Shown piece by piece: positions 1-64,000 of a stretch of 64,000 nt of DNA. The DNA lies in NCBI RefSeq assembly GCF_006175945.1, contig NZ_VAJL01000001.1, forward strand, positions 1,302,001 to 1,366,000, in the 5' to 3' direction. The notes under the pieces were generated by a model. The model searched no databases. It had not been told where the DNA came from and saw only the letters and a program-made list of their open reading frames with translations. How positions within the stretch are numbered: position 1 is the first letter of the stretch; every line of letters begins with the position of its first letter. The stretch is from Chryseobacterium mulctrae. GTDB lineage: Bacteria > Bacteroidota > Bacteroidia > Flavobacteriales > Weeksellaceae. Both the position numbers and the translations under genes were made by a program.

Positions 1-235
1 TATCCAACAATTCAGGATAAACATTTTCCCAGTGGTACGACTCTTCAGCAGCAGGAGGGTCGAATGCAAAAATGATAAAGATAATTGCCTCAGTTACAAG
101 CCCTACTGTAAGAGCGATGTTTCCGTTAATTGGTCCCAAGGTAATGTGAGTAATTTTAAGCCAAGCTCCAAGAATTACAATTGCAGCACCGAATGAATAG
201 AAGAAATTCATCCAAGCATCTTTAGTCTTAAACAT
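1..235 (-). CDS. gldL: gliding motility / T9SS motor protein GldL, N-terminal part
   Basis: The gene runs off the left edge. Reading the minus strand from the ATG at 235 gives 78 codons beginning MFKTKDAWMNFFYSFGAA. Two hydrophobic segments are visible (about residues 11-27 and 38-59), with a glutamate at residue 49 inside the second. This is the expected start of GldL, the inner-membrane protein that with GldM forms the proton-powered motor of gliding and type IX secretion; a membrane glutamate at this position is known to matter in the Flavobacterium johnsoniae protein. It lies 54 bp downstream of gldK on the same strand, the conserved gldK-gldL order. Identification is firm although only the N-terminus is present. 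Confidence 0.93.
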   Translation of the reverse strand, partial: MFKTKDAWMNFFYSFGAAIVILGAWLKITHITLGPINGNIALTVGLVTEAIIFIIFAFDPPAAEESYHWENVYPELLD

Positions 236-289
236 ATAAGTTAGTTTTTTTTAAGTGTTATAAATTGATAATAAATAATCTAAGTAAAA

Positions 290-1705
290 TTATCTGTTAA
301 CTCTTTTCGCTTTAACAGCTGCTTCAGGAATATCTTGTACCGTTCTGAAACCGATATAACTTCTAGCAGAATCTTTGTTTTCCCAGTCTCTTGCACCTGT
401 CATCAACATATAACCAACATCTTTCCAAGAACCTCCTCTTACAGATTTTTTGTTATCTGCTTTAGATTTAATAGAAGGATTTAAAGTAGAAGAGAATCCG
501 TATGCAGAATTGTTATATCCTGAATCCGTCCACTCAGATACGTTACCTGCCATATCAAATAATCCAAAAGTATTTTTCTTGAATTTTTTTACAGGAGCTG
601 TATAAGTATAAGTACCTTTTTTCTCATCTTCCATATAGCTACCTCTTTTTGGCTTGAAGTTTGCTAGATAACAACCTCTATCATCCATTAAATAAGGACC
701 ACCCCATGGGTAAGTTGCATTTTGTTTTCCACCTCTTGCAGCATATTCCCATTCCATTTCGTTAGGAAGACGGAATCGTAAAGGTCTTTGTTGTTTTCTT
801 TTCAAGCTTTCGTTATAATCAGACTTCAATTTAGTTCTGAAGTCACAGTATGCTCTTGCCTGATCCCAAGTTACCCCAACAACAGGATAATCTTTGTAAG
901 CTTTGTGCCAGAAATACTGTTCAAATAAAGGCTCATTATAAGTAAAGTGGAAATCGTTTACCCAAACTGTTGTATCTGGATAGATTGCAATGCTTTCGCT
1001 TCTTAAGAAGTTTACTCCTCTTTGGTTATCAGCGATAGCAACATCCATATCTCCCCATCTATACCCATATTTTAGTTTACTAACATCAATAAGTCTTTCA
1101 CTACCTACTCTAGAAGATGCAGGTAAGTACATAGATTCAAGAACTTCTGCATATTCTACATCTGGATACTTTGAAGTATTCCAATGTAATGGAATTTTCC
1201 AGTCTAGTTTTTTGCTTGCATCGAAGCCATCATCTCTTCCTCCAGCTCCTTCAAGATATTCCTGATATGGTGTAAGGTTTTCTTCTTTTTTAGCAAGATA
1301 AGCATAGTCTCCGATGCTTGCGCCTCTTCCGCCACCTTCTCCGCCTTCACCTGCTGCTTCAGCAAGCATCGTTCTGGCGATAGAATCTCTTACATAATTA
1401 ATGAAAACCCTGTATTCTGCATTAGTAGTTTCTGCTTCATCCATAAAGAAAGGAGCAACAGTTACAGTTTTCAAAGGTGCAGTTTCACCATTATTGGTAA
1501 ATGATTCATCGGCCATACCAGCAATAAAAGAACCGCCAGGAATTGCCACCATACCATAAGGTCTTTGTGCAACAAATGATTTTGTTTTTTCTCTAGGTAT
1601 CAATTCTCCTTTTGTTCCAGGCTTCCCTACAGAAGAAGATCCACCACCTGAACAAGATACCGATGCTACCGACGCAGACAATAATAAAAGAAATATCCTT
1701 TTCAT
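290..1705 (-). CDS. gldK: gliding motility lipoprotein GldK (T9SS outer-membrane ring)
   Basis: A 471-residue protein with a short signal sequence ending in a lipoprotein-type cysteine (Cys18, SVSC followed by a Gly/Ser-rich linker). The rest, from about residue 50, is a formylglycine-generating-enzyme/sulfatase-modifying-factor fold, with RGGSWKD and GFRTVQD near the C-terminus and FRLPNEMEWEYAARGG in the middle. Family knowledge: GldK (PorK) is a periplasmic lipoprotein that with GldN/PorN builds the ring of the type IX secretion system. It is followed on the same strand by gldL. The upstream 108 bp has no clear Shine-Dalgarno site, as usual in this phylum. A repeat-like glycine-rich insert (EGGEGGGRG) lies near residue 125. 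Confidence 0.95.
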   Translation of the reverse strand: MKRIFLLLLSASVASVSCSGGGSSSVGKPGTKGELIPREKTKSFVAQRPYGMVAIPGGSFIAGMADESFTNNGETAPLKTVTVAPFFMDEAETTNAEYRVFINYVRDSIARTMLAEAAGEGGEGGGRGASIGDYAYLAKKEENLTPYQEYLEGAGGRDDGFDASKKLDWKIPLHWNTSKYPDVEYAEVLESMYLPASSRVGSERLIDVSKLKYGYRWGDMDVAIADNQRGVNFLRSESIAIYPDTTVWVNDFHFTYNEPLFEQYFWHKAYKDYPVVGVTWDQARAYCDFRTKLKSDYNESLKRKQQRPLRFRLPNEMEWEYAARGGKQNATYPWGGPYLMDDRGCYLANFKPKRGSYMEDEKKGTYTYTAPVKKFKKNTFGLFDMAGNVSEWTDSGYNNSAYGFSSTLNPSIKSKADNKKSVRGGSWKDVGYMLMTGARDWENKDSARSYIGFRTVQDIPEAAVKAKRVNR

Positions 1706-1813
1706 GTTAATTTTTATAATTAAGCCGTAAATATATAATTTTTTTAAGAAACTTTTAAGATTTTTTTTAGAATAACGAAAAAAAACTAAACTTATTTTAT
1801 TTCCAAGTACTTT

Positions 1814-3667
1814 TTACTCTACAGTTACTGATTTTGCAAGATTTCTTGGCTGGTCTACATTAGCACCTCTATATACTGCTATATAATAAGCTAGTAGTTG
1901 TAAAGGCACAGAAGCTACTATTGGAGAAAAACATTCTGATGTTTCAGGAATTTCAATCACATAGTCTGCCATTGCGCTAACTTGTGTATCTCCTTTGTTT
2001 ACAACCGCAATTACTTTACCTTTTCTAGCTTTAATTTCCTGCACATTACTTACAATCTTATCATAATGGCCTTTTTTAGGGGCAATGATAACAATTGGCA
2101 TGTTTTCGTCAATTAGAGCGATTGGGCCATGCTTCATTTCTGCAGCAGGATAACCTTCTGCATGGATGTAAGAAATTTCTTTTAATTTAAGAGCACCTTC
2201 CAAAGCTGCAGGATAATTATAACCTCTTCCTAAGTAAAGGAAATTGGTTGCATTGATGAAGTCTTTTGCAATACTTTGAGTAAGCTCGTGAGTACTCTCC
2301 AAGACTTCTTCTATTTTCTTAGGAAGTGCATCCAACTCAGAGATAAGACTCATAAATTCAGCATTTCCTAAGTTACCGTTGTGTTTTCCTAACTTTAATG
2401 CAATTAAAGAAAGGATAGTCAACTGAGCTGTAAATGCTTTTGTAGAAGCAACACCAATTTCTGGTCCTGCATGAGTATAAGATCCTGCATCTGTAATTCT
2501 CGCAATAGAAGAATCTACTACATTACATATACCATATATAAATGCACCTTTTTCTTTAGCTAATTTTAAAGCAGCCATTGTATCTGCAGTTTCTCCCGAT
2601 TGAGAGATAGCAATTACTACATCTTTATCTGTAATAATAGGATTTCTGTATCTGAATTCTGAAGCATATTCTACTTCTACAGGAACTCTTGCAAATTCTT
2701 CAATTAAATACTCTCCGATAAGACCTGCATGCCATGAAGTACCACAAGCAATGATGATTATTCTGTTAGCATTTTTGAATTTTTCTACATGGTCCCAAAT
2801 TCCCGCCATTTTAATAACTCCTTCATTTACAATAAGTCTTCCTCTCATTGTATCGTGGATCGATTTTGGCTGTTCAAAGATTTCTTTAAGCATGAAATGC
2901 TCATATCCACCTTTTTCTATCTGCTCTAAGCTTAATTTTAATTCTTGAATTTCAGGAATTATTTTAGAATTTTCTGTAATTGTTCTGATATCCACACCGC
3001 CTTCTAATGATATAGTCGCCATGTGACCTTCTTCAAGATAAATTGCTTCTTTTGTAAATTCAACAAAAGGAGAGGCATCAGAGGCAATAAAATATTCTTG
3101 ATCGCCTATTCCAATTGCTAATGGAGAACCTAATCTCGCAACAACCAAAACTCCAGGATGATCTTCATGCATTACGGTAATAGCATAAGCTCCATAAACT
3201 TCATTTAAAGCATATCTTACAGCTTCGGGAAAATCTATCTCAGGATTAATATCTGTAAAATATTGGATAAGATTAACTAAAACTTCTGTATCTGTTTCCG
3301 ATTTGAAAGAAAAACCTTTCTCAGTAAGCATTGTTTTAATTGTATCATAATTTTCAATGATCCCGTTATGTACAAGTGCTATTTTATTATTATTTGAAAC
3401 ATGAGGGTGTGAGTTTCTATCACTTGGTACACCGTGAGTTGCCCAACGTGTGTGTCCCATCCCTATTTTGGAAGTTCCTTTTAAATCATTAGAAATATTG
3501 ACCAAGTCATCAACCTTTCCTTTAGTTTTCTCAACACTAAAGCTGTTTTCTGTGTTTTCTAAAACAATTCCGGCACTGTCGTAACCTCTATATTCTAATC
3601 TTCTAAGACCATTGATAACAATATCATAAGCATCCTGAAAACCTGTATAACCAACTATTCCGCACAT
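1814..3667 (-). CDS. glmS: glutamine--fructose-6-phosphate aminotransferase (isomerizing)
   Basis: A 617-residue, full-length GlmS. It makes glucosamine-6-phosphate from fructose-6-phosphate and glutamine, the first step to UDP-GlcNAc for peptidoglycan and lipid A. Residue 2 is the cysteine nucleophile of the class II glutaminase domain (MCGIVGYTG). This is followed by two SIS sugar-isomerase domains (GTSWHAG and SQSGETADT near the middle, GRGYNYPAALEGALKLKE later) and a short C-terminal tail ending SVTVE. It starts 29 bp below the stop of the DUF4270 gene on the same strand, so it is probably the last gene of an operon with that gene and the GlgA-like gene. No glmS-type ribozyme was seen upstream, and there is no room for one. 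Confidence 0.97.
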   Translation of the reverse strand: MCGIVGYTGFQDAYDIVINGLRRLEYRGYDSAGIVLENTENSFSVEKTKGKVDDLVNISNDLKGTSKIGMGHTRWATHGVPSDRNSHPHVSNNNKIALVHNGIIENYDTIKTMLTEKGFSFKSETDTEVLVNLIQYFTDINPEIDFPEAVRYALNEVYGAYAITVMHEDHPGVLVVARLGSPLAIGIGDQEYFIASDASPFVEFTKEAIYLEEGHMATISLEGGVDIRTITENSKIIPEIQELKLSLEQIEKGGYEHFMLKEIFEQPKSIHDTMRGRLIVNEGVIKMAGIWDHVEKFKNANRIIIIACGTSWHAGLIGEYLIEEFARVPVEVEYASEFRYRNPIITDKDVVIAISQSGETADTMAALKLAKEKGAFIYGICNVVDSSIARITDAGSYTHAGPEIGVASTKAFTAQLTILSLIALKLGKHNGNLGNAEFMSLISELDALPKKIEEVLESTHELTQSIAKDFINATNFLYLGRGYNYPAALEGALKLKEISYIHAEGYPAAEMKHGPIALIDENMPIVIIAPKKGHYDKIVSNVQEIKARKGKVIAVVNKGDTQVSAMADYVIEIPETSECFSPIVASVPLQLLAYYIAVYRGANVDQPRNLAKSVTVE

Positions 3668-3696
3668 ATTTTATTCAAATGTATTTTTTAATGTTT

Positions 3697-5313
3697 TTAT
3701 TTTTTTGTACCGTAAGTAACTTTTAATTGAATTTTGTTCTCGTTCGAATTGTCTGAACCTATAAAAACAGCTCTTCCCGTAGAAAATGCTCGTGTAGTGT
3801 ATTTGTATCCAGCAATAGAACTAGAAAGACTAGGAGTAAACTGAGCAAGATCTATTTTGAAATATTTGTCTTTATAATCGTTATAAGTATCAGTCGATTC
3901 AACAATATCTTTTAAAGATTTAGTTACCGTAAACTCATAATAGGCAGGATTTTTATCTGTATCATAGGCTCTTATAGGAATAAATAGAGCTCCTAAAGAA
4001 GTATAATCAGTTGTAAATGCTGTTGTTTCTTTTCCATCAGAGTCTTTATCTCTTTGAACGATCGTAAAATCTTTGACACTTGGTTTTGGATAAGGATTTG
4101 ACCATTCTAATTTATCTGTATAAATTCTGATTTTAGCACTAATAATAGCAGCCTTGTCATTTTGATATTTCTCTTTCAGCCTATCAATCTCTTCTTTTTT
4201 GAATTTTATACCAATAGAATTCCCTCCCATTCCTTGTGCAAAAAGTTTTGCGTCACCAGTAACACTATTTGGGTTAGCATAGGCTTGAACAGCCGCACCA
4301 CTTCTATTATATTCATAGAAACCAGAACGCATATTTGTACCTTTTATAGTAAAGTCATACTTTGTTTGAGGTCTAGTATTGACACCATCTACAAGTTTAT
4401 CGTTCTTATAATACATAATCAGCTCCATATCATCAGGAGTAAACTGGAATAAATAACCATCATCTTCAGCAACGGATACCTTTAAACCTTTGAAGTGTCT
4501 GATAAAATTTGATAAATCGCTTAACTCAGGCTGTCCTTTCTTATCAATAATTTTAGACTGAAATATAGAAGGCGACAACTGAATCCTTAAACCTGGTGCC
4601 GGTGTTAATAATGATATTGTTGAAGGAAATATTTGAGAATTATCCGAATCTTTTGTAATTGAAACAGAACTTACGTTACCATTTTTAATTTCTTTTGAAC
4701 CTAAAAGTGTAGTATAATATGTAGCAAAATCTTTATTAGAATAGACAATATCGTTATATCCATTCATAAAATCTTTTACTTCGTACACTTGTAGTGTAAG
4801 ATTCTTTTTAGCTTTCCCAAACTTTGCAACAGGATATGTACTTACTACTTTTTTAGCATTTATATTTCCATCAGGATAAATGTAATTCTCATCTGTGGTA
4901 GTAGCTACAAGCGAGTCAGCACGATAAATCGGTTTAATCACCAAAACTACCGAATCTACTATTGCATTAGTTCCAAAATCAGGGTTATAAGAAGGCAATC
5001 TTACTTGGGTAAAATAAGAAGCTTTTTGCTTACCAAACTGATTCTCATCAAAAGCTCCCAAAACAGCAGTTGAAGCAGTTGAACCAGGACTAATAAGATT
5101 TAATAGTTTATATGCATCTGTTCTTATTGTATCATTATTATTAATATTATACGCAATAAGATCATAAGAAGATTCTACTCCCTCTGCTGCACCATTTAAA
5201 AATAGCTGTTCACCTAAAGAATCCGGTTCCGGTTCGCAGTTATAAACTAATACACCACCTAAAACCATTACAGAAAGAATGGTGAAAATTTTTCTAATAT
5301 TATAAATCATCAA
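3697..5313 (-). CDS. DUF4270 family lipoprotein
   Basis: A 538-residue envelope protein: a hydrophobic N-terminal segment, then a lipidation-type cysteine (VYNCEPEPDS, about residue 26) and a long, beta-rich, soluble region. The sequence matches the DUF4270 family found throughout Flavobacteriia, including the early segment LISPGSTASTAVLGAFDENQFGKQ in part and a C-terminal stretch of alternating hydrophobic residues. Function is unknown; an outer-membrane or periplasmic role is inferred from the signal. It sits 8 bp after the GlgA-like gene and 29 bp before glmS, so all three are probably co-transcribed. This hints at a link with cell-envelope sugar supply, but that is inference. Confidence 0.85.
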   Translation of the reverse strand: MMIYNIRKIFTILSVMVLGGVLVYNCEPEPDSLGEQLFLNGAAEGVESSYDLIAYNINNNDTIRTDAYKLLNLISPGSTASTAVLGAFDENQFGKQKASYFTQVRLPSYNPDFGTNAIVDSVVLVIKPIYRADSLVATTTDENYIYPDGNINAKKVVSTYPVAKFGKAKKNLTLQVYEVKDFMNGYNDIVYSNKDFATYYTTLLGSKEIKNGNVSSVSITKDSDNSQIFPSTISLLTPAPGLRIQLSPSIFQSKIIDKKGQPELSDLSNFIRHFKGLKVSVAEDDGYLFQFTPDDMELIMYYKNDKLVDGVNTRPQTKYDFTIKGTNMRSGFYEYNRSGAAVQAYANPNSVTGDAKLFAQGMGGNSIGIKFKKEEIDRLKEKYQNDKAAIISAKIRIYTDKLEWSNPYPKPSVKDFTIVQRDKDSDGKETTAFTTDYTSLGALFIPIRAYDTDKNPAYYEFTVTKSLKDIVESTDTYNDYKDKYFKIDLAQFTPSLSSSIAGYKYTTRAFSTGRAVFIGSDNSNENKIQLKVTYGTKK

Positions 5314-5321
5314 AATGTATA

Positions 5322-6092
5322 TTAATATAATTTACTGATAGAGTCTACATCTAGGTATTCAGATTTTGAAGTAGTTGTTTCATTGAAACCTTTATCAAGA
5401 TCACCGTTCAAAAACTCATCTCCTTTTACAACTTCGTCTACATAATTCATACTTTCGATTACGAAACTCTCGAAGCTTGGATTATTTAACGCATTTAAAT
5501 CTGAAATATTATCAAACTGAAGTTTCTCGCCTACATTTCCTGCCAAAGCTGCATCTTTCTCATTATATAATGAAAGTACAATTTTAGCATCTTTGAAGTA
5601 AGTATCAGATTTGTAATATGTTTTCAGATAAATAGGCACAAAAGAAGACATCCATCCATTTAAATGGATAACATCTGGAACCCAGTTTAGTTTTTTGATT
5701 GTTTCTATCACACCGCGTGCAAAGAATATCGCTCTCTCGTCATTATCATCAAACGCTACTCCTTCGTCATCAAAATAATATTGTTTTCTTTTAAAGTATT
5801 CTTCGTTATCAATGAAATAAACCTGTAGTCTCTCACCCGGAAGTGAAGCCACTTTAATAATTAATGGCTGATCTAAATCATTGATAATAATATTCATCCC
5901 CGAAAGACGAATTACTTCATGAAGCTGGAATTTCCTCTCACTTATCTGTCCGAATCTTGGCATAAAAACTCTTACATCATTGCCTTCTTGGTGCATTTTA
6001 AGTGCCATTTTGTTTACCACCGCTGCTAAATTTGTATCTTCCTGATAAGGGTACATCTCTGTGGTAATGTACAGTATTTTCTGATTGGGCAT
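5322..6092 (-). CDS. short glycogen/starch synthase-like protein (GT5 N-terminal domain only)
   Basis: A 256-residue protein related to the N-terminal Rossmann-like half of GlgA glycogen synthases (ILYITTEMYPY at residues 5-15; DVIHLNGWMSSFVPIYL in the middle). True GlgA proteins are about 470-500 residues with a second GT-B domain; that domain is absent. The N-terminal ADP-glucose-binding motif KxGGL is also missing: the equivalent place reads EDTNLAAVVNKM. Glycogen synthase activity is therefore doubtful although automatic annotation would call it that. It is the first gene of an apparent operon with DUF4270 and glmS and is divergent from panC. A TAATTTTG element (minus strand, 6131-6138) about 39 bp upstream could be its -7 promoter box. 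Confidence 0.75.
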   Translation of the reverse strand: MPNQKILYITTEMYPYQEDTNLAAVVNKMALKMHQEGNDVRVFMPRFGQISERKFQLHEVIRLSGMNIIINDLDQPLIIKVASLPGERLQVYFIDNEEYFKRKQYYFDDEGVAFDDNDERAIFFARGVIETIKKLNWVPDVIHLNGWMSSFVPIYLKTYYKSDTYFKDAKIVLSLYNEKDAALAGNVGEKLQFDNISDLNALNNPSFESFVIESMNYVDEVVKGDEFLNGDLDKGFNETTTSKSEYLDVDSISKLY

Positions 6093-6259
6093 ATAATTTT
6101 TTATATAATTTTTAAATAACGCTTAATATGCAAAATTACGAAAAAACATTCAACATTATCCTAATTAACATTTTTTTACGATAGTTCTTAAGATATTGCT
6201 GGAAAACTAAAAATAAATATCTTAATATTAGTATTTTTGAATTGTTATTAAAATAAACT

Positions 6260-7108
6260 ATGGAAGTTCTAAAAAACAAAAAAACACTTCAGGATTTTAT
6301 AGAAAGACAGAAGGAAATGGGCAAAAAAATAGGTTTTGCGCCAACAATGGGAGCTTTACACAATGGGCACCTGTCATTATACGAAGCTGCAAGAAAAGAA
6401 AATGACCTGGTCATTTCTTCAATTTTTGTAAATCCTACACAGTTTAACAATGCTGAAGATCTCGAAAAATACCCAAGAGATACCGATCGCGACATCTCCA
6501 TTCTCAAAAATTCAGAATTGGTAGATGCTGTTTATCTTCCTCAAGTTGAAGATATTTATCCTGAAAAAACAGAAAGCCAGCGTTACGATTATGATGGTTT
6601 GGAAAATGAAATGGAAGGAAAATCAAGACCGGGGCATTTTGACGGGGTAGGAACAGTAGTTGAAGAACTTTTCAGACAGGTAAAACCAGACAACGCTTAT
6701 TTTGGAGAAAAAGATTTCCAGCAATTAGCTATTATCAAAAAAATGGTCGAGAAAAAGCAACTTCCTATTAAAATAAAAGGAGTTTCTATTTACAGAGCAG
6801 AAAACGGTTTAGCTTTAAGCTCAAGAAATCAACGTCTCACCGAAACCAGAAAAGAGGATGCTAGAATAATTTTCGAAACATTAACAAAAGTTAAAGAATG
6901 GTTTAAAAGCACTTCAGTTTTTAACATTAAAGAAAATGTAGACGAAATTTTTTCTCATCAAAAAAACATGAAATTAGAATATTTTCTGATTGCTGATGAA
7001 AGCACATTAAAAGAAACCAATCAAAAAGAAGATGGAAATTCTTACAGAGCCTTTATCGTAGTTGATGTAGACGGAGTAAGATTAATTGACAATATGCACT
7101 TGGATTGA
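6260..7108 (+). CDS. panC: pantoate--beta-alanine ligase
   Basis: A 282-residue PanC, the ATP-dependent enzyme that joins pantoate and beta-alanine to make pantothenate for coenzyme A. The nucleotide-binding signature is clear near the N-terminus (FAPTMGALHNGHLSLYEAA, containing the HxGH motif), followed by SSIFVNPTQFN, the substrate-site region YFGEKDFQQL and the LALSSRNQRL loop. Length and motif order are normal. The ATG at 6260 follows a TATTTTTG -7-like box at 6232-6239. A strong terminator starts 9 bp after the stop. It is divergent from the GlgA-like gene. No panB or panD is adjacent. Confidence 0.96.
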   Translation: MEVLKNKKTLQDFIERQKEMGKKIGFAPTMGALHNGHLSLYEAARKENDLVISSIFVNPTQFNNAEDLEKYPRDTDRDISILKNSELVDAVYLPQVEDIYPEKTESQRYDYDGLENEMEGKSRPGHFDGVGTVVEELFRQVKPDNAYFGEKDFQQLAIIKKMVEKKQLPIKIKGVSIYRAENGLALSSRNQRLTETRKEDARIIFETLTKVKEWFKSTSVFNIKENVDEIFSHQKNMKLEYFLIADESTLKETNQKEDGNSYRAFIVVDVDGVRLIDNMHLD

Positions 7109-7116
7109 CACAAAAA

Positions 7117-7144
7117 TCAAAGGCTTCCTTCAGGAAGCCTTTGA
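7117..7144 (+). terminator. terminator after panC
   Basis: Perfect 13-bp inverted repeat TCAAAGGCTTCCT / AGGAAGCCTTTGA around a 2-nt centre, starting 9 bp after the panC stop. A T-run on the plus side is weak. On the minus side it could also end the tRNA operon transcript coming from the other direction. Confidence 0.7.
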
Positions 7145-7197
7145 ACACCAAATCACAAAATATTAATATGAAAAAAATTTACTTTTCAGTAAACTTG

Positions 7198-7270
7198 TGA
7201 CCCGGCTGGGATTCGAACCCAGGACCCATACATTAAAAGTGTATTGCTCTACCAGCTGAGCTACCGAGTC
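7198..7270 (-). tRNA. tRNA-Lys (anticodon TTT), copy 2
   Basis: 73 nt on the minus strand. The acceptor stem is GACTCGG/CCGGGTC with one G-T pair and discriminator A. The D arm is GCTC/GAGC, the anticodon stem is ATACA/TGTAT with loop CTTTTAA (anticodon TTT, Lys), and the T arm is CTGGG/CCCAG with loop TTCGAAT. No CCA is encoded. It is identical over its length to the copy at 7470-7542. It is the last gene of a three-tRNA minus-strand unit. Confidence 0.97.
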
Positions 7271-7351
7271 GGTCACATCAAATTAACGACGACAAATATA
7301 AAATTAATTTTATAAAATATCAATGATTAATTAAATATTTTTTTTCTGCAG

Positions 7352-7434
7352 TGCCTGCGACTGGACTCGAACCAGCACATCCTTAGGAAACCACCCCCTC
7401 AAGATGGCGTGTCTACCAATTTCACCACACAGGC
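7352..7434 (-). tRNA. tRNA-Leu (anticodon GAG)
   Basis: 83 nt on the minus strand with the long variable arm of a class II tRNA. The acceptor stem is GCCTGTG/CGCAGGC, discriminator A. The anticodon stem CCATC/GGTGG encloses loop TTGAGGG, giving anticodon GAG (reads CUC and CUU, Leu). The variable arm has a hairpin around TTTCCTAAGGA, and the T loop is TTCGAGT. It lies between two identical tRNA-Lys genes and was probably transcribed with them. Confidence 0.97.
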
Positions 7435-7469
7435 AATAAAATTACAAAAATCTAGTAATTTTTCGCTAG

Positions 7470-7542
7470 TGACCCGGCTGGGATTCGAACCCAGGACCCA
7501 TACATTAAAAGTGTATTGCTCTACCAGCTGAGCTACCGAGTC
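7470..7542 (-). tRNA. tRNA-Lys (anticodon TTT), copy 1
   Basis: 73 nt on the minus strand, the same sequence as the copy at 7198-7270: acceptor GACTCGG/CCGGGTC, anticodon loop CTTTTAA, T loop TTCGAAT, discriminator A. It is the first tRNA after the promoter at 7598-7628. The match extends a few bases into both flanks (GTGACC before the acceptor), as expected for a recent duplication. Confidence 0.97.
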
Positions 7543-7597
7543 GGTCACTTTATTATCAAGTTTCATTGTTAAGTAATGTCCCTTGTTTTTAGTGGTG

Positions 7598-7628
7598 CAA
7601 AGATATAACTTTTTTCATTATCTCAAAA
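7598..7628 (-). promoter_or_regulatory. promoter of the tRNA Lys-Leu-Lys operon
   Basis: On the minus strand TTTTG (7624-7628) is followed after 18 nt by TATCTTTG (7598-7605). This matches the Bacteroidota housekeeping consensus TTTG / TAnnTTTG exactly. It lies 56 bp upstream of the first tRNA. Confidence 0.8.
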
Positions 7629-7658
7629 CTTTTTCGCAAATTTGTTTAAAATATTTTC

Positions 7659-8174
7659 ATGATAATTTCACTGGTAGGATACATGGGGAGTGGCAAATCT
7701 CACATTTCCAAAATATTAAGCGATAAAATAAATTTTAAATTAATTGACCTCGATAAAGCGATTTCTCGTCGAAATAAATTGACCATTCCTGAAATCTTCG
7801 AAAAAAAGGGAGAAATTTACTTTAGAAAGCTAGAAAGAGAAACTTTGGAGGAAATTTTAGCCAGCCAAGAAAACATCGTTTTGAGCTTGGGTGGAGGAAC
7901 GCCGGTTTATTATAATAATATGGAAATTATTAATAATAATTCGAAGAGTATTTTTCTAAGAGCTTCAATCACTACTTTAGTAGAAAGAATTTCAAAGCAG
8001 AAAGAAAAAAGACCTTTAATTGCAAAAATTGCCGATGAAGATATCCCGGAATTTATTGCTAAACATTTATTTGAGAGAAATGTTTATTACAGCAAGGCAC
8101 AATTCAGCATTAATACGGATAATAAAAATCCTGAAGACATTATTCAGGAAATAATAGAAAAGCTCTATCTCTAG
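7659..8174 (+). CDS. aroK: shikimate kinase
   Basis: A 171-residue AroK, which phosphorylates shikimate in the pathway to chorismate and aromatic amino acids. The P-loop is GYMGSGKS (residues 7-14), the shikimate-binding DLD follows at 30-32, LSLGGGTP forms the GGG loop near residue 80, and the lid contains KEKRPLI. Length is normal for the family. It starts 53 bp upstream of nothing else on its strand and is monocistronic by context: a terminator overlaps its stop codon, and the next gene is convergent. Confidence 0.95.
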   Translation: MIISLVGYMGSGKSHISKILSDKINFKLIDLDKAISRRNKLTIPEIFEKKGEIYFRKLERETLEEILASQENIVLSLGGGTPVYYNNMEIINNNSKSIFLRASITTLVERISKQKEKRPLIAKIADEDIPEFIAKHLFERNVYYSKAQFSINTDNKNPEDIIQEIIEKLYL

Positions 8175-8181
8175 AGCTTTT
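8158..8181 (+). terminator. terminator overlapping the aroK stop codon
   Basis: AAAAGCTCTA / TAGAGCTTTT with a TCTC loop and then TTCTTTTT. The TAG stop of aroK (8172-8174) lies inside the 3' arm, so the last codons of the gene are part of the hairpin. The AT-rich ends make it plausible in both directions, also ending the convergent S4-domain gene. Confidence 0.75.
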
Positions 8182-8200
8182 TCTTTTTATAAATTAACGC

Positions 8201-8638
8201 TTAATCGTTGGTTTCAGAATCACTGCCGTCTTCACCAAAGAAATCATCCCAATCTGTAAAATCAGCAGTGACATCATTTTCCACATAATCATCCATATCT
8301 CTTCTGTCTTTTTTAGTAGGTCTTCCTTCTCCTCTGTTTCGATAATACTCCTGAGACATCTTTCTCATCATTAATTGCTCGTACTGATCTTTATCTGTTA
8401 CATCTTTGATATGAAGCGGAACTAATTTAGCTCCAATTCTACTTTTAGGAATCTGTATTACTTTAATTTTATACTCAATTTGGTTTTTGCGAATTTTGAT
8501 AACATCTCCTTCTTTTACTTCTTTGGATGACTTCACAACCGAGGTTCCGATAGAAACTCTGTTCTTTTTTATTTCATCTGCAGATACCGATCTTGTTTTA
8601 TAAAAACGAATGCTCCATAAAAATTTATCTATTCTCAT
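8201..8638 (-). CDS. S4-domain RNA-binding protein (Hsp15-like)
   Basis: 145 residues with an S4 RNA-binding domain at the very N-terminus (MRIDKFLWSIRFYKTRS, then KKNRVSIGTSVVKSSKEV). A basic linker and an acidic C-terminal tail (about residues 120-145, rich in Asp and Glu) follow. The family includes Hsp15/HslR, which binds free 50S subunits carrying a nascent chain and helps ribosome recycling after heat shock. The Bacteroidota versions carry this acidic tail. It is a single gene, convergent with aroK and divergent from the lipoprotein at 8693. Confidence 0.85.
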   Translation of the reverse strand: MRIDKFLWSIRFYKTRSVSADEIKKNRVSIGTSVVKSSKEVKEGDVIKIRKNQIEYKIKVIQIPKSRIGAKLVPLHIKDVTDKDQYEQLMMRKMSQEYYRNRGEGRPTKKDRRDMDDYVENDVTADFTDWDDFFGEDGSDSETND

Positions 8639-8692
8639 ATTTTTTTATACTTTTGTCGTTATATTATTTGTAAAGTAATTAAAGTTTTTGAA

Positions 8693-9433
8693 ATGAAAAA
8701 AATATTTTTGTATATCCTTGCAGGATCGTTGTGTTTCGCAGCTTGTAAAAAGGATGATGAGGTGGAAACTTTCGTAGAACCGGAAGACATCAATGTAAGA
8801 AACTCTTATGACCAGCAGGCTATTCAGAAATTCATGGATAACAACTACTTAGATACGCAGGGAAACATAAAAGCTTTCACATCAGATGCTGCTGATGATA
8901 ATGAGAAAAAATTATCTCAATTGGACCCTCAAACACTCCCGTCCGGAGTTATTTATATCAAAAGAACCGGAGCACAGCCTGAAGACAGCACTCCTCCTTC
9001 AACAGGTGTAACAATAGGAGATTCAACTCAGATTAGAACAATGATGAGAGCTAATTATTATCTTGCTAAAGATACAGATGGAAATGTTTCGTTTGGAGGA
9101 GCAGGAGCTCTTTTAAATACAATTGACGGAAGCGGCTCTCCCGTAACTGATCCTATGTTTTATTTTGTAAAAAAGAGCGTAAGAACTGCTGCCGGACAAA
9201 ACAGTAGTTATTATGAAATAGCAGGCCTAAAAGAGGGTTTAAGATATTTTAAAGGTTTTGAAAATTTACCAGATGAAAATCCTTACAATCTACAAGGAGT
9301 AATTATTGTTCCGTCAAAAGCAGCTTTTGCCAGAAATGCACATTACAATTATACTGGATATTCTCTTCAAAACTATTGTTTTGTATTTAGCTTCCAGATT
9401 TATAAATCAAATCTAAGACCTACAGGTCAATAA
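8693..9433 (+). CDS. lipoprotein with degenerate FKBP-like domain
   Basis: 246 residues. The signal peptide and lipobox FAAC (cysteine about residue 19) mark it as a lipoprotein. The C-terminal half resembles an FKBP peptidyl-prolyl isomerase fold: YYEIAGLKEGLRYFKGF, then VIIVPSKAAFARN and a final strand NYCFVFSFQIYKS correspond to the usual 'gl..m..G', 'iPs..aYG' and 'lvF.iel' blocks. The aromatic active-site residues of FKBPs cannot be recognised, so catalysis is doubtful. Similar divergent FKBP lipoproteins are common in Flavobacteriia. A strong terminator follows directly. The FKBP relationship is a pattern call and moderately sure. Confidence 0.6.
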   Translation: MKKIFLYILAGSLCFAACKKDDEVETFVEPEDINVRNSYDQQAIQKFMDNNYLDTQGNIKAFTSDAADDNEKKLSQLDPQTLPSGVIYIKRTGAQPEDSTPPSTGVTIGDSTQIRTMMRANYYLAKDTDGNVSFGGAGALLNTIDGSGSPVTDPMFYFVKKSVRTAAGQNSSYYEIAGLKEGLRYFKGFENLPDENPYNLQGVIIVPSKAAFARNAHYNYTGYSLQNYCFVFSFQIYKSNLRPTGQ

Positions 9434-9442
9434 CAAATAGTA

Positions 9443-9476
9443 AAAAAAGCGCTTCAAATATTTGAAGCGCTTTTTT
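9443..9476 (+). terminator. bidirectional terminator
   Basis: Perfect 16-bp inverted repeat AAAAAAGCGCTTCAAA / TTTGAAGCGCTTTTTT around TA. It lies between the convergent lipoprotein gene (stop 9433) and the glutamate-synthase-like gene (stop 9479), and works by structure in both directions. Confidence 0.9.
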
Positions 9477-9478
9477 AT

Positions 9479-10981
9479 TTATCTCACATTCCCTAAAATA
9501 TCCGGGAAATATTTATCTGAAAGATGTTCAAACTCATCACCTCGCATAAACATACTTGCATCTACTTCCTCATAAGAGCTTCTTCCTGCAGCAGCAATCA
9601 ACTCGTTACACGTATGTAAAGTATTTTTGTGGAAATGATATACTCTTTCTGCTTTATCAGTCACATCTAGCCCTTTAATCAACATTTTATCCTGAGTCGC
9701 TACACCTGTCGGACAATTGTTGTTATTACATCTCAAAGCCTGAATACAGCCAAGAGAAAACATAAATCCTCGTGCATTATTACACATATCCGCTCCCATT
9801 GCAACCGCACGCAAAATATCTAAACTTGTTAATACTTTTCCGCTGGCTATTACGCGTAATTTATTTCTAAGATTATAATTTCTTAATGTACGATTTACAA
9901 ATATTAAAGCGGGTTCCAAAGGCATCCCTACTCCATCAGAAAACTCTGGTGGCGCAGCTCCGGTTCCTCCTTCTGCTCCGTCGATGGTAATAAAATCAGG
10001 ATAAATTTTCAGAACATTCATCTGAACGCAAATATCTTCAAACTCTTTGGTATCACCGATACAAAGCTTAAAACCAACAGGTTTTCCACCAGAAAGTTCT
10101 CTTAGTTGATGTACAAACCGTAACAATCCTGCAGCATCAGAAAAAGATGAATGCGAAGGCGGAGAAATAATCGTCTGACCAGGTTGTACATGGCGTATTT
10201 TAGCAATTTCAGGAGTATTTTTCACACCCGGTAAAACTCCACCATGACCAGGTTTTGCACCTTGAGATAATTTAATCTCAATCATTTTTACACTTGGAAG
10301 AGTAGAATATTTTGTGAATAATTCAGGATTAAATTTTCCTTCATCATTTCTACAGCCGAAATATCCGGTTCCTATTTGCCAGCATAAATCTCCTCCTTCC
10401 AAATGGTGAGGTGAAATTCCTCCTTCTCCTGTATTATGATAAAAATTTCCTTTTTTTGCCCCTTTATTTAACGAAATTTGAGCTCTGTCACTCAATGCAC
10501 CAAAACTCATGGCTGAAATATTAAACAATGAAGCATGATAAGGCTGAGTACACTGCTCACCTCCTACCCAAACTCTCGGAAGTTCTTCTTTTGGAGATTT
10601 AGCATAAATAGAATGCTTAATTCCTTCATATTTTCTATGGTTTACTTCTAACTGAGTTCCAAAAGGAACGGTGTCGCTAATGTTTTTTGAACGTCTATAC
10701 ACTGCAGAACGTTGGTTTCTGGGAAATGGTTTTCCGTCTGTTTCTCTTTCAATGAAATACTGCTGCATTTCGGGTGAAATACCTTCAAAAAAGTACCTGA
10801 AATATCCCAAAACAGGAAAATTCCTCAGAATTGCGTGTTTTGATTGGTAAGAATTATAAACTCCTAATGCGTAAATGGCTGTTAACAGCGTAGGAATCCA
10901 ATAATGTGCTTTGATCAGTAACGCCACAACCCATGTTGCAGCTACCAATACAATTCCCCAAGATAAGAACTTATCTCTCAT
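9479..10981 (-). CDS. FMN-binding glutamate synthase family protein
   Basis: 500 residues. Two hydrophobic N-terminal segments (about residues 8-24 and 28-45) suggest membrane anchoring. The remainder is the FMN-binding/central barrel of GltB-type glutamate synthases: TGEGGISPHH, KPGHGGVLPG, ITIDGAEGGTGAAPPEF, and a cysteine-bearing segment LRCNNNNCPTGVATQ that resembles the iron-sulphur region. The amidotransferase domain of true glutamate synthase is absent, so it cannot use glutamine as a stand-alone GltB. The substrate is unknown. It is alone on its strand, between a terminator and mtaB (56 bp away, same strand), so it may be co-transcribed with mtaB. Confidence 0.88.
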   Translation of the reverse strand: MRDKFLSWGIVLVAATWVVALLIKAHYWIPTLLTAIYALGVYNSYQSKHAILRNFPVLGYFRYFFEGISPEMQQYFIERETDGKPFPRNQRSAVYRRSKNISDTVPFGTQLEVNHRKYEGIKHSIYAKSPKEELPRVWVGGEQCTQPYHASLFNISAMSFGALSDRAQISLNKGAKKGNFYHNTGEGGISPHHLEGGDLCWQIGTGYFGCRNDEGKFNPELFTKYSTLPSVKMIEIKLSQGAKPGHGGVLPGVKNTPEIAKIRHVQPGQTIISPPSHSSFSDAAGLLRFVHQLRELSGGKPVGFKLCIGDTKEFEDICVQMNVLKIYPDFITIDGAEGGTGAAPPEFSDGVGMPLEPALIFVNRTLRNYNLRNKLRVIASGKVLTSLDILRAVAMGADMCNNARGFMFSLGCIQALRCNNNNCPTGVATQDKMLIKGLDVTDKAERVYHFHKNTLHTCNELIAAAGRSSYEEVDASMFMRGDEFEHLSDKYFPDILGNVR

Positions 10982-11037
10982 AAGAATATAGATTTAAAAC
11001 GTTAAAGAATAAATTTAGTGGAAATATAGCAAACAGA

Positions 11038-12384
11038 CTATGCTTTTGCTAAAAAACTTTCGTAAGACGATTGCACAGAAACCGTGCCATCTGACAGGAT
11101 TTTTTCTAAATTTAGAAATTCAATTTGATTTACTGAAGCCTGATCAAAATCTTTTTGCACCCTCACATAGTTTTCTGTGAAGCCGTACATTTTGCCGTCT
11201 TTATTTTCGTGCTCCCAAAGAACGGGAAGCGTCTTTCCTAATTGAGTCTGATAAAATGCCATTTTTTTCTTTTCAGAAAGAATTCTAAGCATTTTATTAC
11301 GTTTTTTTCTTTCCGAAATCGGAACAACACCCTGCATTCCTACCGCTTCAGTATTTTCTCTTTCAGAATAAGTAAATACATGAAGATATGAAATAGGAAG
11401 ATCATTCAGGAAGTTATACGTTTCCATGAATAATTCTTCGGTTTCACCAGGGAAACCAACAATAACATCCACACCAATTGCCGCATCGGGCATTACTTCG
11501 CGAATTTTATGAATCCTGTCGTTATACAATTTGGTAAGATAACGACGCTTCATTTTTTTCAGCAACTCATCACTTCCCGATTGCAAAGGAATATGAAAAT
11601 GCGGTACAAAACTCTTGCTTTTAGAAACCAATTCGATGCTTTCATCTTTCAAAAGATTGGGCTCAATAGAAGAAATACGGATTCTTTCAATTCCTTCAAC
11701 CTCATTAAGTTCAGAAATTAAATCTAAAAAAGTATGTTCGTGTCTTTTGTTTCCAAACTCACCTTTACCGTAATCACCGATATTTACACCTGTTAAAACA
11801 ATTTCTTTGATGTCTCTTTCGGCAATTTCTCTGGCGTTTTTCAATACATTTTCGATAGTATCTGAACGGGAAATACCTCTTGCTAAAGGAATTGTACAGT
11901 ACGTACATTTGTAATCGCAACCATCCTGAACTTTCAGAAAAGCTCTGGTTCTGTCACCAATGGAATAACTTCCGATAAAAAAATCAGTCTCTTCGATTTC
12001 ACATGAATGAACAACACCTTCGCTTTCAGATTTTTCTAAATCGTCGAGATAACTCAAAATATTGAATTTTTCTTTGGCTCCAAGAACCAAATCTACCCCA
12101 GCGATTTGTGAAATCTCTTCAGGTTTCAGCTGTGCGTAACATCCAACAATTACGACCAAACCTTCAGGATTGGCTTTCATTGCTCTTTTTACGTGAAGTT
12201 TACATTCACGATCAGCGTTTTCGGTAACCGAACAAGTATTGATTACATAAATATCTGCTCTATCATCAAAACTTACCTTATCATAACCTGCATCTGTTAA
12301 TTGACGGGCAATAGTAGATGTTTCCGCAAAGTTTAATTTGCAGCCAAGAGTATGAAATGCGGCAGTTCTATGAAAGTGAGACAT
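11038..12384 (-). CDS. mtaB: tRNA ms2t6A37 methylthiotransferase MtaB
   Basis: 448 residues. The N-terminal UPF0004 domain has the three cluster cysteines Cys15 (TLGCKLNFAE), Cys51 (NTCSV) and Cys82 (VGCYAQ). The radical-SAM motif CxxxCxxC is at Cys156, Cys160 and Cys163 (DGCDYKCTYCTIPLARG). A TRAM-like region ends the protein. MtaB adds a methylthio group to t6A at position 37 of tRNAs reading ANN codons. The TLGCKLN signature and length separate it from MiaB and RimO. It lies upstream of the FMN enzyme on the same strand with 56 bp between. Confidence 0.94.
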   Translation of the reverse strand: MSHFHRTAAFHTLGCKLNFAETSTIARQLTDAGYDKVSFDDRADIYVINTCSVTENADRECKLHVKRAMKANPEGLVVIVGCYAQLKPEEISQIAGVDLVLGAKEKFNILSYLDDLEKSESEGVVHSCEIEETDFFIGSYSIGDRTRAFLKVQDGCDYKCTYCTIPLARGISRSDTIENVLKNAREIAERDIKEIVLTGVNIGDYGKGEFGNKRHEHTFLDLISELNEVEGIERIRISSIEPNLLKDESIELVSKSKSFVPHFHIPLQSGSDELLKKMKRRYLTKLYNDRIHKIREVMPDAAIGVDVIVGFPGETEELFMETYNFLNDLPISYLHVFTYSERENTEAVGMQGVVPISERKKRNKMLRILSEKKKMAFYQTQLGKTLPVLWEHENKDGKMYGFTENYVRVQKDFDQASVNQIEFLNLEKILSDGTVSVQSSYESFLAKA

Positions 12385-12449
12385 TTATTTTCCTGAATTT
12401 TGTGGGTGCAAAGATAATCAATTTAATATGAATTTTAAATTGATTTGGT

Positions 12450-13043
12450 CTATAGTTTATAATCGTCTCTTACATCAGGACTATTTGCAAAACAAACCGA
12501 AGAAGAATTTTGAATCTCTGCCTCATCTTTTGTAAATTTATCTTTCATTTCATTATTAAAATCCTGAGATTTATTTCTTGCAATAGAAAGCGTTTTCCAA
12601 TCTTCATTTTTCATCATTTTAGCAATAAAAACAATCTGACCGATATGATAGGGGTAATGTGCCAATTGTCTGAAAACCGCATCAATCACCGAATGCGCCT
12701 CGTTTCTGATATAAATAGTTGAATATAAATTTTCATCATTAATCTGACTCAAAGCATCAAAAAGACAACTCCAGCCTTTTTCCCAATAGTTTAAAACCTC
12801 ATCTTTCGATTTAAAAGTGTTTACGAATTCTTCATCACGGTTTCGCCAAGATTTCTCACCATCTTCCGTTAAAAAATTCGTCCACCTCGACAACATATTT
12901 CCTGCAACATGCTTCACAATCACCGCAATGGAATTACTTTCTTCATTGAACTGCCAGAAAATCTGCTCGTCTGAAAGCTGTGCAAATGATTTATCGCCGA
13001 GCATTTTGTAGTATTCAAATCTTTTGATAAATAGATCTTTCAT
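12450..13043 (-). CDS. DinB-like protein (DUF1572 family)
   Basis: 197 residues, mainly helical. It has the DinB/DUF1572 pattern of a four-helix bundle with metal-binding histidines: VIVKHVAGNMLSRWTNFL near residue 42 and RQLAHYPYHIGQIVFIAK near residue 130 (HxxxH). Members are putative metal-dependent hydrolases or thiol-dependent transferases; the substrate here is unknown. The ATG at 13043 is followed by MKDLFIKRFEYYK. It is divergent from the NTF2-like gene at 13114. Confidence 0.82.
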   Translation of the reverse strand: MKDLFIKRFEYYKMLGDKSFAQLSDEQIFWQFNEESNSIAVIVKHVAGNMLSRWTNFLTEDGEKSWRNRDEEFVNTFKSKDEVLNYWEKGWSCLFDALSQINDENLYSTIYIRNEAHSVIDAVFRQLAHYPYHIGQIVFIAKMMKNEDWKTLSIARNKSQDFNNEMKDKFTKDEAEIQNSSSVCFANSPDVRDDYKL

Positions 13044-13113
13044 GATAAATGTTTAATATTTTATTTAAAACCAATTTAAGATTTTTCACGTATATAAATG
13101 TAAATTGCAACCT

Positions 13114-13473
13114 ATGAATTGTAAGATTAGCCATTTTATGCAGGATTTGAATTCCTTAAACATTGAAAAGCTTGAAAAATGGTTTACTGATGAAACTGTG
13201 ATTTGGATTCCGCCTACAAAAGAAATTTCAGGAAAAAGCAGAATCTTAGCATTATTCAGAGCTATTTTCAGAAGATACGAAAAGATTGAATGGAGCGTTT
13301 CTGAAATTTTCAATCTGGGAAATAATAAATATTTTTACCAGACCAATTCCTTAGGCAATATATCCGGAAAAGGAAGTTATGCCAATGAGATCTGTACGAT
13401 TATACAATTTTCAGAATGCGGAAAAATACTTTATCTCTCTGATTATTTTAAAGATACAAAGGTTTTTAATTAA
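13114..13473 (+). CDS. NTF2/SnoaL-like protein
   Basis: About 119 residues from the ATG at 13114 (MNCKISHFMQDLNS); a second ATG at 13138 is also possible. The pattern (helix, then LEKWFTDETVIWIPPTKEISGKS in part, then FYQTNSLGNISGKG and a strand rich in aromatic residues) is that of the cone-shaped NTF2/ketosteroid-isomerase/SnoaL fold. These folds bind small hydrophobic ligands or catalyse isomerisations; no specific function can be given. The gene stands alone, is divergent from the DinB-like gene and ends in a good terminator. Confidence 0.7.
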   Translation: MNCKISHFMQDLNSLNIEKLEKWFTDETVIWIPPTKEISGKSRILALFRAIFRRYEKIEWSVSEIFNLGNNKYFYQTNSLGNISGKGSYANEICTIIQFSECGKILYLSDYFKDTKVFN

Positions 13474-13504
13474 CAAAAGCCATCTTTTGCAAGATGGCTT
13501 TTGT
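13473..13504 (+). terminator. terminator after the NTF2-like gene
   Basis: ACAAAAGCCATCTT / AAGATGGCTTTTGT, a perfect 14-bp stem with loop TTGC, starting at the stop codon. The convergent T9SS cargo gene ends at 13524, so it may act in both directions. Confidence 0.85.
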
Positions 13505-13523
13505 CATATTTAATTATTTCTAA

Positions 13524-15620
13524 TTATTCTCTGTTTTTCAATAATACCCAACCTGAGTATTTAATTGGTGTTCCTTTTTTGTCATTTTCATTCCATGACA
13601 CAGAATACCAATAATTTCCGGTAGGAACTTTTTTATTACCTGCAGTTCCGTCCCATTTATAATTATTCAGTTTATCTGCCTGGAAAATTTTATTTCCGTA
13701 TCTATCAAAAACATTGAAGATCAAATTCTGTTTGTTTGCCAAAGCAGAATAATCTATCACATCATTGATGCCGTCTCCGTTTGGCGTGACGACATTCACC
13801 AGATTTGGAACAACAATTCCGATTTCTATCGGTTCACAATCATAAGCATCTTTCAAGTAGATTTTGTGATCTCCTCTTTTTATATTCGTAAATACGTTAG
13901 AATCTTGCCAAGCGATACCATCCATTGAATATTGGTAAGGAGCTTTCCCTCCATTTACATTAATTGTTATAGTCGTATTAGAAATATCAACACTTGTAAT
14001 AACCGGCTGTTCTGAAGAATATACTTTTACGTTTTGCAGAATGATACAATCTCCGGTTTTTAATTTCACCCAATACGTTCCAACTCCCACATTAGAAATA
14101 GTTTGCGTTGTTGCACCGGTGCTCCATTCATAGCCATCAAAGCCTGCTCCTGCATCCAAAGTGGTTTTGTCTTCAATACAAATTGTTTTATCTTTTAAAA
14201 CCGTAGAGTACACTGGAGGAATTACTTCTAATTTAATTTTTGCAATACCATAACATCCGTTTCCGTCTATAACTCTTACATAAACCACTCCATTTGGAGA
14301 AATATAGTTTGTGAAGTTTGAAATTTCGTTAGTTCCATTCGTTGCATCGGTAAGAGATGGATAATATTTTTTTGTAGTTCCTGTCTGAGCAGTCACTGAA
14401 GCTGTTGTAAGATTAAAAGAAGCCGTTTTAAGATTAACATCAAATGTGCAAGCTCTCAAAATAGCATCATTTACTACAACTTCCGGGTAGAAACGTAAAG
14501 TAATCACTGCATAATCTGAGCAACCGTCTGTTGTTATCACATCAGCATAAACAACTCCTTCTGCAGAAACATACTGACTAGGATTGGCAATTTGCCCTGT
14601 TCCTGCATTTAGATTTGCCAATGTAGGATAATAAGTTATTGTAACATTTGTGCCTCCAAAAACATTCGCTGTGGTTAAGTTAAATGTTCCCTGACCTTTT
14701 TTATTATTATTACATGCAAAAATCGTAACATCATTAGCAGTAATATTTCCTAATTTAAATTTAAAAGCACCGATTTGTCGGCAAGAATTAAGTGCATTAT
14801 TAGGACTCGCTGGATCTTGATAATGAATACTAAAATAATAAGTTGTCGTTGTATTCACAATTAAAGGAGCAGTAATAGGGCTTGCTCCCGAAAGCGCATC
14901 ATTCTGTGATGTATGATAAGAAACTACAAAATTTGGGTTTCCATTTAAGATTCCTGGAGTCAGTGTATTGAAATCAAACAAAGCAGGACTTGAGCAAATA
15001 AGAATCTCACGCGGATTGTTTGGATTAGCCGCAGGAATTCCTGGTGGGATAAACGGATTTGGCTGTAAAGCAGGATTGGTAAAGGGAGAAGCTAAAGTAG
15101 CAGTCCCACCCCAAGTTAACGAAAAAGGTGCAGTAGTACTACCACCTACTCCTACCCAATTATCTATATATAAATAATAAGTTTGTCCAGCAACCACATC
15201 CAAATACTGACAATAAGGAGTAGAAGAACCTCCCGCTGCGCTTATTATTGTACTTGTCATATTCAATCCTGTAGAAGCCCCCACACCGATTACCGTTGCC
15301 GCATTGCATCGAATTGGTGAACCTAAACTTCCACATACAGCATTAGGACCATAAATCGCCCAATCATAATCTGCATTGGGATTGTTAGGAACCAAATCAA
15401 AAGTAAGCGTTCCACTGGTAGCGACCGTTAATTTATACCATATTGAATTATTTTCTCCATCTGTGAGACAGCCTCCCAACACTTCATCGACCAGGCCAAT
15501 CCCTGAAGGGCTGTACGTAATATTAGAATTTCCACAAACAGCCAAAGCTGTAGAACAATCTGCTTGTGAGTAAAAACTCTGTGAGATACAAAAAAGAATA
15601 AATAGTAAAGTTTTTTTCAT
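13524..15620 (-). CDS. secreted protein with T9SS type-B sorting domain
   Basis: 698 residues with a signal peptide (MKKTLLFILFCISQSFYSQA). The N-terminal part (about residues 20-170) resembles pre-peptidase/CUB-like adhesive domains, with DYDWAIYGP and YLYIDNWVG. Repeated Ig-like beta modules follow, with recurring TTYYFSI, VVYADVITTDGC and VVYVRVIDGNGCYG units. The last 93 residues are the gliding-motility-associated C-terminal domain (NVVTPNGDGINDVI, FDRYGNKIF, GNYWYSVSW), the type-B signal for export by the type IX system and attachment to the cell surface. It is probably an adhesin or surface cargo protein. A TATATTTG -7 box lies on the minus strand at 15651-15658. Confidence 0.92.
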   Translation of the reverse strand: MKKTLLFILFCISQSFYSQADCSTALAVCGNSNITYSPSGIGLVDEVLGGCLTDGENNSIWYKLTVATSGTLTFDLVPNNPNADYDWAIYGPNAVCGSLGSPIRCNAATVIGVGASTGLNMTSTIISAAGGSSTPYCQYLDVVAGQTYYLYIDNWVGVGGSTTAPFSLTWGGTATLASPFTNPALQPNPFIPPGIPAANPNNPREILICSSPALFDFNTLTPGILNGNPNFVVSYHTSQNDALSGASPITAPLIVNTTTTYYFSIHYQDPASPNNALNSCRQIGAFKFKLGNITANDVTIFACNNNKKGQGTFNLTTANVFGGTNVTITYYPTLANLNAGTGQIANPSQYVSAEGVVYADVITTDGCSDYAVITLRFYPEVVVNDAILRACTFDVNLKTASFNLTTASVTAQTGTTKKYYPSLTDATNGTNEISNFTNYISPNGVVYVRVIDGNGCYGIAKIKLEVIPPVYSTVLKDKTICIEDKTTLDAGAGFDGYEWSTGATTQTISNVGVGTYWVKLKTGDCIILQNVKVYSSEQPVITSVDISNTTITINVNGGKAPYQYSMDGIAWQDSNVFTNIKRGDHKIYLKDAYDCEPIEIGIVVPNLVNVVTPNGDGINDVIDYSALANKQNLIFNVFDRYGNKIFQADKLNNYKWDGTAGNKKVPTGNYWYSVSWNENDKKGTPIKYSGWVLLKNRE

Positions 15621-15756
15621 GTCTAATTTGATTAATAGTTAAAGTATACCAAATATACTTAAATTTAATTAATATCACTAAATAATGACAAAAGTAAAAT
15701 ACTTACCAACAAAACGTAAATTTAATTGTATTATTCATACTAATTTCACAAAAAAA

Positions 15757-16554
15757 CTACTTAATACTAGTCATATTCCCACAAAGATTTTCGAGATGAA
15801 AAATCTTATGAAAAGGGCTTTTTACTTGAGTTAAATGTTCCCTGTCTTGAATAAAAGTATATCGCGATGCAATAGAATTCATATCTGAAACAATAACTAG
15901 CCAACATTCATCAACAGAAGTATCATAATATGGAAACTTTTCGTTCTTTTTTTCGATCAGTTCAATGATTTTCTCAGAGCATAATTCATCAAAAAGACTC
16001 ATATTATATTCATAGGTAATAAAAACATTTCTGCGATGAGAAGATTTTCTGATGTTTTTTACACAGCCAACAGGTTTTCCTTTTTTAATGCTTTTGTAAA
16101 TATTTAAAATAATTTCCTGTTGATATTCCAGAGAATCAAACTTAATATTTGTATGAAATTCTAAAAAATAAACACCACGATATTTCGTAGTGTCTTCTTG
16201 TTCGAGTAATAATTCTGCCTGACGGAAAATCTTATTTAAGTTACTTTCCACCTTTTTCATTTCAAGATGATTGATCACTTCCGTTAATTCTATTCCTATC
16301 TTTTTTTCGTTAAGAGTGGCAATAAAATCCGGACTTTCGCAGGTAAGATTTTCAAAGGTAACTTCAGGAAAATGGTGCATAAAAGAGTTAAGCAATAAAA
16401 TTTCTGCTTTTTTCTTATATTTTTCACGGTCATGAAGTTTTGACTCATCAATTTTTCGGTGATATTTTTCCATCGGCTTTTTCTTCAAATGCCGATTGAG
16501 ATGATACAGGCTGAGATTTTTTATTAAATCTTCATCAGAAAATGCTCTTTTCAT
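15757..16554 (-). CDS. uncharacterised protein, possible PD-(D/E)XK nuclease fold
   Basis: 265 residues from the ATG at 16554; a GTG ten codons upstream is less likely. A basic N-terminal helix region (residues 1-55, many Lys and Arg) precedes ENLTCESPDFIATL (Pro75, Asp76) and KKIGIELTEV (Glu89). This spacing, a strand ending in PD and a strand with E-x-T/K, is typical of PD-(D/E)XK-like proteins. The usual catalytic Lys is replaced by Thr91, as in several 'IEvTE' families. No fused domain or modification gene is adjacent. It is convergent with nothing and lies between the T9SS cargo gene and the divergent phosphorylase-like gene. The nuclease idea is inference from the motif only. Confidence 0.5.
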   Translation of the reverse strand: MKRAFSDEDLIKNLSLYHLNRHLKKKPMEKYHRKIDESKLHDREKYKKKAEILLLNSFMHHFPEVTFENLTCESPDFIATLNEKKIGIELTEVINHLEMKKVESNLNKIFRQAELLLEQEDTTKYRGVYFLEFHTNIKFDSLEYQQEIILNIYKSIKKGKPVGCVKNIRKSSHRRNVFITYEYNMSLFDELCSEKIIELIEKKNEKFPYYDTSVDECWLVIVSDMNSIASRYTFIQDREHLTQVKSPFHKIFHLENLCGNMTSIK

Positions 16555-16752
16555 GTGTGGACTTTTAAAAGTTAATAATGACACATGTTTTCACGGTTCA
16601 GACTGAAAGCTTTTGATAATCAAAAATTTACACTTAAAGGTAGTTAAAAATAAGATTCAAAAATCTCTTTTAAAATAATTTATCATATAATTAATACAGA
16701 GTTTGTTTTCTTAATCGATACCTTTACTTTGTTTAACACAAACAATGATTTT

Positions 16753-18411
16753 ATGGATTTCAGAAATTTCAAAATGCCTTTCAGTATCAATCCAAAATAT
16801 GCTGAAAAAGTCGCTTATTTTTCAATGGAATTTGCTCTTGAGCAAGTTTTAAAAATATATTCCGGAGGTTTAGGTTTTTTAGCCGGATCTCACATGAGAA
16901 GTGCCTACAATCTTAATCAGGATCTTATCGGGATCGGAATTTTATGGAAATTCGGGTATTACGATCAGGCGAGAAATCATGATCAAACTTTACAGCCAAC
17001 CTGGACGAGAAAAATGTACAGTTTTCTTGAAGATACAGGTATAAAGTTTCAAATTGAAATCCACAGCGCTCCGGTTTGGGTAAAAGTCTGGTATCTTGAT
17101 CCTGAAATTTTCAACACCGCACCGATATTTTTTCTTTCCACAGACGTACCGGAAAATGATCATATCTCCAAAACAATTTGCCATAGACTGTACGACGCCA
17201 ACGAATCTACAAAACTGGCGCAATATATTCTTCTTGGAAAAGGCGGTGCAAAACTTTTAGATGAAATGAATATCGACAGAGATGTGTATCATCTTAATGA
17301 AGCTCACGGTCTTCCGGCTGCGTTTCATTTATTGAAAAAATATGACGGAGACATTCAGAAAGTAAAAGAAAAACTTGTTTTTACGACACACACTCCCGAA
17401 GAAGCAGGAAATGAAAAGCACAATCTGAAATTATGCTACGACATGTCATATTTTTCAGGTTTAAGCATGGAAGAAGCAAAAAAACTTGAAGGTTCTGATG
17501 GTGAACTTTTCAACCATTCACTTTGTGCTTTGAAAATGGCAAGAATTGCAAATGGTGTTTCAAAGTTACATGGTGAAGTTTCCAGAGCGATGTGGAGTAA
17601 ATATCCCGGAATCTGTGAAATTAAATCAATTACCAACGCTCAGGAATTTAAATATTGGGGCGATAAAGAACTTTACAATTCCAAAGACGAAAAAAACGAC
17701 ACTCTTTTCGATTACAGAAAGAAAATTTTAAAGAAAAGATTATTCAAGATTGTAGCCGATCAAACCGGAAACTTATTTGACCCCAACATTTTCACAATTG
17801 TCTGGGCAAGAAGATTTGCAGGTTACAAAAGAGCAGATTTACTTTTACAGGATAAAGAAAGATTCAGGAAACTACTTAACAATCCAAAATATCCGGTTCA
17901 GATTATTTGGGCAGGAAAACCTTACCCGATGGATTATTCTTCGATTTCTACATTCAATGTTTTGGTGGAGGAAAGTAAAAATCACAAAAACATGGCGGTT
18001 TTAACAGGATATGAACTGGCTTTAAGTAAATCTTTAAAACAAGGTTCAGATTTATGGTTAAATAATCCTAGAGTACCGAGAGAAGCTTCGGGTACATCGG
18101 GAATGACCGCTGCAATGAACGGTTCTGTCAACCTTTCTACAGACGATGGCTGGATTCCGGAATTTGCAAAACATGGCGAAAATTCTTTCGTTGTTCCGAA
18201 AGCAGATTACATGAATATGAGTATCTATGAACAGGATCGATATGATTTCAACAAATTATATGAAATTCTTGAAAACGAAATTCTACCAACCTATTACGAT
18301 CAACATGATCAATGGCGAAAAATACAGCAGAATTCGATGAAAGATGTAAAGCAAAATTTCAACAGCGATAGAATGGCAGACGAATATTACAGCATTATGT
18401 ACAATAAATAG
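16753..18411 (+). CDS. alpha-glucan phosphorylase family protein (GT35-like), PLP lysine missing
   Basis: 552 residues from the ATG at 16753; an in-frame TTG at 16729 is an unlikely start. It belongs to the short bacterial GlgP-like group: VAYFSMEFAL near the N-terminus, YSGGLGFLAGSH, DVYHLNEAHGLPAAF, FTIVWARRFAGYKRADLLL and EASGTSGMTAAMNGS. In phosphorylases the last motif carries the lysine that binds pyridoxal phosphate (usually SGTSGMKA or SGTGNMKF); here codon 452 is ACC, threonine. The protein may therefore not be a PLP-dependent phosphorylase. It is monocistronic with a terminator directly after, and no other glycogen gene is adjacent. Confidence 0.85.
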   Translation: MDFRNFKMPFSINPKYAEKVAYFSMEFALEQVLKIYSGGLGFLAGSHMRSAYNLNQDLIGIGILWKFGYYDQARNHDQTLQPTWTRKMYSFLEDTGIKFQIEIHSAPVWVKVWYLDPEIFNTAPIFFLSTDVPENDHISKTICHRLYDANESTKLAQYILLGKGGAKLLDEMNIDRDVYHLNEAHGLPAAFHLLKKYDGDIQKVKEKLVFTTHTPEEAGNEKHNLKLCYDMSYFSGLSMEEAKKLEGSDGELFNHSLCALKMARIANGVSKLHGEVSRAMWSKYPGICEIKSITNAQEFKYWGDKELYNSKDEKNDTLFDYRKKILKKRLFKIVADQTGNLFDPNIFTIVWARRFAGYKRADLLLQDKERFRKLLNNPKYPVQIIWAGKPYPMDYSSISTFNVLVEESKNHKNMAVLTGYELALSKSLKQGSDLWLNNPRVPREASGTSGMTAAMNGSVNLSTDDGWIPEFAKHGENSFVVPKADYMNMSIYEQDRYDFNKLYEILENEILPTYYDQHDQWRKIQQNSMKDVKQNFNSDRMADEYYSIMYNK

Positions 18412-18419
18412 AAATAAAA

Positions 18420-18449
18420 AAAACCGTGAAAAATTAATTTCACGGTTTT
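18420..18449 (+). terminator. terminator after the phosphorylase-like gene
   Basis: AAAACCGTGAAA / TTTCACGGTTTT, a 12-bp stem with loop AATTAA, starting 9 bp after the stop. Convergent genes lie on both sides, so it probably serves both. Confidence 0.85.
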
Positions 18450-18470
18450 CTATTTTTTAAATTTAATTTT

Positions 18471-18935
18471 CTAAGATTTTCGTTTCGAAACACCGATTTC
18501 ATAAACACAAGCATGTTTCAGATATTTTGATCGTTCTCTTGAAGTTACCGATTCTAAATGATCATTTTTAATAACGATGATTGGGTCTTCTGTGTTTTCA
18601 ATTTCAAAATTCGCAAAATATCTTTCTTCAGGACCCGTTTTATCCATGCTTGCTTTTATCTTCTGAAGTTCACCTGCATATTGTTTAAAACCGGGATCAG
18701 AAGAATGTATAAATTTATATTCAGGACCTGCTTCTACAAAATAATGGAGTTTTTTCTCAATAATTCCTGCTTCATTAGTAATCTGCGGATTATCGTTTCC
18801 ATCTTTAAAAGCTATCTCTACTAATTCTCCGCCTTCTTTTTGTACATAATTTTCAGCTTCATTAAAGTTTGAAAATCCTGTAATTACCACTTGATCTTTT
18901 AGATCATAACGATTAAGTTTTTTATTAGTTTCCAT
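18471..18935 (-). CDS. hypothetical protein
   Basis: 154 residues from the ATG at 18935 (METNKKLNRYDLKDQVV). The reading frame is open further upstream to the start of the peptidase gene, but that extension is AT-rich, untypical and would overlap the promoter of the divergent gene, so the inner start is preferred. No signal peptide or membrane segment. The sequence has mixed alpha/beta character with an acidic middle part (GGELVEIAFKDGND). No family was recognised. It is convergent with the phosphorylase-like gene and divergent from dipeptidyl peptidase IV. Confidence 0.6.
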   Translation of the reverse strand: METNKKLNRYDLKDQVVITGFSNFNEAENYVQKEGGELVEIAFKDGNDNPQITNEAGIIEKKLHYFVEAGPEYKFIHSSDPGFKQYAGELQKIKASMDKTGPEERYFANFEIENTEDPIIVIKNDHLESVTSRERSKYLKHACVYEIGVSKRKS

Positions 18936-19024
18936 AATTATTTTTCTTTGATTATAAAATATATTCAATTCTTTTGCCAAAACATTACAACAAAAGCTTT
19001 TTCTTATCAGATTAATAAAATTAT

Positions 19025-19032
19025 TATCTTTG
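19025..19032 (+). promoter_or_regulatory. -7 promoter box of the dipeptidyl peptidase gene
   Basis: TATCTTTG, an exact match to the Bacteroidota TAnnTTTG box, 19 bp before the ATG at 19052. No good TTTG partner was found at 18-20 nt upstream, so this is a half-site call. Confidence 0.45.
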
Positions 19033-19051
19033 AAATTCTTTAAATTAAGCA

Positions 19052-21181
19052 ATGAAAAAATTCTTACTTAGCCTTACTGTTATTGCGGCATTTCAAAATG
19101 CTACGTCACAGGAAATCACTTTAGACAAAATATATTCAGGATACTACCGTGGCAAAGGCATTGCCGGAATTGCATCTATGAAAAACGGTGAAAATTATTT
19201 GGTCATCGAGCAAGGCGGAATTGCAAAATATTCTTACAAAACTTCTCAGAAAGAAGGAAATCTGGTTGATGGAAATTTTGAGAGCTATGAATTTTCTGAT
19301 GATGAATCTAAAATACTTTTGTTAAAACAAAGTCAGCCTATTTACAGGCATTCTTTTTTAGGTGTTTATGATGTTAAAGATTTAAAATCTGGTAAGGTTT
19401 TAAGTTTAAATGAAGGTAAACCTGTACAGGAACCACGATTTTCTCCGGATGCTAGCAAAATCGCTTTTATTGTTGATAACAATTTGTTTTATCAGGATTT
19501 AAATTCAGGAAAAATCACTCAGATTACCGAACATGGAGTAAAAAATAAAGTTCTGAACGGTTTAGCAGACTGGGTGTATGAAGAAGAATTTGGACATGCA
19601 AGATTATATGAATGGACTAAAAACTCTGCAGACATTTTATTTGTAAAATTGGTTGAAACTGATGTTCCAGAAATTTACATTCCTATCTATGGAAAGTCAC
19701 TTTACCCTACCGAAATGCGTTACAAATATCCGAAAGCAGGAGAAAAAAACTCTGTTGCAACGGCACATATTTATCATTTAGCAGACGGAAAAAAGACAAA
19801 AGTAAATCTTGACAATTTTAAAAACTATTACATTCCAAACGTTATTCAGACAGCGAATTCAGATGAAATTGTTTTGATTACTTCACAAAGAACGCAAAAT
19901 GCGTCTGATGTTTTGAAAGTAAATACCAAAACTGGTGAAGCAAAAAAACTGTTTACAGAAACTGACGATAAGTGGATCGATACAGAAAATGTAACGTTGG
20001 AATTCCTTGAGGACAACAGTTTTCTTTGGGCTTCAGAAAGAGATGGTTTCCGTCATTTGTATTGGTTTGACAAAGATGGAAAGCTGAAAAAGCAGGTTAC
20101 AAAAGGAAATTGGGAAGTGACAGAATATTATGGTTACAATCCTAAATCTCAGGAAATTTTCGTTCAGACTACGGAAAAAGGAAGCATCAATAAAGTAGTT
20201 TCTAAAATCAATATTCAGAATGGAAAATCGCAGCTGATTTCTAATGCGGAAGGAAATAATGCCGCAAACTTTAGCAAGAATTATAATTATTTCATTGAAA
20301 CTTCTTCTACAGCAGCAAAACCTTACACGTTTGTATTGAAAGACGGTAACGGAAAGCAGTTGAAAGAACTTCAGAATAATGACGATCAGCTTAAAAAATT
20401 ACAGTCAGATAATTTTTCAGTAAAAGAATTTATTACGATTCCAAACGCTGCAGGAGATCAGATGAACGCTTGGATCATTAAACCTAAAAACTTCGATCCG
20501 AATAAAAAATACCCATTATTTATGTACCAATATTCTGGTCCCGGATCTCAACAGGTTTCTAATTCTTGGGACAACGGAAATGCTCTTTGGTTTGAAATGT
20601 TAGCTCAAAAAGGATACATTATTGCTTGTGTAGATGGACGTGGAACTGGTTATAAAGGGGCTAAATTCAAGAAAGTAACGTATAAGAATTTAGGAAAATA
20701 CGAGATTGAAGACCAGATTGTTGCAGCAAAATGGTTAGGAAATCAAAAATATATCGATAAAACAAGGATCGGGATCTTCGGATGGAGCTTTGGAGGCTAT
20801 ATGGCAAGTTTGGCAATGACAAAAGGTGCAGATGTTTTCAAAGCAGGAATCGCTGTTGCACCGGTTACAAACTGGAGATATTATGATTCTGTTTACACCG
20901 AAAGATTTTTATTAACGCCACAGGAAAATCCGGCAGGTTATGATGATAATTCGCCTACAACTTATGCTAATTTGTTGAAAGGTAAATTTTTATTAATCCA
21001 CGGAACAGCCGATGACAATGTACATTTCCAAAATTCTATGGAATTTTCTGAAGCTTTAATCCAAAACAAAAAACAGTTTGAATTTATGGCTTATCCTGAT
21101 AAAAACCACGGAATTTATGGCGGACAAACAAGACCACAACTGTACCAAAAAATGACAGATTTTATTTTGGAAAATCTTTAA
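19052..21181 (+). CDS. dipeptidyl peptidase IV family serine protease (S9B)
   Basis: 709 residues with a signal peptide (MKKFLLSLTVIAAFQNATSQ), so it acts in the periplasm. The beta-propeller DPPIV N-terminal domain contains ADWVYEEEFGHARLY, whose glutamates bind the free N-terminus of substrates. The C-terminal alpha/beta hydrolase has the catalytic triad: Ser579 in FGWSFGGYMAS, Asp654 in HGTADDNVHF and His686 in DKNHGIYGG. It releases X-Pro or X-Ala dipeptides from peptides. Three POT peptide transporters lie just downstream, so the likely role is to make dipeptides for uptake. Length is normal for the bacterial family. Confidence 0.94.
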   Translation: MKKFLLSLTVIAAFQNATSQEITLDKIYSGYYRGKGIAGIASMKNGENYLVIEQGGIAKYSYKTSQKEGNLVDGNFESYEFSDDESKILLLKQSQPIYRHSFLGVYDVKDLKSGKVLSLNEGKPVQEPRFSPDASKIAFIVDNNLFYQDLNSGKITQITEHGVKNKVLNGLADWVYEEEFGHARLYEWTKNSADILFVKLVETDVPEIYIPIYGKSLYPTEMRYKYPKAGEKNSVATAHIYHLADGKKTKVNLDNFKNYYIPNVIQTANSDEIVLITSQRTQNASDVLKVNTKTGEAKKLFTETDDKWIDTENVTLEFLEDNSFLWASERDGFRHLYWFDKDGKLKKQVTKGNWEVTEYYGYNPKSQEIFVQTTEKGSINKVVSKINIQNGKSQLISNAEGNNAANFSKNYNYFIETSSTAAKPYTFVLKDGNGKQLKELQNNDDQLKKLQSDNFSVKEFITIPNAAGDQMNAWIIKPKNFDPNKKYPLFMYQYSGPGSQQVSNSWDNGNALWFEMLAQKGYIIACVDGRGTGYKGAKFKKVTYKNLGKYEIEDQIVAAKWLGNQKYIDKTRIGIFGWSFGGYMASLAMTKGADVFKAGIAVAPVTNWRYYDSVYTERFLLTPQENPAGYDDNSPTTYANLLKGKFLLIHGTADDNVHFQNSMEFSEALIQNKKQFEFMAYPDKNHGIYGGQTRPQLYQKMTDFILENL

Positions 21182-21205
21182 GATTTTATCTGAATTAAAT
21201 AATAA

Positions 21206-21241
21206 AAAAGATCCGAGTCTCACATAAGATTCGGATCTTTT
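21206..21241 (+). terminator. bidirectional terminator
   Basis: AAAAGATCCGAGTCT / AGATTCGGATCTTTT, a 15-bp stem with one G-T pair and loop CACATA. It separates the peptidase gene (stop 21181) from the convergent toxin gene, which ends at 21240. Confidence 0.85.
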
Positions 21242-21542
21242 ATTTTCTGTCTTTCCACTGTTCAGGGTTTCTCGAAGTATGAAAAACAGAATATATTTCA
21301 ATTAAATTTTTGTGTTCATTGTAGAAATAATGAATGCCAAAGGGAAATTTCTTGAGAAAAACGATTCTATTATTATCATATTTAAGTTCACAAGACAAGG
21401 GATTTTCTTTAATAAAATCAATTTTATAACGAAACTCTTTAAGAAAATTATCCAAGAGTTTTTTATCAATTTTTCTGTACCAATTGTTGATCTCTTTTAA
21501 ATCATTTTTCACAAAATGACTGTATATTAATTTAGTCGCCAC
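21240..21542 (-). CDS. type II toxin, RelE/ParE family
   Basis: 100 residues. The RelE/ParE fold is suggested by the N-terminal KLIYSHFVKNDLKEINNWY helix region, the middle segment KIDFIKENPLSCEL and the last strands FPFGIHYFYNEHKNLIEIYSVFH in part, followed by a C-terminal RNPEQWKDR tail, typical of this family. Members cleave ribosome-bound mRNA or inhibit gyrase; which applies here cannot be told. The gene overlaps the upstream antitoxin gene by 11 bp, the normal antitoxin-first order. Its stop is within the shared terminator. Confidence 0.88.
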   Translation of the reverse strand: MATKLIYSHFVKNDLKEINNWYRKIDKKLLDNFLKEFRYKIDFIKENPLSCELKYDNNRIVFLKKFPFGIHYFYNEHKNLIEIYSVFHTSRNPEQWKDRK

Positions 21543-21783
21543 TTTCTAAGTCATTTAGATAATCATTCATTTCAGACTCAGAAACAAAACTTTCAGGATG
21601 ATCCTGTGAATATTTCAATCTTTTTCTTACTTCTTCTTTTTGCCATTCAGGAACTTCATATTGTTTTTCCTTAAGATATTTATATTTCAGAAAATCGATA
21701 AAATCATTTACTTCATATAGAAATTCTTTTGGTAGAGTATCCAGATTATTTTCGATGTCTTTTATAGTGATGTCCATTTTCAT
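21532..21783 (-). CDS. antitoxin of the RelE/ParE-type system
   Basis: 83 residues, acidic, overlapping the toxin start by 11 bp. The N-terminus (ITIKDIENNLDTLPKEFLYEVNDFIDFL in part) resembles small antitoxins of the DUF2281/addiction-module type. The C-terminal half, with PEWQKEEVRKRLKYSQDHPE, is likely to wrap the toxin. The autoregulated operon model is known for the family; a TAACTTTG -7-like box is present on the minus strand at 21797-21804. The pair sits between the peptidase and the transporters, on the opposite strand. Confidence 0.82.
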   Translation of the reverse strand: MKMDITIKDIENNLDTLPKEFLYEVNDFIDFLKYKYLKEKQYEVPEWQKEEVRKRLKYSQDHPESFVSESEMNDYLNDLESGD

Positions 21784-21863
21784 CTTTTATTTTACTCAAA
21801 GTTAATAAAATTCAAATATTGTTTTTAAAATTTTATATTTGTGAAATTGTAAAAATCTTATAC

Positions 21864-23516
21864 ATGAAAACCAAACATCCTAAAGGGCTTCCCTATCTAT
21901 TTTTCACAGAAATGTGGGAGCGTTTCGGCTATTATTTAATCCTCGGAATTTTTGTGCTGTACATGATCGACAGTGAAAAAGGCGGATTGGCTTTTGATGA
22001 TAAAAGCGCTGATGATATTTTCGGAACTTTTATCGCATTAACTTATTTAACGCCATTTTTAGGTGGATTTTTAGCCGACAGAGTTTTAGGATACATCAAA
22101 GCAATCTACATTGGCGGATTCTTGATGGGACTGGGTTATCTCGGAATTGGTTTTTTTAAAGAACTTCCTCTATTTTACGCTTCTTTAGCTTTAATTATCA
22201 TTGGAAACGGATTTTTTAAACCTAGTATTTCTACACTTCTGGGAAATTTATACAACGAAGAACCTTATAAAGCGAATAAAGATGCAGGATACAATATTTT
22301 CTATATGGGAATCAACATTGGAGCTTTTGTCTGTAATATTATTGCTGCTTTCATGCGTAACAAATACGGATGGGGACCGGCATTTATGACAGCCGGAGTC
22401 GGAATGTTTGTAGGACTTTTAGTTTTCACCATCGGAAGACAGCATATTCTTCAGGCAAATGTTTTGAAACCTGCACAAGAAGGAGACACTAAAATTTCTG
22501 ATGTTTTAGTAAAAGTATTTTTACCTGCAGTAATTTTCGGATTGATTGGATGGTTTATCCCCAACAATATTTTTGGAAGTGACAGTACAGATGCATTTAT
22601 TTTCGCTTGTATTCCAGTAATTTATTTTTATGTAATGCTTTATGTAAAGGCAAATGCAGAAGACAAAAAACCAATTGGAGCCTTGCTTGCAATTTTTGCG
22701 GTAAGTTTAATGTTCTGGGCCGTTTTCAAACAAAACGGAACCGCTTTAACACGTTGGGCAAATTATTATACTGAAAGAACCGTTCCTGCAGCTGTAGAAA
22801 ATCCTTTAGAATCAATATATTTGGTTGATAAAAAAGATTATCTAGACAAAGAAGTTTCTGTCTATGACGACCAGTATCAGGTAAAAAAAAACGAAAATGG
22901 CAAGGCTTTAAAAGAGCAAGGAAAAGATATTTATTTCAGAAATATTTCTGATACAGACAAAACAAAATTAGAAGCCAATCCTTCACAAACAGTAAATCTT
23001 TACAACACAGAATTATTCCAGTCGATTAATCCGGGTTGGGTAATTTTACTAACACCCGTTGTCGTTGCATTCTTCATGATGCTTCGTAAAAAAGGGAAAG
23101 AACCGAGTACTCCTTCAAAAATTGTTTTAGGATTATTTATCTCAGCGCTATCATGTTTAGTGATGGTAGGTGCAGTTTATGCCGGACAAAACGGCTTAGT
23201 AAAAGTATCAGCTTTATGGTTGATTGCTGCTTACGGAGTAATCACAGTGGGAGAACTTTGTCTCTCTCCAATGGGATTATCTTTGGTCTCTAAACTTTCA
23301 CCACCAAGATTAACAGCTTTGATGATGGGTGGATTTTTCCTTTCAACATCAATCGGAAACAAACTTTCCGGAGTTTTAGCGAGCTTCTGGTACGATTATG
23401 ACAATAAAGCTAATTTCTTTATCGTCAATTTTGGTTTATTGCTTCTAGCTACTTTACTTGGGCTTTCCATATTAAAAAGGCTTAATAAGATCATGAAAGA
23501 AAAGGGTGTAAATTAA
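21864..23516 (+). CDS. POT/PTR peptide MFS transporter 1
   Basis: 550 residues from the ATG at 21864 (MKTKHPKGLPYLFFTE); an in-frame start 15 codons upstream overlaps the promoter. It is a proton-coupled oligopeptide transporter with the family motif FTEMWERFGYYL, where the usual final Gly of ExxERFxYYG is Leu, and FFKPSISTLLGNLY. Between central membrane helices there is a soluble insert of about 80 residues (around 310-395: Tyr-, Lys- and Asp-rich, YLVDKKDYLDKEVSVYDDQ and on) that the two neighbouring paralogues lack. It is the first of three POT genes after the peptidase. A TATATTTG box at 21834-21841 lies 22 bp before the ATG. Confidence 0.92.
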   Translation: MKTKHPKGLPYLFFTEMWERFGYYLILGIFVLYMIDSEKGGLAFDDKSADDIFGTFIALTYLTPFLGGFLADRVLGYIKAIYIGGFLMGLGYLGIGFFKELPLFYASLALIIIGNGFFKPSISTLLGNLYNEEPYKANKDAGYNIFYMGINIGAFVCNIIAAFMRNKYGWGPAFMTAGVGMFVGLLVFTIGRQHILQANVLKPAQEGDTKISDVLVKVFLPAVIFGLIGWFIPNNIFGSDSTDAFIFACIPVIYFYVMLYVKANAEDKKPIGALLAIFAVSLMFWAVFKQNGTALTRWANYYTERTVPAAVENPLESIYLVDKKDYLDKEVSVYDDQYQVKKNENGKALKEQGKDIYFRNISDTDKTKLEANPSQTVNLYNTELFQSINPGWVILLTPVVVAFFMMLRKKGKEPSTPSKIVLGLFISALSCLVMVGAVYAGQNGLVKVSALWLIAAYGVITVGELCLSPMGLSLVSKLSPPRLTALMMGGFFLSTSIGNKLSGVLASFWYDYDNKANFFIVNFGLLLLATLLGLSILKRLNKIMKEKGVN

Positions 23517-23538
23517 CCTCCTGAAATTCGAAATAAAT

Positions 23539-23560
23539 AGCCGTAGGTGATTCTGCGGCT
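23539..23560 (+). terminator. terminator after POT transporter 1
   Basis: AGCCGTAG / CTGCGGCT with loop GTGATT and six Ts after. It lies 22 bp behind the stop of the first transporter, so the second has its own promoter. Confidence 0.8.
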
Positions 23561-23588
23561 TTTTTATTTTAAAAATAAAATTAAAACA

Positions 23589-23618
23589 TTGCCAAAAACT
23601 CAAAAAAAACTATATTTG
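23589..23618 (+). promoter_or_regulatory. promoter of POT transporter 2
   Basis: TTG (23589-23591), 19 nt, then TATATTTG (23611-23618), matching the Bacteroidota promoter pattern. It lies 30 bp before the ATG at 23649. Confidence 0.6.
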
Positions 23619-23648
23619 TGGGTCTTAACAGAAATTTAACAATCAAAT

Positions 23649-25043
23649 ATGGATACAGTACAGAAGAAAGGACATCCTAAAGGCTTGTACCTTTTGTTCT
23701 TCACCGAGATGTGGGAGCGTTTTTCTTATTACGGAATGCGTGCAATTTTGATCCTTTATTTAACTAAGAAATTAATTGAAGGAGGATTAGGAATGGACGA
23801 GCAGAATGCAACCTTATTATATGGTTATTTCACCGGTCTAGTTTATTTTACACCGCTTATCGGAGGTTGGCTTGCCGATAAATTTTTAGGAAAACGTTTA
23901 GCAATTACAATCGGTGGTATCACCATGATGATTGGGCAGTTTGTTTTATTCGGAATGAATTCTACAACTGGGCTTTACATTGGTTTGGCCTTACTGATCA
24001 TCGGAAATGGTTTCTTTAAACCTAACATTTCGACTTTAGTAGGTGGTTTATATGCAGATGGTGACGACAGAAGAGATTCTGCATTCTCTATTTTCTACAT
24101 GGGAATCAACTTAGGAGCTTTAATTGCACCTTTTATTATCGGATATTTTACAGATAACCTTTTTGCAACAACCAATGCAGACGGTTCTATTGCTTATGGA
24201 TATAGATACGGTTTCCTTACAGCGGGAATCGGAATGTTTTTAGGTCAGGTTGTATTTAATATTTTTGCTCAAAAATATTTGGGAGATTTAGGTACAAAAC
24301 CTGTAAAAACAACAGGAACTGAAGACAAAGCAACTACTGAAGGGCAATCTATCAACCCAGTAACAGGAAAACCTTTAACTAAACCTGAAGAAGGACAAAG
24401 AATTACAGTAATCTTTATTTTATTCTTATTTGCAGTATTCTTTTGGGCTGGTTTTGAACAGGCAGGATCGTCTCTATCTTTATATACAGATAAATTTATC
24501 AATAGAAATGTTTTCGGATTTGAAATTCCAACCTCGTGGTTTCAGTCGGTTAACCCTATTTTCATCGTAACATTAGCACCATTATTTGCAATATTCTGGA
24601 GTTCTAAATTAGGTAAAAAGCTTTCTACTCCTGTAAAAATGGGTGTTGGTATGATTATCTTAGGAGTTGGTTTCTGGTTTATGCTTGGAGCAGTTGCAGA
24701 AAGAAATTCAAACGGAGACATTGCTGACATAGCAAACAAAGCGGGAATTATGTGGTTGATTATGACTTATTTACTACATACAATTGGTGAACTTTGCCTT
24801 TCACCAGTAGGTTTATCTGTAGTAACTAAATTATCTCCACCTAAATTAGCTTCAATCTTGATGGCAGTTTGGATGTTGTCTTCTTCAATTGCGAACTTTA
24901 TCGGAGGTTTCTTAGCTTCAATTGTAGAAACTTTAGGAGCAGGACAAGTATTCACTTACATTTCAGGATTTGTAATCGTATGTGGAGTATTGTTACTTTT
25001 ACTAAGCAAATACATCAGCAAAATGATGCACGGCGTAAAATAA
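23649..25043 (+). CDS. POT/PTR peptide MFS transporter 2
   Basis: 464 residues and the most canonical of the three. The full motif ExxERFxYYG is present (FFTEMWERFSYYGMRAIL), as is FFKPNISTLVGGLY and the late GELCLSPVGLSVVTKLSPP signature. Twelve or so membrane segments are visible. A central soluble loop (about residues 215-255) is rich in Thr, Lys and Pro. It imports di- and tripeptides with protons in other members of the family. It has its own promoter and is followed by a terminator, so it is probably transcribed alone. Confidence 0.94.
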   Translation: MDTVQKKGHPKGLYLLFFTEMWERFSYYGMRAILILYLTKKLIEGGLGMDEQNATLLYGYFTGLVYFTPLIGGWLADKFLGKRLAITIGGITMMIGQFVLFGMNSTTGLYIGLALLIIGNGFFKPNISTLVGGLYADGDDRRDSAFSIFYMGINLGALIAPFIIGYFTDNLFATTNADGSIAYGYRYGFLTAGIGMFLGQVVFNIFAQKYLGDLGTKPVKTTGTEDKATTEGQSINPVTGKPLTKPEEGQRITVIFILFLFAVFFWAGFEQAGSSLSLYTDKFINRNVFGFEIPTSWFQSVNPIFIVTLAPLFAIFWSSKLGKKLSTPVKMGVGMIILGVGFWFMLGAVAERNSNGDIADIANKAGIMWLIMTYLLHTIGELCLSPVGLSVVTKLSPPKLASILMAVWMLSSSIANFIGGFLASIVETLGAGQVFTYISGFVIVCGVLLLLLSKYISKMMHGVK

Positions 25044-25069
25044 AAAGTATTTTCATCAAAATAATATTT

Positions 25070-25094
25070 AAACCTCTGATTTTTTCAGAGGTTT
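25070..25094 (+). terminator. terminator after POT transporter 2
   Basis: AAACCTCTGA / TCAGAGGTTT with a five-T loop, then further Ts (TTTTTAC). It lies 26 bp after the stop and directly before the DUF1016 remnant. Confidence 0.85.
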
Positions 25095-25110
25095 TTTTTA
25101 CATTCGTATA

Positions 25111-25254
25111 ATGGAAGTTTCTGAAGATTCTTTGTTTCAATCCATAAAGGAAATTATTAATCAATCGCGCGAAAAAGTTTTTCGTATTGCGAATTCTACT
25201 CTACTCGTAACTTATTGGCAAATCTGACAACTAATCGAAAGGAATAAAAAATGA
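25111..25254 (+). pseudogene. remnant of a DUF1016 (YhcG / PDDEXK nuclease) gene
   Basis: An ATG at 25111 opens a frame reading MEVSEDSLFQSIKEIIN, then QSREKVFRIANSTLLVTYWQI, a stop (TGA at 25225-25227), then QLIERNKK and a second stop at 25252-25254. The text matches the N-terminal domain of DUF1016/YhcG proteins, whose conserved helix reads about 'R...N..ll..YW.IG..I'. A single base change, GGA to TGA, at the conserved glycine explains the first stop. Intact family members are 300-370 residues with a C-terminal PD-(D/E)XK domain; nothing of that remains before the next gene at 25282. It is too short for most gene callers. Confidence 0.75.
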
Positions 25255-25281
25255 AACTAAAATATAATTACATATAAAATT

Positions 25282-26760
25282 ATGAACCAAACTTTAGAAG
25301 AAATACAAAATTTCAAAGGAAAATACCCAAAACAATTATGGACACTTTTTACCGTCGAGATGTGGGAAAGATTCTGTTTTTACGGAATGAGGGGTGTTCT
25401 TACGTTTTTCATGGTAGATCAGCTTTTATTAAAAGATGATGTAGCTAATCTTCAATACGGTGCAATCCAGGCTTTTGTATATGCTTTCACTTTCATAGGT
25501 GGTATTTTTGCCGATAAAATTTTAGGATTTAAAAAATCACTTTTTTTCGGCGGAATTGTCATGATTTTAGGTAATTTATTGATTGCTTTTTCTCCGAAAG
25601 ATTTATTTTATTACGGAATTGCATTCTCCATTATCGGAACAGGATTCTTCAAACCCAATGTTTCATCAATGGTAGGAGAATTGTACGACGAAAAAGATCC
25701 GAGAAGAGACGCAGGATACGGAATGTTCTATGCAGGAATTAACATTGGCGGACTTTTAGGAGGTGCTCTTTGTATTTATTTAGGAAAATATCATTCTTGG
25801 ACTTTATGCTTCCTTGCAGCAGCTGTAGTAATGGTTATCGGATTGCTTACTTTCCTCTTCACCAAGAAAAACTTAGGTCCAATAGGTAATTCTCCATTAA
25901 TAAATATGGAACCGGGAAAAAGAAAAATAAGAGAAATTGGTGTTTATGCACTTTCTATTTTAAGTATTCCGCTGATTTTCATCATGGTGAAAAATACTCA
26001 TTACACAGATTATTTCATGTATACCATCGGAGTTATTGCTGTAGGATATTTTATTTATGAATTAATCAGATTAAAAATTTCAGGCCTTCAGAAAAAATTA
26101 ATTGCAGCATTTGCTTTTATATTTTTCTATTTCTTATTCAATGCGATTTATGAGCAAAGTGGTGGTTCTTTATCTCTGTTTGCCAAAGATAATTTAGATC
26201 ACAATTTATTAGGGTTTAATATGGATCCCAATGTGGTTAACAACAGTTCAAATACTCTTTTTGTTATTATTTTAAGTCCAATCATTGGATTATTATGGCT
26301 TTGGTTGGCTAAGAAAAAATTAGAACCGAATACATTAATCAAGTTCGGAATCGGATTTTTATTCCTTTCTGCTTCATTTTATATATTTTATTACACCAAG
26401 TTTTTTGCTAATGTAGAGGGAATTACTTCACTTAATGTCTTTGCATTCGCTTATCTTATTACAACCATCGGGGAACTTTGTTTAGGCCCAATCGGAATGT
26501 CGATCATTACCAAATTATCCCCAAAAAGATTATTCGGAATGATGATGGGGCTTTGGTTTTTAGCAAGTGCATTTGGTCAGTTAGCAGCAGGAAAACTGGG
26601 TGCTGAAATTTCAAAATCAAATACAGGAAATGATTTAGTATCTAAGTTACAGTCTTATACAGACGGTTATTATCAGCTTGCTATTTATGCATTAATTGCC
26701 GGTGTGGTACTGATTTTGATATCACCATTCATTAAAAAGCTTATGCAGGAGGTAAAATAG
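25282..26760 (+). CDS. POT/PTR peptide MFS transporter 3
   Basis: 492 residues. The family motif is slightly changed (FTVEMWERFCFYGMRGVL, with Phe for the first Tyr). FFKPNVSSMVGELYDEKDPRRDAGYGMFY and the late GELCLGPIGMSIITKLSP segments are otherwise normal. Membrane segments are easily seen. It lies behind the DUF1016 remnant and is followed after 28 bp by the thioredoxin gene on the same strand, with no terminator between them, so these two are likely an operon. The three paralogues are clearly diverged from one another and are not a recent tandem duplication. Confidence 0.93.
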   Translation: MNQTLEEIQNFKGKYPKQLWTLFTVEMWERFCFYGMRGVLTFFMVDQLLLKDDVANLQYGAIQAFVYAFTFIGGIFADKILGFKKSLFFGGIVMILGNLLIAFSPKDLFYYGIAFSIIGTGFFKPNVSSMVGELYDEKDPRRDAGYGMFYAGINIGGLLGGALCIYLGKYHSWTLCFLAAAVVMVIGLLTFLFTKKNLGPIGNSPLINMEPGKRKIREIGVYALSILSIPLIFIMVKNTHYTDYFMYTIGVIAVGYFIYELIRLKISGLQKKLIAAFAFIFFYFLFNAIYEQSGGSLSLFAKDNLDHNLLGFNMDPNVVNNSSNTLFVIILSPIIGLLWLWLAKKKLEPNTLIKFGIGFLFLSASFYIFYYTKFFANVEGITSLNVFAFAYLITTIGELCLGPIGMSIITKLSPKRLFGMMMGLWFLASAFGQLAAGKLGAEISKSNTGNDLVSKLQSYTDGYYQLAIYALIAGVVLILISPFIKKLMQEVK

Positions 26761-26788
26761 AGTTTGCTTTTCATTTAAACATCAAATC

Positions 26789-27322
26789 ATGAAAAAAATA
26801 TCCACCCTACTTTTTCTTTTCATTATCAGCTTCAGTTTTGCGCAGGTAAAATGGATGACGATTGAAGAAGCATTAAATGCACAGAAAACACAACCTAAAA
26901 AAATCATCATCGATTTTTATGCAGATTGGTGTGGCCCGTGTAAAATCATGGATAAAAAAACCTATGGAAATCCCATAATTTATGAGTTTTTAAATGAAAA
27001 TTATTACCCCGTAAAGTTTGATGCAGAAGACAAACGAACGATAGAGATCTTCGGCAGAAAATTTTCTAATGACAATACTTCTCACAAAAAAGGAAGAAAT
27101 TCACTTCACGAATTCACACAATTCATGAATGTAAATGCAGTACCAAGTACAGTTTTTCTTGATGACAAAGGAAATCCCATAACTATGTTACAAGGAGAAT
27201 TATCTGCAAAAGAATTAGAACCTTATCTTGATTTTATATCAAACAATCTATACAAAAAAGTAAAAACCAAGCAAGATTGGGAAGATTATCAGAAGAAATT
27301 CAGATCTAAAATAAAAGATTAA
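26789..27322 (+). CDS. secreted thioredoxin-fold protein
   Basis: 177 residues with a signal peptide (cleavage probably after FSFAQ, about residue 19). The thioredoxin-like redox site is DFYADWCGPCKIM, with Cys48 and Cys51. The cis-proline is in NAVPSTVFLD, and the domain ends before a C-terminal helix that is charged (KVKTKQDWEDYQKK). It resembles periplasmic DUF255/thioredoxin family disulphide reductases of Bacteroidota. It starts 28 bp after transporter 3, and a terminator follows, so it ends that transcript. Confidence 0.88.
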   Translation: MKKISTLLFLFIISFSFAQVKWMTIEEALNAQKTQPKKIIIDFYADWCGPCKIMDKKTYGNPIIYEFLNENYYPVKFDAEDKRTIEIFGRKFSNDNTSHKKGRNSLHEFTQFMNVNAVPSTVFLDDKGNPITMLQGELSAKELEPYLDFISNNLYKKVKTKQDWEDYQKKFRSKIKD

Positions 27323-27342
27323 TCGTTTTAAAACATATAATT

Positions 27343-27367
27343 AAGACTTCCATTTTTTGGAAGTCTT
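27343..27367 (+). terminator. terminator after the thioredoxin gene
   Basis: AAGACTTCCA / TGGAAGTCTT with a T-rich loop and then a T-run, 20 bp after the stop at 27322. Confidence 0.85.
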
Positions 27368-27451
27368 TTTTATTTTACCGAAATTCGAGCTTTTATTTTT
27401 TCATTCAAAACACGGATAAAAAACTCGAAACAGACATCTCAAAACACGTAA

Positions 27452-29536
27452 ATGACTTTAGAAACTTCCATAGAATATGTAAAAGGAATTGGTCCTGAAC
27501 GAGCCAAACTCATTAAAAATGTGTTGGGAATTTCTATTGTGGAAGATCTCCTCAATTTCTACCCGATCCGGTATTTAGATAAAAATAAAGTTTACAAAGT
27601 AAACGCACTTCAGGAAAGTAATCTTGAAATTCAGCTGAAAGGAAAAATTTCCAATGTGCAGGAAATTCTCACCGGAAAAGTAAAAAGACTGACCGCAAAA
27701 TTCAACGACGACACCGGAAGTATGGATCTGGTTTGGTTTCAGTATTCGAAATGGCTGAAAGAACAACTTCCTGTCAACCGCGAAGTTTTTATTTTCGGAA
27801 AAATCAATGCTTTTAACAATCAGTTTTCGATGCCGCATCCGGAAATTGAACTGGATGAAAACAAAGAAAAAGACAACAGATTAAGACCCATTTATTCCAG
27901 TTCTGAAAAACTGACGAAAAGAGGTTTAAACCAAAAATTCTTTCAGGTGATTCTGAGAAATATCTGCAAAGAGATCCCTGATATTATTCAGGAAAATCTT
28001 CCGGAGTCTATAATGAGCTCGATGAAGTTTTTATCGAGGCAACAGACTTTTTTAAACATTCATTTTCCAAAAAATTTAGATTATTTTGAAAAGGCAAATC
28101 AGCGTTTAAAATTTGAAGAATCATTTTTCTTTCAGCTAGGATATGCTCTAAAAAAACTTCATCATAAAACACAATCTGTAGGAAATCCGTTTCCGATTGT
28201 TGGTGATCATTTCACAGGATTTTACGAAAAACATCTTCCTTTTGAACTTACAGGAGCTCAAAAAAGAGTTTTAAAGGAAATCAGAATGGATATGAAAAAG
28301 CCGATTCAGATGAACAGGCTTTTGCAAGGCGATGTAGGTTCAGGAAAAACAATGGTTGCTTTATTAACGATGCTGATTGCCTTAGACAATGGTTTTCAAA
28401 GTTGTTTGATGGCTCCCACAGAAATTCTTGCCCAACAACATTACAACGGAATTAAAGATCTATTAAAAGACACAGAAATTAAAGTCAGCCTTTTGACGGG
28501 TTCGGTAAAAGCTTCTGCAAGAAAGGTTATTCACCATGAATTAGAAAATGGTGAGCTTTCTATTTTGGTAGGAACTCATGCAGTTTTGGAAGATAAAGTG
28601 AAATTTAAAAACCTCGGATTGGCAATTATCGACGAGCAACATCGATTTGGAGTCGCTCAAAGAGCCAAACTGTGGGCTAAAAATAAAATTCCACCTCATA
28701 TTTTGGTGATGACCGCAACTCCAATTCCGAGAACTTTGGCAATGAGCTTTTATTCGGATCTCGACGTTTCTGTGATTGATGAAATGCCTGTTGGAAGAAA
28801 AGCGATCATTACCGCTCATAGAAGAGAAAAAGACAGAACTTATGTTTATCATTTCTGTCATGAAGAAATACGAAAAGGCAGACAGATCTACTTTGTTTAT
28901 CCATTGATTGAAGAATCTGAAACTTTAGATTATAAAAATCTGATGGAAGGTTTGGAGCATATTATGGACAACTTTTCGAATTATGAGGTAACGATGCTTC
29001 ACGGGAAAATGAAACCCGATGAGAAAGATGCCGCAATGAATTATTTTGCATCAGGAAAGTCGCAAATTATGGTTGCAACAACCGTAATTGAAGTCGGTGT
29101 AAATGTTCCGAATGCTTCAGTTATGGTGATCGAAAGTGCTGAAAGATTTGGTCTTTCTCAGCTTCACCAACTTCGTGGAAGAGTTGGAAGAGGAGCCGAA
29201 CAGAGTTACTGTATCTTGATGACCTCCGATAAAATGTCTGCCGAAAGCCGAACAAGGATCAGAACGATGACCGAAACCAATGATGGTTTTAAAATTTCTG
29301 AAGTCGATATGCAATTGCGCGGTCCCGGTGATATTTTGGGAACTCAGCAAAGCGGTGTTGTTGATTTTAAAAGACTCGATTTGGTCAACGATGCACCCAT
29401 CATTAAAACCACAAAAAAAATGATCGACAAAATCTTAGAAACAGATCCACATTTATCAGGAACTGATCATCAGATCATTAAAAATTATTATATCCAAAAT
29501 TATAAAGGGAAAAATAAGTGGAGTAAGATTTCTTAA
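27452..29536 (+). CDS. recG: ATP-dependent DNA helicase RecG
   Basis: 694 residues, normal for RecG. The N-terminal wedge/OB domain (about residues 1-210) has GSMDLVWFQYSKWL. The helicase motifs follow in order: Walker A GDVGSGKT, Ia PTEILAQQH, II as IIDEQHRFG (a DExH-type box), III MTATPIPRTL, IV-V TMLHGKM and MVATTVIEVGVNVPN, VI QLRGRVGRG. RecG remodels stalled replication forks and Holliday junctions. The start ATG at 27452 lies 85 bp after the preceding terminator. The hypothetical gene at 29558 follows after 21 bp. Confidence 0.97.
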   Translation: MTLETSIEYVKGIGPERAKLIKNVLGISIVEDLLNFYPIRYLDKNKVYKVNALQESNLEIQLKGKISNVQEILTGKVKRLTAKFNDDTGSMDLVWFQYSKWLKEQLPVNREVFIFGKINAFNNQFSMPHPEIELDENKEKDNRLRPIYSSSEKLTKRGLNQKFFQVILRNICKEIPDIIQENLPESIMSSMKFLSRQQTFLNIHFPKNLDYFEKANQRLKFEESFFFQLGYALKKLHHKTQSVGNPFPIVGDHFTGFYEKHLPFELTGAQKRVLKEIRMDMKKPIQMNRLLQGDVGSGKTMVALLTMLIALDNGFQSCLMAPTEILAQQHYNGIKDLLKDTEIKVSLLTGSVKASARKVIHHELENGELSILVGTHAVLEDKVKFKNLGLAIIDEQHRFGVAQRAKLWAKNKIPPHILVMTATPIPRTLAMSFYSDLDVSVIDEMPVGRKAIITAHRREKDRTYVYHFCHEEIRKGRQIYFVYPLIEESETLDYKNLMEGLEHIMDNFSNYEVTMLHGKMKPDEKDAAMNYFASGKSQIMVATTVIEVGVNVPNASVMVIESAERFGLSQLHQLRGRVGRGAEQSYCILMTSDKMSAESRTRIRTMTETNDGFKISEVDMQLRGPGDILGTQQSGVVDFKRLDLVNDAPIIKTTKKMIDKILETDPHLSGTDHQIIKNYYIQNYKGKNKWSKIS

Positions 29537-29557
29537 AATTAAAATCCAAAAATTGTT

Positions 29558-30127
29558 ATGAAGAAACAAATATTTTCAACCGCCCTTTTCTTTATTTTAA
29601 TAATAAATATTCATGCTCAAAACAAAAATATTATTTCTGAAATTGAAAAAAATGTTTTGGATATAAATAATAATGAGAGTTTAACGATTTACAAAGTTCC
29701 TTCCGATAAAATTGCTAAGGTTAAGAAATATGGACAAGATGAAAATATTGATGTTTTCAAAAAGGGAAATCAGACAGTCAAAATCATAGATTATTCAAAA
29801 GATAACGGAGGCGGTTACGAACAAGTCATCATATATCTGCAAAATGAAAAACCAATATTCATTGAAACAGAAAGCAAAACAATTATAAAAGCAAGACCCG
29901 TAGATTTCAAAAAAATTGAAATCTTTGAGTCTGTAGAAAAATCAAAGATATTTGTAATAAATTGGGACAAAGATTTTTTTGATTATCAATTTTGGGATAA
30001 GAAGACCAATGTATACAAACAACCTGAAGAAGAACATAAAAATTTGATTCTTCCCTCCAAAAAAAATGATGTTATACGAATTTTAAAGTTGAGCCAATTT
30101 GCAACAAAAAATAATGTTGAAGAATAA
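29558..30127 (+). CDS. hypothetical secreted protein
   Basis: 189 residues with a clear signal peptide (MKKQIFSTALFFILIINIHA). The mature part is Lys/Glu-rich, mixed alpha/beta, with an internal VIIYLQNEKPIFIETESK strand pair; no cysteines or recognised domain. It starts 21 bp after recG on the same strand and may be read through from it. Its stop is 3 bp before the stop of the convergent GNAT gene. Codon use matches the neighbours. Confidence 0.65.
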   Translation: MKKQIFSTALFFILIINIHAQNKNIISEIEKNVLDINNNESLTIYKVPSDKIAKVKKYGQDENIDVFKKGNQTVKIIDYSKDNGGGYEQVIIYLQNEKPIFIETESKTIIKARPVDFKKIEIFESVEKSKIFVINWDKDFFDYQFWDKKTNVYKQPEEEHKNLILPSKKNDVIRILKLSQFATKNNVEE

Positions 30128-30130
30128 GAA

Positions 30131-30628
30131 TTACAGAACAAATTCCATTAAATAATCATCCATCACATATCCATTTCCAATATCAAAAACGCCTTCATCA
30201 TATACTTTATAGCCTTGAGATTCGTAGAATTTCTTCGCTGAATTATGTTTATTGACATTCAGAATAATTCTGTTATCTCCACTTTCTAAAGTTTTTTCGT
30301 TTAAAAACTCAAGCGTTTTTTTACCTAGGCCTTTTCCTTTACTTTCAGGAACCAAATAAATTCGGTGAAGTTTGGTTGTATTTTCTTCGTAATGATTTTC
30401 AAAACCAATAAATCCGTCATATTCATTGGAGTTTTCATCAAAAACAAGATAATAATGATAATCCGGATCTTTAAGATGAGTTGAAATTTCAGATTGAGAA
30501 TACATTGTGTTTAACATGTATTCCATCTGCTCAATAGAAAGAATTTCTGCATAGGCATTTTCCCAAGATCTTTTGGCTAAATCCTGAATTAAAAGGATAT
30601 TTTCTTCTGTTGCTTTGATTAATTTCAT
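30131..30628 (-). CDS. GNAT family N-acetyltransferase
   Basis: 165 residues covering one GNAT domain. The acetyl-CoA-binding motif A is LVPESKGKGLGKKTLEFL (a Q/RxxGxG/A variant), and motif B is ILNVNKHNSAKKFYESQGYKV. The acceptor could be an amino acid, peptide or ribosomal protein; the sequence does not say. The gene is convergent with the hypothetical gene at 29558 with only 3 bp between the stops. Confidence 0.9.
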   Translation of the reverse strand: MKLIKATEENILLIQDLAKRSWENAYAEILSIEQMEYMLNTMYSQSEISTHLKDPDYHYYLVFDENSNEYDGFIGFENHYEENTTKLHRIYLVPESKGKGLGKKTLEFLNEKTLESGDNRIILNVNKHNSAKKFYESQGYKVYDEGVFDIGNGYVMDDYLMEFVL

Positions 30629-30641
30629 AATTTATTTTTTA

Positions 30642-30798
30642 CCGCAAAAGTCACAAAAGTCTTTTTTTAATATTTAAGATATAAAAATCTCTTTTAAAAG
30701 TTCACAAAAAAGAAAATTAAAGATTTTCAAAAACTTTTGAATGCTTTAATGTAATTCGTCTTATTCTTTTAAATAAAAACTTTTGTGACTTTTGTGGT
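30642..30798. repeat. long-spaced inverted repeat
   Basis: ACCGCAAAAGTCACAAAAGT (30642-30661) and, on the other strand, ACCACAAAAGTCACAAAAGT (30779-30798), 19 of 20 positions alike, spaced by about 117 bp of AT-rich sequence without an ORF. It lies between the GNAT gene and dapA. The arms look like a dispersed intergenic repeat rather than an operator. Confidence 0.6.
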
Positions 30799-30816
30799 TA
30801 TAATTTTTAGATTAAA

Positions 30817-30845
30817 AAAGTGAAAAGCATTACACTTTTCACTTT
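30817..30845 (-). terminator. terminator of dapA
   Basis: AAAGTGAAAAG / CTTTTCACTTT with loop CATTACA. Read on the minus strand it is followed by a T-run (CTTTTTTAAT), 51 bp after the dapA stop. Confidence 0.75.
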
Positions 30846-30895
30846 AAATATTTATAGTTTAAGAATTCACAATTGACTTTTGACAATTCGCCTTC

Positions 30896-31768
30896 TTAAA
30901 TTTTCGCCATTTCAGCTTTTATTTTCGCATAAAGTCCTTCTGAAGCAGGAACCAATGGAAGTCTCAAATAATTTTTGATTAATCCTTTTTCTGCTAAAAC
31001 AACTTTAATTCCGCAAGGATTTCCTTCTGCAAAAATCAGTCTTGTGATCTCCACTAATTTATTGTGAATTCCATAAGCTTCATCTACTTTTTTATCAAAA
31101 GCCAGTTGAACCATTGTAGAAAATTCTTTCGGATAACCTTGCCCGATTACAGAAATTACACCATTTCCACCAGCTAAAGTTACAGGAAGTGTATATTCAT
31201 CATCACCAGAAACCAAATTAAAACCTTCAGGTTTTTTTCTAAGAATATCAAAATACTGAAGAATATTTGGTGCCGCTTCTTTAATTAAGAATAAATTCGG
31301 GAATTCATTTGCCAAACGCAAAGTAGTTTCAGCTTCTACATTTTGTCCGGTTCTTGAAGGAACGTTATAAATGATAATATTTTTTCCTGTAGAAGCTAAA
31401 GCTTTATAATGCTGATAAAGCCCTTCCTGATTAGGTTTGTTATAATAAGGAGACACCGATAAAACTGCCGTAAAATCTGACAAATGAGTTTCTTCGATTT
31501 GCTGTTTGACTTCAAGAGTATTGTTTCCGCCAATTCCTAAAACCAAAGGAAGACGTTTATTATTCACCTTAATGATGTGCTCAACTACCTGTTTCTTCTC
31601 GTCTGAAGAAAGTGTAGCAGCTTCCGCTGTAGTTCCCAATACTACTAAATAGTTGGTTCCGTTTTCGATATTGTACTCAACAAGTTTTGTTAAACTTTCG
31701 AAATCTACGGATAAATCTTCATTAAAGGGTGTAACCAAAGCAACACCTACTCCTTTTAAAATGCTCAT
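30896..31768 (-). CDS. dapA: 4-hydroxy-tetrahydrodipicolinate synthase
   Basis: 290 residues, a full-length DapA TIM barrel. It condenses pyruvate with aspartate semialdehyde on the way to diaminopimelate and lysine. GTTAEAATLS in the first third, YYNKPNQEGLYQHY, YNVPSRTGQN, and LIKEAAPN with the Schiff-base lysine (about residue 163) are visible. The gene has its own transcript: a TAAATTTG -7-like box is on the minus strand at 31788-31795, and a terminator follows the stop. It is divergent from the 5'-nucleotidase operon. Confidence 0.97.
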   Translation of the reverse strand: MSILKGVGVALVTPFNEDLSVDFESLTKLVEYNIENGTNYLVVLGTTAEAATLSSDEKKQVVEHIIKVNNKRLPLVLGIGGNNTLEVKQQIEETHLSDFTAVLSVSPYYNKPNQEGLYQHYKALASTGKNIIIYNVPSRTGQNVEAETTLRLANEFPNLFLIKEAAPNILQYFDILRKKPEGFNLVSGDDEYTLPVTLAGGNGVISVIGQGYPKEFSTMVQLAFDKKVDEAYGIHNKLVEITRLIFAEGNPCGIKVVLAEKGLIKNYLRLPLVPASEGLYAKIKAEMAKI

Positions 31769-31874
31769 CTGTTCGAATTATTTTCCCCAAATTTAATAAT
31801 TTCATACAAGAATTTACAATATTTAATCCTATTTTATTATACATATAATTATATTTGCATATACTAAAGATATT

Positions 31875-32630
31875 ATGCAAAATAAATTCTTATTGCTAGG
31901 AATTGCCTTGTTATCACTTACAGCCTGTAAAACGACACCGTTGCAGGTTGCCAATGTGCAGACACAGAAGAACATTTCTATTAATAAAGAGCTGAAGGAC
32001 GATGAAGGTTTTGCGAAATTTATCGAGCCTTACACTCTAAAACTCAACAAAGAGATGAACCAGAAGATCTCTTATACGCAAGTAAATCTCACAAAAGAAG
32101 GAGACAACAGCAATTTGGGAAACATTTTAGCTGACTACACTTTTGACGGAGCAGATGTTTGGACAAAAGCGAATCTCAATCAAAACGTAGATGCTGCCCT
32201 AATCAATATCGGTGGAATCCGTACTACGATTGGAAAAGGCGATATTCTTCTGAAAAATGTTTTCGAAGTAATGCCTTTTGAAAATGAAGTGATCATTGTA
32301 AAAATGAAAGGTTCAGATTTGCAGGGATTGTTTGATTACTACGCAAAAACTCAGGTAAATAATCCGGTTTCTCACTTATACATAGAAACCAATAACGGAC
32401 AATTAACCAAAACTTTAATTAACGGAAAAGTGGTAAATCCAAATCAGGATTATTATATTGCAACGTCTGATTATCTGGCTTTGGGAGGTGATAATATGAA
32501 ATTTTTCAGCAAAGGAGAATCGATTCCTACAGGAATTAAATTGAGAGATTTATTTATCGATTATTTTAAGAAAAATGCTGAGATCAATCCGAAAGAAGAT
32601 ATTCGCTTAAATTTTATTGGGAAGAAATAA
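31875..32630 (+). CDS. lipoprotein with 5'-nucleotidase C-terminal domain
   Basis: 251 residues. The signal peptide ends in LLSLTACKTT, with the lipidation cysteine about residue 18. The body matches the C-terminal substrate-binding domain of UshA-like 5'-nucleotidases, with INIGGIRTTI, FEVMPFENEVIIVKMKG and TSDYLALGGDNMKFF. In most bacteria this domain is fused behind the metallophosphatase domain; here that domain is in the next gene, which starts on the last base of this stop (TAATG). The two products probably form one enzyme. A TATATTTG box lies at 31850-31857. Confidence 0.88.
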   Translation: MQNKFLLLGIALLSLTACKTTPLQVANVQTQKNISINKELKDDEGFAKFIEPYTLKLNKEMNQKISYTQVNLTKEGDNSNLGNILADYTFDGADVWTKANLNQNVDAALINIGGIRTTIGKGDILLKNVFEVMPFENEVIIVKMKGSDLQGLFDYYAKTQVNNPVSHLYIETNNGQLTKTLINGKVVNPNQDYYIATSDYLALGGDNMKFFSKGESIPTGIKLRDLFIDYFKKNAEINPKEDIRLNFIGKK

Positions 32631-33580
32631 TGAATAGAAAGAGTTTTTTAAAAACAGTAGGTGGCGGAACTTTAGCAATGACTTTAGCTCCCAATTTGAT
32701 GATGGCAGAAGAATTGAGTTTAAATTCTTTCAAATCTGCCCACAAATTAACGATTCTTCATACCAACGATCAACACAGCAGAATAGAACCTTTTGACGAA
32801 AGTTATACCAAAAATCCTAATCAGGGTGGTTTTGCGAGAAGAGCAAGTTTAATACAAAAAATAAGAAGCGAAGAAAGCAATCTTTTGTTGCTCGATTCCG
32901 GAGATATTTTTCAGGGAACACCTTATTTCAACTTTTTCGGTGGCGAACTGGAGTTTAAACTGATGTCGATGATGAAATATGATGCATCCACAATGGGAAA
33001 TCATGATTTTGATAATGGTTTAGATGGCTTTCTGAAGGTTTTGCCTAATGCAGAGTTTCCTTTCATCTGTTCGAATTATGATTTTAAAAATACCATTCTC
33101 GACGGAAAAACTTCGCAGTATAAAATATTCAACAAAAACGGCATCAAAGTCGGAATTTTCGGAGTCGGAATTCAGTTAGATGGATTAGTTGGAAAAAAAC
33201 AGTACGGAGAAACCATTTGGTCTGATCCTATTGACGTGGCGCAACATTATTCTAATTTTCTGAAAAATGAGAATAAATGCGACCTTGTTATTTGCCTTTC
33301 ACACATCGGATATGACTACAAAGACGAACCCGAAAAAATAAGTGATAAAATTTTAGCCTCAAAAACAGAAAATATTGACTTAATTTTGGGAGGTCACACG
33401 CATACTTTTTTACCGGAACCTCAAACCTTTAAAAACAGACAAGGGAAAAACGTTTTGGTAAACCAAGTAGGTTGGGCAGGTCTTCTTTTAGGCAGAATAG
33501 ATTTCTTTTTTGATTCAAACAAAAATATAAAACAGATTTCCTGGAATAATCAGGCAATCGACAGCAGTATAACAGTATAA
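32630..33580 (+). CDS. metallophosphatase domain of a split 5'-nucleotidase
   Basis: 316 residues. A Tat-like or Sec signal (RKSFLKTVGGGTLAMTL) precedes a calcineurin-type metallophosphatase: HTNDQHSRIEPF, LLDSGDIFQGTP, MGNHDFDNG, LSHIGYD and GGHTHTF supply the two-metal site. It lacks the C-terminal specificity domain found in UshA, which is encoded by the previous gene in reversed order. Export to the periplasm is likely. It overlaps the stop of the upstream gene by one base, and its own stop is one base before the porZ start, so the operon is translationally tight. Confidence 0.9.
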   Translation: MNRKSFLKTVGGGTLAMTLAPNLMMAEELSLNSFKSAHKLTILHTNDQHSRIEPFDESYTKNPNQGGFARRASLIQKIRSEESNLLLLDSGDIFQGTPYFNFFGGELEFKLMSMMKYDASTMGNHDFDNGLDGFLKVLPNAEFPFICSNYDFKNTILDGKTSQYKIFNKNGIKVGIFGVGIQLDGLVGKKQYGETIWSDPIDVAQHYSNFLKNENKCDLVICLSHIGYDYKDEPEKISDKILASKTENIDLILGGHTHTFLPEPQTFKNRQGKNVLVNQVGWAGLLLGRIDFFFDSNKNIKQISWNNQAIDSSITV

Positions 33581-33581
33581 T

Positions 33582-35840
33582 ATGAAAAAAATCTCATTAC
33601 TTTCTTTTGGTATTTTCGCATCGTTGCAGTTTGTAAATGCGCAGAATATTTCTTCAAAAAAATGGGCAGACTTGTTCTCTTACAACAATGTTCTGGCGAT
33701 GAAAGAAGATAACGGAAAAATCGTTGCTGCCACAGAAAACGGGATTTTTTATTATACAATTTCAACAGGAGAAATCACAAAACTATCTAAAGCCAATGGT
33801 CTTCATGATGTGAAAATTTCTGCTTTTGATTATAATCCACAAACAAAAATCGGTTTGGTAGGATATCAAAACGGAGCTTTAGATATTATTACTCCACAAG
33901 GTGTAATGTATGTTGTGGATATCCCAATTGCAACAGGATATAACGGAAGCAAAAAAATTAATCACATTTCGATTACCGGAGATCGGGCAACCGTTTCTGT
34001 AGGTTATGGAGTTTCTATTTTTGATTTAAAAAAGAAAGAATTTGCTGATTCTGCTTTCTTCATTAGCGGAGCAGGTATTTTTGAGGCAAGTAATGAAGCT
34101 ACCATTCTTGGAAATAAAGTTTTTGCAGTAACCAATACTGGATTAAAAACCCATGAACTGAATACTACTTTCCCTGTTTTCACAACCTGGACAACAGAAA
34201 TGACTGGAAATTTCACAGATATTGATTCAGAATCTGTTTTAGCTTTTTCATCTGCAACAACAACTTATATTTACAATAACGGAACATCAACTCCTCTTGC
34301 TCAAACTTTTGGAAGCATCAATGATGTAGTTGTTACGTCAAACAATATTATCATTACAGATGGGAGCAGAATTTACACTTATAACACGAATGGAAATTTC
34401 GGTGGAAGTACAAGTGTAGGAGAAGCTTGTAATACCGCAACAACCATCGGCTCTAAAGTATATGGAGGAACTAAAGTATCCGGAGTTAAATCTGATGATA
34501 ATGTAGCATACAAACCAGATGGACCATATTTTAATGATTCTTATAAAATAAGATTATTTAATGATAATCAGCTTTTAGTTTCTACAGGAATTAGAGCAAA
34601 CGGATATAATGATGCTCAGTTTAATCCGAAAAATCCAGGATTTTATTATTTTACCGGAACGGAATGGGTCTACTCATCTTATTTTGTAGGAAGTACAACA
34701 GAATTTAATGTTGTAGATGCATTTCCAGATCCTGTCAATACAAATGAAGTCTTTTTTACCAATTATTATTCTCCTACAGGATATGGTATTTATAAAATGA
34801 AATACAATTCTGGCTCAAAGGACTTCGAATTTTCTAAAAGATACTTAGTTGGTGCAGATAGTCAATATATTAACCGTCCAGTTGGTTTTACTTCTGATGA
34901 TCAGAATAATATTTTTGCAACCATTGCTTTTACTGGCTTAGCAACTAAATCCTCTCTTGCATTATATGACAGAGCTACTGACGATTTTATTATAAAAGAT
35001 TTAAATGTAAGTACAGGTATTCAATATCCTGTTTTTAGTAATGATTTACTGTGGATTCCTATACCAAGAACAGTTAATTTTTTAGTCTACGACACAAAAA
35101 AAACAGCAAGCCTTTCTGATGATACACAGTATTATTTAGATCAATCAAACAATATTCCTGCGAATACAGTTTCTTTTACGATGGATAAATCTGGAGATGC
35201 TTGGGTTGGAACTGAGCTGGGTTTAAGAATACTTCCTAATGCAGCAGCTGAGATTAAAAACGATCCACAATTTGAATCTATTGTCATCGAACAAGGCGGA
35301 CTTGCCGAAGAACTTTTCAGAGATGCTACGATTTTACATATCGAAGTAGATGGCGGAAACCAAAAATGGGTATCTGTAGAAGACGGAGGTGTTTATTATT
35401 TATCTGCAAACGGAGAAAAAACTATAAAATTTTTCAATAAAGATAATTCTCCACTTCCAACGAATACCGTTACCGATATTAAAGTTGATAAAAAAACAGG
35501 CAAAGTTTATTTTGTGACTTTTGACGGAATTGTTACTTACCAAGGTGATGTTGCAGATGTGACTAAAGACTTTGGAAATGTTTTGGTTTATCCGAACCCT
35601 GTGGTTTATTCTCAGTTTAAAGGTAATGTAACTATTAAAGGCTTGGCCGAAAAAACAAACATCAGAATTACTGATGCAGCCGGAAATCTTGTACACTCTG
35701 CAATCGCAAGAACAGGATATTACGAATGGAATCTTAATAACCAGAAAGGAAAAAGAGTGGCTTCGGGAATTTATTTTGTTTTGATGACCAACGAAGACGG
35801 CTCAGATAAAGCTACAGCAAAAATAGCAGTAGTTAATTAA
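33582..35840 (+). CDS. porZ: type IX secretion system protein PorZ
   Basis: 752 residues with a signal peptide (cleavage about residue 20, VNAQ). Beta-propeller blades with repeated DVKISAFDYN, NGALDII and EDGGVYYLSANGE patterns fill the protein, and the last 80 residues are a T9SS type-A sorting domain (VLVYPNPVVYS; GYYEWNLNNQKGKRVASGIY). PorZ is the surface component of the attachment complex that hands A-LPS to PorU for coupling to cargo. The start WADLFSYNNV and the gene order porZ-recO are as expected in Flavobacteriia. Other two-component-regulator propeller proteins have similar repeats, but the CTD and context favour PorZ. Confidence 0.85.
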   Translation: MKKISLLSFGIFASLQFVNAQNISSKKWADLFSYNNVLAMKEDNGKIVAATENGIFYYTISTGEITKLSKANGLHDVKISAFDYNPQTKIGLVGYQNGALDIITPQGVMYVVDIPIATGYNGSKKINHISITGDRATVSVGYGVSIFDLKKKEFADSAFFISGAGIFEASNEATILGNKVFAVTNTGLKTHELNTTFPVFTTWTTEMTGNFTDIDSESVLAFSSATTTYIYNNGTSTPLAQTFGSINDVVVTSNNIIITDGSRIYTYNTNGNFGGSTSVGEACNTATTIGSKVYGGTKVSGVKSDDNVAYKPDGPYFNDSYKIRLFNDNQLLVSTGIRANGYNDAQFNPKNPGFYYFTGTEWVYSSYFVGSTTEFNVVDAFPDPVNTNEVFFTNYYSPTGYGIYKMKYNSGSKDFEFSKRYLVGADSQYINRPVGFTSDDQNNIFATIAFTGLATKSSLALYDRATDDFIIKDLNVSTGIQYPVFSNDLLWIPIPRTVNFLVYDTKKTASLSDDTQYYLDQSNNIPANTVSFTMDKSGDAWVGTELGLRILPNAAAEIKNDPQFESIVIEQGGLAEELFRDATILHIEVDGGNQKWVSVEDGGVYYLSANGEKTIKFFNKDNSPLPTNTVTDIKVDKKTGKVYFVTFDGIVTYQGDVADVTKDFGNVLVYPNPVVYSQFKGNVTIKGLAEKTNIRITDAAGNLVHSAIARTGYYEWNLNNQKGKRVASGIYFVLMTNEDGSDKATAKIAVVN

Positions 35841-36526
35841 TGACTTCACAAGACGGATTCTTACTTTCATACATAAAATATGGAGAAAACGATGCAGTTC
35901 TCCATTGTTTCACCGAAGAAGATGGTTTTCAAACCTATTTTCTAAAAGGAATTTACAGTAAAAAAAATAAGAAAAAAGCATTTTTACTTCCTTTAAATAA
36001 GCTTAATTTTTCTGTTAATGCAGGGAAAAGCAGCGGAATTCAAACCGTTTCAAAATTTGAACTCATAGAAGTAAATGATGTTTACACAGACATCAAAGCC
36101 AATACGGTTATATTTTTTATTGCCGATTTTTTGAATCAGATTTTAAGAAATGAAAATCAAAATCAGATCATCTTTCACACGATTGATGAATTTATCTTTG
36201 AGCTCAATCGGCAAAATTATCGTTCTCACCTTATTCTTTTGGTCAAAATTTTAAAAATCCAGGGTGTTTCCCCACTTTTAGGAGATGGAAATTATTTGGA
36301 TCCCGAAACAGGAACTTTTTCAAACCTTGGAAGCCATCACCTATTCGATAGTGAAAATTCTCTTTTATGGAAATTAATTTTATCCTCTCAAGATCCTTAT
36401 CAAATAAAAATTCCGCAAGCTATGAGAAAAACCTTTTTAGACAGCGTGCTGGTTTATTATCATTACCATATTACCGATTTTAAAACGCCCAATTCACTCG
36501 AAATCATTCAGCAGATTTTCGAATAA
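35840..36526 (+). CDS. recO: DNA repair protein RecO
   Basis: 228 residues. The OB-fold N-terminus is TSQDGFLLSYIKYGENDAVLHCFTEEDG and on, with a basic KKNKKKAFLLPLNKLNF stretch behind it. RecO loads RecA on gapped DNA with RecR. The ATG overlaps the porZ stop by one base (TAATG), which implies translational coupling. Its TAA ends one base before the stop codon of the convergent SDR gene, so the two transcripts must overlap or terminate inside each other's coding regions. Confidence 0.9.
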   Translation: MTSQDGFLLSYIKYGENDAVLHCFTEEDGFQTYFLKGIYSKKNKKKAFLLPLNKLNFSVNAGKSSGIQTVSKFELIEVNDVYTDIKANTVIFFIADFLNQILRNENQNQIIFHTIDEFIFELNRQNYRSHLILLVKILKIQGVSPLLGDGNYLDPETGTFSNLGSHHLFDSENSLLWKLILSSQDPYQIKIPQAMRKTFLDSVLVYYHYHITDFKTPNSLEIIQQIFE

Positions 36527-36527
36527 A

Positions 36528-37337
36528 TTATCCGCCGTTTGAAAAACTTTCCAGACTGGTCATTCCGCCATCTATGAAAATACTCGTTCCGGAAATGTAA
36601 TCTGCAAGATCACTCGCTAAAAATGCTGCCAAATTTCCAACATCTTCAGGTTGACCAATTCTGTTATACGGAATTAACTTCATTAAATCATTCATCGCTT
36701 CCTGAGTTTCCCACGCATCTTTATTAATCGGCGTTTGAATCGCTCCCGGACAAATAGAATTAACTCTAATTTTATCTGCTCCATGTTCCTGAGCCAAAGT
36801 CTGCATCAGCATTTTTATGGCACCTTTACTTGCTGCATAATTCGCATGACCTGCCCAAGGAATAATTTCGTGTACCGAACTGATGTGAATGATTTTTCCA
36901 CAGGCAACAGAACGGGTTGTATCGATTCCCCGGCGGAGAAATTCTTTAATAGCTTCTCTCGAACACAAAAAATGACCCCGAAGATTCACGCCCATTACCG
37001 TATCCCACTCTTCCAAAGTCATATCGATAAATTTGGCATCTTTCTGAATTCCGGCATTATTAATTAAAATATCAACTGTTCCGTATTCTGAAATTACGTC
37101 TGAAAACATTTTTACCACCTGATCTTCTTTAGAAACATCGCATTGGTAAACCATTCCACTTCCGCCGTTTTTCTGAATTTCGTCTAAAACTTTTTGGGCT
37201 TCATCTTTAGATTTTTCAGATGAATGATTGATGATGACTGTTGCTCCTGCCGAAGAGATAGATTTTGCAATTCCGGTTCCGATTCCGCTTGATGCGCCTG
37301 TAACAATGGCAACCTGATTTCTTAATGAAACTTCCAT
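36528..37337 (-). CDS. SDR family oxidoreductase (glucose 1-dehydrogenase-like)
   Basis: 269 residues, a classical short-chain dehydrogenase. The cofactor motif is TGASSGIGTG (residues 13-22), NNAG follows near 95, the catalytic Ser is in IHISSVHEI, and Tyr-Lys are in ANYAASKGAIK. The segment PYNRIGQPEDVGNLAAFLASD is typical of glucose-1-dehydrogenase-like SDRs. NADP preference is suggested but not proven by the loop after the second strand. The true substrate is unknown. It is convergent with recO. Confidence 0.9.
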   Translation of the reverse strand: MEVSLRNQVAIVTGASSGIGTGIAKSISSAGATVIINHSSEKSKDEAQKVLDEIQKNGGSGMVYQCDVSKEDQVVKMFSDVISEYGTVDILINNAGIQKDAKFIDMTLEEWDTVMGVNLRGHFLCSREAIKEFLRRGIDTTRSVACGKIIHISSVHEIIPWAGHANYAASKGAIKMLMQTLAQEHGADKIRVNSICPGAIQTPINKDAWETQEAMNDLMKLIPYNRIGQPEDVGNLAAFLASDLADYISGTSIFIDGGMTSLESFSNGG

Positions 37338-37405
37338 ATTTTGATTTTAATGATGTTTAAAACCAATTGAAAGTATCACGCCAAACTGACTGTTTGATTT
37401 TTAAA

Positions 37406-37891
37406 TTAATCTAAAATTTTAGACATCACAAACTGAGGTCCACTTCTTCCGTCTATCTTTTTGCCGGCATAAACATATCCTTTTTTCGCATAAATTTGAA
37501 AAGCAAAATCATTTCTTTCATTAACTGACAAGACAATTTCATTGCAATCTTTAAAATGTTCTTTAATAAAATCATCCAGCACAATCATCACAGATTTACC
37601 AATTCCTTTTCCCTGAAATTCAGGATTTATAGACAACGATCGAAGTAAAACCGAATTGTGATTATCAGTTAATTCTAATTTATCATTCCCAAAATCTAGC
37701 ACGCAAAAACCTGTTACTTTTTCATCAGAAAAAATAGTAATCGGGTAAGCAAAAAAATCGTCATTTTGATTTCTTGCTTCAATTCTTTCCAAAGCTTGAT
37801 TTGGCAAAGCTGAAAACTGCGCCTGAATTTCATCAAGCTCATAATTTAATTCAGATAAATCTTTCGTTTTAAAAAACTGTAAATCAACCAT
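37406..37891 (-). CDS. GNAT family N-acetyltransferase
   Basis: 161 residues with one GNAT fold. Motif A is SINPEFQGKGIGKSVMIVLDDF and motif B ends NERNDFAFQIYAKKGYVYAG. The N-terminal 40 residues form the substrate loop. The acceptor is unknown. It ends only 3 bp before the DUF1684 gene on the same strand, so it is likely co-transcribed with that gene and possibly the next one. Confidence 0.88.
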   Translation of the reverse strand: MVDLQFFKTKDLSELNYELDEIQAQFSALPNQALERIEARNQNDDFFAYPITIFSDEKVTGFCVLDFGNDKLELTDNHNSVLLRSLSINPEFQGKGIGKSVMIVLDDFIKEHFKDCNEIVLSVNERNDFAFQIYAKKGYVYAGKKIDGRSGPQFVMSKILD

Positions 37892-37894
37892 AAT

Positions 37895-38566
37895 TTAATG
37901 ATGATAAATATCGTTGTACATTACGCCCGCTTTTATTTCTACCGGAAGTTTATTTTCTTCAGGAACAATCGGGCAATTGTAATCATAAGCATTATAGGCA
38001 CAGAAAGGTTGATAAGACTGATTAAAATCTAACACAATCGTGTTGCCTTTCGGTATTTTTAAATCCATGTATTTTCCTCCGCCATAAGTTTCTTTTTGAT
38101 TGGTTTCATCACGAAAAGGTAAGAAAAGATGATCCTTATATTTTTCCATTCTCATCAGATCTAAACTTTGATAGATCGTTAAAGTATAAGATTTTCCGTC
38201 AATCGTAAAATGAGCTTTCCCAAATTCCTGATATGATTTTGATTTTCCTGAAGAAGTGGGTAAATCAAAAGGTTCAGGGTTTTCATTTTTAACAAAATCA
38301 GCAGTTACACGGTATTTCAAGTCGATAGGAAAGAAAGGATGTGCCTTAAAATTTTTAAAATTATCACCTCTTAAAGGACTTTCTTTTGGATTTAAATATT
38401 CCTTATTCAAATCTTTCTGAAATTTTTCTATTTCAAGTTTTTCAGGATCTGAACTTGTATGAATAATTGATTTTCTTTCAGACTTCTTAAAGTTCGATAA
38501 TTTCTTTTTCTGAGAAAACACAAGAAGTGGAAAGATAGCCAAGAGTACAAATATAATTTTCTTCAT
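37895..38566 (-). CDS. DUF1684 family secreted protein
   Basis: 223 residues with a signal peptide (MKKIIFVLLAIFPLLVFSQ). The mature part matches DUF1684: GKAHFTIDGKSYTLTIYQS, LFLPFRDETNQKETYGGGKYMDL, LDFNQSYQPFCAYN and YNCPIVPEENKLPV with its two cysteines. The function is unknown for the family; a cupin-like beta fold is likely. It is upstream of the GNAT gene on the same strand. Confidence 0.85.
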   Translation of the reverse strand: MKKIIFVLLAIFPLLVFSQKKKLSNFKKSERKSIIHTSSDPEKLEIEKFQKDLNKEYLNPKESPLRGDNFKNFKAHPFFPIDLKYRVTADFVKNENPEPFDLPTSSGKSKSYQEFGKAHFTIDGKSYTLTIYQSLDLMRMEKYKDHLFLPFRDETNQKETYGGGKYMDLKIPKGNTIVLDFNQSYQPFCAYNAYDYNCPIVPEENKLPVEIKAGVMYNDIYHH

Positions 38567-38632
38567 TTTAGTTTAATTAATTGGTAAAAGATTTTTCATT
38601 CTTCCTGATTTCATTGGAAATGGCAGAAAATT

Positions 38633-39025
38633 TTATTCTGAAATTTTTATGCGGTAAATATCTGATGAATTTCTTTTGATAGATTTCACAAAAAAACCAC
38701 CTTCTTCCGGAATTATTTCTTTAAAATCAAAGCTTTTGCAATCTTTTGGTAAGCCTGAAAACACTAATGTAAACCAAAAATCTTTCATAAACGGAACAAC
38801 CGTCCAGTTCGGGTAAATAGTAATATTTTCAGCGTGAATCAGTTTACTTTTGTGACTTGAGCTATTATCAACAAGGTAAGTGGTATTCCAAATTCTGATT
38901 AAATTTCCCAAAAACGGTGACGCAGGAAAACAGCAATGTACAATCACCTGCTTTTCTTCTTCAATTTTCGTTTGAAGAGCTTCAAGGATTTCCTTCGCAA
39001 TAATCGGTTTTGAAATAACTTCCAT
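38633..39025 (-). CDS. hypothetical protein
   Basis: 130 residues from the ATG at 39025 (MEVISKPIIAKEILEAL). The frame continues 14 codons upstream through the inverted repeat behind mqo, which is unlikely to be coding, so this inner start is preferred. The sequence is compact alpha/beta, with IVHCCFPASPFLGNLIRIW and YPNWTVVPFMKDFWFTLVF; it has no signal peptide. Two adjacent cysteines at about residues 31-32 stand out. No family was recognised with confidence. Confidence 0.55.
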   Translation of the reverse strand: MEVISKPIIAKEILEALQTKIEEEKQVIVHCCFPASPFLGNLIRIWNTTYLVDNSSSHKSKLIHAENITIYPNWTVVPFMKDFWFTLVFSGLPKDCKSFDFKEIIPEEGGFFVKSIKRNSSDIYRIKISE

Positions 39026-39050
39026 CTTGGTATGAGTAATGATTAATTGA

Positions 39051-39094
39051 TAATGGGTAATAAGCAACTTTGCAAAATTACTTATTACCCATTA
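39051..39094 (-). terminator. hairpin downstream of mqo
   Basis: TAATGGGTAATAAG / CTTATTACCCATTA, a perfect 14-bp inverted repeat with a 16-nt loop, in the gap after the mqo stop at 39109 (minus strand). Low complexity (repeats of TAATAAG-like text) is typical of intergenic DNA in this group. It may be a terminator or a dispersed repeat. Confidence 0.5.
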
Positions 39095-39108
39095 CTTATC
39101 ACTTATAT

Positions 39109-40614
39109 TTAATGCTTAAGCTCTAATTTTTCTTTGCTGTGAGCTCTCATTCTTTTTGCCAGTTCAGGATTTTCGGATAATTTTTGTCCGTATGACGGGA
39201 TCATTTCCAACAATTTATCTTTCCATTCTCCTTTTAATTTTTCAGGGAAACATTTTTCTAAAACATTCAACATTGCAAAAACTGCAGTTGATGCTCCCGG
39301 AGAAGCTCCTAAAAGTGAAGCAATCGTTCCTTTATCGTTTACAACAACCTCGGTTCCGAATTCTAATTTACCTCCTAATTTATCATCTTTTTTGATGATC
39401 TGAACACGTTGTCCGGCAACTTTCAGTTCCCAGTCTTCTTCTTTTGCATCTTTTACAAATTCTCTTAAATGTTGTATTCTTTGAGCTTTTGTCATCGCAA
39501 CCTGCTGAATCAGATATTTTGTCAACGGAATATTGTGCCACCAAGCTCCGAATAAAGAGCGGAGATTTTTGGTATTGACACTTTCGGGTAAATCAAGATA
39601 GCTTCCTTCTTTCAAAAATTTCGTTGAAAAACCAGCAAAAGGACCAAAAAGCAATGCTTTTTTACCATCAATAATTCTCAAATCCAAATGCGGAACAGAC
39701 ATTGGCGGTGCATCAACTGTTGCTTGAGTATAAACTTTTGCCTGATGTTGCGCTACCAATTCCTGATTATGCGTGACCAACCATTCCCCAGAAACCGGAA
39801 AACCGCCGTAACCTTCACTTTCTTTAATATCTGAACTATCGAGCAAAGGCAATGCATAACCTCCTGCTCCAATAAAAACAAAATCTGCAACAACTTCCTG
39901 TTTATGATTGTTGATGCGATCTTTTACTTTCATTTCCCATTTTCCGTTTTCTCTGGGATCGATATCTTTCACTTCGTGATACAAGAAAACTTCTACATGA
40001 GAATCTTCCACAAGATGGCGTCCCATTTTTCGGGTCAACGTTCCAAAATTGACATCGGTTCCGATATTCATTTTAGTAGCTGCCAAAACTTCAGACTGAT
40101 TTCTTTTGCTCATTACCAAAGGAATCCATTCTCTTAACGTATCATGATTGGTAGAAAATTCCATTTCTGAAAACAGAGGTGAATTTTTCATTGCTTCGTG
40201 TCTTTTTCTAAGATATTCTGCATCTTTTTCACCAAAAACCAAACTCATGTGAGCACAAGAATTAATAAATTCCTGAGGATTCTGAATGTATTTTTTGTCA
40301 ACTAAATAAGACCAAAACTGTTTTGAAATTTCAAACTGTTCTGCAATTTTTTCAGCTTTTGAAATATCTATACTCCCATCTTCTTTTTCTGGTGTATAAT
40401 TGAGTTCACAAAATGCAGAGTGACCAGTTCCTGCATTGTTCCATGCAGCGGTACTTTCTTTGGCAAATCTTCCCAGCCTTTCGAAAATAGCAATATCTAA
40501 ATTTGGATCAAACTCGTGAAGTAAAGTGGCTAAAGTAACACTCATAATTCCGCCTCCTATAAGCACTACATCATATTTTGGCTTAGGCGTTCTGTTGGTA
40601 ATTGCGTGTGGCAT
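39109..40614 (-). CDS. mqo: malate:quinone oxidoreductase
   Basis: 501 residues, full-length Mqo. The FAD-binding Rossmann motif is VVLIGGGIMSVTLATLL, followed by ERLGRFAKESTAAWNNAGTG. VFIGAGGYALPLL and PHLDLRIIDGKKALLFGPFAGFSTKFL are the conserved central and late blocks. The enzyme oxidises malate to oxaloacetate and passes electrons to the quinone pool, at the inner face of the membrane. There is no membrane segment, as expected. It is a single gene between a terminator-like hairpin and gpsA. Confidence 0.97.
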   Translation of the reverse strand: MPHAITNRTPKPKYDVVLIGGGIMSVTLATLLHEFDPNLDIAIFERLGRFAKESTAAWNNAGTGHSAFCELNYTPEKEDGSIDISKAEKIAEQFEISKQFWSYLVDKKYIQNPQEFINSCAHMSLVFGEKDAEYLRKRHEAMKNSPLFSEMEFSTNHDTLREWIPLVMSKRNQSEVLAATKMNIGTDVNFGTLTRKMGRHLVEDSHVEVFLYHEVKDIDPRENGKWEMKVKDRINNHKQEVVADFVFIGAGGYALPLLDSSDIKESEGYGGFPVSGEWLVTHNQELVAQHQAKVYTQATVDAPPMSVPHLDLRIIDGKKALLFGPFAGFSTKFLKEGSYLDLPESVNTKNLRSLFGAWWHNIPLTKYLIQQVAMTKAQRIQHLREFVKDAKEEDWELKVAGQRVQIIKKDDKLGGKLEFGTEVVVNDKGTIASLLGASPGASTAVFAMLNVLEKCFPEKLKGEWKDKLLEMIPSYGQKLSENPELAKRMRAHSKEKLELKH

Positions 40615-40765
40615 TGCGTGAATTTTAATACGAATTTCGGGAAAAGTTTTAGATTAAAATAAGATTTAACTATTTAATTCTGTGCCGAAAATAAAATTAT
40701 TATCAGCCCAGCGAAGACGATGGAAATTATCAATTTCAAATAATAGAAGCGATATATTTAACAAA

Positions 40766-40794
40766 AAAGCATCAATGAAAATCATTGATGCTTT
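40766..40794 (-). terminator. terminator after gpsA
   Basis: AAAGCATCAATGA / TCATTGATGCTTT, a 13-bp stem with a 3-nt loop, followed on the minus strand by T-rich sequence. It lies 25 bp after the gpsA stop. Confidence 0.8.
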
Positions 40795-40818
40795 ATGTAT
40801 TTTTAGATGAAATTAATT

Positions 40819-41859
40819 CTAATTCAGCTTTGCTGTTAGTTTTTTAAATTGTTTTTCAGCATTTTTACCTTCATACAAAATTCCGTAAACGGTATCAATA
40901 ATCGGTAATTCCAGTTTTTTCTGTTTTGCTGTTTTGTAAATAGAATCTGCAGCATAATATCCTTCTGCAACCATGTTCATCGACTGAATCGCAGATTTTA
41001 CGGTATATCCTTTTCCGATAAGATTTCCTAAATTTCTGTTTCTTGAAAACAATGAATATGCTGTAACCAGTAAATCTCCCAAATAAGCACTTTCGTTAAC
41101 ATCTCTTGGAGCCTCATAAATCGCTTCAAGGAAAGTTTCCATCTCTCTAATCGCATTCGATACAAAAACAGCCGTAAAGTTATCACCATACCCCAAACCA
41201 CTTGCAATACCGGCTCCGATTGCGAAAATATTTTTAAGAATCGCACTGTATTCGTTACCTAAAATATCTTTGCTGGAATTTACTTTGATGAAATCTGAAT
41301 TGAAAATATTAACCAGTTTTTCAGAAACTTCGTCTTCCACAGTTGCCACCGTAAGATAAGAAAGTCTTTCCATTGCAACCTCTTCAGCGTGACACGGTCC
41401 TGCAATGACTGCCTGATTTCTGAATCCTATCTGAAATTCTTCTTTTAAATAATGTGCAACCACATCGTTCACTTTTGGAATAATCCCTTTAATTGCAGAA
41501 ACAAAAATTTTGTCTTTATACTCACACGTCATTTTATCTAAAGTATCTGAAAGATAAATAGATGGAGTTGCCAAAACAACAACATCACAAGCTGTCACCA
41601 ACTCGTTGACATCAGTTGTTAATTTTAAATTTTTAAGATTGAAATTAACTGCCGTAAGATATGTAGGATTGTGCCCACGCAGTTCAATTGCTCCTTTTAC
41701 AAACTCATTTCTAACACACCAATGCACGGTTTTGCAATTTTCAACAAGCATTTTTACAATTGCTGTTGCAAAACTTCCGCTACCAACAACGCCAACTGCA
41801 ACGTCATTTTTGGTTTTTTTAGAAGTAGAAGATTCTGAGTTGGTTTTCTTTTTCGCCAT
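40819..41859 (-). CDS. gpsA: glycerol-3-phosphate dehydrogenase [NAD(P)+]
   Basis: 346 residues. The NAD(P)-binding motif is GVVGSGSFATAIVKML near residue 23, then VVLATPSIYLSDTL, the conserved VIAGPCHAEEV and the catalytic-lysine region NEYSAILKNIFAIGAGIASGL. An extra Lys/Ser-rich N-terminal tail of about 20 residues precedes the fold. The enzyme makes sn-glycerol-3-phosphate for phospholipid synthesis. A TATATTTG box (minus strand, 41877-41884) is the likely -7 element. Confidence 0.95.
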   Translation of the reverse strand: MAKKKTNSESSTSKKTKNDVAVGVVGSGSFATAIVKMLVENCKTVHWCVRNEFVKGAIELRGHNPTYLTAVNFNLKNLKLTTDVNELVTACDVVVLATPSIYLSDTLDKMTCEYKDKIFVSAIKGIIPKVNDVVAHYLKEEFQIGFRNQAVIAGPCHAEEVAMERLSYLTVATVEDEVSEKLVNIFNSDFIKVNSSKDILGNEYSAILKNIFAIGAGIASGLGYGDNFTAVFVSNAIREMETFLEAIYEAPRDVNESAYLGDLLVTAYSLFSRNRNLGNLIGKGYTVKSAIQSMNMVAEGYYAADSIYKTAKQKKLELPIIDTVYGILYEGKNAEKQFKKLTAKLN

Positions 41860-42083
41860 AATTGAAATGTGATTTGCAAATATATTAAAACCGAGAAATA
41901 TCGAAACTTTATATCACCCAACATCAATCATTTTTTGAAAAATTTAACACTCTTGCACAATTAAATATCTAAAAATACGTTTATTACAATAATTTCTAAA
42001 TTTTTGTTAAGAATAATGCTTAAAGTTTATTTTTACCTAAATTTGCACCCTTAAAACCTTTTTAAATTCTAAGAGAAAGAAAA

Positions 42084-43094
42084 ATGAAGAAATTTTTAGG
42101 CAGCAAAAAGAAAGTAACTGTTCTTATTGGAGGACTTTTACTGATCGTTTTTGCACAAAGTATTTTCATTGCCAAATTGTTTTCGGAGAAAGATGACAAA
42201 AACTATGAAGTAAATTTGGTAAAAATAAATACAGAAAAAGACAGCGTTGATTATCTGAAAATGAAAACAGATCTTGGCTTGGTAGATCAAACGGTTTCTC
42301 AACTGAATTCTTTTCTAAAATCAAAAGATATTAAGAACGAAAAGTTGATGGTTCTTGATAACGACAGTATTTCAAACTCAATTTATCTGGCAAAACAATC
42401 AAACAGATACAGCCAATATCTGATGGATCTGCAGAAAAAACTGATGCAGGTTCCTTTAGGAATGCCTACTGAAGGGTATATTTCATCTAACTTTGGAATC
42501 AGAAAAAATCCTATTCCTTTTAAAACAGTTTATGCGTCTGTAAAACCTACTTCAGCTCCAGTCGCTGTCGCAGCAACTCCAAAACCTGAAGTAAAAGCTG
42601 AACCGGTAGAAAAAATTATAGAAGTAACCGACAGTTACGGAAACAAGAGAGAAATAAAAGTGATGGTGACTCCAAAAACAGCAAGTACAACTTCTGCTGC
42701 ACCAACAACTTCAAATGCTAAAAATGTAGCTGTTTCTAAAGCTCCAACAGAAAAAAACAATCCTCCTGCAGAAGCTGATCAAATGCAGTTTCACAAAGGT
42801 TTGGATATTGCCGTTCCTTTCGGATCTGATGTTGTTGCAACTGCAGCCGGAACTGTAATTTTCTCAGGACAGAAAGGTGGTTATGGAAACTGCGTCATTG
42901 TATCTCACGGAAACGGATTGGCAACACTTTACGGTCACCTTTCACAATTGGTTGCAAAAACCAATGAGAAAGTGAAAGTTGGGCAAGTGATTGCAAAATC
43001 AGGGAATTCAGGACGTTCTACAGGACCGCATTTGCATTATGAAGTACACAAAAACAATGCTCCGGTAAATCCGAAGTTGTTTATGAGTTTATAA
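42084..43094 (+). CDS. M23 family metallopeptidase (peptidoglycan endopeptidase)
   Basis: 336 residues. An N-terminal membrane anchor (VTVLIGGLLLIVFAQSIFIA, about residues 12-31) is followed by a helical/coiled region with many Lys and Ser, and a low-complexity Pro/Ala/Lys linker (about 150-230). The C-terminal LytM domain has the zinc ligands His237 and Asp241 (HKGLDIAVPFG) and His316, His318 (PHLHYEVH). It probably cuts peptidoglycan cross-links outside the inner membrane. It has a TAAATTTG -7-like box at 42038-42045 and is followed by a strong terminator. Confidence 0.92.
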   Translation: MKKFLGSKKKVTVLIGGLLLIVFAQSIFIAKLFSEKDDKNYEVNLVKINTEKDSVDYLKMKTDLGLVDQTVSQLNSFLKSKDIKNEKLMVLDNDSISNSIYLAKQSNRYSQYLMDLQKKLMQVPLGMPTEGYISSNFGIRKNPIPFKTVYASVKPTSAPVAVAATPKPEVKAEPVEKIIEVTDSYGNKREIKVMVTPKTASTTSAAPTTSNAKNVAVSKAPTEKNNPPAEADQMQFHKGLDIAVPFGSDVVATAAGTVIFSGQKGGYGNCVIVSHGNGLATLYGHLSQLVAKTNEKVKVGQVIAKSGNSGRSTGPHLHYEVHKNNAPVNPKLFMSL

Positions 43095-43111
43095 AATAAT
43101 TTATTTGTATA

Positions 43112-43150
43112 AAAGTTTCGGAGGCACCTTTGGTACCGCCGAAACTTTTT
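43112..43150 (+). terminator. terminator after the M23 peptidase gene
   Basis: AAAAGTTTCGG / CCGAAACTTTT, an 11-bp outer stem, with an inner hairpin GGCACC/GGTACC around TTT, then TTTTTA. It lies 17 bp after the stop at 43094. Confidence 0.85.
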
Positions 43151-43172
43151 TTTATTTATTGGATCGGTTTTC

Positions 43173-43216
43173 ATCGGATTTTATCCGATGCATTGTTAAA
43201 CCGTCCCTTTGGGACT
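43173..43216. repeat. intergenic double-hairpin repeat, copy 1
   Basis: Hairpin CATCGGAT-TTT-ATCCGATG (43173-43191), then ATTGTTAAACC and hairpin GTCCC-TTT-GGGAC (43204-43216). The second hairpin with its flank recurs at 58403-58415 (GTCCC-TTC-GGGAC). It lies between a terminator and the end of the NAD(P)-binding gene, where a dispersed REP-like element is expected. Confidence 0.55.
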
Positions 43217-43226
43217 CTAAAGAAAA

Positions 43227-43877
43227 TTAATACGCTGCTGTGAATCTTTCACGGATGTGATTGTTTTGCTCCAGTTCATCAACCAAAACAACGGCAACAT
43301 CTTCTACAGAAAGTACGCTTCTCCCCTCTTCATTGAATACAGGATTTTCTAGAGCTGTTCTGTATTTTCCGGTTCTGATTCCTGCTGTTCCGGGATGCAT
43401 TTCAATTGCAGGACTGAAAAAAGTCCAGTCTAAAGTTGTATTTTCTTTGATTTTATTTAAATAATCTCTTGCTGCAGTTGCTCCGGGTTTGATGTCTGCC
43501 GGAAAATCTGGTCCGTCAACCAGTTGATTTCCGTCGATGAATAAGCTTCCTGCTCCACCAACTGTAATAAATCTTTTCACCCCTGATTTTTCAACCGCTT
43601 TTTCGATATTAATTGAACCGTTTAGAAAATCATTGTAAAGATTAGGATTCGTCCAACCTGCATTAAAGGTATTGATTACAGCATCATTTCCTTTCAAAGC
43701 TTCTGCTAATTCATCTACATTATTTACATCAACGCTTTTTGCTTTTACGTTTTCAGTTTCATTCACTTTAGATGCATCTCTTACGATTGCTTTCACTTCA
43801 AAACCTCTGTTTTCGAGTTCTTTTACTACTTGTGTTCCCACAAATCCTGTTGCACCGATTACTGCTACTTTTTTCAT
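43227..43877 (-). CDS. NAD(P)-binding protein (YwnB / NmrA-like)
   Basis: 216 residues. The dinucleotide-binding motif is VIGATGFVGTQVVKEL at the N-terminus; further Rossmann features are VNETENVKAKSVDVNNVDEL and GVKRFITVGGAGSLF. It is an atypical SDR (NAD(P)H-binding, like YwnB or the NmrA group); the YxxxK site is not obvious. In Bacillus ywnB lies beside the Rrf2-type regulator gene ywnA, as here. It sits just below the regulator gene and shares an operator-like inverted repeat with it (43896-43920). Confidence 0.85.
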   Translation of the reverse strand: MKKVAVIGATGFVGTQVVKELENRGFEVKAIVRDASKVNETENVKAKSVDVNNVDELAEALKGNDAVINTFNAGWTNPNLYNDFLNGSINIEKAVEKSGVKRFITVGGAGSLFIDGNQLVDGPDFPADIKPGATAARDYLNKIKENTTLDWTFFSPAIEMHPGTAGIRTGKYRTALENPVFNEEGRSVLSVEDVAVVLVDELEQNNHIRERFTAAY

Positions 43878-43895
43878 AATATTTTTATTTAAATT

Positions 43896-43920
43896 AATTG
43901 TAATGAATTTTGTTACATTT
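43896..43920. promoter_or_regulatory. operator-like inverted repeat before the NAD(P)-binding gene
   Basis: AATTGTAA (43896-43903), nine nt, TTACATTT (43913-43920), 19 bp upstream of the start at 43877. It matches the perfect element at 44377-44401 in both half-sites except for one base. Probably bound by the Rrf2 regulator. Confidence 0.6.
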
Positions 43921-43937
43921 TAAGTCAAAAAAATTTT

Positions 43938-44348
43938 TTAGTCGAAATGTTCGGTAAATTCTTTTAACGATTTATCTCCTAAAAATTGACAGACCAATAC
44001 ATCTGTTTCTGTAAAAAGCTTTCCTAAATGAGTATTAATATTTTTACCAACAGGACAAGCCGGATTAGGATTGTTATTTTTTTTACCTAAAACTTCTGAG
44101 TTTTTTACCGCAGAATAAATTTCAGAAATACTAATGTCAGAAGCGTCTTTTGCCAATTGGCTCCCTCCTTCTTTCCCTTTTCGGCTAATAATCAAACCGA
44201 CTTCTTTTAAAACACCAATTTCTTTACGAACAATTACAGGATTTACATTAATACTTCCGGCAAGCCAATCAGAAGTAAGCCACTCCTGAGGAAATTTTGA
44301 CAACAAGGTCATGATATGTATCGCCGTAGCAAATCTTGTATTGTTCAT
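43938..44348 (-). CDS. Rrf2 family transcriptional regulator (YwnA-like)
   Basis: 136 residues from the ATG at 44348 (MNNTRFATAIHIMTLLSKF); the longer frame upstream starts inside the promoter and is rejected. It is a small winged-helix Rrf2 protein: IHIMTLLSKFPQEWLTSDWLAG, then the recognition region NPVIVRKEIGVLKEVGLIISRKGKEGG and GGSQLAKDASDIS. Only one cysteine motif (ACPVG) is present, as in the YwnA/redox-sensing type rather than the iron-sulphur IscR type. It lies between the two copies of the inverted repeat and is followed by the NAD(P)-binding gene, so it probably represses both. Confidence 0.88.
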   Translation of the reverse strand: MNNTRFATAIHIMTLLSKFPQEWLTSDWLAGSINVNPVIVRKEIGVLKEVGLIISRKGKEGGSQLAKDASDISISEIYSAVKNSEVLGKKNNNPNPACPVGKNINTHLGKLFTETDVLVCQFLGDKSLKEFTEHFD

Positions 44349-44358
44349 AATTACTCTG

Positions 44359-44389
44359 CAAAGATACAAATATTTTAATTGTAACAAAA
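44359..44389 (-). promoter_or_regulatory. promoter of the Rrf2 regulator gene
   Basis: On the minus strand TTTTG (44385-44389), 18 nt, TATCTTTG (44359-44366), an exact consensus match. The -7 box is only 10 bp before the ATG at 44348, so the leader is almost nil. The -33 element lies inside the inverted repeat at 44377-44401. Confidence 0.75.
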
Positions 44390-44401
44390 TTAATTACAAT
44401 T
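44377..44401. promoter_or_regulatory. operator-like inverted repeat before the Rrf2 gene
   Basis: AATTGTAA (44377-44384), nine nt, TTACAATT (44394-44401), a perfect 8-bp dyad. It covers the -33 promoter element, so binding there would block RNA polymerase. This is the arrangement of autoregulation. Confidence 0.65.
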
Positions 44402-44415
44402 AAATTTCATTAAAC

Positions 44416-45882
44416 TTATTTTGTTTCAATTGAAATGATCTTTTTCCCTACATTTCCCAAGTAATGATCAACAAGAGGTTCATAAATTTTATATCCATTT
44501 TCAACATTCGTAAAAATGATCAATCCTTTTTTTGTTTTTGGTAAAAGAAAAATAATAGTATTTACTCCATTATCGGAACCACCATGTGATAAGGCAATTT
44601 CGTTATTTTCAAGATCATAAATTTCAAATCCTAAACCGAAAAACTTGTCCTTTTTAGTTTCAATCTGCTTAGTTTTCATTTCTTCGTCAATCTTTGGTGT
44701 CAACAAATCATTATTCAAAACAGCAACTAAAAATTTTCCGTAATCTTCTACAGAAGTTATTAAATCATCGGCTGCATTTGGAGTTTTATTTTTTACAATT
44801 TCATACGGCTTTCCTGAGTTATCATAACCAAGTATCATTCTCTCAAAATACTTCTTTTCATTCCAGATATAACTTGTATCTTTCATATCTAAAGGCTGAA
44901 AAACAAGTTCTTTTGCTAATTTTTCAAGACTTTTGTGAAATTTATTTTCAAGGGCTTTTCTCAGATACTCAAAACCTTCACCCGAATATTGATATTTTGT
45001 TCCCAGATCAAACTCAAAACGAAGTTTTTTATCATTATTCATCCATCTCCAATTCGGAAAACCTGTTTGATGGCTTAAAATTAATCTTGTGGTCAATTTT
45101 TTATGTCTTGGGTCTTTAGCAATATCAGAATCGATAAAATATTTATCAAGCGGCTCGTCAAGATTCCATTTACCAAGACTTACCAAGCGTAAAACTGTCA
45201 TTGCAGTAACTGGTTTGGCTAAAGAAGCAACATTAAAAAGACTATTGTAAGAAGCCGATGTTTTATCATTTAGTTTTCCATAAACTTTTATTTCAGTCAA
45301 TTTTCCATTCTCGATAATTCCTAAACCTAAAGTTGGGATGTTATTATTTTTCAACAATTGCTCCAAATTATCGGTAAGTTTTGATTGGCCTGGATCTCCG
45401 TGATCATAACTTAAAATATCACTCATAATCCAATTAACGTCTTTTTTTGTCCAGACTGTTGTAAATTTTGCCTGGCCGCCTAAAACATCTTCTTTATTTT
45501 TTTCACGAATAAAAAACTGATGTTCTCCGGACTGTATCGCACCATACAATTCGCCGTTATTGTATAATGGAAAAACTTCCAAACTACTTTCAATGACTTT
45601 ACGAATTGGCTTTTGATTAGGATTTGAGCAGATATTCTGTTTTGTTCTTTCGAGAAATAATTTTTTATCCTGAAACCCGCTGTTATCATGATAGAATTTT
45701 AGATTTTCATCCACTGATTTTTCAAGATATGCGATGTCACAATTATTAAAACCACGTTCAAAAAAAAGACTATCCTGTTTCTTTAATTCTAAAAATAATG
45801 GTGAATTTTTATCGATTTGAGCATTGAAGTTTCCAAAGAAAAAGAAGAGAATAAAAATGCTGATGTTAAGTTTTTTTGCCAT
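44416..45882 (-). CDS. serine hydrolase (beta-lactamase / DD-peptidase fold) with N-terminal extra domain
   Basis: 488 residues with a signal peptide (ISIFILFFFFGNFNAQ). The N-terminal part (about 25-155) resembles a DUF4440/NTF2-like domain, with DENLKFYHDNSGFQDKKLF and TTVWTKKDVNWIMSDILSYD. The class C beta-lactamase-like domain then has the SxxK nucleophile motif SLAKP (in LFNVASLAKPVTAMTVL), YSGEGFEYL as the Tyr motif and ALSHGGSDNGVNTI as the third (HxG). Members are esterases, peptidases or lactamases; resistance cannot be assumed. The XRE-membrane gene lies upstream on the same strand after 86 bp. Confidence 0.85.
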   Translation of the reverse strand: MAKKLNISIFILFFFFGNFNAQIDKNSPLFLELKKQDSLFFERGFNNCDIAYLEKSVDENLKFYHDNSGFQDKKLFLERTKQNICSNPNQKPIRKVIESSLEVFPLYNNGELYGAIQSGEHQFFIREKNKEDVLGGQAKFTTVWTKKDVNWIMSDILSYDHGDPGQSKLTDNLEQLLKNNNIPTLGLGIIENGKLTEIKVYGKLNDKTSASYNSLFNVASLAKPVTAMTVLRLVSLGKWNLDEPLDKYFIDSDIAKDPRHKKLTTRLILSHQTGFPNWRWMNNDKKLRFEFDLGTKYQYSGEGFEYLRKALENKFHKSLEKLAKELVFQPLDMKDTSYIWNEKKYFERMILGYDNSGKPYEIVKNKTPNAADDLITSVEDYGKFLVAVLNNDLLTPKIDEEMKTKQIETKKDKFFGLGFEIYDLENNEIALSHGGSDNGVNTIIFLLPKTKKGLIIFTNVENGYKIYEPLVDHYLGNVGKKIISIETK

Positions 45883-45968
45883 TGATTAATTTTTGACAAA
45901 GATTCAGAATAAATTGATTTCAAATCAAAAAAAGAACCCGACAAAAACCCGACATTCATCTGTCACAT

Positions 45969-46541
45969 TTATATGATATTGAAATTCAACTTATAACGAA
46001 GATTTTGTCTCTTGTCAATTTCGTAAGTGTTTCTCAAAATAATGTAAACATTTGCCAATACCAAGAAAATCATTGTGATCATAACAGATTCTGAACCTAG
46101 TTTTAATAACGCAATCAACATAAAAATAATAGGCGAAATAATGGCTAAAAATATTTGAAGTGAAATGATTTGTTTTACAATTTGTGATTTATTTTTTGTG
46201 AAAAACATAATCAATAATGGTGGCAAAAAATTAGCAATCGGAAGCCATGCCAATGGAAGTGTGGAAAGGTTAATCATTTTGATTAAACCGGAGTTAAAAG
46301 CATCGCTATTTTCTGTTACAATAATAATTTCATCAACTGCAATTTCTTCTTTTATCGTCTCAGAAATCAATAAATCTTTTTCAGAAACATCAAGACTTGC
46401 AGCCAGCGTTTTTAAGGTATAACCTTTTGGATTTGTACCCGCTTCAATCCGTTGAATTGTTCTTACCGAAATTCCTGACTTTTCAGCTAATTCTTCCTGA
46501 GTAAGATTTTGTCTCTCTCTGATTTTTTTTAATTCCGACAT
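45969..46541 (-). CDS. XRE-type HTH protein with membrane segments
   Basis: 190 residues. The N-terminal HTH domain is classic (LKKIRERQNLTQEELAEKSGISVRTIQRIE, residues 3-32), followed by a PKGYTLKTLAASLDV segment. The C-terminal half (about 95-175) has three hydrophobic stretches such as LAIISPIIFMLIAL and MITMIFLVLANVYIIL. It looks like a membrane-tied DNA-binding protein of the type that responds to envelope signals. It may control the neighbouring serine hydrolase, but that is only context. Confidence 0.82.
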   Translation of the reverse strand: MSELKKIRERQNLTQEELAEKSGISVRTIQRIEAGTNPKGYTLKTLAASLDVSEKDLLISETIKEEIAVDEIIIVTENSDAFNSGLIKMINLSTLPLAWLPIANFLPPLLIMFFTKNKSQIVKQIISLQIFLAIISPIIFMLIALLKLGSESVMITMIFLVLANVYIILRNTYEIDKRQNLRYKLNFNII

Positions 46542-46594
46542 TCTTTAAAGTAGATTAAAGCAAATTTAGACATTCAAACATTTACTATTCAAAA

Positions 46595-47545
46595 TTATAA
46601 AATCAATTTATCTAAATCTAACAACAGATAATTAATAATCTGATTAATTGTACGGGTTGCCGACTGCATCTGATTAAGCATTGCTGCACGATTGTGAAGA
46701 TCATCTGCTCTGTAAAGACCTCCATCCTTAAAAATAACCGACTGATCGGCTTTACTCTGATCATCATCAAACTGATAATGCAGCCATCGTTGTTTCATGC
46801 TTGAAATAATAGAATGCTGTTCTTTGTTTGAAAACCTTTTTTCAGTGTACATATACCAAATAAAAGGTGGGAAATTGGGAGATTCCAGTCTTTCGTTCCA
46901 GATATCTCTTAATAAATTTCTTTGATGTATAAATTCTACTTTTTTACCTTTCGGATTTAAGGTTGCCAAACCAAAACCAGCTCCCAAAGCACCTCCGGAA
47001 ATATCAATTGCACTGCTCCAACCCTCATCTTTTACAATTCCGCCTGCAATTGATGCTACAGCTCCGGCTGCAATTGAGTATAAAATGAGTTTATTATTTC
47101 TGGAATCGTTTAAATTATCAACATAATTTCCAATTTGCGCAACACGTTCTCCTTCACAATCGAATTCTGCAGCAACGGCATCCAATTCAGTCAGTGCAAT
47201 TGTAATTTTGCTGTTGATTTTCATCTTTAATTGCAAAACTTTTACCTGAGAATTTAATGATGAATCTTTCTTCAGTTTTACAATTTCATTCACTTCATCT
47301 AAATTATCCAAAGCATTTAAAACCAAAATACTCTGATCAGAAAAAGTACTTTTCAGTTGCTGATTCGCTGCAATGATAGAATCTGAATTATAAGAAGGTA
47401 ATTTATTTTCATAATTATACTTGAAAGGCGCCTTACAATAGCTGTCTCTCAGTGTAAGAATATTTTGTTTTATCACCTGATTTTTCTTTGAAACACAGGA
47501 AGTCAACAAAATAAAAACGGCAAAAATAAAGTAAAGTTTTTTCAT
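46595..47545 (-). CDS. hypothetical lipoprotein
   Basis: 316 residues from the ATG at 47545 (MKKLYFIFAVFILLTSCVSK), which gives a proper signal peptide with lipobox LTSC (Cys17); the longer upstream frame lacks sense. The mature protein has a helical first half and a short glycine-rich hydrophobic stretch (LILYSIAAGAVASIAGGIV). The last third contains EKRFSNKEQHSIISSMKQRW and many charged residues. No family was recognised. The gene is downstream of the FKBP isomerase on the same strand, with a terminator-like hairpin between. Confidence 0.65.
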   Translation of the reverse strand: MKKLYFIFAVFILLTSCVSKKNQVIKQNILTLRDSYCKAPFKYNYENKLPSYNSDSIIAANQQLKSTFSDQSILVLNALDNLDEVNEIVKLKKDSSLNSQVKVLQLKMKINSKITIALTELDAVAAEFDCEGERVAQIGNYVDNLNDSRNNKLILYSIAAGAVASIAGGIVKDEGWSSAIDISGGALGAGFGLATLNPKGKKVEFIHQRNLLRDIWNERLESPNFPPFIWYMYTEKRFSNKEQHSIISSMKQRWLHYQFDDDQSKADQSVIFKDGGLYRADDLHNRAAMLNQMQSATRTINQIINYLLLDLDKLIL

Positions 47546-47601
47546 TAAAAATTCAATTAAGGAAAATATGAATCCTATTACTAAGATAGCACAAATAAAA
47601 A

Positions 47602-47625
47602 AATCCACCTGAAAACAGATGAATT
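47602..47625 (-). terminator. terminator after the FKBP gene
   Basis: On the minus strand AATTCATCTG-TTTT-CAGGTGGATT, 10 bp with two G-T pairs, then seven Ts. It is 24 bp after the FKBP stop at 47649. Confidence 0.75.
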
Positions 47626-47648
47626 TTAATTTATTTTTAAGGGCAGGA

Positions 47649-48083
47649 TTATTTAATATCCAATAATTCTACCTGAAATACCAAAGTAGAGTTTGGCCCG
47701 ATTTCTTTACTGATCTGCTGATCTCCATAAGCCAAATGCGGTGGAATAATCAATCTCCATTTACTTCCTACAGGCATTAACTGAAGTGCTTCTGTCCATC
47801 CTTTGATTACTTTATTCAACGGAAATGAAGCTGGAGTTCCTCTTTTTACAGAACTGTCGAAAACTTTTCCGGCAATTGTTGTTCCGTGGTAATGGCATTT
47901 TACCATAGATTTTGGACCTGGTTTTGGGCCATCACCTTCGGTAATGATTTCGTACTGCAATCCGCTTGGTAACTGCACTACACTTTCTCTTTTACCATAT
48001 TCAACCATATATTCCTGACCGTCTTTCAGGTTTTTCTCTGCCAATTCTTTTTTCTTCTTAAATAACAAATCTGCTACTCCCAT
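47649..48083 (-). CDS. FKBP-type peptidyl-prolyl cis-trans isomerase
   Basis: 144 residues from the ATG at 48083 (MGVADLLFKKKKELAEKN); an open extension upstream runs through the promoter and is rejected. After a lysine-rich helix, the FKBP domain is canonical: VKCHYHGTTIAGKVFDSS, PLNKVIKGWTEALQLMPVGSKWRLIIPPHLAYG and STLVFQVELLDIK, with the conserved aromatic and IIPP residues. No signal peptide is present, so it is cytoplasmic and folds proline-containing proteins. A TATCTTTG box is on the minus strand at 48095-48102, 11 bp before the ATG. Confidence 0.93.
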   Translation of the reverse strand: MGVADLLFKKKKELAEKNLKDGQEYMVEYGKRESVVQLPSGLQYEIITEGDGPKPGPKSMVKCHYHGTTIAGKVFDSSVKRGTPASFPLNKVIKGWTEALQLMPVGSKWRLIIPPHLAYGDQQISKEIGPNSTLVFQVELLDIK

Positions 48084-48301
48084 AATTTTTTTTACAAAGA
48101 TAAGGTTTATGCATAAATGATAAATCATAATTGATAATTGAAATAAATATATCATAAATGATAAACTTTCAGCTTCAAACATCAAGCTTCCAGCTTTTTA
48201 TTATCGCTTCTGTTTACAGCACTAAAAACATTAAAAAATGTTTAATATTCTCGTAACGTAAATTAAAAAACTTGGCGTTATCATTGAGTTTTAAAAACTA
48301 T

Positions 48302-49303
48302 ATGCCAAATTCGTTAAAATATAATAAGAACTTTGAAAAGCTTAGCTATGAAGAAAAACAACTCTTGGAAGAGACCAAAAAGAGCATTGCCGATTTTGTA
48401 GAATACTCATCTACAATAAGTGACGTGAATTACGCAACAAGAAATGCTCATGCAAAAACCTATACTGTTTTGAAAGGTGAATTTATCATCAACAAAGATA
48501 TTCCGAATGAATTAAAAACTGTTTTTGACAGTGATAAATACGAAATTACTGCAAGATTATCTAATGCGCATCCGAAGATTAATAAAAACAAGAAAGAATT
48601 TCCAGCGTATGGTTTTGCCATTAAAATAAAAGATGATTCTGGAAGAACGATTTCCAATTATCCTTTGGTGAATTTCCCTTTGTTTCCGGTGAATTCTGTT
48701 TCTGTATTTTTGAAATTGTTTACTTCTGTCAATCGGTTTTTTGTGAAAAAATGGAGCAATTTTTTTTTGGTTTTAAAGCAGATTTACAAAGTTATTCCTT
48801 TTACTTTAAATCCATCTTTTCTAAAAAATGTTTGGAAGCTTCTTTTAAACAAAAATAATTTCATGCTTTCTTTTGAATATCATTCTGTAGGAGCTTATCG
48901 TTTTGATGATAAAATGATTAAAATTAAAGTAAGTCCAAAAAATATAGATAAAAATTTCGGTAAAAAATATTCTGTGAAAGAATCTGTTGAAAGCTTTTGC
49001 AGAAATCATGATTATTTAGCGGAGGTTTATATTCAGTTTTGTTATGATCTGAAAGACCAGCCTATTAATAGACTCAATGTTGAATGGAAAAACTCACCTT
49101 TCATCAAAATTGGAGAAATTAAAATTGAAAAAAACTCATTGCTTAATCCTAAAGGTTGCGAAAATGAACTTCTCTCTTTCAATCCTTTTGAAAGTGCTGA
49201 AATCTTTCAGCCAGTTGGAAAAATCCAGAAACTCAGAGATGAAGCGTATAAAGTTTCACTGCAGACGAGAAAGAAGATTAATAAGCTGTTGAAATATAAG
49301 TAA
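48302..49303 (+). CDS. catalase-family heme protein (short form)
   Basis: 333 residues from the ATG at 48302 (MPNSLKYNKNFEKL); a TTG ten codons upstream is less likely. It matches the catalase fold: distal His50 in RNAHAKTYTVLKGEF, the ARLSNAHPK block (catalase RFS), AYGFAIKIKD and the NYPLVNFPLFPVNS segment with the distal asparagine. The last part VGKIQKLRDEAYKVSLQTRKK corresponds to the R...Y...R proximal heme-ligand region, with the tyrosine near residue 316. It is far shorter than true catalases (about 480-550 residues), so peroxidase, lipoxygenase-related or other heme chemistry is as likely as catalase. The tandem GTTGATG repeat begins directly after its stop. Confidence 0.75.
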   Translation: MPNSLKYNKNFEKLSYEEKQLLEETKKSIADFVEYSSTISDVNYATRNAHAKTYTVLKGEFIINKDIPNELKTVFDSDKYEITARLSNAHPKINKNKKEFPAYGFAIKIKDDSGRTISNYPLVNFPLFPVNSVSVFLKLFTSVNRFFVKKWSNFFLVLKQIYKVIPFTLNPSFLKNVWKLLLNKNNFMLSFEYHSVGAYRFDDKMIKIKVSPKNIDKNFGKKYSVKESVESFCRNHDYLAEVYIQFCYDLKDQPINRLNVEWKNSPFIKIGEIKIEKNSLLNPKGCENELLSFNPFESAEIFQPVGKIQKLRDEAYKVSLQTRKKINKLLKYK

Positions 49304-49304
49304 A

Positions 49305-49341
49305 GTTGATGGTTGATGGTTGATGGTTGATGGTTGATGGT
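49305..49341. repeat. tandem heptamer repeat (GTTGATG)5
   Basis: Five uninterrupted copies of GTTGATG starting 2 bp after the stop of the catalase-like gene, then a partial copy. Such short tandem repeats are frequent in intergenic DNA of this group and can vary in copy number. Confidence 0.9.
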
Positions 49342-49358
49342 GAAAATAAGAAATAAAA

Positions 49359-49383
49359 AAGGCTTTACGATTTGTAAAGCCTT
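49359..49383. terminator. bidirectional terminator
   Basis: AAGGCTTTAC / GTAAAGCCTT, 10 bp with loop GATTT. On the minus side T-rich sequence follows, so it ends the TerC gene (stop 49405); on the plus side it may end the catalase-like gene. Confidence 0.8.
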
Positions 49384-49404
49384 GTATGTTTTAATTTTAT
49401 TTAG

Positions 49405-50436
49405 TTATTCTTTTACTTCGTCATCTTCCTTGTCGGGAAACATGATAGAAATAAGTACCGAAAGCACCAAAACTCCACCTACAATTCCTAATGAAACCGG
49501 AGATGAGATATGATACCAAGGTGCAATTAACATCTTAACACCGATAAATGCCAAAATAATTGCCAACCCATAAGGTAGCTTGCTGAACATGTGAATAAAG
49601 TTTGCCAACAGGAAATACAAAGATCTTAATCCTAAGATTGCAAAAATATTCGATGTATAAAGAATAAACGGATCTTTTGAAATCGCAAAAATCGCAGGAA
49701 TAGAATCTACTGCAAAAAGAACGTCTGTAAACTCAATTACCCCAACAACAACCAATAAAGGTGTTGCCATTTTAACTCCGTTTTTCACGGTAAAAAACTT
49801 GTCGCCATCATAGTTATCTGAAACTTTCCAGAAACTTTTGATCAGTTTTGCTCCTGCCGTATTGCTGTAATCTTCATCTTCATCGTCTCCACCGTCACCC
49901 CAAGATTTGATTCCCGCATAAATAAGGAATAAACCAAAAAGTGTCATCACAACATTGATTTTCACTGCGTGACCAAAAACATTCATTTCAGGCAAGTAAG
50001 TTAAATCAATCAATTCAACTCCTGCAAAAATAAAGATGGCTCTAAAAACAAGTGCCCCGATAATTCCCCAAAATAAAACCTTGTGGTGCAAGAATTTTGG
50101 AACTTTAAAAAACCCGAAAACCAATATAAATACGAAGAGATTATCTACAGAAAGTGCCTTCTCAATCCAATACGCAGCTTGATATTGTGTGAATTTCTCT
50201 ACCGCAATTGCGTGACTTTCCGGAGTTCCATCTGTATTGAAAACCCAGTAAACAACTCCAGAAAAAACCATAGACAGCGAGATCCAGACAATTGACCAGA
50301 TTGTAGCCTCTTTTGAAGAAACCTCATGACTTTTTTTATTAAATACTCCCAAATCGAGAAGCAACATGATAACAACCGTTATCGCAAACCCCCACACCAA
50401 ACCAGGGTGCAGTTCTAAAATATTGTATTTTTCCAC
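49405..50436 (-). CDS. TerC/Alx family membrane protein
   Basis: 343 residues with about nine membrane segments. The family text is clear: TVVIMLLLDLGVFNKKSHEV at the start, KALSVDNLFVFILVFGFFKVP and EFTDVLFAVDSIPAIFAISKDPF, whose acidic residues probably bind metal ions. An acidic loop (GGDDEDEDYS) lies between segments. TerC is part of the Ter stress/tellurite systems, while Alx is a manganese exporter; the sequence fits the combined TerC/Alx group. It is the last gene of the minus-strand Ter set, 179 bp after TerD, with a repeat element in the gap. Confidence 0.92.
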   Translation of the reverse strand: MEKYNILELHPGLVWGFAITVVIMLLLDLGVFNKKSHEVSSKEATIWSIVWISLSMVFSGVVYWVFNTDGTPESHAIAVEKFTQYQAAYWIEKALSVDNLFVFILVFGFFKVPKFLHHKVLFWGIIGALVFRAIFIFAGVELIDLTYLPEMNVFGHAVKINVVMTLFGLFLIYAGIKSWGDGGDDEDEDYSNTAGAKLIKSFWKVSDNYDGDKFFTVKNGVKMATPLLVVVGVIEFTDVLFAVDSIPAIFAISKDPFILYTSNIFAILGLRSLYFLLANFIHMFSKLPYGLAIILAFIGVKMLIAPWYHISSPVSLGIVGGVLVLSVLISIMFPDKEDDEVKE

Positions 50437-50530
50437 GTTAATTCTGTTTATTATATGATAAAAGCAATAGCCGTAAATATACAGTTATTGCTAATTTAAA
50501 TCTAATTTTCATTTCAATAAAATAATGATT

Positions 50531-50604
50531 TCAATAAATAGGTTTTAGCTAAAGCCAAAAGAAGATTTCATTATTTAAAACGGGCTAAAGCCCGCTCCTA
50601 TTGA
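50531..50604. repeat. REP/MITE-like intergenic element
   Basis: A 74-bp element with imperfect inverted ends (TCAATAAATAGG at left, CCTATTGA at right). It holds two hairpins: GGTTTTAGCTAAAGCC (50541-50556) and CGGGC-TAAA-GCCCG (50581-50594). The GGGCTAAAGCCC core is a text I know from dispersed repeats in Bacteroidota genomes. It lies in the gap between terD and terC. Confidence 0.6.
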
Positions 50605-50615
50605 ATAAAATTATT

Positions 50616-51227
50616 TTACAAATATTTTTGCTGAACGGTCTGTACCGTCTGTTCCAATTTTTTGTCTGAAGTTGCATCTCCGATTGCGTTGAATTTCCAT
50701 TCACCGTTTCTCTTATAGAAAACTCCCATCACCATAGATACATGTCCGCTGAAAGATTTATCATTGGCAATATCATATTTGGCAAATACCTCTCTTACGT
50801 TTGTTGGACTTCCTTCATAGATTCTGATCGATGCAAAAGGAATTGTACCGAAATCCTGACCTCTGTAGCTGTGCAAAACCATTGCTACATGCTCAACAGC
50901 AGGATCTAAATTAGAAAAATCTACGGTGATTACTTCGTTGTCTAATCCATCATCACCATTCACATCGCCGGTTAAATCATCACCGCTGTGTTTTACAGAA
51001 CCGTTTTTAGATTTAAGATTTCCAAAATAAATTACTTCAGTTGCATTTTTGTTTGAATCGTACAAAATGCAGCTTCCGTCTAAGTCTACTGCTTCTTTTG
51101 AAGTTCCACCGAAGAAACTTTTCTTCTCGATAGCGCCCCAGTTGATTCCTACGCAAGCCTGGGAAAGTGTAGTCCCGTTTTCTTTAGTAAGGTTTATTCT
51201 CTGACCTTTTTGTAAGTTAATAGCCAT
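50616..51227 (-). CDS. TerD family protein (copy 2)
   Basis: 203 residues from the ATG at 51227 (MAINLQKGQRINLTKENG); a longer frame starts 14 codons upstream but the shorter start matches the sister gene. TerD signature: FGGTSKEAVDLDGSCILYDSN, then the calcium-binding acidic loop SGDDLTGDVNGDDG and VDFSNLDPAVEHV. TerD proteins bind calcium and take part in chemical-stress and phage responses of unknown mechanism. It differs from copy 1 in having QACVGINWGA in the N-terminal strand and a longer C-terminus. A 204-bp gap separates it from the gene upstream, so it may have its own promoter. Confidence 0.93.
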   Translation of the reverse strand: MAINLQKGQRINLTKENGTTLSQACVGINWGAIEKKSFFGGTSKEAVDLDGSCILYDSNKNATEVIYFGNLKSKNGSVKHSGDDLTGDVNGDDGLDNEVITVDFSNLDPAVEHVAMVLHSYRGQDFGTIPFASIRIYEGSPTNVREVFAKYDIANDKSFSGHVSMVMGVFYKRNGEWKFNAIGDATSDKKLEQTVQTVQQKYL

Positions 51228-51287
51228 TATTTCTTTTTGTTTAGTTATTTTTTTGAATCTCTGCTTCATTGCTCAATTTAATTTAAA

Positions 51288-51365
51288 CGCAAAGCCCGCA
51301 AAGATTTTTGTTAAATCTGTTCTGCATATTTTCTTTCGCAAAGGCATTCCACTCAGCTAAGAAAA
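51288..51365. repeat. dispersed-repeat-like sequence in the Ter gap
   Basis: Three copies of CGCAAAG (51288-51294, 51297-51303, 51337-51343), then GCATTCCACTCAGCTAAG. This text resembles intergenic repeats common in Chryseobacterium. It is followed by AT-rich low-complexity sequence up to the next gene. Confidence 0.45.
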
Positions 51366-51431
51366 TTTACATACTTAAAATATAGAGTAGAAAATAAACT
51401 TTTTACTTTTTACTTTTTATTTTTTATTTTT

Positions 51432-52379
51432 TTAATTATTTAAATTTAAATTAAGCATCGCCCGAAGAATATTGGTTTCTTCGTTCACATCAAATATCTT
51501 ACTCATAATATCAACGCTTTCAATGTTTCTGAGATAATCTTTCAAAACCGCAGTTACATCTGCCGAAAGCTCTTTCTTTCTAAATTCCATTGTTTCGTTG
51601 AGGTCTTCATTTTTCCTTTTCAGCTGATTGATGATCGAGATCTGATTAGATTCATTTTCATTCGTATTTAATGATTCTAAATCTTCATCATCTATCAGAT
51701 ACATTTTTTTTTCTTCTACATTAAAGATAAAATGCTCATCAGACTGAAAAATCTTAAACAACTCGTATTCATCTCTTTCAATACGATATCCGCAGACAAA
51801 ACGCACTTTAAAATTCTGAATATTGAGTTTTCCCAACAATTTTCTTTCGATACAATAATCCTGATACTGGTAAAACGGAGCAGATTGAGGTTTCAGTTTA
51901 TCCTCATCCACTTCTGTTCTGTAAAATTCTGCTGCATATTTTTTATGAAAATACAGCACGTCATTCCAGTTTAGAGTTGCTCTGTTTTCGGTAAGATCTT
52001 TATACAGATTTCTCAGATGTTCAGAAAAAATTCCGCTGTAGATCTTCCTGTCGGTTTCAAAACTGTCGGTCTTTTTTTCTTCGAAAGAAGCAATGTATCG
52101 GTTGTTGATATTAATTTCGTTAATAACAGCCAGCAAATCGTTTTCCTTTTTCTTTTTTATTTTGGTCAACAATTCGATAAGACTGTCGGTATATTGCAGG
52201 TGAAAAAGCTCTAATTTATTGAAATCCAACGTCTGATTTTCGTTGAATAAATTATGGATGATATCAGTCTTAATATAAATCGCAATGATATCAACATTTT
52301 CAAAGAAATTAGCCAGAAGTTTAAGCCTTGTTAATCTTCTTTTGCTTTGAGACATTATGATCGCAACCTCCTCATTCAC
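51432..52379 (-). CDS. uncharacterised protein of the Ter gene set
   Basis: 315 residues from the ATG at 52379; an ATG eight codons further in (52355) follows a GAGGAGG sequence and is the alternative start. The protein is highly charged and mostly helical, with long Lys/Glu/Asn-rich stretches, no signal peptide and no membrane segment. It has two parts: a helical N-terminal half and a later region with IERDEYELFKIFQSDEHF and MYLIDDEDLESLN. A coiled-coil region (about 235-270) lies near the C-terminus. I recognise no family. It is 15 bp after TelA, in line with the Ter operon. Confidence 0.6.
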   Translation of the reverse strand: MNEEVAIIMSQSKRRLTRLKLLANFFENVDIIAIYIKTDIIHNLFNENQTLDFNKLELFHLQYTDSLIELLTKIKKKKENDLLAVINEININNRYIASFEEKKTDSFETDRKIYSGIFSEHLRNLYKDLTENRATLNWNDVLYFHKKYAAEFYRTEVDEDKLKPQSAPFYQYQDYCIERKLLGKLNIQNFKVRFVCGYRIERDEYELFKIFQSDEHFIFNVEEKKMYLIDDEDLESLNTNENESNQISIINQLKRKNEDLNETMEFRKKELSADVTAVLKDYLRNIESVDIMSKIFDVNEETNILRAMLNLNLNN

Positions 52380-52394
52380 CTTTTTACCGTCTTA

Positions 52395-53564
52395 TTACCC
52401 TCTGATGTTTGCTTTTAATTCGTGCTCTAAAGTCTGAAGATCCTGATCTAGTTTTCTTCTGCTTTCAGTACCCTGTTTCTGAATCTGTTTTACTTCATTC
52501 AAAGTATTGATCAACATTGCAGTTGTTTCTTTCAAGGTTTCAGCAGAAACAATCGTCTGTTCGTTTGCTCTTGCTACATTTCTTGAATTCTGACCCAAAC
52601 GTTCTGCATTTTTTCTTAAAATATCTTCAGTTGTTTGCGAAACTTTCTGCTGAATCTCAATATTCTGCTGTTGTCTGTGCATGGCAACTGCCAAAGAAAG
52701 CTGATTTTTCCAAACCGGTAAAGTAGTGGTAAGAATTGTCTGTGCTTTTTCAGCAATCGAAACATTGTTATTTTGCACCAGTCTGATCTGTGGAAGAGAC
52801 TGCATCATAATTAAACGAACGACCTTCAAATCTGCCAATCTTCTGTCTAATCTGTTGATAAAATCTCTCTTATCAGCAATTTGATAATCAGCAAAATTCT
52901 GAACATTCGCTTCCATATCTGTTAATTCTAAAGCCGCTTTCTCCATTCTTAGATTTCCGGCAATCACAAGATCTTCAATCGCTTTAATTGAATTGACGTT
53001 GCTGTCGAAAATAGTCTGTAAAACTGCATTATCTTTCGTAGAAGTAATGATTCCTGCGTTTACTTTATGTGAAATCTGATCGATATTGCTTGTAATTTTA
53101 TCATATTTAGCGAAAAGATTATCAACCTGCGTCAACATCTTTTTCATAAAAGGAATTTTGCTTAAAAAACCTTTTACTCCACCATTATTGATTTCGTCTA
53201 CGTCAACATAATTCAATTCAATCAATAAATTATTGATCAATTCTCCAACTTCACCAGAATTTGATCTTCTTACATTACCTAAGAAACTATCACTCTGATT
53301 GGCTAAAGTTTTCTGTAATTCTGAACCGAAATTAACGATAGATCCAGGATTGGTTTCGTCAATCGCATTAGCAACCATTTCATATTTTGCGCGATCTGCA
53401 TCCTGAATCTGATTCAAATTTACATTCCCATCTCTGTCCATCAAAACCGGTGGCGTTGAAGGATTTGCCTGGCTCGGCTGAGACGGCATCTGAGTAGGTT
53501 CGAATGTTTTTAAAGGCTCAATTGACTGCAATGATGGGTCAATTGGCTGATTTTGATTATCCAT
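52395..53564 (-). CDS. toxic anion resistance protein TelA/KlaA family
   Basis: 389 residues. A Pro/Gln/Ser-rich N-terminal tail (about 1-45) is followed by the TelA fold: NFGSELQKTLANQSDSFL, IPFMKKMLTQVDNLFAKYDKI, NRLDRRLADLKVVRLIMMQSLPQIRLVQ and a C-terminal coiled coil of Gln/Glu/Lys-rich helices. Members are linked to tellurite and other anion resistance; the molecular role is unknown and probably structural. It is 8 bp after TerD copy 1. Confidence 0.92.
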   Translation of the reverse strand: MDNQNQPIDPSLQSIEPLKTFEPTQMPSQPSQANPSTPPVLMDRDGNVNLNQIQDADRAKYEMVANAIDETNPGSIVNFGSELQKTLANQSDSFLGNVRRSNSGEVGELINNLLIELNYVDVDEINNGGVKGFLSKIPFMKKMLTQVDNLFAKYDKITSNIDQISHKVNAGIITSTKDNAVLQTIFDSNVNSIKAIEDLVIAGNLRMEKAALELTDMEANVQNFADYQIADKRDFINRLDRRLADLKVVRLIMMQSLPQIRLVQNNNVSIAEKAQTILTTTLPVWKNQLSLAVAMHRQQQNIEIQQKVSQTTEDILRKNAERLGQNSRNVARANEQTIVSAETLKETTAMLINTLNEVKQIQKQGTESRRKLDQDLQTLEHELKANIRG

Positions 53565-53572
53565 AATAATGA

Positions 53573-54127
53573 TTATTGATACATTGATACAAATTTATCC
53601 AGACCGTCTCTCTGGCCGCTTCCTACAGCTTCAAATTTCCATTCTCCGTTTCTGTTGTAGATTCTTCCGAATTCTACTGCTGTTTCGATAGAGAAATCTT
53701 CGTCTAATTCATATTTCAAAATCTCTTCATTGGTATCTGTATTGAAAATTCTGATGAAAGAATTTCTTACCTGTCCGAAGTTTTGTCTTCTTGCATCTGC
53801 ATCGTGAATGGTTACCACAACTGTAATTTCCTGTACTGCAGAATCTATTTTAGTTAAATCTATTTTGATTTGCTCATCATCACCATCACCGTCACCTGTT
53901 AAATTATCACCAGAGTGAACTACCGCTTTATCCGGAGACTCCAGGTTGTTATAAAAAATAAAATGGTTATCTGAAACCAGTTTTTTGCTATCATTTAACA
54001 GGAATAAAGAAGCATCCAAATCGAAAGCTCCACCTGTAGATGTATTATTGATATCCCATCCTAATCCGATGGTAAATTTTGGTGCATTTATATTTTCTCT
54101 TTGCCCTTTCTGTAAGTTAATTGCCAT
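53573..54127 (-). CDS. TerD family protein (copy 1)
   Basis: 184 residues. It begins MAINLQKGQRENINAP, like the second copy, and has the TerD blocks FTIGLGWDINNTSTGGAFDLDASLFLL in part, HSGDNLTGDGDGDDEQIKIDL (the calcium loop) and TAVEFGRIYNRNGEWKFEAVG. It overlaps the end of the phosphoribosyltransferase gene by 11 bp. Its two acidic loops are closer to the canonical TerD than those of copy 2. Confidence 0.95.
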   Translation of the reverse strand: MAINLQKGQRENINAPKFTIGLGWDINNTSTGGAFDLDASLFLLNDSKKLVSDNHFIFYNNLESPDKAVVHSGDNLTGDGDGDDEQIKIDLTKIDSAVQEITVVVTIHDADARRQNFGQVRNSFIRIFNTDTNEEILKYELDEDFSIETAVEFGRIYNRNGEWKFEAVGSGQRDGLDKFVSMYQ

Positions 54128-54941
54128 AATAGATTTCTGTTTGTGTTAAAGTGTTTATGTTATTTTCGTATTCTTTTATTAAATGATAATTGTTGCTTAT
54201 CGCAAGCTCGATTAAATCATCAGTATGTTGTTTTTTTACATTTGAGGTAAGATACTCAAAATTTTCGGAATTTAAACCTAAAATATATTTTACAATTCGC
54301 GTGTTAAACTGGAAACTTTCTTTAGACATCACCTCTACGACGTCCTCAACATCTTTCACCGTATAATAATTAAAGAAGTTTTCAATTTTAGGATCGATAT
54401 CAAAATTGGTCAATTCAGCGTAATACATGAAGAGAAAATCTGCGTTTACTGCATATTGATCGAGAATTTTATTTACGGTGTATTCATGACTTCCCGTGAT
54501 CTTAATATCATCAATAAAAATGCAGAGTTTTTCTCTCAAAAAATCTTTATCTAAATAATAAGTATCATTAGCAATCAGGTTTTTACGGTCTTCAAAACTA
54601 AGATTTCCATAATCTGTAGTGTAGGTATGATTTCTATTGATCTTAGACAACACACTCGACTTTTTCCCTTTTTGAAAAAGATAAAAATCAAGATGTTTTT
54701 TAAAGTAAAAACATAAAAAATTTGATGCGGTAGGAATCGCCATGTAAGGACTTGGCAAAACCACAATCTCTTTATCGGTATCTAAAATTTCCTGATGCTG
54801 ATTGATAAACCCATCAAAAAGTTCTTTCGCAAACTTTTCTGCAAAAAATTTATCGCCATATTTGAAATAGCTGTATTCTGCAGGCGAAAAAGTAAACTCC
54901 TCTGCAGAATCTATTTTATGTAAACTGTAACGCTTGTTCAT
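54117..54941 (-). CDS. phosphoribosyltransferase-like protein of the Ter operon
   Basis: 274 residues. The PRTase fold is shown by the PRPP-binding signature LCIFIDDIKITGSHEYTVN (two acidic residues, then Thr-Gly) in the middle, VVLPSPYMAIPTASNFLC before it, and a helical C-terminal extension. Ter-type operons in other bacteria also contain PRTase-like and HAD genes, for which nucleotide-like signal or modification chemistry has been proposed; that is not proven here. It begins 2 bp after the HAD gene and overlaps TerD by 11 bp, so translation is coupled. Confidence 0.75.
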   Translation of the reverse strand: MNKRYSLHKIDSAEEFTFSPAEYSYFKYGDKFFAEKFAKELFDGFINQHQEILDTDKEIVVLPSPYMAIPTASNFLCFYFKKHLDFYLFQKGKKSSVLSKINRNHTYTTDYGNLSFEDRKNLIANDTYYLDKDFLREKLCIFIDDIKITGSHEYTVNKILDQYAVNADFLFMYYAELTNFDIDPKIENFFNYYTVKDVEDVVEVMSKESFQFNTRIVKYILGLNSENFEYLTSNVKKQHTDDLIELAISNNYHLIKEYENNINTLTQTEIYYGN

Positions 54942-54943
54942 AA

Positions 54944-55618
54944 TTATATTTGGTGTTTGAGTAGGTGTGCACTGAATCCGAAATCTTTTGCGCCTTTATA
55001 ATCAGCAATCGGATTATCGCCAATATGCAAAATCTGCTCCATTTGAAGTTCCTGATTTCTGATCTGATTTTTCACTTCCTGAAAAACCAAAGGATTGGGT
55101 TTAGAACATTTAATTTCGTCAGAATAAATATGAAAATCGATGTATTGATCAAGATTTTCGTTCATCAAAAACTTTCGCATAGTTTTTCCTTTGATGAAGC
55201 CTGTATTGCTAAGAATATTGATTGTTTTTCCCTGATTTTTAATTTCATCAAAAAAATTGTGCAGTTCGTCAAAAATCACCACCGGTTTATATTCTAAAAA
55301 CAAATCTTCACTTTTCTGGTAAAACTCATTAAGATTTTCCTCATTCAACTGCTTTATATCGACATTCAATGAATTTAAAATCAATAAATAAATCTCAAAA
55401 GTATCTACATTCCCACCAATTACTTCATTAATATTATTGCAGAGATCATCATAATATTTCACCGATTTTGCAACTTCACCGATGGGCTTTTCCACATTAA
55501 AAAACGAAGAAAAAAGCTCAACTCTTTTTGCTTTAAATTCAGGGTGAGATTTTATTAAAGTAAGCCACAGATCAAACGAAAAATGATCATGCCTGTGAAT
55601 GTCGATATCTGTTTTCAA
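54944..55618 (-). CDS. HAD superfamily hydrolase of the Ter operon
   Basis: 224 residues. Motif I is FSFDLWLTLI (Asp16 the nucleophile; the second position of the DxD is Trp18, as in haloacid-dehalogenase-like members that use only one aspartate there), motif II is ILSNTGF, motif III is CSKPNPLVF with the lysine, and motif IV is HIGDNPIADYKGA with the two acidic residues. The helical cap (residues 25-110) is of the C1 type. It is the first gene of the Ter operon; a TATCTTTG box lies on the minus strand at 55719-55726. Phosphatase activity is likely. Confidence 0.85.
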   Translation of the reverse strand: MKTDIDIHRHDHFSFDLWLTLIKSHPEFKAKRVELFSSFFNVEKPIGEVAKSVKYYDDLCNNINEVIGGNVDTFEIYLLILNSLNVDIKQLNEENLNEFYQKSEDLFLEYKPVVIFDELHNFFDEIKNQGKTINILSNTGFIKGKTMRKFLMNENLDQYIDFHIYSDEIKCSKPNPLVFQEVKNQIRNQELQMEQILHIGDNPIADYKGAKDFGFSAHLLKHQI

Positions 55619-55826
55619 AATAGTATAAGTTAATTGTTTTAGCTTTAATTGAAAAAGATTTTTTTAAATATTTTATATTTTCTAATCATCACTCAGTGTT
55701 TTATTTTTCAATTCCTTTCAAAGATAAAATTTTTCATTCAATCTTGATTTTTTTTAAGATTTTTTAAGATTTTAATTAAAGACGAAACAACAGCGGTTTT
55801 ACTTTTCCTAAAAAATATTGCTAAAA

Positions 55827-55858
55827 TTTTTGTCATTTAAATATTTTTTATAATTTCG
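55827..55858 (+). promoter_or_regulatory. promoter of the EF-G paralogue leader
   Basis: TTTTTG (55827-55832), 18 nt, TAATTTCG (55851-55858). It fits the same spacing seen for the tRNA and Rrf2 promoters in this window, with one base off in the -7 box. A start near 55862-55866 would put the leader ORF about 15 nt downstream. Confidence 0.6.
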
Positions 55859-55878
55859 CAACCGATTAAGAATCAACA

Positions 55879-55965
55879 ATGTCAACAAAAATGATAAATA
55901 TTATAACTTTAAGCAATCCTATCAGAGCTGTGTACTTTGGTAGCACTAAATATTTATCTGAATAA
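55879..55965 (+). CDS. putative leader peptide (28 codons)
   Basis: ATG TCA ACA AAA at 55879, stop TAA at 55963-55965. The product starts MSTKMINIITLSNPIR and ends AVYFGSTKYLSE. It lies right after a promoter and 32 bp before a strong terminator, with the gene for an EF-G-like protein 238 bp further. This is the position of a leader ORF that controls attenuation. A hexamer CCTATC inside the ORF (55918-55923) is repeated in the 5' arm of the terminator (55998-56003) and can pair with its 3' arm. Whether it is translated is unknown. Confidence 0.5.
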   Translation: MSTKMINIITLSNPIRAVYFGSTKYLSE

Positions 55966-55993
55966 CGATCGACCTTTACAAAACAATATATTG

Positions 55994-56023
55994 AAGGCCT
56001 ATCTGTTCAGATAGGTCTTTTTT
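55994..56023 (+). terminator. leader terminator upstream of the EF-G paralogue
   Basis: AAGGCCTATCT (55994-56004), loop GTTC, AGATAGGTCTT (56009-56019), with one G-T pair, then a run of Ts to 56023. It sits between the leader ORF and the EF-G-like gene, so full-length transcription needs read-through or a second promoter. Confidence 0.8.
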
Positions 56024-56202
56024 GCTACCCTACTTTTCAGCTTTTACATTCGAAAAACTTCTGTTGTTCGGTGATAAAATTTTGGAAATTTTCTTTTAAA
56101 TGCAAGTTTTATTAGAGTTAAATCTTTGCGCGTAAAAATCAAAAAAAACATCACTAAACATTATTTCAGAAGTTTAAAAATCAATTATTTAAATTAAACA
56201 AA

Positions 56203-58269
56203 ATGAAATACAACACACGAAATATAGGAATAATAGCACACGTCGACGCCGGAAAAACCACACTCACGGAAAGGTTGCTTTATTACACAGGAATGATTCA
56301 TAAAATCGGAAACGTAGACGATGGAAATACCACGATGGATAAAGATATTCAGGAGAAAAATCGAGGAATTACGATTTCATCTGCAGCGATTTCCACACAA
56401 TGGAAAAAAGATCAGAATGTTTTTAATATCAATATTATTGATACTCCAGGACACATTGATTTTGCAGTGGAAGTTGAACGTTCTTTACGAGTTTTAGACA
56501 GCGTTGTTGCGGTTTTTTGTGCTTCTTCGGGAGTTCAGCCACAAACGGAAAACGTTTGGTTTCAAGCCGAAAAACATGGGATTTCAAAAATCTGTTTCAT
56601 TAATAAAATGGACAGAATCGGAGCTGATTTCTTTGCTGTTTTAAATGAAATCAGAACAAAACTGAATGCAGTTCCTTTAGCTTTGCAAGTTCCGATTGGT
56701 TCTGAAGACAATTTTGAAGGAGTCATTGATTTGATTAAACAAAAAGCGTTGTATTGGATCGATGAAAACGGCGAAACGATTATTGAAAAGGAAATTCCTG
56801 AAAACCATAAAACAGAAGCAAATGAATTCAGAATAAAATTAATGGAAACATTAGCCGAATTTGATGAAATTTTCTTTGAAAAATTTATGGATTCCGAAAC
56901 TCAGATTTCTGAAGAAATGATTATTGAATCGATACAAAGAACTTGTCAGTCAAGGAGTTTAGTTCCTGTTTTATGCGGTTCTGCATTTAAAAACAAAGGT
57001 GTTCAACCTTTACTTGATGTAATTGTCAATTATCTTCCAGCTCCGAATCAATTGCCTTCTATTAAAGGGAAAGATGCGAAAACGGAAGAAACAATCGAAC
57101 TTGAAAGAACCGAAGAAGAAACTTTCTCAGGATTGGTTTTCAAGGTTGTGATTGATAAACACATTGGAAAACTGGCAATGTTGAGAATTTATTCTGGAAA
57201 AATCAATTCTGGAGATACTGTTTTGAATGTGAGAACTGGTGAAAACTTCAGAATTTCGAGGATTTTACAGATGCAGTCGGACAAAACGTTAACCATCGAA
57301 GAAGGAAAATCGGGAGACATCGTTGCTTTAACAGGAATAAAAGATGCGAAAACAGGAGATTCTTTATCATCTGTTGAAAGACCTGTTTTGCTTGAATCGA
57401 TCACGATTCCTGCTCCAGTTATCCGGGTTTCAATTGAACCCAAAACGAATGCTGATGAAAAATCTTTCGGTTTGGTTTTAGCGAAAATTCAGGAAGAAGA
57501 TCCTTCGTTGGTTGTTGAAAGAGACAAACAAACGGGAGAAACTTTATTGAGTGGTTTGGGAGAATTGCATCTTGAAGTTACTTTAGAAAAAATCCGATTA
57601 AATCATGGAATTGAAATTAATCAAGGAAAACCTAAGGTTTCTTATCGAGAAATTTTAACCGAGACCAGAAGACACAGAGAGAAACTTTCAAAACAAAACG
57701 GTGGAAGCGGACAATTTGCTGACATTACTTTTGAAATCGGACCTCGTGAAGACAACGAAATCGGTTTGGAATTTATTAATCAAATTAAAGGCGGAGTGAT
57801 TCCGAATGAGTTTATCCCTTCGATTGAAAAAGGTTTCAGAGAAGCCATGGAAAACGGAGTTTTGAGCGGAAATCCTCTGGAAAGTATGAAAATTACACTT
57901 TTGGATGGATCCACTCACAGTAATGATTCTCATGCTTTAGATTTTGAAATTGCTGCAAGAGACGGTTTCAGAGAAGTTGTAAAACAATGTAAACCGAAAT
58001 TATTGGAACCGATCATGCAGGTTGAAATTCAAAGTATTGAAGAATATACCGGAGTTGTGACTGCCGATATCAACAAACGAAGAGGAATGATTACTTCAAT
58101 TGATGAAAAATCAGGAAGAAAAATCTTCGTAGCGGAAATTCCTTTGGCTTCTACTTTTGGATATATTTCTGATCTGAGAACGTTGACAAGTGGTAGAGCT
58201 TCGATCAGCATGAAATTGTCGCACTATGCTTTGGTGCCTGATTTCATTGCAAATACATTAATAACTTAA
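56203..58269 (+). CDS. elongation factor G paralogue
   Basis: 688 residues, a full EF-G/translational GTPase. The G1 loop is AHVDAGKTTLTERLL (residues 12-26), switch region RGITISSAAIS, G3 DTPGHIDF with the catalytic His, G4 INKMDRIG. Domains II to V follow, including GELHLEVTLEKI, VSYREILT and the C-terminal RRGMITSI and RASISMKLSHYALVP. It stands alone, not in a str operon, so it is an EF-G2-type paralogue rather than the main EF-G. In Bacteroides an EF-G2 paralogue supports translation during starvation. The stop is followed by a terminator. Regulation by the upstream leader is inferred. Confidence 0.9.
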   Translation: MKYNTRNIGIIAHVDAGKTTLTERLLYYTGMIHKIGNVDDGNTTMDKDIQEKNRGITISSAAISTQWKKDQNVFNINIIDTPGHIDFAVEVERSLRVLDSVVAVFCASSGVQPQTENVWFQAEKHGISKICFINKMDRIGADFFAVLNEIRTKLNAVPLALQVPIGSEDNFEGVIDLIKQKALYWIDENGETIIEKEIPENHKTEANEFRIKLMETLAEFDEIFFEKFMDSETQISEEMIIESIQRTCQSRSLVPVLCGSAFKNKGVQPLLDVIVNYLPAPNQLPSIKGKDAKTEETIELERTEEETFSGLVFKVVIDKHIGKLAMLRIYSGKINSGDTVLNVRTGENFRISRILQMQSDKTLTIEEGKSGDIVALTGIKDAKTGDSLSSVERPVLLESITIPAPVIRVSIEPKTNADEKSFGLVLAKIQEEDPSLVVERDKQTGETLLSGLGELHLEVTLEKIRLNHGIEINQGKPKVSYREILTETRRHREKLSKQNGGSGQFADITFEIGPREDNEIGLEFINQIKGGVIPNEFIPSIEKGFREAMENGVLSGNPLESMKITLLDGSTHSNDSHALDFEIAARDGFREVVKQCKPKLLEPIMQVEIQSIEEYTGVVTADINKRRGMITSIDEKSGRKIFVAEIPLASTFGYISDLRTLTSGRASISMKLSHYALVPDFIANTLIT

Positions 58270-58270
58270 A

Positions 58271-58308
58271 AAACGAGGGCTGTAAATTTTATTTTGCAGT
58301 CCTTGTTT
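58271..58308 (+). terminator. terminator after the EF-G paralogue
   Basis: AAACGAGGGCTGTAAA / TTTGCAGTCCTTGTTT, 16 bp with three G-T pairs and a 6-nt loop, directly after the stop at 58269. Confidence 0.7.
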
Positions 58309-58402
58309 GGGTTATAGAGTCTATAGTGATTTTTTTCTCTCGCTGATTTGCAGATTAAGCAGATTTTTTTTGATTGCATTTCATACAATCCTTTTTTAAA
58401 TC

Positions 58403-58415
58403 GTCCCTTCGGGAC
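58403..58415. repeat. intergenic hairpin repeat, copy 2
   Basis: GTCCC-TTC-GGGAC, the same small hairpin as at 43204-43216, preceded by AAAT and followed by ACA. It lies between the EF-G paralogue and SulP, both ending there, in about 200 bp that otherwise hold only the terminator. Confidence 0.5.
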
Positions 58416-58471
58416 TACAGGTTATCAACCTACAACTCTCAAACACTCCAACCTTAAACTCAAAAACGCTC

Positions 58472-60007
58472 CTACTTTTCAGGCATTACTTTATACGTCG
58501 GATCATCCTGAATATTTACTTCGATAACAGCTTCTGCGTTTTTCAACATTTTTCGACAGTCTTCGCTGAGATGTTTTAAATGTATTTTTTTATTTTGTTG
58601 AGCGTATTTTTTTGATAATTTATCTAAAGCGTCGATTGCGCTCATGTCAACAATTCGGCTTTCTTTGAAATCGATGACAACTTGTTCGGGATCGTTTTCC
58701 GGATCAAACTTATCTGTAAAAGCAGTGACAGAACCGAAGAATAAGGGTCCTAAAATTTCGTAATGTTTAACTCCGTTATCATCAGTAAATTTTCTTGCAC
58801 GAATTCTTTTGGCATTATCCCAAGCAAAAACCAAGGCAGAAATAACAACTCCTACCAAAACAGCCAATGCCAAATTGTGAAGAACAATCGTAATTAAAGC
58901 CACTGTAATTCCAACAAAAATATCAGATTTTGGCATTTTGTTGACAATACGGATTGAAACCCACTGAAAAGTACTGATTGCAACCATCATCATTACCCCT
59001 ACCAAAGCCGCCATTGGGATTTTTTCAATAAACGGAGCTCCTACAAGAATGATAATTAAGATTGTGATTGAAGCAATAATTCCTGAAAGTCGAGCTCTAG
59101 AACCTGCATTTAAGTTAACCAAAGTCTGTGCAACCATCGCACAACCGCCCATTCCACCGAAGAATCCGTTGGTAATATTTGCTAAACCCTGAGCAACAGA
59201 TTCTTTATTGGCACTTCCTTTTGAATTGGTAATTTCGTCAACCATTGATAAAGTTAAGAGTGATTCGATCAACCCAACACCTGCCATAATCATAGCATAA
59301 GGGAAAATAATCTGTAAAGTTTCTAATGAAAAAGGAAGCTTAGGAATATGAAAACTCGGCAAACTACCGCTTATTTTAGCAATATCAGCAACTGTTTTTG
59401 TATTAATTCCAAAGCCTAAAACAACTCCAAAGACAACTAATATAGCAACCAAAGAAGCTGGAACTACTTTTGTGATTTTTGGAAAGAAATAAACAACAGC
59501 AATCGTTAAAGCCGTTAAACCCGACATTACATACAATGAAGAACCTTGCAACCAACCCACTACTCCATTTGCATCAACAATTTTAAATTGCTCTACTTGC
59601 GCCATAAAAATAATGACCGCCAAACCATTTAGAAAACCGTACATTACAGGTTGAGGAATTAACCGTACAAATTTCCCGAGTTTGAAAACCCCGACCAATA
59701 GCTGTAAAATTCCTGCAAGAACTACCGTTGCGAAGAGATATTCTACGCCGTGAGATTTTATTAATGCAATTAAAACAACGATTGTTGCTCCTGCTCCACC
59801 GGAAACCATTCCGGGACGACCACCCAAAACTGCAGTCACTAAACCCATCATGAAAGCAGCATATAATCCGGTTAGTGGAGAAAGTCCCGCCAAAATTGCA
59901 AATGAAAGCGATTCAGGAATCATAGTCATTGCAACAGTAAAACCAGCTAAGATTTCATTTTTAAGATTTATTTTTTTGGAGAAATCAAATAAGGCAAGAG
60001 ACTGCAT
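58472..60007 (-). CDS. SulP family anion transporter
   Basis: 511 residues with about twelve membrane segments and a C-terminal STAS domain (about 410-505: EQVVIDFKESRIVDMSAIDALDKL). The first segment has the SulP text GFTVAMTMIPESLSFAILAGLSPLTGLYAAF, and NITNGFFGGMGGCAMVAQTLVNLNAGSRARLSG is typical. Members import sulphate, bicarbonate or other anions, with sodium or protons; the substrate here is unknown. It is convergent with the EF-G paralogue and divergent from the small HTH pair, with a large AT-rich gap. Confidence 0.9.
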   Translation of the reverse strand: MQSLALFDFSKKINLKNEILAGFTVAMTMIPESLSFAILAGLSPLTGLYAAFMMGLVTAVLGGRPGMVSGGAGATIVVLIALIKSHGVEYLFATVVLAGILQLLVGVFKLGKFVRLIPQPVMYGFLNGLAVIIFMAQVEQFKIVDANGVVGWLQGSSLYVMSGLTALTIAVVYFFPKITKVVPASLVAILVVFGVVLGFGINTKTVADIAKISGSLPSFHIPKLPFSLETLQIIFPYAMIMAGVGLIESLLTLSMVDEITNSKGSANKESVAQGLANITNGFFGGMGGCAMVAQTLVNLNAGSRARLSGIIASITILIIILVGAPFIEKIPMAALVGVMMMVAISTFQWVSIRIVNKMPKSDIFVGITVALITIVLHNLALAVLVGVVISALVFAWDNAKRIRARKFTDDNGVKHYEILGPLFFGSVTAFTDKFDPENDPEQVVIDFKESRIVDMSAIDALDKLSKKYAQQNKKIHLKHLSEDCRKMLKNAEAVIEVNIQDDPTYKVMPEK

Positions 60008-60719
60008 AATAAAATATTATAAAATTATTAAAAATTACATAAATTCATTATCAAAATTAAACATAGTGTATTTATAAACTAAAATTAATATTTTTTTGCT
60101 GAAACCGAATTTATTTTTTCTTTTGACAAAAATAATACTTCTTAGCAATTATTATATTAATAGTAGAAACTATTCATCAACTATTGAATCGTATCTTATT
60201 GAAAATGTACAATAAAGAAGCAATATGAATTTAAAATTCTATTCATTAACCCCACTTTTAACAATCTATTTTCAACATAAATTAAATATTATTAATATAT
60301 ACCTAAATAAATAATTATGATTTATCCGTATTTTTTTTTAATTTTGGAGAATAAACAAGATAAGTATTAATGATAATTAGATAGTATTATGCTACATGAA
60401 CCAATGAAGTATAAGAGAGAAATTTAAGCAAGTTTAAACGCCGTAACAACTCTGTTAAATAACTTTCACAATTGTTATTATTAAATTTTGAAATTAAAAT
60501 TCAAACATTGTTTACAAAACCAACCACAAAGCACAAATTACTGAAAATCAATTTTTTACAACCAATTAATTATTGAAAGATTGTAAAGTAATGATGCAGC
60601 CACTTTTTAGAGCAACTCAAAATCATGTAGAAATTGTTTTATAATTTCCCTACAAGGCTCGTAATCATTCCTTTACAATACAAAATGCGATTAATTTAAA
60701 AAAAAGCTATTATTAGTAA
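60008..60719. other. AT-rich intergenic region without a gene
   Basis: 712 bp between the divergent SulP gene and the HTH pair. It is very AT-rich, with no open frame longer than a few dozen codons, no tRNA and no long inverted repeat that I can see. It must hold the promoters of both flanking units. It may also hold regulatory RNA, but nothing specific is visible. Confidence 0.6.
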
Positions 60720-61139
60720 ATGCTATACAAAAACATACACATAGGTAAGTATATCAAGGAAATGGTAGATGACAAGAACATTTCTATAGAAAGAATCTGT
60801 AATTTTCTTGCAAAGGATGAAGAGTTTGTGGAGAAAGTATATGAAAGCAAATCCATAGAAACTGACATTCTTTTGAGATGGAGCAAGTTACTGGAATATG
60901 ATTTCTTCAGATTATACAGTTCACATTTGATATTGTATGCTCCACCTTCAGCTGTGAATAAAACCGACAATCCAAAATCTGAAAAAGCACCGCAGTTCAG
61001 AAAAAACATTTACACTCAGGAAATAAAAAATTTCATTCTTGACAGGATCGAATCCGGGGAAATGACTCAGGCAGAAGTAATCAAAGAATACTCTATTCCG
61101 AAGAGCACCCTTCACCGCTGGATTCAAAAGAAAAGATAA
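60720..61139 (+). CDS. small HTH protein, first of a pair (transposase-like annotation)
   Basis: 139 residues. The N-terminal half resembles a short XRE/ComK-like regulator text (IHIGKYIKEMVDDKNISIERICNFL, then SIETDILLRWSKLLEYDFFRLY). The C-terminal part is a helix-turn-helix of the IS3/homeodomain type (SGEMTQAEVIKEYSIPKSTLHRWIQKK). I know this family as an abundant paralogue set in Chryseobacterium, usually labelled transposase, and followed by a second small HTH gene as here. There is no DDE domain and no terminal repeats, so it is probably a regulator, not a mobile gene. Confidence 0.65.
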   Translation: MLYKNIHIGKYIKEMVDDKNISIERICNFLAKDEEFVEKVYESKSIETDILLRWSKLLEYDFFRLYSSHLILYAPPSAVNKTDNPKSEKAPQFRKNIYTQEIKNFILDRIESGEMTQAEVIKEYSIPKSTLHRWIQKKR

Positions 61140-61162
61140 AATAACCAAACCACACTATATTT

Positions 61163-61498
61163 ATGAGACCAAATTACAACAGGATCTACCAAGATCTTTT
61201 GCAAAAACAACATCCCGAAAAGCTAGAATGTCCGAAAATAAGAGAACAATTGGACAGATTAGACTCAACGGAAGAGATCTTAAAGCTGAATGAAAAACTT
61301 TTTAAGCAATGTAAAGAAAGTTCAAAAACCAATCAGCAGCTTAAAACTTATGACAAGAAGACCATGATGAAGCTTTTGAATTATCAGAAAAAACACAATT
61401 TCTCTACGAGCTTTATGTCGAAAAAGTATAACATCAGCCGAACTACTTTTTCAAAGTGGAAAAAATTACTGGAAGAAGAGCTTCAAAGCCACTCATAG
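61163..61498 (+). CDS. small HTH protein, second of a pair
   Basis: 111 residues, starting 23 bp after the first gene. It begins MRPNYNRIYQDLLQKQHPEKL and ends with an HTH segment (NFSTSFMSKKYNISRTTFSKWKKLLEEE) similar in kind to the C-terminus of its neighbour. It is basic, with no catalytic motif. The constant pairing with the first protein suggests that the two act together. A terminator follows 4 bp after the stop. Confidence 0.65.
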   Translation: MRPNYNRIYQDLLQKQHPEKLECPKIREQLDRLDSTEEILKLNEKLFKQCKESSKTNQQLKTYDKKTMMKLLNYQKKHNFSTSFMSKKYNISRTTFSKWKKLLEEELQSHS

Positions 61499-61502
61499 AA
61501 AC

Positions 61503-61533
61503 AAAAAAACACTACTCAATGTAGTGTTTTTTT
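61503..61533. terminator. bidirectional terminator
   Basis: AAAAAAACACTAC / GTAGTGTTTTTTT, a perfect 13-bp stem with loop TCAAT. It lies between the HTH pair (stop 61498) and the convergent AAA+ gene (stop 61540). Confidence 0.9.
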
Positions 61534-61539
61534 TGCTTT

Positions 61540-64000
61540 TTAGTTCTTATTCAAAACATCTTTTATTCCATCAAGACTTTCACTAAACTGAGCTAATAAC
61601 GCAATCACCTGCGTCATTCGGTCATTATCACCTAAACCTTTTATTGTTTTATTTTTAACAAAAGTTTTCTTGATTTCTTGCCAACGCAAAGCTTCATCTT
61701 CCGAAAGAATATTCATCAACTCTTTCAGTTTAAGCATGTTCGATTCCGCTCCGGTTGTCAATGTTTGAGATTCATTTTGGTAATGATTCAAAACAATCTG
61801 TGTAACTTCTTCCTCTTTTAAAATCGGCTGAATCTGCGTAATCAACTTATTCATATTTCGGTAAGAACCCTGCAATTTGAAAGATGGCTCGTTTCGATAA
61901 TCATCTGACATTGCCGCAGAAGTGATGTATTGCTTATTCACTTTTAAAACAACATCTCTTACTTTCAAAATATTTTCAACCACTTTTCTGAAATCAGAAA
62001 TTTCATTTGAACTAAAATTCCCAGCCAAATCTACGTTCGGCGAATTAGACTGAATACTATCATACAAATGATATAGATTTTCCATTCCAAACTGAGTCAA
62101 TCGGGTAAGATATTCGTTTGACATCAGTGAATTTTCAATCAAACTTAAGTTAAATAATTCGGTTTTACTGCCAGAAATCTCACCTAAATTATACGTATCA
62201 GAACGGTTTGCCAACATATCCGGAATTTTGAACTTTTCCCCACTTTCTGTATAAGGATTTCCAGCCATCACCAAACAGAAACGTTTTGACCTTAAATCAT
62301 AGGTTTTGCTTTCACCATTATAAATTCCTTCAATTTTCCTTTGTCCATCAGCTAAAGAAATAAATTTCTGTAAAAACTCCGGATTACAATGCTGAATATC
62401 ATCAAGATACAACATCACATTATCACCCATTTCTAAAGCTAAATTAAGCTTTTCAAGCTCCTGTTTTGCTCCGGCATTTTTCGCTTCATTCGGATCTGTG
62501 GAAACAATATCGTGACCGATTGACGGACCGTTTATTTTCATAAAAACCAACCCCATTCGGTCTGCCATATATTCCATTAACGTAGTTTTTCCATAACCCG
62601 GAGGTGAAACCAGAAGCAACATTCCCATTCTGTCGGTACGTTTATCGTTTCCGACTGTTCCTAATTGTTTAGCTAAATTAGCTCCAATTAACGGAAAATA
62701 AACATCGTTGATCAATCTGTTTCTTACAAATGAACTTAAAACCTGCGATTTGAAAGTATCGATTTTCAGTGCTTTCTTTTTATCGTTCACCCACTTTGCT
62801 TTCAATTCCTGAAGCTGTTTGTATTTCGGAACAACGACTTCATTGAAATTGGATAATCGGAAAGTAAATTCATAATAGTTCAGAGCATAATTAAGATCTT
62901 TTTCTAAAGATTTTAAACCTTCAAGAACCGTTTCATAAGCAATGTGAAGAATATTTTTAGCATCAAAATTCTGGGTCACAAAAAATACAGCAGCTTCTTT
63001 TTTAACATCCTCTTCGAAATTTGAATCTGAATTAAATAGAAACGCATTCAAAGCACTTTCTGCAATAGAAAAACAAGCTGCAGGATATTGTTTCAAAGCA
63101 TTCAGCTGATCAACAAACTCAAGATCTTTTCCTTTTTCCTTTAGATCTTTTAAAAATGATTCATGTAGTAAACCTGCTTTTTCAGAAACTAAAAATGCTG
63201 ATTTGTTTTCTTTTTTCAAATAAACTGCAGCATTCAGAAAATTCACGTCAGCAAAAAAATGATTATTGTGAGCAAATAATTTTATTTCATTCGACAATTC
63301 TTCATTTAAATATTGAAAACCTTTATCTGTTATAAATGATTTTGAAATTAAATTCGCGGCTTCAAACTGCTTTTGGTAATATTCTTTTCTTTCCTGATTC
63401 AAAAAATACCAGAATAATTGTGCTAAAGCTCTTTCTTTCGGCGTAAACTGCATCAACCCTAATTCGTTGTACATCTGCTGAAGTTTTGAAACTATCATCA
63501 AAGCATCTTCATCATGAATTCCTTTCACCAAACCTTCACCAAAATGCTCCGTCATAAATTGCTGAATTGCGCTTCGGTTTTGTTCTTCTGTATTAATATT
63601 TCTATTGTTTGAAAAAACATTCCATGCTAAATATTCGAAACGTTTTACACTTTGATTTTCTGAAATATATTCCTGGTTCCAGACTTCTTTGTAATCTGAA
63701 ATCGTTTCAAAATTTAAAGGCTCATAAAATGCAGTTCCCGTCAAATGATAATAATACTGAGCATTTCTCAACACCAAAGTAAGATCTAATTTCTGACGGT
63801 TTACCGCAAATTTATAGTCACCCAAAGCAATTATATTGTCTCCATCCGCGTAAATTTCTTTTTTATCTTTAAGTTTTCTGACCGCTTCCTGCTGAGAAGT
63901 TTTGAGCAAAGTCTGAATTTCTTCTGCTTTGGCAGAATCTTCAAATTCCATCAACTGTCGGGAAATATCTCTGACTTTCTCCACCATCAAATCGGTCGCA
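61540..64000 (-). CDS. AAA+ 'DNA repair ATPase' family protein, C-terminal part
   Basis: The reading frame stays open to the right edge (last visible residues ATDLMVEKVRDISRQL), so the N-terminus is missing; the TTG at 63990 is not a believable start. About 820 residues are visible. The first half is helical with YYHLTGTAFYEPL; an AAA+ module follows with Walker A SPPGYGKTTLMEYMADR (near 62590) and Walker B VMLYLDDIQHCNPEFL, then MAGNPYTESGEKFKIPDMLANRSD, and a helical C-terminus. It resembles the large cytoplasmic 'DNA repair ATPase' proteins of Flavobacteriia, often found with Ter genes. No nuclease motif is visible in this part. Confidence 0.8.
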   Translation of the reverse strand, partial: ATDLMVEKVRDISRQLMEFEDSAKAEEIQTLLKTSQQEAVRKLKDKKEIYADGDNIIALGDYKFAVNRQKLDLTLVLRNAQYYYHLTGTAFYEPLNFETISDYKEVWNQEYISENQSVKRFEYLAWNVFSNNRNINTEEQNRSAIQQFMTEHFGEGLVKGIHDEDALMIVSKLQQMYNELGLMQFTPKERALAQLFWYFLNQERKEYYQKQFEAANLISKSFITDKGFQYLNEELSNEIKLFAHNNHFFADVNFLNAAVYLKKENKSAFLVSEKAGLLHESFLKDLKEKGKDLEFVDQLNALKQYPAACFSIAESALNAFLFNSDSNFEEDVKKEAAVFFVTQNFDAKNILHIAYETVLEGLKSLEKDLNYALNYYEFTFRLSNFNEVVVPKYKQLQELKAKWVNDKKKALKIDTFKSQVLSSFVRNRLINDVYFPLIGANLAKQLGTVGNDKRTDRMGMLLLVSPPGYGKTTLMEYMADRMGLVFMKINGPSIGHDIVSTDPNEAKNAGAKQELEKLNLALEMGDNVMLYLDDIQHCNPEFLQKFISLADGQRKIEGIYNGESKTYDLRSKRFCLVMAGNPYTESGEKFKIPDMLANRSDTYNLGEISGSKTELFNLSLIENSLMSNEYLTRLTQFGMENLYHLYDSIQSNSPNVDLAGNFSSNEISDFRKVVENILKVRDVVLKVNKQYITSAAMSDDYRNEPSFKLQGSYRNMNKLITQIQPILKEEEVTQIVLNHYQNESQTLTTGAESNMLKLKELMNILSEDEALRWQEIKKTFVKNKTIKGLGDNDRMTQVIALLAQFSESLDGIKDVLNKN

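Follow-up and report, generated by a model that had tools for sequence, protein, structure and literature searches.

A conserved leader ORF and competing RNA hairpins suggest ribosome-controlled attenuation of an EF-G paralogue in Chryseobacterium

Why is the gene for a second elongation factor G (EF-G), the motor protein of ribosome movement on mRNA, in Chryseobacterium mulctrae preceded by a short open reading frame (ORF) and a transcription terminator, and could a ribosome on that ORF determine whether RNA polymerase reaches the gene? The locus lies in the window, the whole 64,000-nucleotide stretch of DNA that we analyzed, and had been predicted from its sequence to be a transcription attenuator. 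When the sequence was read again each element named in the original prediction was present, and their order runs from a promoter-like site through the leader ORF, the hairpin and its U-run, and a spacer to the EF-G gene. To these features we added those of a rival RNA fold:

55827-55858, + strand: Bacteroidota-type promoter, TTTTTG (55827-55832), 18 nt and TAATTTCG (55851-55858) (sequence)
55879-55965, + strand: leader ORF, 28 codons plus stop, translating as MSTKMINIITLSNPIRAVYFGSTKYLSE, with a putative arrest core at codons 7-18 (sequence, comparison)
55930-55932, + strand: Val18 codon GTG, invariant in 112/112 leaders
55939-55944, + strand: antiterminator helix 1, 5' side, GGTAGC (Gly21 and Ser22 codons), partner 56024-56029 (comparison)
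55955-55964, + strand: antiterminator helix 2, 5' side, from the Leu26 codon into the stop, partner 56004-56013 (comparison)
55967-55976, + strand: antiterminator helix B, 5' side, 3' of the stop, partner 55994-56003 in the terminator 5' arm (comparison)
55994-56005, + strand: terminator 5' arm (scan, comparison)
56008-56023, + strand: terminator 3' arm (to 56019) and U-run (56018-56023) (sequence, scan, comparison)
56024-56029, + strand: helix 1, 3' side, GCTACC, immediately 3' of the U-run (comparison)
56030-56202, + strand: spacer between terminator and gene, 68-337 nt among relatives and without a conserved promoter-like site
56203-58269, + strand: EF-G paralogue, 688 amino acids (profile scores, genome comparison)

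The pattern TAnnTT[T/C]G is the Bacteroidota-type -7 consensus, and ribosomes of this phylum rely little on Shine-Dalgarno sequences. The promoter-like site is conserved in relatives: a -7 element was found 5' of the leader in 68/69 sequences (shuffled expectation 1.8), and it was accompanied by TTTG 17-23 nt farther upstream in 60/69 (shuffled expectation 0.0). The leader of about 180 nt said to precede the gene corresponds to 179 nt of spacer counted up to the ATG at 56203. No Rfam family reached its gathering score at the locus.

Conservation among relatives, whose absence the original prediction had named as evidence against itself, proved extensive. The leader was present at all 112 loci considered (the window, one set of 68 loci and another of 43, with some overlap in organisms), 111 of them found by motif and one, L100, by reading; analyses of 69 sequences used the window and the 68. 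Confirmed places numbered 134, of which the best 80 were kept; dropping 12 of these (L105, L106 and L108-L117), in other phyla and 43-46% identical, left the 68. None of the 12 had the leader and six adjoin an rpsG-like ORF. Of 33 genomes found to have the paralogue, G019 and G025 were left out. Among 39 genomes of the same genus searched for both leader and gene, the leader occurred in 21/21 with the gene and in 0/18 without it. These comparisons support the view that leader and terminator are conserved together and belong with the EF-G paralogue. Within Chryseobacterium the unit was observed at one conserved chromosomal place, and elsewhere in Bacteroidota it had different neighbors.

We also considered whether similar leaders precede other genes as a wider family, an idea rejected after pattern and profile searches. 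A degenerate codon pattern matched 97/395 genomes of the order, mostly as background outside the genus, and a profile of eight leaders matched 21/366 genomes of the order, exclusively paralogue bearers of the same genus. Across the phylum that profile matched 4/365 genomes, three of the same genus and one other (L207); we consider L207 a chance match, since it runs antisense within an operon for ribosomal proteins and a stop directly precedes it. When the profile was run against the window's own genome and four that carry loci of the set, G000, G816, G817 and G818 each contained a single clear match; G819 contained none, its best E being 0.98. The leader region had no match in 72,556 plasmid records.

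The terminator that had been placed at 55994-56023 consists of a hairpin (55994-56019) with a U-run through 56023. A purpose-written scan found the stem and U-run in 60/69 sequences, missing L045, L049, L079, L082, L083, L089, L097, L102 and L100, the last of which went unscanned as its leader lacks the motif used. A generic scan of 55300-58800 listed no terminator, probably because its stem-extension rule absorbs the U-run. Over an RNA alignment of 64 distinct regions (L100, found later, was left out), 94.2% of 764 cells of the terminator were paired, 18 of them with changes on both sides.

The comparison indicates that the best-supported rival of this terminator is a single long hairpin, in which codons 21-28 of the leader and the bases following its stop pair with both terminator arms and with the bases following the U-run. 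In helix 1 all six pairs were formed in 64/64 rows, with changes on both sides at two of the six; GCTACC was partnered with GGTAG(C/T), GCTGCC with GGCAGC, and ACTACC with GGTAGT, and the GGT and GGC forms showed no mixing among 111 loci. Outside the genus helix 1 was retained with altered letters in L089 and L101, with identical letters in L091 and, by reading, in L100 despite a change of Ser22 to Arg, so that selection on the RNA can be separated from selection on the peptide. The eight pairs of helix 2 between 55955-55962 and 56006-56013 were 97.3% paired in the 64 rows, and its last two pairs were seen in the window's sequence. Helices 1 and 2 together were paired in 98.4% of 896 cells, compared with 28-55% after a shift of 1-3 columns; their 37 cells with two-sided changes were equalled in 0/500 shuffles.

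Helix B is less perfect, with 86.4% of 485 cells paired, its outermost pair being open in 37 of the 64 rows and the one beside it in 14. Its 33 cells with two-sided changes were not reached in any of 500 shuffles, and its number of two-sided pairs was matched by 22/500. The original prediction had described a weak pairing of CCTT (55973-55976) with AAGG (55994-55997) that would mask the 5' arm. This pairing proved to be the best-covarying part of helix B, which is predicted to mask that arm; over the 64 rows the pair 55973/55997 was U-A in 32, C-G in 26, U-G in five and unpaired in one. By eye, helix B was poor in L100 and L101. Overall, the alignment indicates that the terminator and the antiterminator are mutually exclusive, conserved and covarying, with few independent compensatory events on the tree (e.g., two changes for column pair 39/137 and five for 74/104).

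The original prediction had named a different pairing first, in which the leader hexamer CCTATC (55918-55923, codons 14-15), identical to 55998-56003 of the terminator 5' arm, pairs with GATAGG (56010-56015). All three strings are present, and the hexamer was paired in 94.3% of 384 cells with a covariation score reached by 0/500 shuffles. We rejected it as the main rival, as it had the fewest two-sided changes of the helices tested (six cells) and one of its six pairs failed in 14/64 rows; of 500 shuffles, five reached its pairing percentage, 53 its number of two-sided pairs and six its number of two-sided cells. Its conservation may be partly borrowed, because its 3' partner is common to helix 2 and the terminator. 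On this evidence the hexamer may be a minor competitor of the terminator.

That ribosome position could decide read-through was part of the original claim, which is compatible with the geometry and, in part, with predicted folding. Unmasked, the leader RNA folded as the long hairpin (z -3.0). With a ribosome on the last leader codon the terminator was the best predicted fold in 69/69 sequences. With Arg16 in the P site the antiterminator was predicted in 64/69 once the tail had been made, but in 31/69 at the end of the U-run, where equilibrium folding still favored the terminator in 37/69. Of those 37, 33 changed to the antiterminator after the tail was made, three never did, and L091 was unclassified at the end; L101 was unclassified at every stage. 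In the subset for which each codon was scanned in turn, the terminator probability at the U-run end was at least 0.93 from codon 10 onward in L050, L064 and L100. Because helix 1, although better conserved than the other helices, includes bases made after the U-run, it would have no role in the termination decision itself, and the 37 sequences imply that read-through would depend on prior formation of helix B. For the window's sequence, helix 1 is predicted to be free no later than when Arg16 is in the P site, and the antiterminator to be favored with the ribosome anywhere from codon 11 to codon 21.

The breadth of that interval bears on what the leader peptide does, as an exact stall site would be unneeded if any ribosome lagging between those codons had the same effect. 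The leader could then be a generic sensor of coupling, in which the peptide causes no stalling and lagging ribosomes expose codons 21-28, allowing the antiterminator to form and the spare EF-G to be made in answer to starvation, cold or many antibiotics. We regard this as possible but on the unlikely side, since it leaves unexplained the amino-acid conservation of codons 7-18, which lie outside the pairing region. This conservation extends to four distant flavobacterial loci as N/H-I-I/F/L-x-x-S/N-x-A/P-I/V-R-A/T-V. Pairwise comparison of 49 distinct 28-codon leaders gave, in total, 2631 synonymous and 2729 non-synonymous codon differences in codons 7-20, for which 27 and 99 single changes are possible; codons 2-6 showed no synonymous excess (47 and 464, with 9 and 36 possible). 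The invariance of the Val18 codon also speaks against a generic sensor, as GTG makes up 13-28% of Val codons in the long ORFs of seven of the source genomes. These patterns indicate that the leader is under selection for its amino acids and not for its RNA alone, the conserved core lying outside the paired region, and that its product is probably an arrest peptide.

What would such a peptide control? The EF-G-like gene is an EF-G by profile (TIGR00484, 840.5 bits vs. a cut-off of 659.4), and its best other match inside its own genome is an EF-G that is 48% identical. The P-loop, RGIT, DTPGH and NKMD motifs were present in all 62 intact paralogues, to which the protein comparison was confined. 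The frame was broken in the other seven of the 69 copies, which suggests that the gene may be dispensable. We compared the 62 with a non-random sample of 30 EF-Gs, namely the main EF-G of the same genome and 29 of the 44 best matches (the window's gene excluded). In S. aureus numbering, position 461 was T or R in 62/62 paralogues vs. I, L or V in 30/30 comparison EF-Gs, position 464 was K in 61/62 vs. R in 29/30, position 436 was S in 62/62 vs. T in 30/30, and position 453 was L in 59/62 vs. M in 30/30; F88, D434 and H457 were unchanged. Fusidic acid resistance changes described in PMC3993491 include L461K/S, R464C/H/S, T436I and M453I, and PMC12493156 gives F88L, H457Y and L461K as the single changes of highest resistance, which shape the pocket. 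Under a strict rule, 6/20 listed resistance sites and 8/55 other sites differed within positions 404-478, a concentration that is not clear (Fisher p 0.18, or 0.10 with 461 added). The altered pocket residues would fit an inhibitor-tolerant paralogue.

On balance, the sequences and modeled folds favor a likely ribosome-controlled transcription attenuator, in which stalling on the leader switches on a spare, probably inhibitor-tolerant EF-G; we hold this with some confidence. A ribosome that finishes the leader would cover the 5' half of the rival hairpin, allowing the terminator to form and transcription to stop near 56023. Under slow or blocked translocation, a ribosome would halt near Arg16/Ala17 with N-I-I-T-x-x-x-P-I-R-A-V in its tunnel and its front edge just 5' of Gly21. 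The bases after the stop would then mask the nascent 5' arm of the terminator, and polymerase would read through into the EF-G gene. The product, with intact GTPase motifs and an altered drug pocket, would take the place of the main EF-G, itself inhibited, for as long as stalling lasts. As the signal we regard inhibition of EF-G itself as most likely, and fusidic acid or a similar compound is our leading guess for the inhibitor. More tentatively, we hypothesize that the locus could be a self-contained, transferable resistance unit, of a type that did not turn up in the literature searched, comprising a peptide that arrests upon EF-G blockage, an antiterminator within the peptide's last codons and an inhibitor-proof bypass EF-G.

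Other signals and arrangements would also place an EF-G behind a leader. The leader might sense an antibiotic of the exit tunnel or peptidyl-transferase center (a macrolide, phenicol or the like), with the paralogue aiding drug-carrying ribosomes, and similar leaders are described in PMC6310831 as attenuating resistance translation factors (e.g., Listeria hflXr, with an RLR leader). We find this quite unlikely, however, as no R/K-x-R/K motif was found in the 111 motif-found leaders or in L100, and the product is an EF-G, no known tunnel-clearing factor, that scored 371.6 bits vs. a cut-off of 775 on the tetracycline ribosomal protection model (tet_protect). A nutrient-stress switch, with an EF-G2-like starvation factor and a leader gauging charged tRNA supply, seems very doubtful. 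Bacteroides fusA2 mRNA does rise 238-fold under carbon limitation, but the switch there is a DNA-binding activator (both from PMC6989115). The paralogue scored 445.6 bits vs. a cut-off of 1000 on the Bacteroides EF-G2 model (EFG2_Bacteroid), and no run of three identical residues occurred in the 111 leaders or in L100. Highly improbable is a hairpin that merely ends the transcript of a constitutive small RNA or micro-peptide, with the EF-G gene under its own downstream promoter (which the original prediction had acknowledged would count against it), as the spacer is indeed long and variable in length but by pattern search held a full promoter-like site in 0/69 sequences and a bare -7 element in 11/69, and genomes without the gene are also without the leader.

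If the favored reading of a stalling-controlled attenuator is true, it would be a leader-peptide attenuator on an EF-G gene, without precedent in the literature searched, and its leader would be a new candidate for an arrest peptide from Bacteroidota. Among the open-licence PubMed Central papers listed, judged by title and the opening of the abstract, none described this leader or an EF-G gene under attenuation in Bacteroidota, and six leader peptide strings matched no paper in that collection. The locus would offer a natural reporter for translocation-blocking compounds. It would also hint at why a second EF-G is retained in some bacteria, as a backup that stays unexpressed as long as the first has not been poisoned. 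Specific codons, bases and residues for testing emerge from the comparison.

In trp-type amino-acid attenuators, too, the position of a ribosome on a leader selects between two RNA folds; the Chryseobacterium leader, in contrast, has no regulatory codon run and its downstream gene is not biosynthetic. In SecM-type arrest peptides the short core likewise contains Ile-Arg-Ala, and the abstract of PMC10192921 gives FSTPVWISQAQGIRAGP for SecM; the core here, by contrast, is IRAV or IRTV without the following Gly-Pro, and the likeness is a lead only. Bacteroides fusA2 is likewise a second Bacteroidota EF-G gene and is stress-induced, but, according to PMC6989115, it is under the activator BT4338, and the paralogue here falls below the EF-G2 cut-off. 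The staphylococcal fusB leader also has alternative mRNA folds and is said, in PMC12493156 and PMC12190993, to sense ribosomes stalled by fusidic acid; PMC12561750 covers fusB leaders as well, in passages that give no leader sequence. FusB, however, is a rescue protein that binds EF-G, and its leader acts at translation start, whereas here a whole EF-G is controlled by a terminator switch. Listeria rli80-hflXr shares with our locus a short leader ORF, a choice between terminator and antiterminator, a second-copy factor acting on the ribosome, and ribosome stalling as the signal (PMC6310831). Its attenuation was demonstrated experimentally, whereas ours is predicted from sequence and modeled folds. 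It differs further in that the factor here is EF-G, the leader lacks the RLR motif, and the antiterminator includes the leader's own last codons together with bases past the U-run.

Every feature claimed in the original prediction, that of a leader-ORF transcription attenuator upstream of the second EF-G gene, was found at the same coordinates in a check of the sequence. The rival of the terminator is predicted to be a single long hairpin, the antiterminator, composed of three helices.

Window 55879-55965: leader ORF of 28 codons
Window 55994-56005 with 56008-56019: terminator, with a U-run to 56023; 94.2% paired over 64 distinct regions, the innermost pair failing in 32
Helix 1: Gly21-Ser22 codons with the bases directly past the U-run; fully paired in 64/64 regions
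Helix 2: codons 26-28 and the stop with the terminator 3' arm; 97.3% paired over eight pairs
Helix B: bases past the stop with the terminator 5' arm; 86.4% paired
Window 56203-58269 (+): second EF-G gene (the paralogue)

Helix 1 was the best conserved part of the antiterminator. It occurred as GGC with GCC in 33 regions and as GGT with ACC in 31, and these forms were unmixed across 111 loci. In the Dokdonia locus (L101) GGTAGT pairs with ACTACC, and in the Psychroserpens locus (L100), read by eye, GGTAGGAT pairs with ATTCTACC, Ser22 having become Arg yet the pairing being kept. Helix 2 was altered on both sides in the distant copies (also read by eye). The best pair of helix B had U-A, C-G and U-G variants, while its outer end was frayed; the CCTT/AAGG pairing originally regarded as weak is part of this helix and is supported by covariation. 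Shuffle and slide controls supported the helices, with related rows inflating the counts of two-sided changes, and for helix B 22 of 500 shuffles matched its number of two-sided pairs. On the gene tree the best column pairs had changed twice (39/137) and five times (74/104), both sides equally often. The Psychroserpens locus also has a second hairpin and T-run between attenuator and EF-G gene (2928-2957), resembling tandem terminators, and a tandem array of near-identical units immediately upstream of the leader promoter (2300-2540).

The leader was found by motif in 111 of 112 loci (the window, 68 named-genome loci and 43 further loci, with organisms overlapping between the sets), and in the remaining one, L100, by reading of the sequence. 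An eight-row alignment including distant copies showed Met1, Ile8, Arg16, Val18 and Gly21 to be invariant, with a common core of N/H-I-I/F/L-x-x-S/N-x-A/P-I/V-R-A/T-V. In pairwise comparisons, in which related leaders do not count as independent pairs, synonymous differences were far above the expectation from codon make-up in codons 7-20 and not above it in codons 2-6. The second half of the ORF was nearly fixed at base level, as is expected if that half doubles as RNA. The Val18 codon (window 55930-55932) was GTG in 112/112 leaders, a codon accounting for 13-28% of Val codons in the long ORFs of seven of the leader sources. No pairing partner was found for this GTG, which may be relevant as the A-site codon at a stall.

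To relate ribosome position to fold choice, we treated 15 nt (an assumed length), counted from the start of the P-site codon, as covered by the ribosome and folded the remainder of 69 sequences (the window and the 68 named-genome loci). With the ribosome on the last leader codon, the terminator was the best fold in 69/69. When the P site held Arg, the RNA up to the end of the U-run folded best as antiterminator in 31 of 69 and as terminator in 37, and after synthesis of the tail the antiterminator was best in 64; the terminator was favoured throughout in three, and L091 and L101 ended unclassified. For the window sequence the preferred fold switched from the antiterminator to the terminator as the ribosome passed from codon 21 to codon 22; helix 1 was free only with the P site at Arg16 or an earlier codon. 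The modelled coincidence of the antiterminator start with the front edge of a ribosome stalled at Arg16 is no more than suggestive. Helix B would matter because it could capture the terminator 5' arm before the 3' arm is synthesized. Helix 1 is excluded from the termination decision, since its 3' side is transcribed past the U-run; it may instead keep the read-through RNA open.

The paralogue was carried by 33 of 60 sampled same-genus genomes (E 1e-230) and, order-wide, by 23 of 395 (E 1e-236), all 23 belonging to the same genus. The best 80 of 134 places in the species-genome collection comprised 64 titled Chryseobacterium, four other Bacteroidota (L089, L091, L100 and L101) and 12 from other phyla, which were left out of the comparison. 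Within the genus there is one chromosomal site, 62/68 loci having the ter-side phosphoribosyltransferase-like gene in range and 63/68 the SulP gene; the window's neighbour genes were not found beside any of the four distant copies. Six genomes of the genus that lack the paralogue were inspected. Four have both neighbours, separated by roughly 1 kb in G009, G121 and G365 and by 2.1 kb in G144 (3.5 kb in the window), and in these the place of the leader-gene unit is empty. The leader was absent from all six. Therefore, leader and gene seem to be gained or lost as one unit; in the 39 genomes of the genus to which both searches extended, 21/21 with the gene and 0/18 without it had the leader. Seven of 69 copies (L044, L045, L047, L085, L086, L092 and L107) have a broken paralogue frame (one in-frame stop in three, a frameshift in four; real decay or sequencing errors) and an intact leader ORF. 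Downstream of the SulP gene, two small ORFs that look helix-turn-helix-like by eye (window 60720-61139 and 61163-61498) recur in at least 51 and at least 16 of 68 loci, many of which end nearby. Three consecutive tRNA genes lie at window 7198-7542 (-).

The curated model TIGR00484 identified the paralogue as EF-G (840.5 bits, cut-off 659.4), and it was below the cut-offs of the tetracycline protection and Bacteroides EF-G2 models. It shares 48% identity with the other EF-G of the genome and is more distant than that protein from solved EF-Gs (659.7 vs 872.5 bits against the 2rdo entry sequence). Among the best 80 of 134 places its closest named relatives were Chryseobacterium, C. balustinum first (94%), and the window (contig 1, 1302001-1366000, of genome G000) is accordingly assigned to that genus here. 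The P-loop, RGIT, DTPGH and NKMD motifs were intact in 62/62 unbroken copies, and the domain IV tip loops were recognisable and altered.

Residue numbers follow S. aureus EF-G, with His457 in the GELH motif as the anchor. Compared with 30 EF-Gs of the class, the paralogue has T or R in place of a hydrophobic residue at 461, K for R at 464, S for T at 436 and L for M at 453. The anchor agrees with residue names in the portion of PMC11190147 consulted, changes at these four positions appear among the fusidic-acid resistance changes in the consulted part of PMC3993491, and L461K is, in the text seen of PMC12493156, one of the highest-level single changes. However, residues 88, 434 and 457 were unchanged, and listed resistance sites were without clear enrichment (6/20 differing vs 8/55 others; Fisher p 0.18), so that tolerance of the paralogue to an EF-G inhibitor is only a lead. 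Read from the alignment, the residues at the argyrin site differ as well (S417, T671 and Y683 in P. aeruginosa EF-G1 numbering). A fusidic-acid-like inducer is possible, though less likely than not.

Three known kinds were rejected: a tetracycline protector by the model test on the paralogue, and a macrolide-type leader and an amino-acid attenuator by feature tests on the leader. The structural features found by computation point to a predicted ribosome-dependent transcription attenuator. As such it resembles the attenuators of this kind that precede resistance genes, for example Listeria hflXr, as described in the part of PMC6310831 consulted; the staphylococcal fusB leader, judging from excerpts of PMC12493156 and PMC12190993, is perhaps similar in the signal sensed.
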